Below are positions 1 through 39,174 of a DNA stretch of 39,174 bases, piece after piece (positions within the stretch are counted from its first letter, which is position 1; each line of letters opens with the position of its first letter). Made by a program: the position numbers and the translations under genes. The notes beneath the pieces were generated by a model, which was not told the origin of the DNA, searched no databases, and saw only the letters and a list, made by a program, of their open reading frames with translations. Source of the DNA: Polyangiaceae bacterium (GTDB lineage Bacteria; Myxococcota_A; Polyangia; Polyangiales; Polyangiaceae); the NCBI GenBank assembly GCA_020849655.1, contig JADLFU010000227.1:1-39174 (forward strand), read 5' to 3'.

Positions 1-172
1 ATGGATTTCGGGATCACGAGGAGCGAGTGTCGGAGTCCGAAGCGGAATTCGAGCCGATTTGGGCTGAAACCGCGCGCAGGCGTGGCCGTGCCACGTCGAG
101 CACGGTTTCACCCAAGGCGGCCGAAGGGCGCGAGGAATCAGGCGCTCGCGACGAAGGGATCCCGAAATCCAT
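1..172. repeat. Fold-back (long imperfect inverted repeat) element
   Basis: Bases 1-15 are the exact reverse complement of bases 158-172. The interior also folds: GTGGC at 82-86 pairs with GCCAC at 90-94 around a three-base loop, and GAAACCG at 66-72 pairs with CGGTTTC at 103-109. The outer arms show further patchy complementarity, for example around 31-56 against 117-140. The unit is therefore one long imperfect hairpin with perfect 15-bp ends, like a MITE or fold-back repeat. It encodes nothing convincing; the open frames through it lack family features. It lies 8 bases beyond the stop of the minus-strand gene at 181, so it could also act as a transcript-end structure. The window begins exactly at the repeat end, as expected if assembly broke at a multicopy repeat. 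That last point is inference. Confidence 0.7.
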
Positions 173-180
173 GCTGAGCG

Positions 181-3081
181 CTACCGCGAGGCAGGGGGGG
201 CGTACGCGCCTTCTCGCCACACGAGCGCGGGATCGCCGAGGCGCGCCTGCACGAGCGCGCGCCGCGGGCGGAAGCCGTCCGACATCGGCAGCTCGGAGAG
301 GACGTGCAGTTCGCGCGGGCGCGCGTGGGGCGGCAGCGCGCTGACAGCGTCTCCGAGCCGCGCCGCGGTGGGCGCCGTCGCCGAGGCGACGACCGCGACG
401 ATGTCGCCGCGCCGTCCCCAGACGCACGCGCCCTCGACCTCGCTCATCCCGTAGAGCGCGTCCTCGACGGCACGGCCCGACACCGGGCCGTCGGACGTCT
501 CGATGAACCCCGCCAGCGCGTCGACGTACCAGTGGTCGCCGTCCTCGTCCTCGACGAGCACGTCGCCCGTGACGAGCCAGTGATCGCTGCGGCGGAACGC
601 GCCCTCGACGAGCCCGGCGACCCCCGGGCCGAGATCGTCGTCGCGCAGCTCGACCGCGAGCAGGCCCGGCTCGCCGCGTGGGCAGCGCGAGAGGAAGCCA
701 CGCTCGTCGCGCCGCGGCTCGCCCGTCGCGCGATCGACGCGCACGAGCGCGGTCGGCGCGCTGCCGGGCAGCGGCCTGCCGAGCGCGCCAGGCTTCTCGC
801 CCGACGCGTTCGCGAGGATCGCGCGGTGGGTGGTGCCCGCGTAGAACTCCATCACGCCGACGCCGAACCTCGCGCGCAGCTTCTCGACGAGATCGCGCCG
901 CGCGCCGCTGCCCGCGAACAGGCGCACGGGCAGGCTGTGGTCGCCGCGGCCCGGACGCTCGAAGAGCAGGCCGCGCAGCATCTCGCCCGCGTAGAACACG
1001 ATCTGCGCTCCCGCGCGGCGCACGTCGACGGTGAAGGTCGCGGGGTCGAAGCGCTCCGCGAGCGCGAGGCGCGCGCCGCCGACCAGCGCCGCGCCGACGC
1101 TGACGACGACGCCCGTCGGGTGGTGCAGCGGCACGCTGCAGTACGCCGTCTCGCCGGGCTTCAGCGTGCAGGCCGCCGCGGCGCCGAGCGCCGAGAGCGC
1201 CCAGCGGTGGTTCGTCACCGGCGCCGCGCGCAGCCTCCCCGACTCGCTCGGGCGCAGCAGGATCATCGCGAGATCGCGCGCGAGCCCCGCGTCGAGCGTG
1301 ACCGACGCGGGCAGCACGACGGCGGCGGGATCGATGGCCTCGAGATCGATCTGGCGCGGCCCGAGCGCCCGCGTGGCCCCGCCGCCGCCGAGCACGAGCA
1401 CGTCGCGCGAGAGCGCGTTCACGACCGCCTCCGCGTGATCGGGATCGGACGCGCACGCGTCGACGGGCACGCGCGCGAGCACCTCGCGGAGCTCCTCGGG
1501 GGCCGCGTCCGGCGGCGCGATGACGGGGATGGCGCCCAGCCGTCCGAGCGCGGTCGTCATCGACAGGAAGCTCGGTCGCGAGCCCATCACGACGAGCACC
1601 CGGTGCCCGGGGCGAACGCCAGAGACCCACAAACCTCGCGCGACGTTGCCGACGCGTCGATCGGCGTCGCGGTAGGAAAACGCGCGGCCGCGGTACAGGA
1701 AGAACGTCTCGCCTGGCGATCTGCGCGCCTGGTCCGCGAGCGCGCGCGACGGGCTCACGCGGTCGAGCGGCCCGAGCTCCGCGAGGCGCCGCAGCCGAGG
1801 CTCCTGGTAGCGGACCGCGTCGGCCGCGTCGGACGCGGAGGACGCGAGGTTGCCCAGCTTCTGCCACGCCGTCCGCGCGGCCTCGCCGAGGGTGTCGACG
1901 AACAGCTCCACCTCGACGTCGAGCCCCTCGGCCGCCTCGTCCACCTCGTCGAGATCATCCCGCCGCGGAGCCTCCTCGGGCGCGAGCGCGGCCGGTCGCG
2001 GGCCGAGGCCCTCGTGGAACCGGATCCAGTCCGCGACGGCGGGCCACGTCGTCTGCATCGCGCGGCTGCCGACGACGAGGCCGAAATGCCCCGCGGGGAT
2101 GTCGACGAAGGACACGTCCGCGTTGGGCGCTGCCTGGGCGATCGCGCGCACGGGCGCGGGGCGCGCGATCTCGTCGCTCGTGCCGACGAACGCGAGGATG
2201 GGGCAGGTGAGGTCGGCCAGCGTCACCGTGTGCGCGTCGATGACGAAGCCGCCGCTCAGCATGCGGTTGTGCACGACGAACTCGTCCACGAACGTGCGCA
2301 GCGCCGGGCCGGGCCACGCGACGAACCCGGCGCCGTTGAGGAACCGCCTGCGCGCCTCTCCGCGCACGAGCGCGCCGCGGTCGTGCAGCTTCGAGACAAA
2401 CTCTACGCGCTGCTGGAGCTCCTTGCGGGGCGAGAGCAGCTTGAAGCCCGTCGACGAGAGCACGCCGGGGAGGCCCTCGATCCTGTCGATCGCGCGCAGC
2501 ACCGTGGGCTCGATCGCCTGGATGAGCGCGCCCGCCACGTCGGCGCGCAGCGCGGGCACGTTGCGGTGGATGTCGACGGGGCTGCCGAACGTGATCACCG
2601 ACGCGACGCCGGCCGTGCGGCGGAACGCGGCCGCCTGGTAGCAGAACATCCCGCCCTGCGAGTAGCCGCAGACGTGCACGTCGCGCCCCGACAGCTCGCG
2701 CACGCGCTCGATCGCGCTGCTGACCGCCTTGACGTGGTCGTCGAGCGTCCGGCGCATCCCGCCCCGCTCGCGCTCGGGCGCGCCGAAGTCGAGGACGTAG
2801 GGGCAGATGCCGCGCGCGCCGAGGGCCGACACCGCCGAGATGTCCTCGTCCATGTCGTAGACCTCGCTCGTGATCATCAGCGGGGGGACGAGCAACGCGA
2901 CGGGCCCGCCGTCCGCGTCGGTCGTCGCGTAGCGCCGCAGCCTGTGGTGCTCGCCCTCGTCGACCAGCTCGTAAGGGGCACCGTACGGGTCTGCCAGCCG
3001 GCCGAGCCGGGCGAGCTCGAGGGCGTTGCGGACGGAGGCCCGGGTGCGCCGCCGGAGCCGAGCGAGGACGCGCTTCATCAC
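181..3081 (-). CDS. PHA-synthase-like alpha/beta hydrolase fused to AMP-binding (acyl-CoA ligase-like) domain
   Basis: The protein has 966 residues. Residues about 35-355 form an alpha/beta hydrolase of the PhaC/PHA-depolymerase type, with nucleophile motif GYSQGG (S141), D303 in VGTSDE and H332 in PAGHFG, a complete triad. True PHA synthases carry Cys in the lipase box, so Ser argues for hydrolase or acyltransferase chemistry. After an acidic linker (about 365-400), residues about 450-960 match the ANL acyl-CoA synthetase/AMP-ligase fold (FFLYRGRAFSYRD, FYAGTTHRA, VTGDVL). The ligase core is degenerate: the phosphate-binding loop position (about 607-620) reads ILLRPSESGRLRA rather than the usual Ser/Thr/Gly-rich loop. 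The hinge Arg region reads VDALAGF, and the expected catalytic Lys near the end is Arg (DGFRPRR). Similar fusions are, from memory, known in actinobacteria. The start is GTG at 3081 or the adjacent ATG at 3078, with a TACGGT box 6 bases upstream. Confidence 0.85.
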   Translation of the reverse strand: MMKRVLARLRRRTRASVRNALELARLGRLADPYGAPYELVDEGEHHRLRRYATTDADGGPVALLVPPLMITSEVYDMDEDISAVSALGARGICPYVLDFGAPERERGGMRRTLDDHVKAVSSAIERVRELSGRDVHVCGYSQGGMFCYQAAAFRRTAGVASVITFGSPVDIHRNVPALRADVAGALIQAIEPTVLRAIDRIEGLPGVLSSTGFKLLSPRKELQQRVEFVSKLHDRGALVRGEARRRFLNGAGFVAWPGPALRTFVDEFVVHNRMLSGGFVIDAHTVTLADLTCPILAFVGTSDEIARPAPVRAIAQAAPNADVSFVDIPAGHFGLVVGSRAMQTTWPAVADWIRFHEGLGPRPAALAPEEAPRRDDLDEVDEAAEGLDVEVELFVDTLGEAARTAWQKLGNLASSASDAADAVRYQEPRLRRLAELGPLDRVSPSRALADQARRSPGETFFLYRGRAFSYRDADRRVGNVARGLWVSGVRPGHRVLVVMGSRPSFLSMTTALGRLGAIPVIAPPDAAPEELREVLARVPVDACASDPDHAEAVVNALSRDVLVLGGGGATRALGPRQIDLEAIDPAAVVLPASVTLDAGLARDLAMILLRPSESGRLRAAPVTNHRWALSALGAAAACTLKPGETAYCSVPLHHPTGVVVSVGAALVGGARLALAERFDPATFTVDVRRAGAQIVFYAGEMLRGLLFERPGRGDHSLPVRLFAGSGARRDLVEKLRARFGVGVMEFYAGTTHRAILANASGEKPGALGRPLPGSAPTALVRVDRATGEPRRDERGFLSRCPRGEPGLLAVELRDDDLGPGVAGLVEGAFRRSDHWLVTGDVLVEDEDGDHWYVDALAGFIETSDGPVSGRAVEDALYGMSEVEGACVWGRRGDIVAVVASATAPTAARLGDAVSALPPHARPRELHVLSELPMSDGFRPRRALVQARLGDPALVWREGAYAPPASR

Positions 3082-3087
3082 GCGGCG

Positions 3088-3093
3088 ACCGTA
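3088..3093 (-). promoter_or_regulatory. -10-like TAnnnT box for the hydrolase/AMP-binding gene
   Basis: TACGGT on the minus strand sits 6 bases before the GTG at 3081. There is no Shine-Dalgarno sequence between them. This is consistent with a transcript that starts at or next to the start codon. No convincing -35 was seen. Confidence 0.45.
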
Positions 3094-3129
3094 CGGAGCC
3101 GGGCTCGACGAGAGAAGCGGTTTGTTGCT

Positions 3130-3882
3130 TCAGCCGCCGGAGCCCGCGTCGCCGGAGGCGCCGCTCGCGCCCGCCGCGCTCGCGCCGGAGCTCCCGCTCG
3201 CGCCTGCTGCGCCGCTCGTGCCTGCCGATCCGCTCGTGCCTGCCGATGCGCCGCTCGCGCCCGCAGTCCCGCTCGCGCCCGCCGTCCCGCTCGCGCCCGC
3301 AGTCCCGCTCGCGCCGGTGGTCCCGCTCGCACCTGACGTGCCGGCCGCAGCCCCGCCACCCGCGCCGCTCGTGCCTGCGGTCGAGTTGCCACCGCCGGCC
3401 CCCGCGCCCGCAGCGTTGGCCCCCGCGGCGCCGCCGGCTCCGCCCGCGCCCGGGACGTCGATGAGCGGCGTCACGCCCTCGGGCGGCGTGTACGGCAACG
3501 TGCCGCCGCCGCAGACGTTGCGAATGTTCGCGCACCCGCGCGCCGCGTTCGTCCCTGTGTCGAAGCTGTCGCCGAGACCCCAGCCGTCCGGCAGGCTCTC
3601 GAGCTTCGCGCAGGGGGACAGCTCGAGCAGGAGGCCCACGTCGCCGGGCGCGCCGATGCACGTGACGTTGACGCCCTTGTCCTTGCACGTCTCCTCGGGG
3701 ATGCGCTCGCAGTACTGCATCTGCACCTCCCGCCTGCGCCCGCACGCCTCGCCCCCTGGATCGAGCACGTACGCCTGCGCGCTCTCGTAGCACTTGCGCT
3801 GGCCCACCCCGAGATCCTCGTCGCACGCGGTGGGAGCGGAGAGCGCGAGGGGCAAGAGCAGGGCTAGGCGCAGGCGTCGCAT
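3130..3882 (-). CDS. Putative lipoprotein with collagen-like Gly-X-Y C-terminal tail
   Basis: This is a 250-residue protein of unknown function. The chosen ATG at 3882 gives a signal peptide (MRRLRLALLLPLALS) with Cys20 as candidate lipidated residue; the preceding APTA is an atypical lipobox. An earlier in-frame ATG at 3921 would put 13 charged residues before the signal, so it is less likely. Residues about 20-135 form a Cys-containing domain (CYESAQAY, YCERIPEETCKDKG, CGGGTLPY) typical of secreted disulfide-bonded proteins. From about 138 to the end the protein is low complexity, with a run of strict G-X-Y triplets (GAS/GTA/GTT) but almost no proline. It is divergent from trpE. The tail may be a flexible stalk, which is inference. 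Confidence 0.75.
   Translation of the reverse strand: MRRLRLALLLPLALSAPTACDEDLGVGQRKCYESAQAYVLDPGGEACGRRREVQMQYCERIPEETCKDKGVNVTCIGAPGDVGLLLELSPCAKLESLPDGWGLGDSFDTGTNAARGCANIRNVCGGGTLPYTPPEGVTPLIDVPGAGGAGGAAGANAAGAGAGGGNSTAGTSGAGGGAAAGTSGASGTTGASGTAGASGTAGASGTAGASGASAGTSGSAGTSGAAGASGSSGASAAGASGASGDAGSGG
3251..3340. repeat. Five tandem copies of an 18-bp unit
   Basis: Unit CCGCTCGCGCCCGCAGTC starts at 3251, 3269, 3287, 3305 and 3323, with the last two copies diverged. It encodes the hexapeptide repeat GASGTA (two G-X-Y triplets) of the lipoprotein tail. It is a coding minisatellite, expected to vary in copy number between strains. Confidence 0.9.
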
Positions 3883-3892
3883 GGATGCGCCG

Positions 3893-3898
3893 ACCTTA
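3893..3898 (-). promoter_or_regulatory. -10-like TAAGGT box for the Gly-X-Y lipoprotein
   Basis: TAAGGT on the minus strand lies 10 bases upstream of the ATG at 3882, with no Shine-Dalgarno sequence between. This supports 3882 rather than 3921 as the start, because a start at 3921 would place the box inside the gene. Confidence 0.4.
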
Positions 3899-3953
3899 GC
3901 TCGCGCAGCCCGCGAATCCAAAATCGCGCGGCGCGATGTGGTACGCGCGCCGG

Positions 3954-5267
3954 ATGCCGCTCGTCTGCCGAACGTGGGCTCGCGATGACACGACCCCCGT
4001 GCGCGCGTACGCGGCGCTCCGGGCGCGGGCGCCTGGCCCGACGTTCCTGCTCGAGAGCGCGGTCGCGGGGGAGCGCTGGGGGCGGTACTCGATCCTCGGC
4101 TGCCGGCCGCGCGTGACGTCGAGGCTCGGGCTCGACGCGGGCGCGCTCGCCGGTATCTCCCCGCCTGCGGCGGACATCGGCGCGTCGCTCGCGGCCCGCT
4201 TCGCGACCGCGAACGTCGGGCTCATCCCCTACGACGTGGTGCACGCGCTCCATCCGGTGCCGGGGTTCGGAGACGACGCGCTGCAGGGCACGCTGCTCGG
4301 CGGGTGCTCGGTGCTCGTGTTCGATCACCTCGCGCACGTCGTGCACGCGGCGGCGCACGACGAGGCGACGCTCGAGCTGCTCGACGAGGCGCTCGCCGCG
4401 GGCGCGCCGCTCGCCCGGCTCCCGGTGCCCGATCCCGCGCGCCTGCCGGCGGGGGTGGAGGTGTCGATGGACGACGCCGCCTACGAGGCCGCGGTGCGCC
4501 GCGCGCAGGCGTACATCGCCGCGGGCGACGCGTTCCAGATCGTGCCCGCGCGCACGTTCTCGGTCGACGTCGGCGGCAGGGATCCGCTCGACGTCTACCG
4601 GGCGATGCGACTGCTCTCGCCCGCGCCGTACATGTACCTGCTCGAGCTCGGTGAGCTCGCGGTCGCGGGCGCGTCGCCGGAGACGCTCGTGCGCAAGGAG
4701 GGCGGCGTCATCACGCTCCGCCCCATCGCGGGCACGCGGCGCCGCGGCGCGACCGCCCGAGAGGACGAGGCCCTCGCCGCGGAGCTGCTCGCCGATCCGA
4801 AGGAGCGCGCCGAGCACGTGATGCTGATCGATCTCGCCCGCAACGACGTCGGGCGGGTCGCCCTTGCGGGCTCGGTCGCGCTGTCGCGACGCATGGAGAT
4901 CGAGCGCTTCTCGCACGTGATGCACATCGTGAGCGAGGTCGAGGGGCGCGCCCGCGCGGGCGTCGGCGCGGCGGAGATCGTCGCCGCGGCGTTCCCCGCT
5001 GGCACGCTGACCGGCGCGCCGAAGGTGCGCGCGATGCAGATCATCCGCGAGCTCGAGGGGCGCCCGCGCGGCGTCTACGGAGGCGCCGTAGGCTACGTCA
5101 CCGCCGACGGAGATCTCGACCTGGCCATCGCCATCCGCACGGTGGTCTTCCGCAGAGGGCGCGCGGAGGTGACCGCAGGCGCGGGCGTCGTCGAGGCCAG
5201 CGTGCCGCGCCTCGAGGCCGAGGAGACCCGCGCGAAGGCTCGGGCCGCGCTCGCCGCGCTCGCGTGA
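3954..5267 (+). CDS. trpE: Anthranilate synthase component I
   Basis: This protein of about 437 residues is the chorismate-binding subunit that makes anthranilate from chorismate with glutamine-derived ammonia, the first step of tryptophan synthesis. The N-terminal LLES (residues 32-35, followed by GERWGRYSILG) is the tryptophan feedback-site signature. PIAGTR (about 257-262) has Ala where aminodeoxychorismate synthases have Lys (PIKGT), favouring TrpE over PabB. The catalytic block is complete: DLARNDVGRVA, ERFSHVMHIVSEV, GTLTGAPKVRAM and the YGGAVGY stretch near the C-terminus. An ATG at 3936 is also in frame, but 3954 fits family length better; neither has a Shine-Dalgarno sequence. No trpG, trpD or other trp gene is nearby, so the glutamine amidotransferase must be encoded elsewhere. 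Confidence 0.88.
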   Translation: MPLVCRTWARDDTTPVRAYAALRARAPGPTFLLESAVAGERWGRYSILGCRPRVTSRLGLDAGALAGISPPAADIGASLAARFATANVGLIPYDVVHALHPVPGFGDDALQGTLLGGCSVLVFDHLAHVVHAAAHDEATLELLDEALAAGAPLARLPVPDPARLPAGVEVSMDDAAYEAAVRRAQAYIAAGDAFQIVPARTFSVDVGGRDPLDVYRAMRLLSPAPYMYLLELGELAVAGASPETLVRKEGGVITLRPIAGTRRRGATAREDEALAAELLADPKERAEHVMLIDLARNDVGRVALAGSVALSRRMEIERFSHVMHIVSEVEGRARAGVGAAEIVAAAFPAGTLTGAPKVRAMQIIRELEGRPRGVYGGAVGYVTADGDLDLAIAIRTVVFRRGRAEVTAGAGVVEASVPRLEAEETRAKARAALAALA

Positions 5268-5296
5268 CTCGCTGGCGCTGGGCCCGCGCGCGCGGG

Positions 5297-5302
5297 TACG
5301 AT
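5297..5302 (+). promoter_or_regulatory. -10-like TACGAT box before the ATPase gene
   Basis: TACGAT is followed by 7 bases and then ATG at 5310, with no Shine-Dalgarno sequence. It lies in the 42-base gap after trpE, so the ATPase/recD2 pair may have its own leaderless transcript. Confidence 0.5.
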
Positions 5303-5309
5303 CCCGCGC

Positions 5310-6488
5310 ATGGCAAGAGAGTCGCTCGCCCCGGCCGAGCTCGACGCCGTCCAGGTGCTCGACGACATGGTGCGGCGGGCGATGCAGGCCGGCGCGAGCG
5401 ACGTGCACGTCGAGCCGAAGCGCGACTTCGTGCAGGTGCGCTTCCGCATCGACGGCGCGATGGTCGAGCAGAGGTCCATCCCGTGGGAGGTCGCCCCGCA
5501 GCTCGTCTCGCGCGTGAAGGTGCTCGCGCGCATGGACATCACCGAGCGCCGGCTGCCGCAGGACGGCCAGTTCACGCTCGAGGCGGGGTTCCCCGCGCGG
5601 GTGCACCTGCGCGCGTCGACCTTCCCTTGCTCGCAGGGCGAGAAGCTCGTCCTGCGCATCCTGCACGGCCAGAACCTCATCTCCTTCGACAAGCTCGGGA
5701 TGGATCTCCGCACGATGCAGCGCGTGCGCGACATCGCGCTCCGACCCCAGGGGTTCTTGATCACGTGCGGCCCCACGGGCTCGGGCAAGACGTCGACGCT
5801 GTACGCGTTCCTGCAGCTCATCGACACGGCCCGCGTCAACGTCGTGACGCTCGAGGATCCGATCGAGATCGAGCTGTTCACGATCACGCAGGGGCAGGCG
5901 AACGTCCGCACCGGCTTCACGTTCGCGGCCGGCCTGCGCGCGATCCTCCGGCAGGATCCTGACGTCATCCTGGTCGGCGAGATGCGCGACGCCGAGACGG
6001 CCGGCATCGCGCTGCAGGCCGCGCTCACCGGGCACATGGTGATGTCGACGCTGCACACCTCCGATCCGGTCGAGACGATCGTGCGCCTCGTCGATCTCGG
6101 CATCGAGCCGTGGATCATCGCGAACGCGCTGAACGCCGTCCTCGCGCAGCGGCTCGTCCGCGTCGTGTGCCCGAGCTGCCGCGAGCAGGTGAGGCTCGAG
6201 GACGATCTGTGGGACGGCGACGAGGTGCTCTTGCCGTCGGGCTCGCTCGTCGTGCGCCCGCGCGGGTGCGACGCGTGCCACAAGACGGGCTACCGGGGGC
6301 GCACGGGCGTGTTCGAGTTCCTCGAGATGGACGACGACGTGCGCGAGCTCATCAAGCGCAAGGCCGCGCCGCCCGAGTACAAGGAGATTTTGCGCAAGCG
6401 GCGCATCCCGTCGCTGCGCCGCGTCGGCTTCGAGAAGGTGCAGGCCGGCGTGACGACCGTCGACGAGGTGATCCGAGTGACCACGTGA
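5310..6488 (+). CDS. GspE/PilB-family secretion/pilus assembly ATPase (short form)
   Basis: This 392-residue hexameric ATPase is of the type II secretion/type IV pilus family. Visible motifs in order: N2 domain (ASDVHVEP, VRFRIDG, DITERRLPQDGQ), Walker A GPTGSGKTST (154-163), Asp box TLEDPIE, Walker B DPDVILVGEMRD (about 217-227), His box TGHMVMSTLHT and a Cys4 zinc site (CPSC then CDAC). The zinc site points to GspE/PilB rather than the retraction ATPase PilT. It lacks the N1/MshEN domain of full PilB/GspE, so docking to its usual partner may differ. No gspF, pilC or pilin gene is in the window. It overlaps recD2 by 4 bases, implying translational coupling. Its real secretion or pilus partner cannot be told from here. 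Confidence 0.88.
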   Translation: MARESLAPAELDAVQVLDDMVRRAMQAGASDVHVEPKRDFVQVRFRIDGAMVEQRSIPWEVAPQLVSRVKVLARMDITERRLPQDGQFTLEAGFPARVHLRASTFPCSQGEKLVLRILHGQNLISFDKLGMDLRTMQRVRDIALRPQGFLITCGPTGSGKTSTLYAFLQLIDTARVNVVTLEDPIEIELFTITQGQANVRTGFTFAAGLRAILRQDPDVILVGEMRDAETAGIALQAALTGHMVMSTLHTSDPVETIVRLVDLGIEPWIIANALNAVLAQRLVRVVCPSCREQVRLEDDLWDGDEVLLPSGSLVVRPRGCDACHKTGYRGRTGVFEFLEMDDDVRELIKRKAAPPEYKEILRKRRIPSLRRVGFEKVQAGVTTVDEVIRVTT

Positions 6489-8623
6489 GCCAGATCACCC
6501 TGCACGGCGTCGTCCGCGGGGTCACCTTCGAGCGCGACGAGACGGGGTTCCGCGTGGTGCGGATCGAGGTCGAGGGCGGCGCCGTCGAGCTCGTCGTAGG
6601 GGTGATGCCGCGCGTGGCGCGAGGCGGCGAGGTGCGCGTGGTGGGCAGGCGCGTCGTCGACGCGAGGTATGGCCCGCAGATCGCCGCCGAGAGCGTGACG
6701 TCCGTCGAGCCCCAGGGCCGGGAGGGCCTCGAGAAGCTGCTCGGCTCGGGCCTCATGAAGGGCATCGGGCCGCGGCTCGCGGCGCGCGTCGTCGAGCACT
6801 TCGGCGACGAGACGATGCGCGTGCTCGACCAGGATCCGTCCCGCCTCGTCGAGGTGCGCGGCGTCTCCGCGAGGGTCGCGGAGGTCGCGGCGGCGGCGTG
6901 GGGAGAGACGCGCGCGTCGGCGGCGCACCTCGCGCACCTGATGGGGCTCGGGCTGCCGAGGTGGCTCGCGTTCCGGGTGATCAAGCGGTTCGGGGCCGCG
7001 ACGCTCCAGGTCGTCGAGCGTGAGCCGTACCGCCTCGCGCACGAGGTGCCGGGGATAGGCTTCCTCACGGCAGACCGCCTCGCGCGCCGCGCGGGTATCC
7101 CTCCCACCGCCGAGCCCCGCCTCGACGCTGGCGTCGTCCACGCGCTCGGCGAGGCGACCGAGCGAGGGCACACCGTCATCGACCGCGCGACCGTCGAGGC
7201 GCGCGCGGCCGAGGTGCTCGAGGTCGATCCCTCGCTCCTCCGCGCGGCCGTCGGTCGCTGCGTCGCGCGGGGCTGGATCGTGGAGCTCGAGGGCGGCGCC
7301 GTGTCGCCCCGCGCGCTCGCGGACGCGGAGTCCCGCGTCGCTGTGCGGATCGCCGCGCTCCTCTCGGCGACAACAACACAGCTCACACGCGCAGAAGAGG
7401 CGCTCGCGCTCGTCGAGCAGCGCACGGGGCTGTCGCTCGCGCCCGAGCAGCGCGCCGCCGTCGTGGCGGCGACCCGGGAGCGCGTGCTCGTCGTCACCGG
7501 CGGGCCGGGGGTCGGCAAGACGACGATCGTCCGCACGATCGTCGCGCTGTTCGAGGCGGCGCGCCTCTCGGTGCGGCTGGCCGCGCCGACCGGGCGCGCG
7601 GCGAAGCGCCTCTCCGAGGCGACGTCGAGGCCCGCCCAGACGCTTCATCGCCTGCTCGAGGTGGACCCGAAGAGCGGCGGGTTCCTGCGCGGACCGGGGG
7701 CGCCGCTCGCGGGCGACGTCTTCATCGTCGACGAGGCGTCGATGATCGACGCGCAGCTCGCGGCGTCGCTGCTCGAGGCGATCCCCGACGGCAGCAGGCT
7801 CGTGCTGGTGGGCGACGTCGACCAGCTGCCGAGCGTCGGGCCGGGCGCGGTGCTGCGCGATCTGCTCGACCGCGCGCCGACAGCGCGCCTCTCGACGATC
7901 TTCCGGCAGGCGGCGGGCAGCCAGATCGTCGAGAGCGCGCACCTCATCCGCGAGGGGCGCCGGCCGGTCTCGTCGCGCGACGCGCGAGGGGACTTCTTCA
8001 TCGTCGAGCGCGACGACGCCGAGGCCGCGCAGAGGACCATCGTGCACCTCGTGACGAGCCGGCTGCCGGCGGCGTTCGGCCTCGATCCCGTGCGCGACAT
8101 CCAGGTGCTCGCGCCGATGAAGAAGGGCGAGTGCGGCACGGTCGCGCTCAACGCCGCGCTGCGCCGCGCGCTCAACCCGCAGCCCGAGGGCGCCGACCCG
8201 GACGAGCGGGCGCCCGGCGACAAGGTGATGCAGCTCCGCAACGACTACGACCTCGAGGTGTACAACGGCGATCTCGGCGTCGTCGTCGGCCGCGACGCCG
8301 ACGGGGCGCTCACCGTCCGCGTGGACGATCGACTGGTGACCTTCGCGCGGGAGGCCGAGGCGTCGCTCGCGCTCGCGTACGCCGTCAGCATCCACAAGAG
8401 CCAGGGCAGCGAGTACCCCGCGGTCGTGATCCCGTGGCTGCGCTCGCACTGGGTGATGCTGTCACGCAACCTGCTCTACACCGCGGTGACGCGCGGCAAG
8501 CGCGTGGTGGTGGTGGTCGGCGACCCTGTCGCCATCGACGTCGCGCTCTCGGAGATCCGCGCCGAGGAGCGCCACACGCGCCTGCCCGCGCTGCTCGACG
8601 CCGCGCTCAGAACTTCCCGGTGA
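6485..8623 (+). CDS. recD2: RecD2-type ATP-dependent DNA helicase
   Basis: This 712-residue superfamily 1B 5'-3' helicase is of the RecD2 class (RecD-like without RecBC). It starts at GTG 6485, overlapping the ATPase stop as GTGA. The N-terminal OB-like part (about 1-75) is followed by a helix-hairpin-helix region (GLMKGIGPRLAARVVEHFG and a second HhH), as in RecD2. Helicase motifs are intact: I GGPGVGKTT (about 338-346), Ia APTGRAAKRLSE, II IVDEASMID, III LVGDVDQLPSVGPG, IV IFRQAAGSQI, V/VI IHKSQGSEYP and YTAVTRGKR. An SH3-like insert (GDKVMQLRNDYDLEVYNGD) precedes the last motifs. It is expected in DNA repair or replication-fork processing. The last 17 bases overlap the convergent gene end. 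Confidence 0.93.
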   Translation: MSQITLHGVVRGVTFERDETGFRVVRIEVEGGAVELVVGVMPRVARGGEVRVVGRRVVDARYGPQIAAESVTSVEPQGREGLEKLLGSGLMKGIGPRLAARVVEHFGDETMRVLDQDPSRLVEVRGVSARVAEVAAAAWGETRASAAHLAHLMGLGLPRWLAFRVIKRFGAATLQVVEREPYRLAHEVPGIGFLTADRLARRAGIPPTAEPRLDAGVVHALGEATERGHTVIDRATVEARAAEVLEVDPSLLRAAVGRCVARGWIVELEGGAVSPRALADAESRVAVRIAALLSATTTQLTRAEEALALVEQRTGLSLAPEQRAAVVAATRERVLVVTGGPGVGKTTIVRTIVALFEAARLSVRLAAPTGRAAKRLSEATSRPAQTLHRLLEVDPKSGGFLRGPGAPLAGDVFIVDEASMIDAQLAASLLEAIPDGSRLVLVGDVDQLPSVGPGAVLRDLLDRAPTARLSTIFRQAAGSQIVESAHLIREGRRPVSSRDARGDFFIVERDDAEAAQRTIVHLVTSRLPAAFGLDPVRDIQVLAPMKKGECGTVALNAALRRALNPQPEGADPDERAPGDKVMQLRNDYDLEVYNGDLGVVVGRDADGALTVRVDDRLVTFAREAEASLALAYAVSIHKSQGSEYPAVVIPWLRSHWVMLSRNLLYTAVTRGKRVVVVVGDPVAIDVALSEIRAEERHTRLPALLDAALRTSR

Positions 8624-9074
8624 CGGAGAGAAACGTCAGCTTTTCGTTGGTCTCGCGCAGGCGACCGGTGAGCATCCGCACGATGTTCCAGAGCACCTCG
8701 TAGGCGAGATCCTTGTGCATGAAGAGCAGATCCTCGAAGGCGTCCTTCGAGATCGCGAGCAGCTTGCACTTCTCGTGGACGCGCGCGTCGGCGCTGCGGG
8801 GCGACTCGTCGATCAGCGACATCTCGCCGAACGCCGAGCCGGGCCCGAGGATGGCGAGCGCCTCCTCGCCCATGCCCGGCACCTCGCGGCTGATGCGGAT
8901 GCGGCCCTCGAGGATGAGGTACAGCTTGTCGCCCGCGTCGCCGTGCTCGAAGACCTTGGCGCCCGAGGTGTGCGTCTCCTCGACGGCGACCTCGGCGATC
9001 AGCGCGAGCGCGTCGGGGGTGAGGCCCTTGAAGAGGGCGACCTTCCCGAGCTGCTCCATGCGGTCCGTCGACAC
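8607..9074 (-). CDS. Stand-alone cyclic nucleotide-binding (cNMP/CRP-type) domain protein
   Basis: This 155-residue protein consists almost only of one CAP-type sensor domain: FKGLTPDALALIAEVA, GDAGDKLYLILEGRI, LGPGSAFGEMSLIDESPRSADARV. The phosphate-binding cassette FGEMSLIDESPRSA resembles the canonical FGE(L/M)xL...RxA, so cyclic nucleotide binding is plausible. There is no helix-turn-helix, so it is not a CRP-type DNA-binding regulator; it may be a signalling adaptor. The GTG start at 9074 is chosen because a TACGGT box lies 7 bases upstream and the domain begins directly. An internal ATG at 9059 is possible. It is divergent from pmbA (88 bases between starts) and convergent with recD2, overlapping it by 17 bases. 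Confidence 0.85.
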   Translation of the reverse strand: MSTDRMEQLGKVALFKGLTPDALALIAEVAVEETHTSGAKVFEHGDAGDKLYLILEGRIRISREVPGMGEEALAILGPGSAFGEMSLIDESPRSADARVHEKCKLLAISKDAFEDLLFMHKDLAYEVLWNIVRMLTGRLRETNEKLTFLSVTGKF

Positions 9075-9081
9075 GCGCGCC

Positions 9082-9087
9082 ACCGTA
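9082..9087 (-). promoter_or_regulatory. -10-like TACGGT box for the cNMP-domain gene
   Basis: TACGGT on the minus strand is followed by exactly 7 bases and then GTG at 9074, with no Shine-Dalgarno sequence. It is part of a divergent promoter region shared with pmbA. Confidence 0.5.
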
Positions 9088-9148
9088 GCAAAGCCGCGTC
9101 GTCGCCGGTAGAACCCCGCGAGACATGCCGCCCGCTCGGGCGATGTAC

Positions 9149-9154
9149 TAGCGT
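9149..9154 (+). promoter_or_regulatory. -10-like TAGCGT box for pmbA
   Basis: TAGCGT is followed by 8 bases and then ATG at 9163, with no Shine-Dalgarno sequence in between. It lies in the 9075-9162 divergent gap. Confidence 0.45.
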
Positions 9155-9162
9155 GCGCGCCC

Positions 9163-10530
9163 ATGACGGATCCGGAGATCTCGCGCCTCATCGACCTCGC
9201 CAGCGACGTGGTCGCGCGCGCGCGGCGCGGGGGCGCCGACGTGGCCGAGGCGATCGCCCGGGCGGGCTCGGAGCTCTCGGTCAAGGTGCGCATGGGCGAG
9301 CCGGAGCTCGTCGAGGAGGCCTCGCACCGCGCGCTCGGGATGCGGGTGATGAAGGGCAACCGGGTCGCCTTGACGTCGACGAGCGATCTGTCCGCCGCGG
9401 GGATCGCGCGCTTCGTCTCGGACGCGCTCGAGCTCGCGGAGCTGTCGAGCGAGGATCCGTTCGCGGGGCCCGCCGATCCGGCGCTCCTGTCGTCGCCGCC
9501 GTACCCCGAGCTCGAGATGGCCGACGCGAGCGGTGACGTCGTCGACGGCGCGCGCGCCCGTGAGCTGGCGACGCGCGGGGAGGACGCCGCGCGGGCGCAC
9601 GATCCGCGCATCACCAACAGCGAGGGCAGCACGTTCTCGCGCACGAGCGGCGGGTTCGGGATGGCGCTGTCGTCCGGGTTCACCGGCGGCTACCGCGGCA
9701 GCTACCACTCGCTGTACGTCGTGCCCGTCGCCGAGGACGAGGGCGGCAAGAAGCGACGCGGGTACCACTGGAGCGCGAAGCGCCACCTCGCCGAGCTCGA
9801 CGCGCCCGAGGACGTGGGCCGCGAGGCCGCTCGCCGCACGCTGCGCAAGCTCGGCGCGCGCAAGGTGCCGTCGTGCGAGGCGCCCGTCGTGTTCGATCCC
9901 GACGCCGCGCGCTCGATGCTCGGCGCGTTCGCGGGGCTCGTGATGGGCGGCGCGGTCTACCGGAAATCCACCTACCTCGCGTCGCGCGAGGGCACCGTCG
10001 TCGCGAGCCCGCTCGTCACCATCGTGGACGATCCGCTCATCCCCCGCGCGCCGGGCTCGCGGCCGTTCGACGGCGAGGGGCTGGCGGCTCGTCGAAACGT
10101 CGTCGTGGAGGCGGGCGTGCTCGAGACCTTCCTCTGCGACAGCTACAGCGCGCGCAAGCTCGGCCGCGCGCCCTCCGGCACGGCGTCGCGCGGAGGCTCG
10201 GGCGGGGTGGGGGAGGGCACGAGCAATTTCATCCTGCGGCCCGGCGCCACGAAGGCGGAGGAGATCGTCCGCGCGACGAAGCGCGGCCTGTACGTCACCG
10301 AGATGATGGGGTTCGGCTTCAACGCCGTCACGGGCGACTTCAGCCGCGGCGCGGCCGGGTTCTGGATCGAGGACGGCGAGCTCGCGTTCCCGGTGGGCGA
10401 GATCACGATCTCGCTCGGGTTCGACGAGCTGTGGAAGCGGGTCGACGCCGTCGGGGACGATCTCGACCTGCGCACGGCCACCGCGGCGCCGACGTTCCGC
10501 GTGTCGTCGATGACGATCGCGGGCGCATGA
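9163..10530 (+). CDS. pmbA: TldE/PmbA family metalloprotease-complex subunit
   Basis: This 455-residue protein is of the TldD/TldE (U62) family. The TldD-TldE heterodimer degrades unfolded peptides and matures some microcins; TldE is the subunit without the zinc site. Visible family blocks: an N-terminal peptide-binding domain (ALGMRVMKGNRVALTSTSDL), PVVFDPDAARSMLGAFAGLVMGGAVY, the GTVVASPLVTIVDDPLIPRA block, GSRPFDGEGLAARRNVVVEAGVLETFLCDSYSARKLG, GGVGEGTSNFILRPG, and the C-terminal GFGFNAVTGDFSRGAAGFWIEDGE split here by function. No HExxxH-type zinc motif is seen, fitting TldE. No tldD is in the window. It overlaps the following lipoprotein gene by 4 bases (ATGA). Confidence 0.92.
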   Translation: MTDPEISRLIDLASDVVARARRGGADVAEAIARAGSELSVKVRMGEPELVEEASHRALGMRVMKGNRVALTSTSDLSAAGIARFVSDALELAELSSEDPFAGPADPALLSSPPYPELEMADASGDVVDGARARELATRGEDAARAHDPRITNSEGSTFSRTSGGFGMALSSGFTGGYRGSYHSLYVVPVAEDEGGKKRRGYHWSAKRHLAELDAPEDVGREAARRTLRKLGARKVPSCEAPVVFDPDAARSMLGAFAGLVMGGAVYRKSTYLASREGTVVASPLVTIVDDPLIPRAPGSRPFDGEGLAARRNVVVEAGVLETFLCDSYSARKLGRAPSGTASRGGSGGVGEGTSNFILRPGATKAEEIVRATKRGLYVTEMMGFGFNAVTGDFSRGAAGFWIEDGELAFPVGEITISLGFDELWKRVDAVGDDLDLRTATAAPTFRVSSMTIAGA

Positions 10531-11309
10531 GCGCTCGCGCCGCGCTCGCGGTGGTGACCCTCGGCGCGTGCGGCGCGGTCGCTCCGTCCGCCCCCGCGCC
10601 ACCCACGTCGGCGTCGGCGACGGTCGACGTGGCGCCCGCGCCGATGATGCCCTCCGCCGCGTCGGCCACGCCTGCCGTGTCGAGCGGCGAGGCCGCCGAG
10701 GCAGCTCCACGCCAGCCCGTGAGCGCGGCGCCGAGCTCGTCGGTGCCCCCTCCCGCGGGCCCGCCAGCCCGCACGCTCAGGTACCAGGAGCTGTTCACCG
10801 GCATGCTGCCGTACCCCGGAAGGCTGCACGTGTGGCAGCTCGAGCTCCACCCCGCGGGGCGCTTCGTGCTGCACACCGAGGACGTGGCGATGACCCAGGG
10901 CAGCCTCATCGAGGGCCGCGCCAGGAGGCCCGTGCGGCGCGAGACGCTCGTCCATCGATCCTTCTCGGGGACCTGGGGAGAGGCCGCGCGAGGCGCGGTC
11001 GAGCTGCGGTTCGAGGGGGAGGAGCGCCCGCCCATCCGGTGCGCGTGGGCGCGGGTCAAGACGCTCTCCGCGGGCGCCCTCATGCGGCCCGTCGGGGACG
11101 CCCAGGGTCGCTGGGTCCCGGCGACGCGCACCTCGGTGGAGGCGCTCGGGTGCGACCGCTCCTGGCTCGCGCCCGAGGCCACCTGGTCGATCGAGCCCCA
11201 GCCCGTTCGCCTGCTCTTCGCCCCGTATCCAGGCCTGGAGTACGCGCACGACAACGACGACATGGTGCTGCAGCAGGGGGGCGTGCGGCGCTCGCCGCCC
11301 GATCCATGA
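10527..11309 (+). CDS. Putative lipoprotein of unknown function
   Basis: This 260-residue protein starts at an ATG overlapping the pmbA stop. The short signal MSARAALAVVTLGAC ends in an LGAC lipobox (Cys15). It is followed by a Pro/Ala/Ser-rich linker to about residue 90. The folded part (about 92-260) begins TLRYQELFTGMLPYPGRLHVWQLELH and looks like a beta-rich domain with a few Cys residues; no known family was recognised. Coupling to pmbA suggests co-expression but not necessarily shared function. It ends 26 bases from a convergent gene. Confidence 0.7.
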   Translation: MSARAALAVVTLGACGAVAPSAPAPPTSASATVDVAPAPMMPSAASATPAVSSGEAAEAAPRQPVSAAPSSSVPPPAGPPARTLRYQELFTGMLPYPGRLHVWQLELHPAGRFVLHTEDVAMTQGSLIEGRARRPVRRETLVHRSFSGTWGEAARGAVELRFEGEERPPIRCAWARVKTLSAGALMRPVGDAQGRWVPATRTSVEALGCDRSWLAPEATWSIEPQPVRLLFAPYPGLEYAHDNDDMVLQQGGVRRSPPDP

Positions 11310-11335
11310 CCTAATATTCTCAACATGACCCGCAA

Positions 11336-12670
11336 TTACGGCGCGCACGGCGTTGGCGGGCCGACGGCAGGCGCGGCGTCGACCGAGGCGTCGAGCCCCC
11401 GTGACACAGACCACCCGGCGCGCGCCTTCACGGCGGGCAAGCGGCTCGCGACGGCGCCGTCGGGCGTGACCAGCTCGAGCGCCTCGCCCTCGTTGGACAG
11501 GCCGTTCTTCCCGAGTGACGCGACGACCAGCAGCCGGCAACTCGTCGAAGGGGGCGGCTCGCTCGCGACGAACCTCGGCGTCACGAGGAGCGCCCGCGCG
11601 CCCGGCGCGAGCACCGCGCTCGGCAGCGTCGACGCGCCCACCTCGTCGCGCAGTCCCCAGCCCGTGAGATCGAGCGGCAGCGCGCCGTCGTTCGCGATCT
11701 CGACCCACTCCGCGTCGGGCTCGGGACCGAGCGGATCCGCGAGCGCCTCGGTCAGCACCCCTCGCGCGCGCGGCGGCGTCGTGCGCAGCGTCAGCTCGGC
11801 GCGGACGGGCGCCCCGCTCGGAGGCAGCCAGACCGCGCGCACGCCCATCGTGGAGCTCGGCGCGAGGCCGCGCAGGGTCGCGGGCAGGGTGCGGATGGAG
11901 ACGCGGAGCCTCGCGTCGTCGGCGTCGAGCCACAACAGCGACGGCGTCGTCGCGTCGTGCACCACCAGCCGGTCGTCCTCTATCTCGACGCACGCGTCCC
12001 CGAGCGCGACCCGCGGGGGGGCGCACCGCCGGGACGACGACGCGCGGGGCTCCTCCGGCGGCGAGGGCGGGACGAGCGCGACCAGCGCGCCGTCGGAGCG
12101 CGCGAGCGCCGAGGGCAGCGGGCGCGACACCGTGAAGCAGCGATCGTCCTCGACGCCGCGTGCTCCTGGCGTGACGCGGGAGGGCGCGGCGCCGACCGCG
12201 ATGAGCGCGTCCTCGGGCGCGTCGACGCACGCGACGACGTCGTCCGGTCCCGCGAGCGCGATCACGGCCTCGGGCGGCCCCGAGACGACGTCCAGCGTGG
12301 CGCGCGCGCGCGGGGCGCCGACCGCGAGCGTGTGGCGCTCCTCGGTGAGCGGGGCCCGAGGGCGGACGACGAGCCCGGCCTCGACGCGCTCGACGTCGAT
12401 GGGCAGGCTGCGGGAGCGCACGCTCGTCGGCAGGCTCCCGCTCGCGAGCGCGGAGAGGGCGGCGTCGGAGACCTCCCCGCGCACGAGCGCGACCGTCGCG
12501 GGATCGATCTCGCCGCGCACCAGGAGCTGCGACGTCGGGACAGGGTGCCCGAGGAGCAGCGGGACCGCCTCGACCACGACCAGCGGCGCGGGGGGCGGGC
12601 GAGGATCGGGATCGCCGCCGCACGAGGGGAGCACGGTCGAGCCGAGGAGAGCGAGCGAGGCGAGCCGCAT
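11336..12670 (-). CDS. Lipoprotein with C-terminal lamin-tail domain
   Basis: This is a 444-residue protein. The signal MRLASLALLGSTVLPSC ends in a plausible lipobox (Cys17). The middle (about 30-295) resembles a series of beta-sandwich (Big-like) segments starting LVVVEAVPLLLGHPVPTSQLLVR split by a Cys pair region. Residues about 304-425 match the lamin-tail domain pattern: GVLTEALADPLGPEPDAEWV, then EIANDGALPLDLTGWGLRDE, and LAPGARALLV. Lamin-tail domains in bacteria occur in secreted and surface proteins, often at the C-terminus. No enzymatic motif is visible. It is convergent with the preceding lipoprotein and divergent from the protease gene (71 bases). Confidence 0.8.
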   Translation of the reverse strand: MRLASLALLGSTVLPSCGGDPDPRPPPAPLVVVEAVPLLLGHPVPTSQLLVRGEIDPATVALVRGEVSDAALSALASGSLPTSVRSRSLPIDVERVEAGLVVRPRAPLTEERHTLAVGAPRARATLDVVSGPPEAVIALAGPDDVVACVDAPEDALIAVGAAPSRVTPGARGVEDDRCFTVSRPLPSALARSDGALVALVPPSPPEEPRASSSRRCAPPRVALGDACVEIEDDRLVVHDATTPSLLWLDADDARLRVSIRTLPATLRGLAPSSTMGVRAVWLPPSGAPVRAELTLRTTPPRARGVLTEALADPLGPEPDAEWVEIANDGALPLDLTGWGLRDEVGASTLPSAVLAPGARALLVTPRFVASEPPPSTSCRLLVVASLGKNGLSNEGEALELVTPDGAVASRLPAVKARAGWSVSRGLDASVDAAPAVGPPTPCAP

Positions 12671-12741
12671 GCACCCCTATCGACCGCGGGCGCCGACGCT
12701 TGCGGGAAATCTCTCCTCATCGCTCCGTAGATCCATCCGAG

Positions 12742-13545
12742 ATGACCAAGGCACCCCGAGCGATCCTGGCGGCGATCTCCCTGTTGCTCGCGACCGGCGC
12801 CGCGCCGGCGGCCAGCGGGCCGCTCTTCCCGAAGGCGTCGAGCGCCTCCGCCGGCGGCGCGGGGGTCCTCGCGTACGAAGGCTTCGTCTCCAAGCGCACC
12901 AGCTCCCGCGGCACGGAGACGCAGCTCGCGACGTGCACCGCGTCCGTGATCGATCTCCCCGGCCGCGGCCCGAAGCTCGTGACGGCCGGGCACTGCGAGG
13001 GCACCCAGCCCGTCTTCTTCGACGAGCGCGGCAAGATGAAGCCCACCGTGCGCCGCGACCTCGCGGGCGGCCCCGACGTCGCGGTCTTCGATCTGGTGGG
13101 CAAGTCGCCGTGGAAGCCGTTCGCCGTTCGCGACAGCGCCACGCTTCGGCAGGGCGAGACGCTGTGCGCGTTCCGCACGACGCGCGCGCTCTTCGGCGTG
13201 TCGCGTGAGCGCGTGTGCGGCGCCTTCGTGGGGCGCACGACGCGCCTCGACTTCAGCGGCCGCCCGCGACTCGTCGTGAACCACCCCTACGTGAAGGGCA
13301 CGAGCGGCAGCCCGCTCTTCGACTCGGCGGGGCGCGTCGTCGGCGTCGTCGTGGCGACCACCAGCAACGAGGGCTTCGCCGAGCCGATCGAGCAGGCCAC
13401 CCGCGTCGCGCTCGCCGCGCCGAGGAGCACGGGCGCCAACCCCACGCCCGCGCAGCCGGCCGACGACGGGGGCCTGTTCGGGGAGCTCTTCCCGCGCGCG
13501 GGCTCGATCTGCCTGTTCGACACCTGCTTCCGCTGGGAGATCTAG
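12742..13545 (+). CDS. Secreted trypsin-like serine protease
   Basis: This 267-residue protein has a signal peptide (MTKAPRAILAAISLLLATG, cleavage near APAA-SG). The chymotrypsin-fold triad is complete: VTAGHC (His84), PDVAVFDL (Asp112) and GTSGSPLFD (Ser188). GTSGSP rather than GDSGGP resembles V8/glutamyl-endopeptidase-like bacterial S1 enzymes. Cys65 and Cys85 could form the usual disulfide next to the catalytic His. A GVVV strand follows the Ser motif as expected. The C-terminal tail (about 225-267) is Pro-rich, then contains SICLFDTCFRW with another Cys pair. No obvious propeptide separates signal and domain. A TAGATC sequence ends 8 bases before the ATG and may be its -10. Confidence 0.87.
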   Translation: MTKAPRAILAAISLLLATGAAPAASGPLFPKASSASAGGAGVLAYEGFVSKRTSSRGTETQLATCTASVIDLPGRGPKLVTAGHCEGTQPVFFDERGKMKPTVRRDLAGGPDVAVFDLVGKSPWKPFAVRDSATLRQGETLCAFRTTRALFGVSRERVCGAFVGRTTRLDFSGRPRLVVNHPYVKGTSGSPLFDSAGRVVGVVVATTSNEGFAEPIEQATRVALAAPRSTGANPTPAQPADDGGLFGELFPRAGSICLFDTCFRWEI

Positions 13546-13554
13546 CGCCGAGCC

Positions 13555-14172
13555 TCACCGCGAGGACGACGCCGCGGGAGGGGCGCACGACTCCTGGCTC
13601 CCGTCGGGCTTGCCGTCGCCGTCGGCGTCGTGGTGCACCGTCGTGCAGCCGCGCTTCGGGAGCCACGTCCAGACCTGATCGACCTTGCCGTCGCCGTTCA
13701 GGTCCCAGAAATGCTGGATCTCGTCGCCCGTCGGCCCGGAGACGTGGTGCTCCCAGTGATCGATCTTGCCGTCGCCGTTCGTGTCGCTGACGCGCTGCCG
13801 GAGGCGCCCGCCCTCGAAGCGCAGGACCTCCTCGATGCCGCTCGCGCCGTGCCGCTCCTGGCGGCGCAGGCCGCCCGTCGGGTCGAAGTACACGTAGAGG
13901 TCGGGCTTGCCGTCGCCGTCGACGTCGATCCCGCGGCACAGCTCGCGACCCTCCACCGCGGCCCGGGCGTCGCCGCGCGGCGCGCCGTCGGCGGGGCAGG
14001 GCTCGTGCGCGACGGGGAGGGGGCGCCCCTGCTCCGGGTCCATCCCCCGTCGGGTCAGGGTCGTGCCGGCTGTGGTGCCCATCACGGGCGCCGTCCCGAA
14101 CCCCGCCTGCATCCCGCAGCCCGCGCCCCCGAGCGCGAGCGCGAGCGCCATCGTCCAGCCGCGCGCCGCCAT
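13555..14172 (-). CDS. Lipoprotein with four EF-hand-like calcium-binding repeats
   Basis: This is a 205-residue protein. The signal MAARGWTMALALALGGAGC ends in a GAGC lipobox (Cys19). Four DxDxDGxxD-type loops are visible: DVDGDGKPD (83-91), DTNGDGKID (130-138), DLNGDGKVD (157-165) and DADGDGKPD (182-190). The spacing (LYVYFD, HWEHH, QVWTW after the loops) is that of the repeat family common in myxobacterial surface lipoproteins, where each loop precedes a beta strand. Calcium binding is likely; the biological role is unknown. Its end is 9 bases from the convergent protease gene end. Confidence 0.82.
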   Translation of the reverse strand: MAARGWTMALALALGGAGCGMQAGFGTAPVMGTTAGTTLTRRGMDPEQGRPLPVAHEPCPADGAPRGDARAAVEGRELCRGIDVDGDGKPDLYVYFDPTGGLRRQERHGASGIEEVLRFEGGRLRQRVSDTNGDGKIDHWEHHVSGPTGDEIQHFWDLNGDGKVDQVWTWLPKRGCTTVHHDADGDGKPDGSQESCAPPAASSSR

Positions 14173-14180
14173 CTCGCGTC

Positions 14181-14186
14181 ACCCTA
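14181..14186 (-). promoter_or_regulatory. -10-like TAGGGT box for the EF-hand-like lipoprotein
   Basis: TAGGGT on the minus strand is followed by 8 bases and then ATG at 14172, with no Shine-Dalgarno sequence. Confidence 0.45.
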
Positions 14187-14313
14187 GCCGCAGATCCCAC
14201 GCGGGCCCAGGCGAAGCGAGCCGACGACGGCGCGATCCCGCGCGCCGATCGCGGGTCGACAAAGCTCCGCGAGGCTGGCGGGTACGTGCTATGCCCCCGC
14301 GCCTCTCGTCCCC

Positions 14314-15978
14314 ATGGAAGCCTTTCGCAGCCAGGGCCTGAAGACGGCCGTCTACGGCACGGTCGTCTTGGCGGTCGCAGTCGTCTTCGTCATCCAGTTC
14401 AACCCGGCGCAGCAGAAGGGCGGCGCGTCGCTGAAGAACGAGTGCGCGGCGCAGGTGCGCGGCCGGTGCGTCTCGGGGCGAGATTTTCGCACCACGCTCA
14501 GCATCGTCGTCGGCGGCCGCGACGAGGCGTGGGTCAAGCAGTCGGGCGTCCGGCAGAAGGTGCTCGACGGCCTCGTCGAGCGCGAGCTGCTCGTGATGGA
14601 CGCGGGCCGCCTCGGGCTGCGCATCTCGGACGACGAGCTCTCGGCGGAGCTGCGCTCGGGCGCCGTGCTCTTCTCGCTCCCCGCGGCCGAGCTGTACGAC
14701 GGCGCGCAGACGGCCATCACGATGCCGACGAAGGTCGACGGCAAGTTCGACGAGAAGACCTACAACAAATCGCTCCGCAGCTACGTCGGCCGCAGCCAGC
14801 AGGAGTTCCGCGAGATGCAGGAGCTCGAGCACGTCGCGGCGAGGATGCGCGACGTCGTGCGCGCGCGCGTGCGCGTCGGCGAGGGCGAGCTCTTCGACGT
14901 CTACGCGTCCCAGAAGACGACGGCGTCGTTCCGCTACGTGAAGCTCTCGCGCGGCTTCTTCACCCGGCGCGTGGACGTCGGCAAGGCCGCCATCGCCGCG
15001 TACCAGACCGACCACAAGGCCGAGCTCGACGCCGCGTGGGAGTCCAGAAAGTCTCAGTATCTCCCCGAGTGCCGCCGCGCGCGCCACATCCTCGTGAAGG
15101 TCGACCACACGGCGAAGGACGAGGAGCGCGCCCTCGCCCGCAAGAAGATCGAGGACGCCCGCGCCCGCGTGACGAAGAAGAGCGAGCCGTTCGAGGCGGT
15201 CGCCCGGGAGGTGAGCGACGACACCTCGGCGTGGGAGGGCGGCGACCTCGGCTGCTTCCAGAAGGGCCGCATGGTCAAGCCGTTCGAGGACGCCGTGTTC
15301 GCGATGAAGCCCGGCGACGTCTCGGATGTCATCGAGACGGAGTACGGGTTCCACGTCATCAAGCTCGAGGCCATCCGCGCCGGCGCCGACGCGGAGGCCG
15401 ACGGCCGCGCGCAGCTCGCGAAGGAGCGCATCCGCGCGGCCGAGGTCGAGGCGAAGACGTCGGAGCTCGGCAAGGCGCTGCTCGAGCAGGCCGCCGCGGG
15501 CAAGCCGCTCGACGAGGCGCTCGCGTCGCTGCTCGCGCCGTTCGATCAGCGCCCGGGGGCCGACGAGAAGAAGAAGGACGCCAAGGAGGCCGACAAGCCC
15601 GCGCCGCGCCCGGAGCCCGATCGGCCGGTCGTGGAGACGGCGCGCGACGCGACCGCGACCAAGCCCCCGGCGGGCCTCTCGCCGGACGACGCCGCGGCGC
15701 TCTTCGCGCTCGAGAAGCCGGGCGCGGTGCCGCCGTCGATCCTGCGCGGCGATGACGGCTACGTGGTGGCGCAGCTCATCGAGAAGAAGGCGGCGACGCG
15801 CGACGAGTTCCTGAAGGAGCGCGACAAGGATCCGCTCCTGCGGCAGATGCAGGCCGCGAAGCGTCGCGACGCCCTGCTCGCGTACGTCCATCGCCTGCGA
15901 GACGCGGCGAAGGCCGAGACGAAGATCAACCACGCGTACCTGGAGTCCGGGAAGGCCCCTGGCGAAGATGGCGAGTGA
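14314..15978 (+). CDS. Membrane-anchored PpiD/SurA-like peptidyl-prolyl isomerase
   Basis: This 554-residue protein has an uncleaved N-terminal membrane anchor (about 12-29, AVYGTVVLAVAVVFVIQF), placing the bulk in the periplasm. Residues about 40-200 are a helical SurA_N/trigger-factor-like chaperone region (VRQKVLDGLVERELLVMDA). A parvulin domain spans about 252-352: RRARHILVKVD, then SAWEGGDLGCFQKGRMVKPF, AFEDAVFAMKPGDVSD-type stretch and EYGFHVIKLE. The tail has a charged Lys/Glu/Pro linker and a second helical segment. It is expected to help fold outer-membrane or secreted proteins, plausible in a region rich in exported proteins. Its last 11 bases overlap the M16 peptidase gene. Confidence 0.87.
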   Translation: MEAFRSQGLKTAVYGTVVLAVAVVFVIQFNPAQQKGGASLKNECAAQVRGRCVSGRDFRTTLSIVVGGRDEAWVKQSGVRQKVLDGLVERELLVMDAGRLGLRISDDELSAELRSGAVLFSLPAAELYDGAQTAITMPTKVDGKFDEKTYNKSLRSYVGRSQQEFREMQELEHVAARMRDVVRARVRVGEGELFDVYASQKTTASFRYVKLSRGFFTRRVDVGKAAIAAYQTDHKAELDAAWESRKSQYLPECRRARHILVKVDHTAKDEERALARKKIEDARARVTKKSEPFEAVAREVSDDTSAWEGGDLGCFQKGRMVKPFEDAVFAMKPGDVSDVIETEYGFHVIKLEAIRAGADAEADGRAQLAKERIRAAEVEAKTSELGKALLEQAAAGKPLDEALASLLAPFDQRPGADEKKKDAKEADKPAPRPEPDRPVVETARDATATKPPAGLSPDDAAALFALEKPGAVPPSILRGDDGYVVAQLIEKKAATRDEFLKERDKDPLLRQMQAAKRRDALLAYVHRLRDAAKAETKINHAYLESGKAPGEDGE

Positions 15979-17290
15979 GCGTCGCGGCGCGCGGGCGCGG
16001 CGGGTGCCGAGGGTGCCCCACACGCGCGCGGCGTCGGCGGGGGGGCTGCCCGTCATCACCGTCCCGCGTCGGTCGCACCAGCGCGTCGCGGTCGCGCTGT
16101 TCGTGCGCATCGGCTCGCGGTTCGAGCGCGAGCCCGAGAACGGCATCTCGCATTTCCTGGAGCACATGCTCTACCGGGGCACGCGCACGCTGCCGACCGC
16201 GCACGCGCAGGCCAACGCGTTCGAGTCGCTCGGCAGCTCGCTCTACGCGGCCACGGCGACCGATCACGGCGTCCTGTCGCTGTCGCTGCCGCCCGAGAAC
16301 CTCGAGCCCGCGCTCCGGCTGCTCGCCGAGGTGGTGCTCACCCCGCGCTTCACGTGCATCGAGGTCGAGCGCCGCATCGTGCACGAGGAGATCCTGGAGA
16401 GCCTCGACGACGACGGCCGCAACATCAACGCCGACGATCTGCTGCGCGGGATGATGTTCGAGGGGCACGGCCTCGGGTACCCGATCACCGGCACGCCAGC
16501 GCACCTCGCGACGTTCACGGAGGCCGACCTCGCGCGCCACCACGCCGCGGCGTACGTCGTGTCGAACTGTGCGCTCGCGGTCGCGGGGCGCTTCGACGAG
16601 GGCCGCGTCCGCGGGTGGATCGACGACGCCTTCGCCCCGCTGCCGAGGGGCGCCCGCGCGGTCGTCGCGCCGCCGCCGCCGCTCGTCGCCCCGCGCGCGC
16701 GGTACGTCTCGAGCGACGGCAGCCAGACGGACGTGCGCGTCGGGTTCCGCGCGCCGAGCGAGCAGGACCCGAGAGAGCCCGCGGCGGAGATGCTCCTGCG
16801 CGTGATCGACGACGGCATGTCGACCCGCCTGTACGAGCGCATCTGCGACGAGCGCGGCCTCTGCTACGACGTGTCCGCGTCCTACGAGACGTTCGAGGAC
16901 TCCGGCGTGTTCGATTTCGGCGCCGAGACCCAGCACGCGCGCGCGCCCGAGGTGACCCGCGAGCTGCTCGCGCTCTGCCGCGATCTCGCCGACCACGGCC
17001 CGACCGAGGCCGAGCTCGAGAAGGCGCGCGCGCGCACCGCCTGGCAGACCCGCGCGATGCTCGACGACGCCGACGATCTCGCGGGCTTCTTCGGCCTCGC
17101 CGAGGTGGCGCGCGTGACGGCCAGCCCCGAGGCGCGCGCCGAGGAGCTGCTCTCGGTCTCCCGCGAGCAGGTGCGCGACACGGCCGCGACGCTCTTCCGC
17201 CCCGACAACCTGACCGCGGTCGCCGTCGGCGTGCTCGGCGCGAAGGCGGAGCGTGAGCTCGAGCGCGCGGTGTCGACCTACGGCAGATGA
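15968..17290 (+). CDS. M16 family (insulinase/pitrilysin-type) zinc peptidase
   Basis: This 440-residue protein has the inverted zinc motif HFLEH (His62, Glu65, His66) in ENGISHFLEHMLYRGT. The third ligand is Glu141 in ERRIVHEEI, about 75 residues later as in the family. The second M16 domain (about 190-420) has GFRAPSEQDP and the MSTRLYERICDERGLCYDV block. The length fits the small M16B processing-peptidase type that works as a homodimer, or in a pair with an inactive partner; no partner is adjacent. No signal peptide is evident: the N-terminus is Arg-rich. It overlaps the foldase gene by 11 bases. Confidence 0.9.
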   Translation: MASERRGARARRVPRVPHTRAASAGGLPVITVPRRSHQRVAVALFVRIGSRFEREPENGISHFLEHMLYRGTRTLPTAHAQANAFESLGSSLYAATATDHGVLSLSLPPENLEPALRLLAEVVLTPRFTCIEVERRIVHEEILESLDDDGRNINADDLLRGMMFEGHGLGYPITGTPAHLATFTEADLARHHAAAYVVSNCALAVAGRFDEGRVRGWIDDAFAPLPRGARAVVAPPPPLVAPRARYVSSDGSQTDVRVGFRAPSEQDPREPAAEMLLRVIDDGMSTRLYERICDERGLCYDVSASYETFEDSGVFDFGAETQHARAPEVTRELLALCRDLADHGPTEAELEKARARTAWQTRAMLDDADDLAGFFGLAEVARVTASPEARAEELLSVSREQVRDTAATLFRPDNLTAVAVGVLGAKAERELERAVSTYGR

Positions 17291-17301
17291 CCCGGTTTCG
17301 C

Positions 17302-17329
17302 TTGACTTCGAGACCGTTTGGCCGATAAG
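17302..17329 (+). promoter_or_regulatory. Putative sigma-70-type promoter for rpsO
   Basis: TTGACT (17302-17307) and GATAAG (17324-17329) are separated by 16 bases, the best -35/-10 pair seen in the window. The predicted start near 17336 gives a leader of about 60 bases with a CCCGC-CAA-GCGGG hairpin (17345-17357) and Shine-Dalgarno GAGAGG at 17387-17392. Confidence 0.55.
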
Positions 17330-17398
17330 GCCCTCGCGCTTTGACCCGCCAAGCGGGGCCGCCGTGGCTCCGAGGCGGGTGTCACCGAGAGGTCCACC

Positions 17399-17665
17399 AT
17401 GCTCCACACGAACCAGAAGGCAGAGATCGTCAGCAAGTTCCAGCGCGCCGAGGGCGACACTGGCTCCCCCGAGGTGCAGGTCGCGCTGCTCACCGAGCAG
17501 ATCGCGTTCCTCAACGAGCACCTGAAGACCCACAAGAAGGACCACGCGTCCCGCCGTGGGCTGCTGAAGATGGTCGGCCGCCGCCGCCGCCTGCTCGACT
17601 ACCTGCGCGGCGAGAGCGTCGAGCGGTACCGCGCGCTCGTCCAGGCGCTCGGCCTGCGCAAGTAG
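17399..17665 (+). CDS. rpsO: 30S ribosomal protein S15
   Basis: This 88-residue protein has the usual S15 length. Family blocks: [36 protein letters not shown], and the [13 protein letters not shown] 16S rRNA-binding helix. S15 binds the central domain of 16S rRNA early in 30S assembly. Shine-Dalgarno GAGAGG lies 6 bases before the ATG. The rpsO-pnp order is conserved widely in bacteria. S15 commonly represses its own mRNA through leader structure; the leader here has one small hairpin but no known class was recognised. Confidence 0.98.
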
Positions 17666-17673
17666 TCCCTCCC

Positions 17674-17705
17674 CGGGGGCGGCGCGCCGCGTGGCGCCCG
17701 CCCCG
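17674..17705 (+). terminator. Stem-loop after rpsO (terminator, attenuator or processing site)
   Basis: CGGGG...GGCGC (17674-17685) pairs with GCGCC...CCCCG (17694-17705) around an 8-base loop, with a two-base internal mismatch. A T-rich stretch (17715-17724) follows after about 10 bases, too far for a classical intrinsic terminator. In rpsO-pnp operons such hairpins often reduce read-through or are nuclease-processed. Confidence 0.4.
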
Positions 17706-17785
17706 TCTCGCTCAGTTTCGTTTTGATTGACAAGCAGCTCCCACCCGCGTCGAGGCGCGTGGTCCCTTCGTCTTCGCTCTCTGTC

Positions 17786-17876
17786 GGTGACCGCCGGTCG
17801 CCGCTGGAGACCGGAGAAGAAGCCCGCATCCTCAGCGCCGCACAGCGCAGGGCGACGCCCTGCGAGAACCGAGGAT
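17786..17876 (+). promoter_or_regulatory. Structured pnp leader with sequestered Shine-Dalgarno
   Basis: Three elements are visible. Hairpin GGTGACC/GGTCGCC is at 17786-17802. Perfect hairpin GCAGGGC-GAC-GCCCTGC is at 17847-17863. An outer stem has ATCCTC (17828-17833) pairing with GAGGAT (17871-17876), which contains the Shine-Dalgarno GAGG just before the ATG at 17881. The arrangement fits known leader-based autocontrol of pnp, but no sequence similarity to the enterobacterial RNase III site was recognised. Confidence 0.5.
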
Positions 17877-17880
17877 CATC

Positions 17881-20103
<2,223 letters not shown>

Positions 20104-20165
20104 TCTCCCTCTGCTCGACGGCGCCTCTGCGGGTCCGATTTCGTGCCGCGCAGGCGAACACGGGC

Positions 20166-20171
20166 TAACCT
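20166..20171 (+). promoter_or_regulatory. -10-like TAACCT box for the zinc-ribbon/sppA/TPR operon
   Basis: TAACCT is followed by 9 bases and then ATG at 20181, with no Shine-Dalgarno sequence. It lies in the 77-base gap after pnp and may drive the three-gene unit independently of pnp. Confidence 0.45.
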
Positions 20172-20180
20172 CCCGCGCCG

Positions 20181-21902
20181 ATGGACGTCCGCTGCGATCG
20201 CTGCAGCACCGAGTACGAATTCGACGACGCGCTCGTCTCCGAGCGCGGCACCTCGGTGCGTTGCACCAACTGCGGGCACCAGTTCAAGGTGTGGCGCGCG
20301 GCGGCGTCCGGCTCCGACAGCTGGACGGTGCGCACCGCCGACGGCCGGGAGTTCGTCTTCTACAGCCTGCGCGAGCTGCAGCGCGCCATCCTCGGCAAGC
20401 AGGTGCAGCGCTCCGATCAGCTCGTGCGCGGCACGGAGCGCCGCGTGCTCGGGGGGATTCCCGAGCTCGTCACGTTCTTCGTCGACGCAGAGCGCGCCGG
20501 GAGCGTGCCGCCCCCGCGCGCGCAGCTCCCGACGCCGATGGGCCTCGGCGCGCCCCCCCCCGCCGCGGGGCTGTCGCGCCAGCAGAGCCTCGTCGACGCC
20601 GAGCCGCCCGCGCGACAGGTGTCGCTGCGGCAGTTGCAAGACCTGGATCCTCCGACCATCCCCGTCCCGGCGCTCGAGCCTGAGCCGGCGACGACGCGCA
20701 GGCCGACGTCGGAGCCACCGCGCGCTGCGTTCGCCCCGCCGGCGCAGAGGGCGCGCGCGCTCGCCCCGCCCGACGACGAGCTCGACGAGCCACCGCCGCG
20801 CAAGCAGGGCCGAGGCGGCGCGGTGTTCCTGGGGATCGTCGCGGTGCTCGCGCTCGGGGCGGCCGCCGTCGTCCTCGCGCCGAAGCTGATGGCGAAGCCT
20901 CCGAGCCCCACGGCGTCTGGGAGCGCCGCGCCCGCAGGGACGCCAAACGCGAAGGTCGCCGAGCTCGTCGTGAAGGGCGAGCGCGCGCTGACAGAGGGCG
21001 ATCTCGACGGCGCCCGGGACGCGCTGATCCGCGCGAGCGCGCTCGATGAGCACGATCCGAAGGTGGCGGTCGCGCTCGCGAACCTCGCCATTCTTCAGGC
21101 GGACGTGGCGTGGCTCCGCGTGAAGTTGCTGCCGCCCGGCGCGTCGGACGCGCGCGCCATCGCGAAGGCACAGCTCGACGATCTCGCGAAGCGGGCCGAG
21201 GCCGCGGTCGCGTCTGCGAAGCGCCTCGCGCCCGACGATCCCGCGGCGGCGCGCGCGGAGGTCGACGCGCTCCGGCTGGCGGGCGCCCAGGCGGACGCGA
21301 AGGCGCGCGCGGCCAAGCTGTCCCCGACCTCGCCGCTCTCGGCCTACTCCGTCGCGACGGTCGAGATGGGCGACGCCGAGCCTCGGTGGAGCGGCATCGC
21401 GGACAGGCTGCGCCTCGCGGCTGCCTCGGAGAGCCCCCCTGGCCGTGCGCGCGCGACGCTCGCATACGCGCTCGCCCGCGCGGGAGACGCCGCTGGTGCG
21501 AAGGCGGAGCTCGATCGCCTCGCCGCGGCGCCGCGCCCGTACCCGCTGCTCGCCGAGCTGCGCGCGAGCCTCGACAAGGAGCCGAGGGACGCCGGCGCGG
21601 ACGCCGCCGTCGATGCGGGCGGCAAGGCCACGGACATCGCGGCGCTCCCCGCGATGGGCGCCGCGCCTGGAGGCACGCCCGTCGCGGCAGCGCCCGTCCC
21701 CGCTGCGCCTGGCGCTGCCCCGCCTTCCGGAGGTGGCGACGACTACTCCGAGGCCGAGCTTCAGAAGCGCCTCTTCGGCGAGCACGGAGGCGGCGCGAAG
21801 GCTCCGTCGCCGGCTCCTGCTCCCGCGCCGACCAAGCCCCCGCCCGCGCCTGCTGGCCCGCACATCGACACGAGCGATCTCCCCGGGGTGACGCCGCCGT
21901 GA
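20181..21902 (+). CDS. Zinc-ribbon, GYF-like, single-pass membrane TPR protein
   Basis: This is a 573-residue protein. The N-terminus is a MJ0042-type zinc ribbon (Cys5, Cys8, Cys28, Cys31; VRCTNCGHQFKVW). Residues about 48-102 form a small GYF_2-like module (DSWTVRTADGREFVFYSLRE). A Pro-rich cytoplasmic linker follows, then a membrane segment at about 213-235 (GAVFLGIVAVLALGAAAVVL). Residues about 250-440 are TPR-like helical repeats, followed by a Pro/Ala-rich tail ending near IDTSDLPGVTPP. The same architecture recurs, as I recall, in myxobacterial proteins of unknown role. It overlaps sppA by GTGA. A cytoplasm-to-periplasm adaptor is a reasonable inference, but no substrate is known. Confidence 0.8.
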   Translation: MDVRCDRCSTEYEFDDALVSERGTSVRCTNCGHQFKVWRAAASGSDSWTVRTADGREFVFYSLRELQRAILGKQVQRSDQLVRGTERRVLGGIPELVTFFVDAERAGSVPPPRAQLPTPMGLGAPPPAAGLSRQQSLVDAEPPARQVSLRQLQDLDPPTIPVPALEPEPATTRRPTSEPPRAAFAPPAQRARALAPPDDELDEPPPRKQGRGGAVFLGIVAVLALGAAAVVLAPKLMAKPPSPTASGSAAPAGTPNAKVAELVVKGERALTEGDLDGARDALIRASALDEHDPKVAVALANLAILQADVAWLRVKLLPPGASDARAIAKAQLDDLAKRAEAAVASAKRLAPDDPAAARAEVDALRLAGAQADAKARAAKLSPTSPLSAYSVATVEMGDAEPRWSGIADRLRLAAASESPPGRARATLAYALARAGDAAGAKAELDRLAAAPRPYPLLAELRASLDKEPRDAGADAAVDAGGKATDIAALPAMGAAPGGTPVAAAPVPAAPGAAPPSGGGDDYSEAELQKRLFGEHGGGAKAPSPAPAPAPTKPPPAPAGPHIDTSDLPGVTPP

Positions 21903-23707
21903 GGCGGGCAGGGGCGCTCGCGCTCACGCTCGCGCTCTGTGCGTGCGGCGCTCGAGCGGACGCGCCGCCCGTCGCGTCGTCGGCGTCATCGGGGGCGCCG
22001 GTCTCGCCCGCATCGGTCGCGCCTGCGGCGGGCGCGGTCGTCGAGCTGGATCTGAGCCGAGGCGCCCCCGAGGTCCGCGCGGGCGGGCTGCTCCGCAACG
22101 ATCGTGTGAACTTCGTCGAGCTCTCGCTGGCGCTCGAGGGGCTCGCGGCGTCCGACGCGACCACCGTCTTCGTGAAGTTCGGCGGCACGAGGCTCGGGTG
22201 GGGGAGGAGCGCCGAGCTCGCGCGGGGGCTCGCGGGCCTGCGCGCGTCTCGACGCAGGGTCATCTGCCACGCGGACGACCTCGGCAACTCGTCGTACTGG
22301 GTGGCCGCGCAGGGGTGTGACCGCGTGTGGCTGAGCCCTGCCGGCGGCCTGTCGACGACGGGGTTCTCCACGGAGCTCGTGTTCGCGAAGGACCTGCTCG
22401 ACAAGGTCGGCGTCTCCGCCGACATCCTGCAGGTCGGCAAGTACAAGGGCACCGGAGAGACCCTCACGCGCGCCCACGCGAGCGACGAGGTCAAGGCGTC
22501 GCTCGGCGGGGTGCTCGGCGATCTTCGCGCGAGGTTCCTCGAAGGGGTGCAGGTCGGGCGCGGCCGCCACGACGCGCGCGTCGGCCTCGAGGACGGCCCG
22601 TACTCCGCGGAGGAGGCGCTCGCCGCGGGCTACGTCGACGCGGTGGGCTACCTCGACGCCGCGCGCGCCGACGCGGGGATCACCCCGACGACGAAGGTCT
22701 CCCAGGTGTTCGGTCCGTCGGCGCGCTCGGCGTCGGGGGAGGGGCTCGTCGGCCTGATCCGCGGCTTGACGGGTGGCAAGCGTCGGCGCTCGGCGCGAGG
22801 CGGCGTCGTGGTCGTGCTGCGCGCCGAGGGCGCGATCTCGATGGAGCGCGCTGGCGGGCTCACCGGCGGGGACGGCATCGACGCGCGCACGCTCACCGCG
22901 CAGCTGACGCGCCTCGGCCGCGACGACCAGGTGAAGTCGGTCGTGCTCCGCGTCGACTCTCCCGGCGGCTCGGCGCTCGCGTCCGATCTGCTCTGGCACG
23001 AGATCGTCGCGCTCCGGAAGAAGAAGCCCGTGGTCGTCAGCGTCGGCGACATGGCGGCGAGCGGCGGCTACTACCTCGCGGTCGCGGGCACGAAGATCGT
23101 CGCCGAGGAGACGAGCATCGTCGGCTCCATTGGCGTCGTCGGCGGCAAGGTGTCGCTCGGGCCCGCGCTCGCGAGGCACGGCGTCAACGTCGAGACGGTG
23201 ACGGCCGACGGCGCCGAGCCTCGCGGCGGCTACCTCTCGCCGCTCACCCCGTGGGACGACGCGACCCGCGCGCGCGTGCAGGCGACGATGCAGGGGGTGT
23301 ATGATTTGTTCCTCGCGCGGGTGGCCGAGGGGCGCGGCGTCACGAAGGAGGTCGCCGCCACCTTCGCCGAGGGGCGCGTGTTCAGCGGCCGCGAGGGGCG
23401 CGCGCGCGGGATGGTGGACGACTGGGGCGGCCTTGACCGCGCCATCGAGATCGCGAAGCGCGAGGCGTCGCTCGATCCGCAGGCGCAGGTGCGCGTGGTC
23501 GCCGCGCCAGGAGGGCTGCTCGAGCTGCTCGGAGGGGGCGGCGACGATCCCGGCGACGAGGACGCGCTGTCCGCGCGCGCGGTCGGCGAGGCGCGCCTGC
23601 TGCGCGAGCTGTCGCCCCCGCTGGCGGCGCACGCGGCGAGCCTGTGGCCGATGGTGCGCGGAGAGCGCGCGGTATTGGCCGTCCCGTTCGCGTTGCTGGT
23701 ACCGTAG
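21899..23707 (+). CDS. sppA: SppA-type signal peptide peptidase, predicted lipoprotein
   Basis: This 602-residue protein is of the long (tandem-domain) SppA class, S49 family. GTG start 21899 overlaps the previous stop. The N-terminus (MRRAGALALTLALCAC) suggests lipidation at Cys16 (the -2 position is Cys, so the lipobox is atypical), instead of the membrane helix of E. coli SppA. The N-terminal half supplies the general-base Lys in VGKYKGTGE (Lys183). The C-terminal half supplies the nucleophile Ser388 in VGDMAASGGYYLAVAG. VDSPGGSAL and GSIGVVGGKVSL are family blocks. The Ser-Lys dyad is thus complete. It would cleave remnant signal peptides or membrane peptides. It lies 5 bases before the giant TPR gene. 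Confidence 0.9.
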   Translation: MRRAGALALTLALCACGARADAPPVASSASSGAPVSPASVAPAAGAVVELDLSRGAPEVRAGGLLRNDRVNFVELSLALEGLAASDATTVFVKFGGTRLGWGRSAELARGLAGLRASRRRVICHADDLGNSSYWVAAQGCDRVWLSPAGGLSTTGFSTELVFAKDLLDKVGVSADILQVGKYKGTGETLTRAHASDEVKASLGGVLGDLRARFLEGVQVGRGRHDARVGLEDGPYSAEEALAAGYVDAVGYLDAARADAGITPTTKVSQVFGPSARSASGEGLVGLIRGLTGGKRRRSARGGVVVVLRAEGAISMERAGGLTGGDGIDARTLTAQLTRLGRDDQVKSVVLRVDSPGGSALASDLLWHEIVALRKKKPVVVSVGDMAASGGYYLAVAGTKIVAEETSIVGSIGVVGGKVSLGPALARHGVNVETVTADGAEPRGGYLSPLTPWDDATRARVQATMQGVYDLFLARVAEGRGVTKEVAATFAEGRVFSGREGRARGMVDDWGGLDRAIEIAKREASLDPQAQVRVVAAPGGLLELLGGGGDDPGDEDALSARAVGEARLLRELSPPLAAHAASLWPMVRGERAVLAVPFALLVP

Positions 23708-23712
23708 CCGCC

Positions 23713-26700
23713 GTGAGCACGGACGGCGCCGTCCCTGGGGAGGCAGGAGGAGCGGCGGTCAGCGACCGCGCGGTGCCGCGGGTGTCGGGGCCGCCCGCCG
23801 AGATCGCGTCGCTGCTCGCGAGGCTCCAGGAGGCCCGCCTGGCCCACGATCGCCGCGAGGAGCGCGACGCGGCGGTGGCGCTCGGCAGGCTCCTCGTCGC
23901 GCGTGGGGCTGAGCTCGCGACCGCAGCGCGCGTGCTGCGGCACGCGCTCGCGATCGAGGATGACGCGCAGCTGCGCGCGGAGCTCTCGCGCCTGCTGCTG
24001 TCGATCGGCGAGCACGCGCTCGCGGCGACCGAACACAAGGCGCTGCTCGAGGGCCGCGCGGGGCCGGCCGCGGCGACCGACTGGCTGCGCGTGGGGGAGT
24101 GGTTCGTGAGGGCGGGAGAGGCGCGCGCCGCCTCGGAGGCGCTCCAGCGTGGCGCCCTGCTCGATCCTCAGTCCCCGCTCTGCCACGAGGTGCTGGGCTC
24201 GATCGCGTGGTGGGCCCCGGACGAGGTCGGCAACGAGGCCGCGTCTTCGGCCATGCAGGAGGCAGCCCGCCGCCGAGCGCTCGCGCGAGACGGCGAGGGC
24301 GCGCTGGAAGACTGGCTGCGCGCCGTCGAGATCGCGCCAGCGTCGGTCGCCGCTGCCGAGGGCGCGGCCGAGCTCCTGCGCGCGCGTGGGCGCGGCCTGG
24401 CCGCGGTCGAGGTGCTGAGGGCGAACGCGGCGGCGCAGCCGGATCCAGCGGACGCTCACGCCCGCCTGGCGCGGGCGGCGCTGTCGGAGGGAGATCTGTG
24501 CGGGGCGCTCGGCGCGGCGTTCGATGGCCGGCTCGACGCCGTCGACGCGCCCGAGGTCGCGCTGTTCGACGAGGTGCTGTCGCGCGTCTCGCTCCACGAG
24601 TGGCTCGCTCACCGGCTCGAGCTGCGCGCGGAGGCCGCGACAGGGCGCCGCCGCGCGGCCTTGTTCGTCGATCTCGCGCGCGTGTGCGAGGGCCCGCTCG
24701 CCGATCCCGGTCGCGCGCTCGCCGCGCTCGGGGACGCGGTGGTCGCCGATCCGGCCGACCAGCCGTGCGTGGCCGCGCTCCGGGCGCTCGCGTCGCGGCA
24801 GCACGACGTCGGCGCGTACGTGGAGGCGCTCCTCTGCGTCGCGTCCTCGAGCGACGGCGACACGCGCGTCCAGGCGCTCCTGGAGCTCGCCGAGGTGGCG
24901 GTCGACTCCATCGGAGACCCCTGCCTCGAGTCGTACGCGGTCGAGGGCCTCGAGCGCGCCGGCGCGATCGAGCCAGACGCCGCGCGGGGCAGGCTGGAAG
25001 CGCTCACCGCACGACGTCGGCCCGCGGACGCGGCGCTCGAGGTCGCGCGCCGCGACTTGCAGGGCGCCCTTGGCCCCGATCGGCAGGAGCCGCTCCGCCG
25101 GCTCGTGAACGCGCTGCGATGGCGACCGGGCGACGTCGTCGAGCTCGCAGCGGCGCTCGAGGAGCTCGCGACGCTCGCGCCCGACGACGCGGGGTCACGC
25201 GCCTGGCTGGCCCGCGTCGCCACCCGCGCGGGCGCGGGAGACAGGCTCCGGCGTTGCCATGAAGCGCGCCTCTCCTCGAGCTCGCGGGTCGAGGCGAGCG
25301 AGGCGCGGATGGCGCTCGCGACGATGCGGCGCCGCGAGGGCGACCCCGTCGGAGCGCTGGGAGAGGCGCGCGCGCTGGTGTCCGAGGCCGGTCACTCGCG
25401 TGGCGTGGCGTCCTTCCTGCTGGCGCTCGCCGCCGCCACAGGCGACGACGCCTGCGCCTCCGAGGTGCTGGCGCAGCTCGCCGTGTCCCTCCCTCCGACG
25501 CTGCGGTCGGTCGCGCTGTCGGCCGCGTCCGAGCGGCTCGCGCGCGTGGGTGACGGGCGCGCGGCGTCGGTCGCGATGGCCGCGCGTGGCGCCGACCCCA
25601 CGTCACCCCGCGCGCTCGCGGCGCACGTGGCCGCCCTCCCCGAGGCGGCTGATCGGAGCGGCGTCGCGGCGCTCGAGCGCGCCTCCGCGATGCTGCGGCC
25701 GGGGGCTTCACTCGCCCTGCGGGCATCGGTCTGGCTGGCGCGCGCAGGAGAGCCGCTGCTCTCGCTCGCGTGGGCGCGCCAGGCTGCGTCGCTGCGCCCC
25801 GCCGACGCCGAGGCGGCCACGCGGGTGCTCGAGGCCGCGGCCGAGGTCGACGCCGCGCGGCTCAACGAGGCCATCGCGTGGGCCACCTCCGTCCCGGCTC
25901 CGTCGGCGCTCGTCGCCCCCGCGCTCGCGGCCGCGCTCCGACGGCTCGCCGCGCTCGACCCGCCCGCGGCGTCGCTCGCCGCTCGGCGCGCGCTCGACGT
26001 GCTCGGTCCGCGCGACCCGGCGCTGCTCGAGGCGGCGGTCGAGATCGCCCAGGCGTCGGGAGACCCCGGGCTCGTGGCGTCGTTCCTCGAGCGGGCCGCC
26101 GCGGTCGGCGAGGCGTCGGGGCACCTCCTCTTGCGGGCGTCACGCGCTCGCGCGGAGGCGGGTGACCCCGTCGGCGCGGCGAGGGCGCTCTCGCGCGCCG
26201 CGAAGCACGGCGCGCCCGGCGACGAGGTGTTGACGCTCGCCGACGCGATCGACGAGAGCGCCTCGGACTCTCGCCTGGCGCTCTGCGAGGCGCGCGCGGA
26301 CGCCTGCGTCGCTCTCGACCGGCCCGCCGACGCGTGGGCGCACCTCCGCGCGCTCGGCGCGATGCGCTGGGATCTCGCCGGCGACACGCCGGCTGCGCTG
26401 AGGGCGTGGGTGCGCGCCGTGGAGGTGGGGCCGCTGGAGGCGCCAGCTCGCTTCGTCGCGGACGTGCTCGCGTTCGCCGGCGCGGCGCGGGGGGCGCACG
26501 AGCTCGAGCGCCTCGCGGCTCCCCGACGCGCCGCGCGAGGAGGCGGGCTCGTCTTGTCGCTCGCCGCGTCGGTCGCGGCGGCAGGCAGGCTGCGCGACGA
26601 GGCGTATCGGCTCGGTCACGAGGCGATCTCTCGCGATCCGTCGCGCGCCGAGGCCCTCGCGATCGTCGAGTCCTCTGCGCAGCCGGCGGACGCCCCCGCG

Positions 26701-29700
26701 CTCGCCGAGCTGTTCGACTCGATGGCGAGCGCCGCCAAGGGCGCGTTCGGTCGCCGGGCGGTGCGGTACCGGGGCGCTCGAGCGCTGGAGCGCCTGGGCG
26801 CCTTCGACCTCGCGCTGTCGCAGGCGGCGATGGCGTTCGAGGAGGTGCCGACGCTCGGCACGCCGTACGTCCTCTTGGTCCGGCTCGTCGAGCGCGCAGG
26901 TGACGCGGGCCCCGCCGTGGCCGCGCTCGGGCGGGTGGCGGAGCGCGAGGGAGACATCTCCGAGCGCGCGGCCTGGCTCCACCGAGCGGCCGAGCTCGCG
27001 GGCAAGTCGGCAGACGGCGCGCGCGCGCGCGTCGAGGTGCTGCTGCGCGCCCTGCACGTGCTGCCGGATCGCCAGACCGTCGCCGCCGTCGCGCAGTCGC
27101 TGGCCGCCCTCGGGCGTGAGCCGGGCGAGAGCGTGTTCGACGCGGAGTCGCGGTTCGACCGCGCCGCGCGCGCGGCGCTCGCGCGCGTCGAGGGGCCAGC
27201 GGGCGCCCGGGTCGCCCTCGCGTTCGCGGCGGCCGCGATGGCGCATTTCGGCGCGTCGCGGCTGGCGATGGACGCCCTGCTCTGCGCGCTCGACGCGGAC
27301 GCCGACATGGACGAGTACGCCGACCTCGAGCCACACGTCGCGGCGCTCGCGCGCTCCGAGGGCGTCGAGCAGGCGATCGAGCGCGCGCTCTCGCTCCTGT
27401 CGCGTCCCTACTCGAACGTCGGGTTCTTCGCGCTGCGTCTCGTCGCGCTGCTCGCGGAGCGTACGGGGGATCTCAAGGGCGCCGCGAAGCTCCTCGCCGC
27501 CGCGCAGAAGAAGGAGCCCGACGACGAGGTGCTCGCGTCGCTCGCCGCGCGCCTCGCCGCAGAGCGCGAGGATCCAGAGGGCACGGGCGTGGTCTCGACG
27601 GCCTCTCCCGCGCCGACCGATCCGTCCGCGGCCCTGGCCGCCGCTGTCTCGCTCGCCGCTGCCGGGAGCCTCGCGGACGCGACGCCGACCTTCGAGCGGC
27701 TCGCGTGGGACGCGGCCGTGCCCGGCCACGTGAGGCAAGCTGCGTTTCGGTCGCTCGTGCAGGCGCTCCGCGCGGCGGGCCAGCCGGTCGCGCTCGAGGC
27801 CGCGCTCGCTCGCGAGGTCGCGCGCGCCGAGGCGGCCGGGGAGTCGAGCGCCGATGTGTCGAGCGAGCTCGTCGACCTCTGCGCGAGCGGGGGACGCGCC
27901 GACGAGGCGCTCGAGGCCGGGCTCGCGTCGCTTCGCCGCGAGGACGCCTCCCCCCGGCTCCTCGCGTCGACGCTGGCCGTCGCGCGCAGGGGCGCCGCGC
28001 ACAGGCTCACGGCGGAGGTCTTTGGCCGCGCGCTCGAGCACGCGGCGCGTGAGGATCGGAGCGGGCTGCTCGAGGAGCTCGCGACGGCGCTGGAGCAGGC
28101 GGGCGACCGCGACGGGGCGAAGCTCAGGTGGTTCCAGCTGGTGGAGCGCGAGCCCACCCACGCGAACGCGCTCAACGCCATCGAGCGCATCGCGCTGCAC
28201 GAGGGCGATCACGCGACGCTCGCGGCGCTGATGGCCGCGAAGATCGCGGCGGGGGGCTCCGTGGACGAGCTGCGCGTGCTGCGGCTGCGGCGCGCGGCGC
28301 TCCTCGAGCAGCGGCTGGGTCGCCTCGACGAGGCGCGCGACGAGCTGCTCCGCCTCTGCGAGGCCGATGACGCGGCGGCCGTCCGCTACCTCGCCGAGCT
28401 CGAGGAGCGCCGCGGTGATCACGGCGCCGCGGCGCGCGCCTGGACCCGCGCGGGCGCGCTCGCCACCAACCCGAGGGAGCGCGCCGATCTGACCACGCGC
28501 GCCGCGCAGGCGGCGCTCCGCGCGGGTGACGTGTCGCGCGCGAGGGAGGCGGTGCAGCTGGCGCTCGCCTCCTCGCGCGCCGAGCGCCTCCTCGAGCTCC
28601 GTGTCGAGATCGAGCGCGCCGCCGCCGATCCGCGGCGCCTGGGCGACGCGCTCGACGAGCTCGCGGTGGCCTCGCTCGCGGCGCCGGAGCGGAGAGCCGA
28701 GCTGCTCGTGGAGTCCGCGAGGACGGCGCTCGAGGCCGGGGACGAGCCGACGGCGCTCGAGCGCGCGCAGCGCGCAGCGCGGATCGCGCCCGCCTCGACG
28801 GACGCCCAGCTCCTCGCGAGGTCGCTCGAGTACCGCGCCCGCGGCGCCGGGGCGCCTCCCGAGGCCACCCAGACGATCGAGGAGCTGCGGCGGGTGACAG
28901 GCCTCCGGAGCGACGACGCGCCGGTGCACGCCTTCCTCCTCGCGGAGGCGCTCGACACCGTCCAGGGCGGGAACGCCGGGATGAGAGAGCTCTCCGCGCG
29001 CCACGCCGAGCTCGGCGACCACCCGCTCCTGTGCCTCGGCCTCGCGGAGCGGCTGCTCAGGCAGGGGAGCTTCGCCGCCGCGCTGCCGCTGTTCGACGGC
29101 GCGCTCTCGGGAGATCTGCGCGGCCTCCGCCGTCGGGGCGCGGTCGCGCTCGCGGCGGCGGACGCGGCGTACCGGAGCGACGATCTCGCGCTGTCTGCGC
29201 GGTACCTCGCCGAGGCAGAGCGCGATCCGAGCACGTCCCAGATCGCGCGCCAGCGCCAGTCGACGCTCGCCGCAGCGGAGCAGCAGCGCAGCCAGGATCT
29301 CGTCGTCGATGAGCGCAAGACGCTGACCGAGCTCGTGACCCGCGCGGTCGGGCTCGACCGGGCGCGCGCTCTCTCCAAGCTCGCGAGGCTCCTGGCTCAG
29401 AACCCAGGCGAGCGCGCCGACGCGGACAGGCTGCTGTCGGAGGCGCTCGCGGCCGCGGAGCTGGACCCGTCGCTCGTGATCGAGCTCGAGGCGCAGCGCG
29501 CGGAGCTGCGCGGCGTCCCGTCGCGCGCGAGCGCTCCCCCTCGCGCACCCGACCCGCGGCCCCACGCCAGCCGTCCCGTGGCGCCCGCGCTGCCGGAGCT
29601 GCGGCCGGGGAGGAGCGCGCCGTCGTCTCCCTCCATCCCCGTGGTGACGGCCGCCGTCGCGATCGCCGAGGCGCCCGAGCCGCCCCCGGACACGGAGATG

Positions 29701-30777
29701 ACGCTGGTCGCGCCCCCGCTGCAGCGCGTGACGGCACCTCCGCCGGCGGCCTACCCGCCTCGAGAGGCGCACGCGTCCCCGAGCGTGCACCCTACGGTCG
29801 CGCCGCCACGAGCCGGGCTGTCCGCGCTCCGCGACGCCGCGCTCGCCGATCGTCACCTGCAGCGAGCGCGCGCGATCGAGCACGTCCTCGCGTGCGCGAC
29901 GCCGGGCGCGATTGTCCCCGAGGCGCCGCCCATCGCGCTGCAGGCCGAGCAGCCCGAGAACGTGCTGCGGCTCCTCTTGCGGGGCGCGACGACGCCGCTC
30001 GGCGAGGCGCTGGCGCTCATTTGGGAGAGCGCGTCCCACCTGTTTCGTCGGGACGCTGGCGCGTACGGGGTCACCGGCCTCGATCGCATCGCGTTCGGCG
30101 CGACGACGCCCGCCAGCCGCGTGTACAGCGCCGGCGCGCGGCTGCTCGGCGCGGCGAGGACGCCGCTCTTCCAGCGGCGCGCGGGCGGCGAGGCGCGCGC
30201 GGAGATCGCGCTGCTCTCGCCGCCGGCCGTGATCCTGACGGGTGATCCGCGGCAGGAGACGCCCGAGCTCGCCTACCGCGTCGGGGCCGCGCTGCTCGCG
30301 GCGAGCCCCGAGCGCGCGATGATCTTCTGCCTCTCGGCGGAGCAGCTCACGAGCGCGGTCGCCGCGCTCACCGTCGCCTTCGGCCCGCCGACCCGCGAGG
30401 GGCGGCCGACGCCCGCGGTCGCGGTGCTGGCCGAGTCGCTCTGGCAGGCGCTGCCCGCGCGCTCGCAGCGCCGCCTGAGAGAGCTCGCGTCCGACCCGGG
30501 CGCGCTCTCGGTCGAGGGCTGCGTGGAGGCGTCGCGTCGCGTCGCGCGCCGCGCGGGGCTCTTCCTCTCCGGCAACCTGCTGGTGGCGCTCCGCGAGCTC
30601 GCGTCCGAGCGCGGCGCGCCACCGCCCGCGCTCGGCGCGGAGGCCGAGCTCCTGAGCGCCGCTGCGAACGATCCTGACATCGCCGATCTCCTCCAGCTCG
30701 CGACCAGCGCGGAGTACGCGGACTGCCGGTGGACCGACGGCCGGGGTCGCCGCCCGTCGGGCACGTTCCGCGTGTGA
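23713..30777 (+). CDS. Giant tetratricopeptide-repeat protein with degenerate zincin-like C-terminal domain
   Basis: This protein is about 2354 residues from GTG 23713, the first start after sppA. Residues about 35-1930 are an almost continuous array of helical TPR-like repeats rich in Ala, Leu, Arg and Glu (for example RAGEARAASEALQRGALLDP). A Pro-rich disordered linker spans about 1936-2036. The last 318 residues form a separate domain. Around 2169-2200 it reads PPAVILTG then TPELAYRVGAALLA, where M48-type peptidases have a similar strand followed by HExxH; here no His pair or zinc motif exists. No signal peptide or membrane segment is seen, so it is probably cytoplasmic. Related large TPR proteins occur in myxobacteria; the function is unknown. 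A scaffold role is inference. Confidence 0.85.
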   Translation: MSTDGAVPGEAGGAAVSDRAVPRVSGPPAEIASLLARLQEARLAHDRREERDAAVALGRLLVARGAELATAARVLRHALAIEDDAQLRAELSRLLLSIGEHALAATEHKALLEGRAGPAAATDWLRVGEWFVRAGEARAASEALQRGALLDPQSPLCHEVLGSIAWWAPDEVGNEAASSAMQEAARRRALARDGEGALEDWLRAVEIAPASVAAAEGAAELLRARGRGLAAVEVLRANAAAQPDPADAHARLARAALSEGDLCGALGAAFDGRLDAVDAPEVALFDEVLSRVSLHEWLAHRLELRAEAATGRRRAALFVDLARVCEGPLADPGRALAALGDAVVADPADQPCVAALRALASRQHDVGAYVEALLCVASSSDGDTRVQALLELAEVAVDSIGDPCLESYAVEGLERAGAIEPDAARGRLEALTARRRPADAALEVARRDLQGALGPDRQEPLRRLVNALRWRPGDVVELAAALEELATLAPDDAGSRAWLARVATRAGAGDRLRRCHEARLSSSSRVEASEARMALATMRRREGDPVGALGEARALVSEAGHSRGVASFLLALAAATGDDACASEVLAQLAVSLPPTLRSVALSAASERLARVGDGRAASVAMAARGADPTSPRALAAHVAALPEAADRSGVAALERASAMLRPGASLALRASVWLARAGEPLLSLAWARQAASLRPADAEAATRVLEAAAEVDAARLNEAIAWATSVPAPSALVAPALAAALRRLAALDPPAASLAARRALDVLGPRDPALLEAAVEIAQASGDPGLVASFLERAAAVGEASGHLLLRASRARAEAGDPVGAARALSRAAKHGAPGDEVLTLADAIDESASDSRLALCEARADACVALDRPADAWAHLRALGAMRWDLAGDTPAALRAWVRAVEVGPLEAPARFVADVLAFAGAARGAHELERLAAPRRAARGGGLVLSLAASVAAAGRLRDEAYRLGHEAISRDPSRAEALAIVESSAQPADAPALAELFDSMASAAKGAFGRRAVRYRGARALERLGAFDLALSQAAMAFEEVPTLGTPYVLLVRLVERAGDAGPAVAALGRVAEREGDISERAAWLHRAAELAGKSADGARARVEVLLRALHVLPDRQTVAAVAQSLAALGREPGESVFDAESRFDRAARAALARVEGPAGARVALAFAAAAMAHFGASRLAMDALLCALDADADMDEYADLEPHVAALARSEGVEQAIERALSLLSRPYSNVGFFALRLVALLAERTGDLKGAAKLLAAAQKKEPDDEVLASLAARLAAEREDPEGTGVVSTASPAPTDPSAALAAAVSLAAAGSLADATPTFERLAWDAAVPGHVRQAAFRSLVQALRAAGQPVALEAALAREVARAEAAGESSADVSSELVDLCASGGRADEALEAGLASLRREDASPRLLASTLAVARRGAAHRLTAEVFGRALEHAAREDRSGLLEELATALEQAGDRDGAKLRWFQLVEREPTHANALNAIERIALHEGDHATLAALMAAKIAAGGSVDELRVLRLRRAALLEQRLGRLDEARDELLRLCEADDAAAVRYLAELEERRGDHGAAARAWTRAGALATNPRERADLTTRAAQAALRAGDVSRAREAVQLALASSRAERLLELRVEIERAAADPRRLGDALDELAVASLAAPERRAELLVESARTALEAGDEPTALERAQRAARIAPASTDAQLLARSLEYRARGAGAPPEATQTIEELRRVTGLRSDDAPVHAFLLAEALDTVQGGNAGMRELSARHAELGDHPLLCLGLAERLLRQGSFAAALPLFDGALSGDLRGLRRRGAVALAAADAAYRSDDLALSARYLAEAERDPSTSQIARQRQSTLAAAEQQRSQDLVVDERKTLTELVTRAVGLDRARALSKLARLLAQNPGERADADRLLSEALAAAELDPSLVIELEAQRAELRGVPSRASAPPRAPDPRPHASRPVAPALPELRPGRSAPSSPSIPVVTAAVAIAEAPEPPPDTEMTLVAPPLQRVTAPPPAAYPPREAHASPSVHPTVAPPRAGLSALRDAALADRHLQRARAIEHVLACATPGAIVPEAPPIALQAEQPENVLRLLLRGATTPLGEALALIWESASHLFRRDAGAYGVTGLDRIAFGATTPASRVYSAGARLLGAARTPLFQRRAGGEARAEIALLSPPAVILTGDPRQETPELAYRVGAALLAASPERAMIFCLSAEQLTSAVAALTVAFGPPTREGRPTPAVAVLAESLWQALPARSQRRLRELASDPGALSVEGCVEASRRVARRAGLFLSGNLLVALRELASERGAPPPALGAEAELLSAAANDPDIADLLQLATSAEYADCRWTDGRGRRPSGTFRV

Positions 30778-30797
30778 CCGCAGGCGTCCCGTTGTGT

Positions 30798-30826
30798 TTG
30801 TCGACCAGCGACGGGCAGAATAACCT
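30798..30826 (+). promoter_or_regulatory. Putative promoter of the lipoprotein pair
   Basis: TTGTCG (30798-30803), a 17-base spacer and TAACCT (30821-30826) form a plausible -35/-10 pair. Eight bases separate the -10 from the TTG start at 30835, with no Shine-Dalgarno sequence. Confidence 0.5.
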
Positions 30827-30834
30827 CCGCAGCC

Positions 30835-31398
30835 TTGCGGAGAGAGCTCGCCCGTCGGATCGCCCTGGCCTTCCTCGGCGTCGTCGCGTCGGGCTGCCTC
30901 GTGACGTCGACGCAGGAGTTCAGCGAGCCCGCGCCGACCCCGCCGTACCTGAGCGCAGGGGACGCCTCTCCGCCGCTCGGGCGGCTCATCGTCGTGCGCG
31001 ACCCACGGCGCCCGATCACGTTCTCGACGCTCGTGCAGTCCGAGGACGCGGGCCGTGAGGTGGAGGCGCACCTGGTCGCGGACGACGTCGCGGCCGTCCC
31101 GCCGAACATCCTCGCCGTCGCGTTCGCGCCCGCGGGCCGGCTCAACCAGCGCGGGCGCCTGCTCTCCGTCACGTGGAACCCTCTGTCTCCCTCGCCCACG
31201 CTCGGTGCGCGCCTGGAGCGCGGGTGCCACCCGATCACGCTGCTCGCGTCGCACGGGTTCAACTACGGCAGCAACCGGCCCGTGTCGGCGGACGACCGAG
31301 ATTTCCTCGTCTGGTGGGTGCTCGTCGGAGACCGCTCCGACCCGACCTACGTCGACACGGTGCTCGCGACGGGCGGATGTCCGACGGAGGCCCGGTGA
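30835..31398 (+). CDS. Putative lipoprotein of unknown function
   Basis: This 187-residue protein starts at TTG 30835. The signal peptide RRELARRIALAFLGVVASGC ends in a good lipobox (ASGC, Cys21). No ATG or GTG upstream keeps a sensible signal, and the TAACCT box 8 bases before the TTG supports this start. The mature part has a beta-sandwich-like pattern (GRLIVVRDPRRPITFSTLV) and Cys residues near HPITLL and the C-terminus (GGCPTEAR). No family recognised. It overlaps the next lipoprotein gene by GTGA, so the two are probably co-translated and may form one envelope complex (inference). Confidence 0.75.
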   Translation: MRRELARRIALAFLGVVASGCLVTSTQEFSEPAPTPPYLSAGDASPPLGRLIVVRDPRRPITFSTLVQSEDAGREVEAHLVADDVAAVPPNILAVAFAPAGRLNQRGRLLSVTWNPLSPSPTLGARLERGCHPITLLASHGFNYGSNRPVSADDRDFLVWWVLVGDRSDPTYVDTVLATGGCPTEAR

Positions 31399-33125
31399 GG
31401 CGCCCGCTGCTCGGCGCGCTCGCGCTCGTGGCGGCCTGCTCGCCGCCCGACGCCTCGGTGAGCACGCTCACGGGCGCGCGGAACGTGTGCGATCGCGACG
31501 CCGTCTGCGGGGCCTCCGCGAGCTGCGTCGACGGCGTGTGCCTCGCGCTCCCTCCGCTCGTGCTCGACGATCTGGTGGCGGTGATCACGCCCACGCCGCT
31601 GTCGGGCTTCCCGGCTCGGCCGTCGATCGTGCGGCTCGATCCCGTCGTCAGCCAGCGCACATTCCTCGAGGGGCGCGACGAGCAGGGGCGCTCCCGCTGG
31701 GTGAAGCTCCCCGAGCTGGTCGAGACGCGGTTCCGCGTGGGCCTCTCCGAGGACTACCTGATGGAGCGACCCGGCTGCCCGACCGACGTGCGCGCCGAGA
31801 TCACGCTCGTGCCCTCGACGGCGATCTCCGACGGGCTGCCGGTCTCGCCGCTCGTCAGCTCCGTGCGCGACCCGGAGGGGCGCGTCAGCCTGCTCGCGCA
31901 GCGCGGGACGTACGACGTCTACGTGCGCGGCCTGGGCGGGGACGGCGCGTGCCCGACGCCGCCGTTCCTCCTGCGCGGCTTCGTCGACGAGGCGAACGTG
32001 CTCCTGCCCCCGCCCGACAGGCTCACGGCGATCGTGCACACCGGTCCGACCGTGGGTCTCGGAGGCTTCCTCGCGGAGGTGATCGACGGCGAGTCGTCGC
32101 GGCGCCTCTCGCTGCCGGCGGTCGTGGGCGCGTCGGGAGAGATCGACGTCGCGTTCTCCCGGCCGGTCCAGCTCGATCCGAAGGGCGCGCCCGGCCCGCC
32201 GTACTGGCTGCGGCTCTCGCCGCCGACGGGCGTGGTCGCGCCGACGTTCGCGTGGGACGCCACGCTCCTCTCGCCCGGCGCGTCGCTCGACCTCGAGGCG
32301 CTCAGCCTGAAGACGGTCGAGGTCCGCGCGACGCTCGAGCGCGGCGAGTCGGCGGTGCGGGTGCCGGGCAGGGTGTTCGCGACGTCGCTCCCCACGGCCG
32401 GCTCGACGACGAGCCTGCTCGGCGTGCCCCCGGGCGTGCTCGCGGCGTACGCGTCGGAGGCCGTCGCGACGGCGGACGGCTTCTCCTTGACGGTGCCGCA
32501 GGGCGTGTTCCGCCTGGTCGGCGCCGCCGGCGACAGCGCGCTCGCGCTCGCGTCGTCCCGCCTGGAGGCGCGATCGTCCGAGGTCGACGCGGCGCAGATC
32601 GGGGCGGTCCTGGCGGCGCCCCCGCTCGCGAAGGTGACCGTGATCGTGCGCCCGCCCGTCGGCTCAGCCGAGGAGATCGTCGTCGAGGCGGCGCCGCGCG
32701 CGCTCGCCGCTGGTCCGTTCGACGCGGTGTTCTCGGCGAGCGCCCCGGTCGCTCGGCCCGCGCAGGCGCTGGTGGGCGCGGACGGCAGGGCGACGCTCGC
32801 GCTCGATCCCGGCGTGTACGATCTGGTCGCCCGGTTCGACGCGCGGACCCAGTACGCGCGCGCCATCGCGCCCGACGTGGTCATCACGGGCGACGCGACG
32901 GTCGAGCTCTCCGTCTCGCTGCCGTTCGAGCTGCGGGGGCGCGTGCTCACGCCCGCGGCCGGCGACGCGTCCACTCCTGAGGAGGAGCAGCCCGCGCTGG
33001 CCGGCGGCTCGGTGCGCGTGTTCGGGCGCGTCGGCGCGAAGGGTCGCTACCTCGAGCTGTCGGCCGGCGAGCTCGACGAGGCCGGGAGGTTCCGCCTGTT
33101 CTTGCCGTCGCGCGTCGGGCCCTGA
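31395..33125 (+). CDS. Lipoprotein with Cys-rich N-terminus and carboxypeptidase-regulatory-like repeats
   Basis: This protein is about 576 residues from GTG 31395, which overlaps the previous stop; ATG 31377 would add 6 residues. Signal RRPLLGALALVAAC ends in a lipobox (Cys15). A short Cys-rich stretch follows (NVCDRDAVCGASASCVDGVC), as in EGF-like or adhesive surface proteins. Then come repeated beta-sandwich modules: GRVSLLAQRGTYDVYVRG, LTVPQGVFRLVGA and GRATLALDPGVYDLVARFD resemble carboxypeptidase regulatory-like/Big folds. The last module ends abruptly (GRFRLFLPSRVGP), within a 79-base overlap with the convergent DoxX gene. No catalytic motif is seen; a surface or outer-membrane role is inferred. 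Confidence 0.78.
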   Translation: MRRPLLGALALVAACSPPDASVSTLTGARNVCDRDAVCGASASCVDGVCLALPPLVLDDLVAVITPTPLSGFPARPSIVRLDPVVSQRTFLEGRDEQGRSRWVKLPELVETRFRVGLSEDYLMERPGCPTDVRAEITLVPSTAISDGLPVSPLVSSVRDPEGRVSLLAQRGTYDVYVRGLGGDGACPTPPFLLRGFVDEANVLLPPPDRLTAIVHTGPTVGLGGFLAEVIDGESSRRLSLPAVVGASGEIDVAFSRPVQLDPKGAPGPPYWLRLSPPTGVVAPTFAWDATLLSPGASLDLEALSLKTVEVRATLERGESAVRVPGRVFATSLPTAGSTTSLLGVPPGVLAAYASEAVATADGFSLTVPQGVFRLVGAAGDSALALASSRLEARSSEVDAAQIGAVLAAPPLAKVTVIVRPPVGSAEEIVVEAAPRALAAGPFDAVFSASAPVARPAQALVGADGRATLALDPGVYDLVARFDARTQYARAIAPDVVITGDATVELSVSLPFELRGRVLTPAAGDASTPEEEQPALAGGSVRVFGRVGAKGRYLELSAGELDEAGRFRLFLPSRVGP

Positions 33126-33496
33126 TCGCGCGCGACCCACGCGACCAGCGCCGCGAGCACGAACTGCAGCGGCAGCCGGGCCCACGCGGCCCACGGCGGA
33201 ACGATGGTTCCGTCCGGCATCGGCCGCGGGTGCAGCGCCATCTCGATGTTGACGATGTACACCGACGCGAGCAGGAGCAGCAGGCCGAGGCCGGCCGCCC
33301 GCCGCGTCGGGCGCCAGAGCAGCCCGACCCCGCCCGCGATCTCGAAGAAGCCGCTCACGAGCACCGCCTCGCGGTGCAGCGGCAGGTACGGTGGCATCAG
33401 GTGCACGAACAGCCCCGTGTGCGTGAAGTGGAGCGCGCCGACCGAGACGAACAGGAGGGCGACGAAGGCGCGCGAGGCGGAGCGGAGGCGTTGCAT
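33047..33496 (-). CDS. DoxX-like small integral membrane protein
   Basis: This is a 149-residue protein with four predicted membrane segments: about 8-28 (FVALLFVSVGALHF), 44-63 (VLVSGFFEIAGGVGLLW), 68-86 (AAGLGLLLLLASVYIVN) and 107-124 (LPLQFVLAALVAWVA). The GALHF and FFEIAGGVGLL blocks plus NIEMALHP fit the DoxX/DUF-type family also found beside oxidative-stress genes. Start ATG 33496 is chosen because the membrane domain begins at once. The hydrophilic C-terminal tail of about 25 residues lies mostly in the 79-base antisense overlap with the lipoprotein gene end. It is divergent from xdhC. Confidence 0.82.
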   Translation of the reverse strand: MQRLRSASRAFVALLFVSVGALHFTHTGLFVHLMPPYLPLHREAVLVSGFFEIAGGVGLLWRPTRRAAGLGLLLLLASVYIVNIEMALHPRPMPDGTIVPPWAAWARLPLQFVLAALVAWVARDQGPTRDGKNRRNLPASSSSPADSSR

Positions 33497-33507
33497 CTGG
33501 CCCGCCC

Positions 33508-33546
33508 ACGATACGAGCGGCGCCCCGCGCTGGATCGCACTACGAA
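33508..33546. promoter_or_regulatory. Divergent -10-like boxes between DoxX-like gene and xdhC
   Basis: On the minus strand TATCGT (33508-33513) lies 11 bases before the DoxX start. On the plus strand TACGAA (33541-33546) lies 8 bases before the xdhC ATG at 33555. Neither start has a Shine-Dalgarno sequence. Confidence 0.35.
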
Positions 33547-33554
33547 CGCCGTCG

Positions 33555-34319
33555 ATGTCGCCCCGCGAGCTCGCCGCGCTCTCGTCGCGCCTCCACGCGG
33601 ACGGCGTCGCCCACGCGTGGGTCACCGTCGTGCGGACCGCGGGGAGCACGCCGCGCAAGGCCGGCGCGAAGATGCTCGTCACGCGGGACGCCTCGTTCGG
33701 CACCGTCGGGGGCGGGCGCGTGGAGCGGGAGCTGATCGACGAGGCGCGCGCGGCGATCGCGGCGGGCGAGCCCCGGCTCGTGACGCGCCACCTGGGCCAC
33801 GATCTGGCCATGTGCTGCGGAGGAGAGATGCAGAGCTTCGTCGAGCCAGTGAGCGCCCCCGAGACCCTCGTGCTGGTCGGCGCGGGCCACGTCCACCACG
33901 CGCTCGCGCCCGTCGCGCTGGCGCTCGGCTACGAGCTCACGGTCGCGGACGATCTCGACGAGCTGCTGACCGAGGCGCGGTTCGCCGGGGCGCGGCTCGC
34001 GCCGTCGTTCGCGCCGTCGGAGTGGGGCGTCCGCCTCGACGCCCGCGCGCACGTCGTCGTGGCGACGCGCGACCACGACGTGGACCAGGAGGTCCTGCTC
34101 GCGCTCTCGCGCCTCGACGCGCAGCTCGCCTACGTGGGCGTCATCGGCAGCGTCGCCAAGGTGACGAAGTTCAAGCGTCGGCTCGAGGCGCGCGGCGCGC
34201 CGGCGTCGTTCGTCGAGCGGCTGCGCGGCCCGATCGGGCTCGACATCGGCGCCGAGACCCCCGAGGAGATCGCGGTCGCGGTCGCGGCCGAGCTGATCGC
34301 GCTGAGGCGGAGCAGATGA
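33555..34319 (+). CDS. xdhC: XdhC-family molybdenum cofactor sulfuration/insertion factor
   Basis: This is a 254-residue protein. XdhC proteins bind molybdenum cofactor and help insert its sulfido form into xanthine dehydrogenase-type enzymes. Visible blocks: VRTAGSTPRKAGAKMLVT, GTVGGGRVERELI (N-terminal XdhC_CoxI domain) and MCCGGEM with Cys86-Cys87, the conserved cysteine pair for cofactor sulfur handling. The C-terminal Rossmann half has LVGAGHVHHALAPVA, then YVGVIGSVAKVTKFKRRLE and PIGLDIGAETPEEIAVAVAA. No xdhA/xdhB or other molybdoenzyme is in the window. It overlaps the acetyltransferase gene by ATGA. Confidence 0.92.
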   Translation: MSPRELAALSSRLHADGVAHAWVTVVRTAGSTPRKAGAKMLVTRDASFGTVGGGRVERELIDEARAAIAAGEPRLVTRHLGHDLAMCCGGEMQSFVEPVSAPETLVLVGAGHVHHALAPVALALGYELTVADDLDELLTEARFAGARLAPSFAPSEWGVRLDARAHVVVATRDHDVDQEVLLALSRLDAQLAYVGVIGSVAKVTKFKRRLEARGAPASFVERLRGPIGLDIGAETPEEIAVAVAAELIALRRSR

Positions 34320-34891
34320 TCACCGCGCGGCCCGTCGGCCCAGGTGATCTCGAGGCGCTCTTCGCGCTGTTCGACGCCGCGGCATCGCCATGCTTCTGCC
34401 GCTACTGGCACTTCGAGGGCGACAAGAACGCGTGGCTCGCCCGGTGCGCCTTCGAGCCCGAGACCAGCCGCGCGGAGCTCGCGCGCGCCGTCGGCGACGG
34501 GCACGACGAGGGCCGCGGCGTCGTCGCGGAGGACGGCCCGGCGCTCGTCGGCTGGGCGAAGATCGCGCCGTCACGCGCGCTCTCGAAGCTCTACGGAGAA
34601 CGGTACTACCGAGGACTCGTGCAGGCGTCGCGCGACGGGGTGTGGGCGCTCGGCTGCCTGCTCGTGCACCCCGCGCACCGGCGTCGGCAGGTCTCGCGTC
34701 ACCTGGTCATGGCCGCGGTCGAGGTCGCGCGCGCGGAGGGAGCGCAGGTGGTCGAGGCGTTCCCGCGGCGCGTGGCGTGCGAGGTCGCCGACGAGGAGCT
34801 GTGGCGCGGGACGGCGACCGTGCTCGAGGGCTGCGGCTTCGTCGCGGTCGCCGGCGACGAAGCCTACCCGGTGATGCGCCGGACGCTCTAG
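34316..34891 (+). CDS. GNAT-family N-acetyltransferase
   Basis: This 191-residue protein starts at ATG overlapping the xdhC stop. The start ITARPVGPGDLEALFALFD is a typical GNAT first strand/helix. The central acetyl-CoA site is VWALGCLLVHPAHRRRQVSR, where the usual R/QxxGxG/A loop is replaced by RRQVSR, so cofactor binding may be altered. A Cys/Trp-rich insert (SPCFCRYWHFEGDKNAW) early in the protein is shared, as I recall, with an uncharacterised GNAT subgroup. Substrate unknown. It converges with gnd, 14 bases apart. Confidence 0.82.
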   Translation: MITARPVGPGDLEALFALFDAAASPCFCRYWHFEGDKNAWLARCAFEPETSRAELARAVGDGHDEGRGVVAEDGPALVGWAKIAPSRALSKLYGERYYRGLVQASRDGVWALGCLLVHPAHRRRQVSRHLVMAAVEVARAEGAQVVEAFPRRVACEVADEELWRGTATVLEGCGFVAVAGDEAYPVMRRTL

Positions 34892-34905
34892 GCGCCGCCT
34901 GGCGC

Positions 34906-36312
34906 TCAGCGCCACTTCGAGTGGAAATCACCCTCGCGATCGACGCGCTTGTACGTGTGCGCGCCGAAGAGATCGCGCTGCGCCTGCACGAGGTTCACGG
35001 GCAGGCTCTCGGCGCGCACGGTGTCGTAGTAGCCGAGCGACGCGCCCATCGTGAGCACGGGCAGCCCGACGCGCGTGGCCAGCGAGACGACGTTGCGCCA
35101 GCCCTCCTGCCGCGACCTCAGCTCCTCGACGAAGCCGGGATCGAGCAGCAGGTTCGCGAGCCTCGGATCGCGCTGGTACGCCTCCTTGATCCGCGTGAGG
35201 AACTGCGCGCGGATGATGCAGCCTCCCTGCCAGATGCGCGCGAGCTCGGAGATCTGGATGCCCCACCCGCGCTCGTCGCTCGCCTTGCCGATGAGGCCGA
35301 GCCCCTGCGCGTAGCTGCACGCCTTCGACGCGTAGAGCGCCGCGCGCACGTCGGCGATGAGCTGCTTCTTGTCGGCCTTCGACGCGCCCACGGGCGGGCC
35401 CGGCAGCACCTTGCTCGCGTGCACGCGCGCCGCCTTCGCCGATGACAAGACGCGCATCTCGACGCTGGTCGCGATGGTGGGGATGGCGACGCCGAGCTCG
35501 GCCGCGTCCATCACCGTCCACTTGCCGGTGCCCTTCATCTGGCCCTGGTCGAGCACCTTGTCGAGCAGCTCGCCGGGGCCCTCCGGATCCTTCGTGGCGA
35601 AGATGTCGCGCGTGATCTCGACGAGGAAGCTCGACAGCTCGCCGGTGTTCCACTCGGCGAACGTGTCGTGGAGCTCCTGGTTCGAGAGCCCGCCGAGGTG
35701 CTTCAGCAGCCAGTACGCCTCGGCGATGAGCTGCATGTCGCCGTACTCGATGCCGTTGTGCACCATCTTCACGTAGTGCCCCGCGCCGCCCGGGCCGATG
35801 TACGTGACGCACGGGCCGTCGGCGACCTGCGCGGCGGTCTTCGTGAGGACGGGCGCGAGCTCCTCGTACGCGGCCTTGTCACCGCCGGGCATCATCGAGG
35901 GGCCGTGGCGCGCGCCCTCCTCGCCGCCCGAGACGCCCATCCCGAAGTACCTGAGCTCCTTCGCGGCGAGCTCCTTGGCGCGGCGCTCCGTCTCGCGGAA
36001 GTACTCGTTGCCGGCGTCGACGACGATGTCGCCCGGCTCGAGGTGCGGCAGCAACCCCGCGATGCCCTTGTCGGTGACCGCCCCGGCCTTGATGAGCAGG
36101 ATGATCCGCCGCGGGCGTCGCAGCGACCGGACGAACTCGCCGAGATCCTTGAACCCCGCGACGTTCTTGCCGGCGCTCTCGGCGACGAACCTGTCGACCG
36201 GATCGGGCCAGGCGTCGTGCGCGGCGACGGAGAAGCCCTTCTCCTCCATGTTCCACGAGAGGTTCTTGCCCATCACCCCGAGCCCCACCATGCCCATCGC
36301 GTATTCGGCCAT
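34906..36312 (-). CDS. gnd: 6-phosphogluconate dehydrogenase, decarboxylating
   Basis: This 468-residue protein has the usual length of the long-form enzyme of the oxidative pentose phosphate pathway (6-phosphogluconate + NADP+ to ribulose-5-phosphate + CO2 + NADPH). Motifs: Rossmann GMVGLGVMGKNLSWNMEEKG, substrate block MGVSGGEEGARHGPSMMPGG, catalytic Lys/His region YVKMVHNGIEYGDMQLIAEAY, GTGKWTVMDAAELG, and the FHSKWR C-terminus. It is preceded by Shine-Dalgarno GGAGG 6 bases before the ATG and a TAGGCT -10-like box 19 bases upstream (36332-36337), so it has a leadered transcript unlike many neighbours. Confidence 0.98.
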   Translation of the reverse strand: MAEYAMGMVGLGVMGKNLSWNMEEKGFSVAAHDAWPDPVDRFVAESAGKNVAGFKDLGEFVRSLRRPRRIILLIKAGAVTDKGIAGLLPHLEPGDIVVDAGNEYFRETERRAKELAAKELRYFGMGVSGGEEGARHGPSMMPGGDKAAYEELAPVLTKTAAQVADGPCVTYIGPGGAGHYVKMVHNGIEYGDMQLIAEAYWLLKHLGGLSNQELHDTFAEWNTGELSSFLVEITRDIFATKDPEGPGELLDKVLDQGQMKGTGKWTVMDAAELGVAIPTIATSVEMRVLSSAKAARVHASKVLPGPPVGASKADKKQLIADVRAALYASKACSYAQGLGLIGKASDERGWGIQISELARIWQGGCIIRAQFLTRIKEAYQRDPRLANLLLDPGFVEELRSRQEGWRNVVSLATRVGLPVLTMGASLGYYDTVRAESLPVNLVQAQRDLFGAHTYKRVDREGDFHSKWR

Positions 36313-36318
36313 CTTCTT

Positions 36319-36337
36319 CCTCCGGGGCGCGAGCCTA
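36319..36337 (-). promoter_or_regulatory. gnd -10-like box and Shine-Dalgarno
   Basis: On the minus strand TAGGCT (36332-36337) is followed by about 8 bases, then GGAGG (36319-36323), then 6 bases to the ATG at 36312. This is a short leader with a strong ribosome site. Confidence 0.45.
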
Positions 36338-36410
36338 CCTCACCGCCCGAGCGATGCTCCCCCGGTTTCGAGGACGATGCGTTCGCTCGACCTCGCGTCG
36401 GTGCGCGCGG

Positions 36411-36416
36411 TAGGTT
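36411..36416 (+). promoter_or_regulatory. -10-like TAGGTT box for the serine hydrolase gene
   Basis: TAGGTT is followed by exactly 7 bases and then ATG at 36424, with no Shine-Dalgarno sequence. Confidence 0.5.
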
Positions 36417-36423
36417 CTGCGCG

Positions 36424-37677
36424 ATGACCGATCCACCGCTCGCGAACCCGGCGCCGTGGCCGGCGTGTGGCTCCTACGCGGACGGGTTCGCTCCGGTGGC
36501 GCGCGTGTTCGCGGAGCACCTCGCCCGGGGAGAGGAGGTCGGCGCAGGAGTCTCTGCGACGCACCGGGGCGCGCGCGTGGTCGATCTGTGGGGCGGCGTC
36601 GCCGACGTCGCGTCGGGGCGCGCGTGGGAGGCCGACACGCGCGCGGTGGTGTTCTCCGTGACGAAGGGCCTCGTGGCGATGGCGCTGAACCTCCTCGCCG
36701 ACCGCGGCAAGCTCGCGTGGGACGCGCCGGTCGCCGAGGTCTGGCCGGATTTCGCGGCGTCCGGCAAGGCGCGCGTCACGCCGGAGCTGCTCTTCGGGCA
36801 CCGCGCCGGGCTTCCGGGGCTCGATCGAGCCTTCTCGGTCGACGACTGTCTCTCCCCGTCGACGTACGCCGAGGTGCGACGGTCGCTCACGCGGCAGGCG
36901 CCGCTCTGGGAGCCCGGAGAGCACCAAGGCTACCACGCGGCCACGTTCGGATTGTACGCGACCGAGGTCTTCGAGCGAGCGGCAGGCGAGCGGCTCGGCG
37001 CCTTCCTCTCGCGCGAGCTCCTCGAGCCGCTCGGCGCGGACGTCTCGCTCGGCACCCCCGCGTCCGTCGACGCCCGCGTCGCGACGCTCTACCCGCCGAC
37101 GGCGCGCGAGCGCGTGCTGCACATGGCCCGCGCGATCTCGCGGGATCCCGGCTGCACCGAGGCGCGCGTGGCGAGGGCGATCGCGACGCCGCGGTCGATG
37201 GTGCGCCGCTCGTTCCTGAACCCGTCGACGGGGCCTCGCGGCCTCTCGGTCTTCGACGATCTGCCCGCGCGTCGCGCGGAGCTCGCGTGGGTGGGCGCGA
37301 CCGCGAGCGCGCGCGGGCTCGCGCGGGCGTACGCGCCGTTCGCCTGCGGAGGCGAGGTGGACGGCGTCCGCGTGCTCTCCCCCGCGGCCCTCTCCGCGCT
37401 CTACCCGCGCCGCGGGTGGAGCGAGCGTGACCTCGTGCTGCAGAAGCCGCTCGGCTGGTCGCGAGGGTTCCTGAAGGAGGAGCTCGGCCTGTTCTCGCCC
37501 CACGCCGAGTCGTTCGGCCACGCGGGCATCGGCGGCGCGCTCGGGTGGTGCGATCCGGTGACGCAGGTGAGCTTCGGGTACGTGATGAACAAGCTCGACT
37601 GGCGCGTGCGCTCGCCGCGGGCCATCGCGCTCGCGCGCGCGCTCGCCGCGTGTGAGCCCGTCCGCGCCGCCGGGTAG
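36424..37677 (+). CDS. Serine hydrolase, class C beta-lactamase/EstB-type fold
   Basis: This is a 417-residue protein. The SxxK motif is FSVTKG (Ser78, Lys81). The tyrosine motif region reads EHQGYHAATFG (Tyr170), with YHA instead of YxN, as in EstB-type esterases rather than true beta-lactamases. Near the C-terminus GHAGIGGALGWCDP matches the HxG-type third motif. No signal peptide is visible, so the enzyme is probably cytoplasmic, and an esterase or transesterase role is more likely than antibiotic resistance. The gene is divergent from gnd (111 bases) and followed by a lipoprotein gene after 45 bases. Confidence 0.88.
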   Translation: MTDPPLANPAPWPACGSYADGFAPVARVFAEHLARGEEVGAGVSATHRGARVVDLWGGVADVASGRAWEADTRAVVFSVTKGLVAMALNLLADRGKLAWDAPVAEVWPDFAASGKARVTPELLFGHRAGLPGLDRAFSVDDCLSPSTYAEVRRSLTRQAPLWEPGEHQGYHAATFGLYATEVFERAAGERLGAFLSRELLEPLGADVSLGTPASVDARVATLYPPTARERVLHMARAISRDPGCTEARVARAIATPRSMVRRSFLNPSTGPRGLSVFDDLPARRAELAWVGATASARGLARAYAPFACGGEVDGVRVLSPAALSALYPRRGWSERDLVLQKPLGWSRGFLKEELGLFSPHAESFGHAGIGGALGWCDPVTQVSFGYVMNKLDWRVRSPRAIALARALAACEPVRAAG

Positions 37678-37709
37678 CGAGCCGCTGGGCAACGCGCGGG
37701 GAACCAAGC

Positions 37710-37715
37710 TAAGGT
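37710..37715 (+). promoter_or_regulatory. -10-like TAAGGT box for the lipoprotein/radical SAM unit
   Basis: TAAGGT is followed by 7 bases and then ATG at 37723, with no Shine-Dalgarno sequence. Confidence 0.5.
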
Positions 37716-37722
37716 TCCGCCC

Positions 37723-38595
37723 ATGTCCCTCGCCGCGTCGGTCGCTCGGTTCGCAGTCCTGGTCACGGTCCTCCCTGCGGCGTTCGTCGTCACGCCCGGC
37801 TGCTCCAAGAAGGACGAGGCCCCCCCGCCGATGCCGAGCGCGACGGCCGAGCCCGTGGCGCCGCCCGCCCCCGCGCCGTCCGCCGCGCTGCCCATCGCGC
37901 CGATGCCGCCCGCGCCCGGCCAGGCGCCGAACACGCTCGCCGAGGCGATCACGGTCACGAAGCCTCAGATGAAGGACTCGACGAGCGGGCCCGACGAGGG
38001 CGCGACCTCGCTGCTCAACTACTGGCTGCAGAAGAACTACGCGTGGTCGCAGCTCGAGGCGATCCCGGCGAGCGCGGGCGCGGCGTTCCTCTCGTCGACC
38101 GACGCCGAGCGCGGCAAGCGCATCTGCGGCGCGGGGGTCATCCAGACGTTCAGCAAGGTCTCCGACAACCCGAAGCAGCACGAGGCCACCATCGCGACGC
38201 CCGAGGGCGTGCTCGCCGTCGGCGCGGTCGGCGACGTGACGGGGATGAAGCAGGGAGGGCAGGGGAGGTTCTGCGGCATCGCGAGCGGCGTGCAGACGAT
38301 CGCGGGCGCGGGCGGCGCGCAGGTCCGCGCGATCCGCACGACGGGCTACTTCGACACCCCGGCCAACCGCGGCGGCGGCGCGGGCGGCGGCATCGGCAAC
38401 CTGCGCGCGTGCTGCCAGGCGCTCCAGCAGAACTCCGTCTCGATGCCTCCGCCAAACAACATGTACGCGGCCGCGGCGGCCTCGTACTGCAACGCGTCGG
38501 TCGCCTCGATCAGCAACCCCGCGCAGAAGGACGCGGTGCTCGCGGGGATCCGCGGCGCGCTGCGCGGCGTGCCGATGCCCGCCGTCTGTCGTTGA
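37723..38595 (+). CDS. Putative lipoprotein of unknown function, Cys-containing
   Basis: This is a 290-residue protein. Signal MSLAASVARFAVLVTVLPA and VTPGC give a candidate lipobox (Cys27). A Pro/Ala-rich linker runs to about residue 68. The folded part (about 70-290) starts LAEAITVTKPQMKDST and contains seven further Gly-Ala-rich and Cys-bearing stretches: RICGAG, RFCGIAS, ACCQAL, SYCNAS and PAVCR. Even-numbered disulfides are plausible in the periplasm. No family recognised. Its stop overlaps the TTG of the radical SAM gene, so the two are co-transcribed; whether the lipoprotein is a substrate or partner of that enzyme is unknown. Confidence 0.78.
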   Translation: MSLAASVARFAVLVTVLPAAFVVTPGCSKKDEAPPPMPSATAEPVAPPAPAPSAALPIAPMPPAPGQAPNTLAEAITVTKPQMKDSTSGPDEGATSLLNYWLQKNYAWSQLEAIPASAGAAFLSSTDAERGKRICGAGVIQTFSKVSDNPKQHEATIATPEGVLAVGAVGDVTGMKQGGQGRFCGIASGVQTIAGAGGAQVRAIRTTGYFDTPANRGGGAGGGIGNLRACCQALQQNSVSMPPPNNMYAAAAASYCNASVASISNPAQKDAVLAGIRGALRGVPMPAVCR

Positions 38596-39174
38596 GCCCG
38601 GTCGTCCCGCCGCGCTTCGACGTCCTCGAGCTGTCGCTCGACGATCGCTGCAACCTGCGGTGCGTGGGCTGCTTCGCGTGCGAGGGCAGGGGCGCGGCGC
38701 TGACGACCGCCCGCGCGGCGCACTGGCTCCGGTGGGGCCGGTCACGCGGCGCGACCTCGCTGTGGCTCGGCGGCGGCGAGCCGCTCCTGCGCTCGGACGT
38801 CATCGGCCTCTCGCGCGCGGCGCGGGCCCTCGGCTACGCCGAGATCATCGTACAGACCAACGGCGTGCGCCTGGCGTACCCGGGCGTCCTGCGCGCGCTC
38901 GTCGCGGCCGGGGTGACGCGCCTCCGGCTGAACCTCAAATCTCACGATCCTGCCGTGCACGATCGGCTGACGTCGGTCGACGGGAGCCACGCGCTGCTCG
39001 ACGAGGCGCTCTCGAACCTCGCGGGCTCGTCGCTCGTCGTGCACGGGGACGTCCTCTTGACCACCGAGACCGTCGCGGGCCTGTCCGACACGATCGCGCG
39101 GTATGCGGCGCGCGGCGTGCGCGGGTTCTCGCTCTGGTTGCTGTCCGCCGCCGACTCGCGCGATCCCGAGGTCG
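38592..39174 (+). CDS. Radical SAM protein, N-terminal part (gene runs off the window)
   Basis: An open frame of 194 codons continues past the end of the window. The start is TTG at 38592 overlapping the previous stop as TTGA; no ATG or GTG lies between it and the domain. The iron-sulfur motif CNLRCVGC (CxxxCxxC) follows LELSLDDR, the first strand of a radical SAM barrel. LGGGEPLL is the glycine-rich SAM-binding motif and IVQTNGVRL the next strand. VTRLRLNLKSHDPAVHDRLT is a typical fourth-strand block, with the sister-clade feature of Lys-Ser-His-Asp. The missing C-terminus (where a SPASM or twitch domain would be) decides the subfamily. The substrate cannot be stated. Confidence 0.88.
   Translation, partial: MSPVVPPRFDVLELSLDDRCNLRCVGCFACEGRGAALTTARAAHWLRWGRSRGATSLWLGGGEPLLRSDVIGLSRAARALGYAEIIVQTNGVRLAYPGVLRALVAAGVTRLRLNLKSHDPAVHDRLTSVDGSHALLDEALSNLAGSSLVVHGDVLLTTETVAGLSDTIARYAARGVRGFSLWLLSAADSRDPEV

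Follow-up and report, generated by a model that had tools for sequence, protein, structure and literature searches.

At the very start of contig JADLFU010000227.1 from a Polyangiaceae bacterium, whose 39,174 nucleotides we refer to as the window, lies a sequence that folds back on itself, and our question was what kind of sequence this is. Very probably, positions 1 to 173 of the forward strand are a copy of a MITE, a 174-bp non-autonomous DNA transposon, for which a transposase supplied in trans would insert at palindromic YTSAR sites and duplicate the target. The extent of the full unit (CATGG...CCATG) was taken from an end-to-end alignment with ~30 complete copies and from its folding as a single hairpin; the first C of the window copy falls outside the contig edge. 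The left terminal inverted repeat (positions 1-15, forward strand) reads ATGGATTTCGGGATC, with a family consensus of CATGGATTTCGGGAGCCC, and the right one (positions 158-173, reverse strand) reads GATCCCGAAATCCATG; at some of the other copies, the terminal ATG of this end shares the frame of flanking genes. An earlier note on this DNA had described bases 1-15 and 158-172 as exact reverse complements, and they are: the terminal repeats are perfect over 15 bp in the window copy, while across the family the ends are conserved as CATGGNTTTCGGG, and a full-length transposon of the family would have the ends CATGGNTTTCGGGA. That note had also placed the start of the window exactly at the end of the repeat. 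The contig edge does fall inside a copy, but the complete element extends by one further base on either side.

The arms by themselves are a weak guide. First-order shuffles of the whole 39-kb window contain a mean of 0.4 such pairs, and the window holds another perfect inverted repeat, 15 bp or longer, at ~28293-28414, inside the large open frame 23713-30777; GC-rich coding sequence probably gave rise to this one by chance. The arms alone are thus less striking than the earlier judgement had it, by which a 15-bp repeat is very unlikely to arise by chance, and it is the copies found elsewhere in the source genome, at 89-100% identity, that lift the sequence far beyond chance. Open frames on both strands, previously thought odd, are ordinary, as three of six frames are open in the window copy, three is also the commonest value in shuffles, and individual copies have from 0 to 6. 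With open-frame numbers that match shuffles and unit lengths of 163-175 bp that disrupt any frame, the element has no coding capacity.

The copy number was derived from searches of the source genome, a 6.56-Mb draft in 307 contigs with 614 contig ends. These returned complete copies, mostly about 88-94% identical to the window copy, together with many partial ones. An 18-bp end motif occurs 97 times at ≤3 mismatches vs. 3 times for the reversed control, and a profile built from 23 complete copies marks ~55 strong places, some of which are two parts of a single copy divided by a contig break. We put the true number at perhaps 50-60, deletion derivatives included. The sequence is thus multi-copy, a single copy in the source genome, with none in relatives, being the result that the earlier note had said would speak against a mobile family. 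Of the 614 contig ends, ~24 are inside copies, the window start among them, so the assembly did break at a repeated sequence, as had been suggested, and the family accounts for a share of the contig breaks in this draft. Deletion derivatives were seen at L045:1501-1553 (C133:101444), L058:1501-1613, L086:1074-1137 and L078:1594-1615, the smallest being a 22-bp stub. They keep the ends and YTSAR-like flanks, with CTGAG on either side at C133:101444, and represent internal deletions or imprecise excision footprints.

On sequence overlap, the probable left neighbour of the window is contig C134, the end of which is exactly the first 121 bases of the window; C207, overlapping by 48 bases, is the alternative. 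CTGAG precedes the element in both contigs and recurs in the window at 174-178 as the right copy of the duplicated target. The gene in C134 is thiC, which ends at the TGA of the CTGAG before the element. The gene flanking the window copy (181-3081, reverse strand) encodes an alpha/beta hydrolase plus AMP-binding enzyme of 966 aa, lies outside the element and has its TAG stop just past the target duplication. With C134 as left neighbour, this gene would be convergent to thiC.

The earlier note had proposed a check for target-site duplications, and short direct repeats do border the copies, mostly of the form YTSAR (CTCAG, CTGAG, TTGAA, TTCAA). Among 34 end-to-end copies, flank identity is 0.87 at a length of 5 vs. 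at most 0.27 at other lengths, and 19 of the 34 have flanks identical at all five bases, vs. a shuffle mean of 6.9 and a maximum of 15 in 10,000. At the central flank base, 30 of the 34 copies agree with a direct repeat and 2 with an inverted one, so the repeat is direct and not inverted. Many copies at contig ends display one flank only. Flanks are not fully identical in 15 of the 34, and the mismatch is often at the outermost base. This mismatch has a pattern, ATGAG, GTGAG or TTGAG on one side and CTGAG on the other, that would not be expected if a 5-bp duplication had decayed at random. Several non-identical copies have NTGAG before the element and CTGAG after it, the outer base alone differing, an arrangement that would be expected if only the 3 bp TSA were duplicated and the outer G...C belonged to the element itself. 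At TTGAA, TTCAA, TTCAG and TTCAT the repeat extends over all five positions, as would be consistent with a 5-bp duplication. Taken together, the flanks are compatible with a duplication of either 5 bp or 3 bp.

For four insertions (C70, C207, C164 and C159), the corresponding sites were compared in one other genome of the same genus. The element is missing at all four, and the flanks adjoin there. At C164 the empty site reads CTCAG and the filled site has CTCAG on either side; at C159 the spacing of the matching flanks differs by exactly 180 nt, and the empty site is a classical ATGA overlap. The many copies, the direct target repeats and these empty sites bear out the earlier suggestion of an undescribed non-autonomous mobile family. 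The unit shares the traits by which MITEs are recognised: it is short (174 bp, where MITEs are below about 600 bp), is present as many near-identical copies, has terminal inverted repeats, a target duplication and filled and empty sites, and lacks coding capacity. The same observations bear on another possible origin, a reverse-transcribed hairpin, retron-type (msDNA-like) or other, with copies scattered over the chromosome, a kind reportedly present in Nannocystis. A myxobacterium-like genome with many copies of a long hairpin of ~170 nt would suit such an origin. However, direct YTSAR target duplications, precise empty sites and inverted ends do not, and Rfam gave no match above chance for the element; we consider this origin extremely unlikely.

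The sister genome contains ~10 copies, mostly old and diverged, with one at 91% identity, and 57 other genomes of the family and order gave background levels or single weak fragments. When 84,980 species were scanned for exact occurrences of the 18-bp end, a set from which records of the source genome were possibly left out, five matches were returned, all without the element. By this distribution of matching sequences, the MITE family seems to be restricted to one genus and amplified in the species of the window, and we infer that it spread mainly after the split from the sister species.

When the first 190 nt are folded, positions 1-172 form one full-length hairpin. As DNA it has -62.3 kcal/mol (z -6.9) and as RNA -112.9 (z -8.3), and in both cases none of 200 shuffles was as good. 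The nested inner stems that had been noticed around a three-base loop at 87-89 are real and belong to this full-length hairpin, the loop appearing in both the DNA and the RNA fold. Among 38 copies from both species, hairpin pairs are maintained in 95.2% of cells. Pairs changed on both sides number 13 (5.8 in shuffles, 8-10 in slid controls), and cells with a compensatory change number 34 (8.4 in shuffles, 9-15 in slid controls), counts that exceed the number of independent compensatory events because an older subfamily in the sister genome gives part of the signal. These aligned copies suggest that the whole palindrome, and not the ends alone, mattered during the evolution of the family. Since the hairpin was kept, it probably has a role in mobility or in making the insert tolerable within transcripts.

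A strong hairpin with compensatory changes, located at gene ends, might also be expected of a REP/RAYT-type palindrome or of a conserved RNA structure (terminator, attenuator) with a function at these ends, held in place by selection. However, target duplications together with empty sites point to insertion, the empty sites contradict an origin by selective retention, and the element is missing from the four orthologous junctions compared in the sister species. REP sequences moved by RAYT enzymes are 20-40-bp palindromes without target duplication, far shorter than 174 bp. The hairpin of the window copy has no T-run, and is therefore not a standard intrinsic terminator. We regard such an origin as very unlikely, and REP-like proved the weaker half of the earlier guess, given the terminal inverted repeats and target duplications of the copies. 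A putative later role of the hairpin at 3' ends is possible, and in the window copy it might form a 3' structure of the gene that ends at 181.

Site classes were called with a simple codon-usage gene finder, for 27 two-ended insertions and for a background of YTSAR sites in 184 kb. Twelve insertions are at a stop codon, nine are intergenic and six are coding, compared with 12, 50 and 318 background sites, respectively. Coding sequence is thus strongly avoided (6/27 insertions vs. 318/380 background sites, p 4e-11), and stop codons are enriched over intergenic YTSAR sites (odds ratio 5.6, p 0.002), with a weaker enrichment against the preferred CTSAG sites (12:9 vs. 9:21). Stop-codon targeting as a special mechanism was considered and rejected; the enrichment weakens against CTSAG sites, and selection plus the motif can explain most of it. 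An in-frame ATG as a special design, argued from phase counts, was likewise set aside, and these counts were left unused on their own because CTS-AG codon usage also favours phase 0.

A few copies do lie within genes (for example C129:608, C87:10043 and C223:9198), and some insertions are 180 nt long and open in frame (C159), in keeping with an RPE-like element, one that contributes peptide segments through in-frame insertion into coding genes. However, most insertions are 179 nt long and cause a frameshift, open frames are as numerous as in shuffles, and the avoidance of coding sites is the opposite of the in-frame insertion into protein genes that characterises Rickettsia palindromic elements. 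An element of that type is, in our judgement, extremely unlikely here.

Under the MITE reading, the positions of the copies would arise as follows. YTSAR always has TGA on one strand and insertions within genes would be purged, so survivors would be found chiefly in intergenic sequence, at stop codons and where genes of an operon adjoin. At such junctions, duplication of the target restores the upstream stop, and the terminal ATG of the element can stand in frame with the downstream gene. At C70, the upstream gene keeps its C-terminus (...VVEAPC, stop) after insertion, and the downstream gene for a calcineurin-like phosphoesterase, which begins GTG-CTG-A in the sister species, begins ATG-CTG-A here with the ATG from the element, its calcineurin-like domain intact from residue 3. 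The filled gene at C159 has a possible start at the element's ATG, or is read through the 180-nt insert, and the downstream gene at C207 also retains its own ATG nearby. From these junction sequences, ATGs of the element may serve as start codons. A further step would be that the element has become adapted to insertion between translationally coupled genes in a way that leaves both intact, with a TGA-centred target, a stop rebuilt by duplication, an end that gives an in-frame ATG and a hairpin that makes the insert tolerable in transcripts; we put this forward tentatively and think it rather unlikely.

The transposase that would recognise the two inverted ends and move the element is probably a DDE enzyme. 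The earlier note had proposed a search for a transposase with matching ends, and none was found in either draft genome among DDE_Tnp_1, rve, DUF772 and DUF4096. DUF4096 had no match in either genome, and no element ends matched at the DDE_Tnp_1 and rve loci scanned in both. Unpaired ends in the source genome, read one by one, showed no transposase by eye and look like deletion derivatives or decayed copies. The enzyme is perhaps of the IS5/PHIS kind, which is suspected because the target is TNA-cored, the sole pointer in that direction.

Literature searches turned up nothing relevant on myxobacterial MITEs and nothing on bcr1 with target duplication. We regard the present family as new within a familiar class of elements; its relation to stop and start codons is unusually clear. 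Well documented by its target motif and empty sites, it is a MITE family in a genus for which the literature search turned up none described. Landing on stop codons and possibly supplying start codons shows concretely how a gene-dense genome can come to hold many copies of a small transposon and suffer little harm. This relation also lets targeting be told apart from selection in a testable way.

How does the family compare with known systems? A match in target is the NuwaII group of PHIS/IS5-related transposons (PMC4482050), which has the target C|TNA|G and the same ambiguity between a 3-bp and a 5-bp duplication; it is a lead only, NuwaII being eukaryotic with known transposases, whereas the present family is bacterial and its transposase was not found. 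Among bacterial MITEs, MITEAba12 of Acinetobacter is likewise short, without a transposase gene, with inverted ends, target duplications, near-uniform length and bursts of copies (PMC6382973). Its proposed parent is ISAba12 and its 9-bp duplications have no sequence trend (PMC6382973), in contrast to a family with a palindromic YTSAR target for which no parent was found. Rickettsia palindromic elements are also palindromic, ~150 bp long and dispersed through one genus, but they sit in frame inside protein genes (PMC10969869), which the present family avoids. QMITE2 of Coxiella burnetii, at 150-190 bp, also forms a stable stem and lies mostly at gene 3' ends and in intergenic sequence (PMC5896051). 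Its direct repeats are 7-11 nt long and variable in sequence (PMC5896051), whereas those described here are 5-bp (or 3-bp) YTSAR duplications that often overlap a stop codon.
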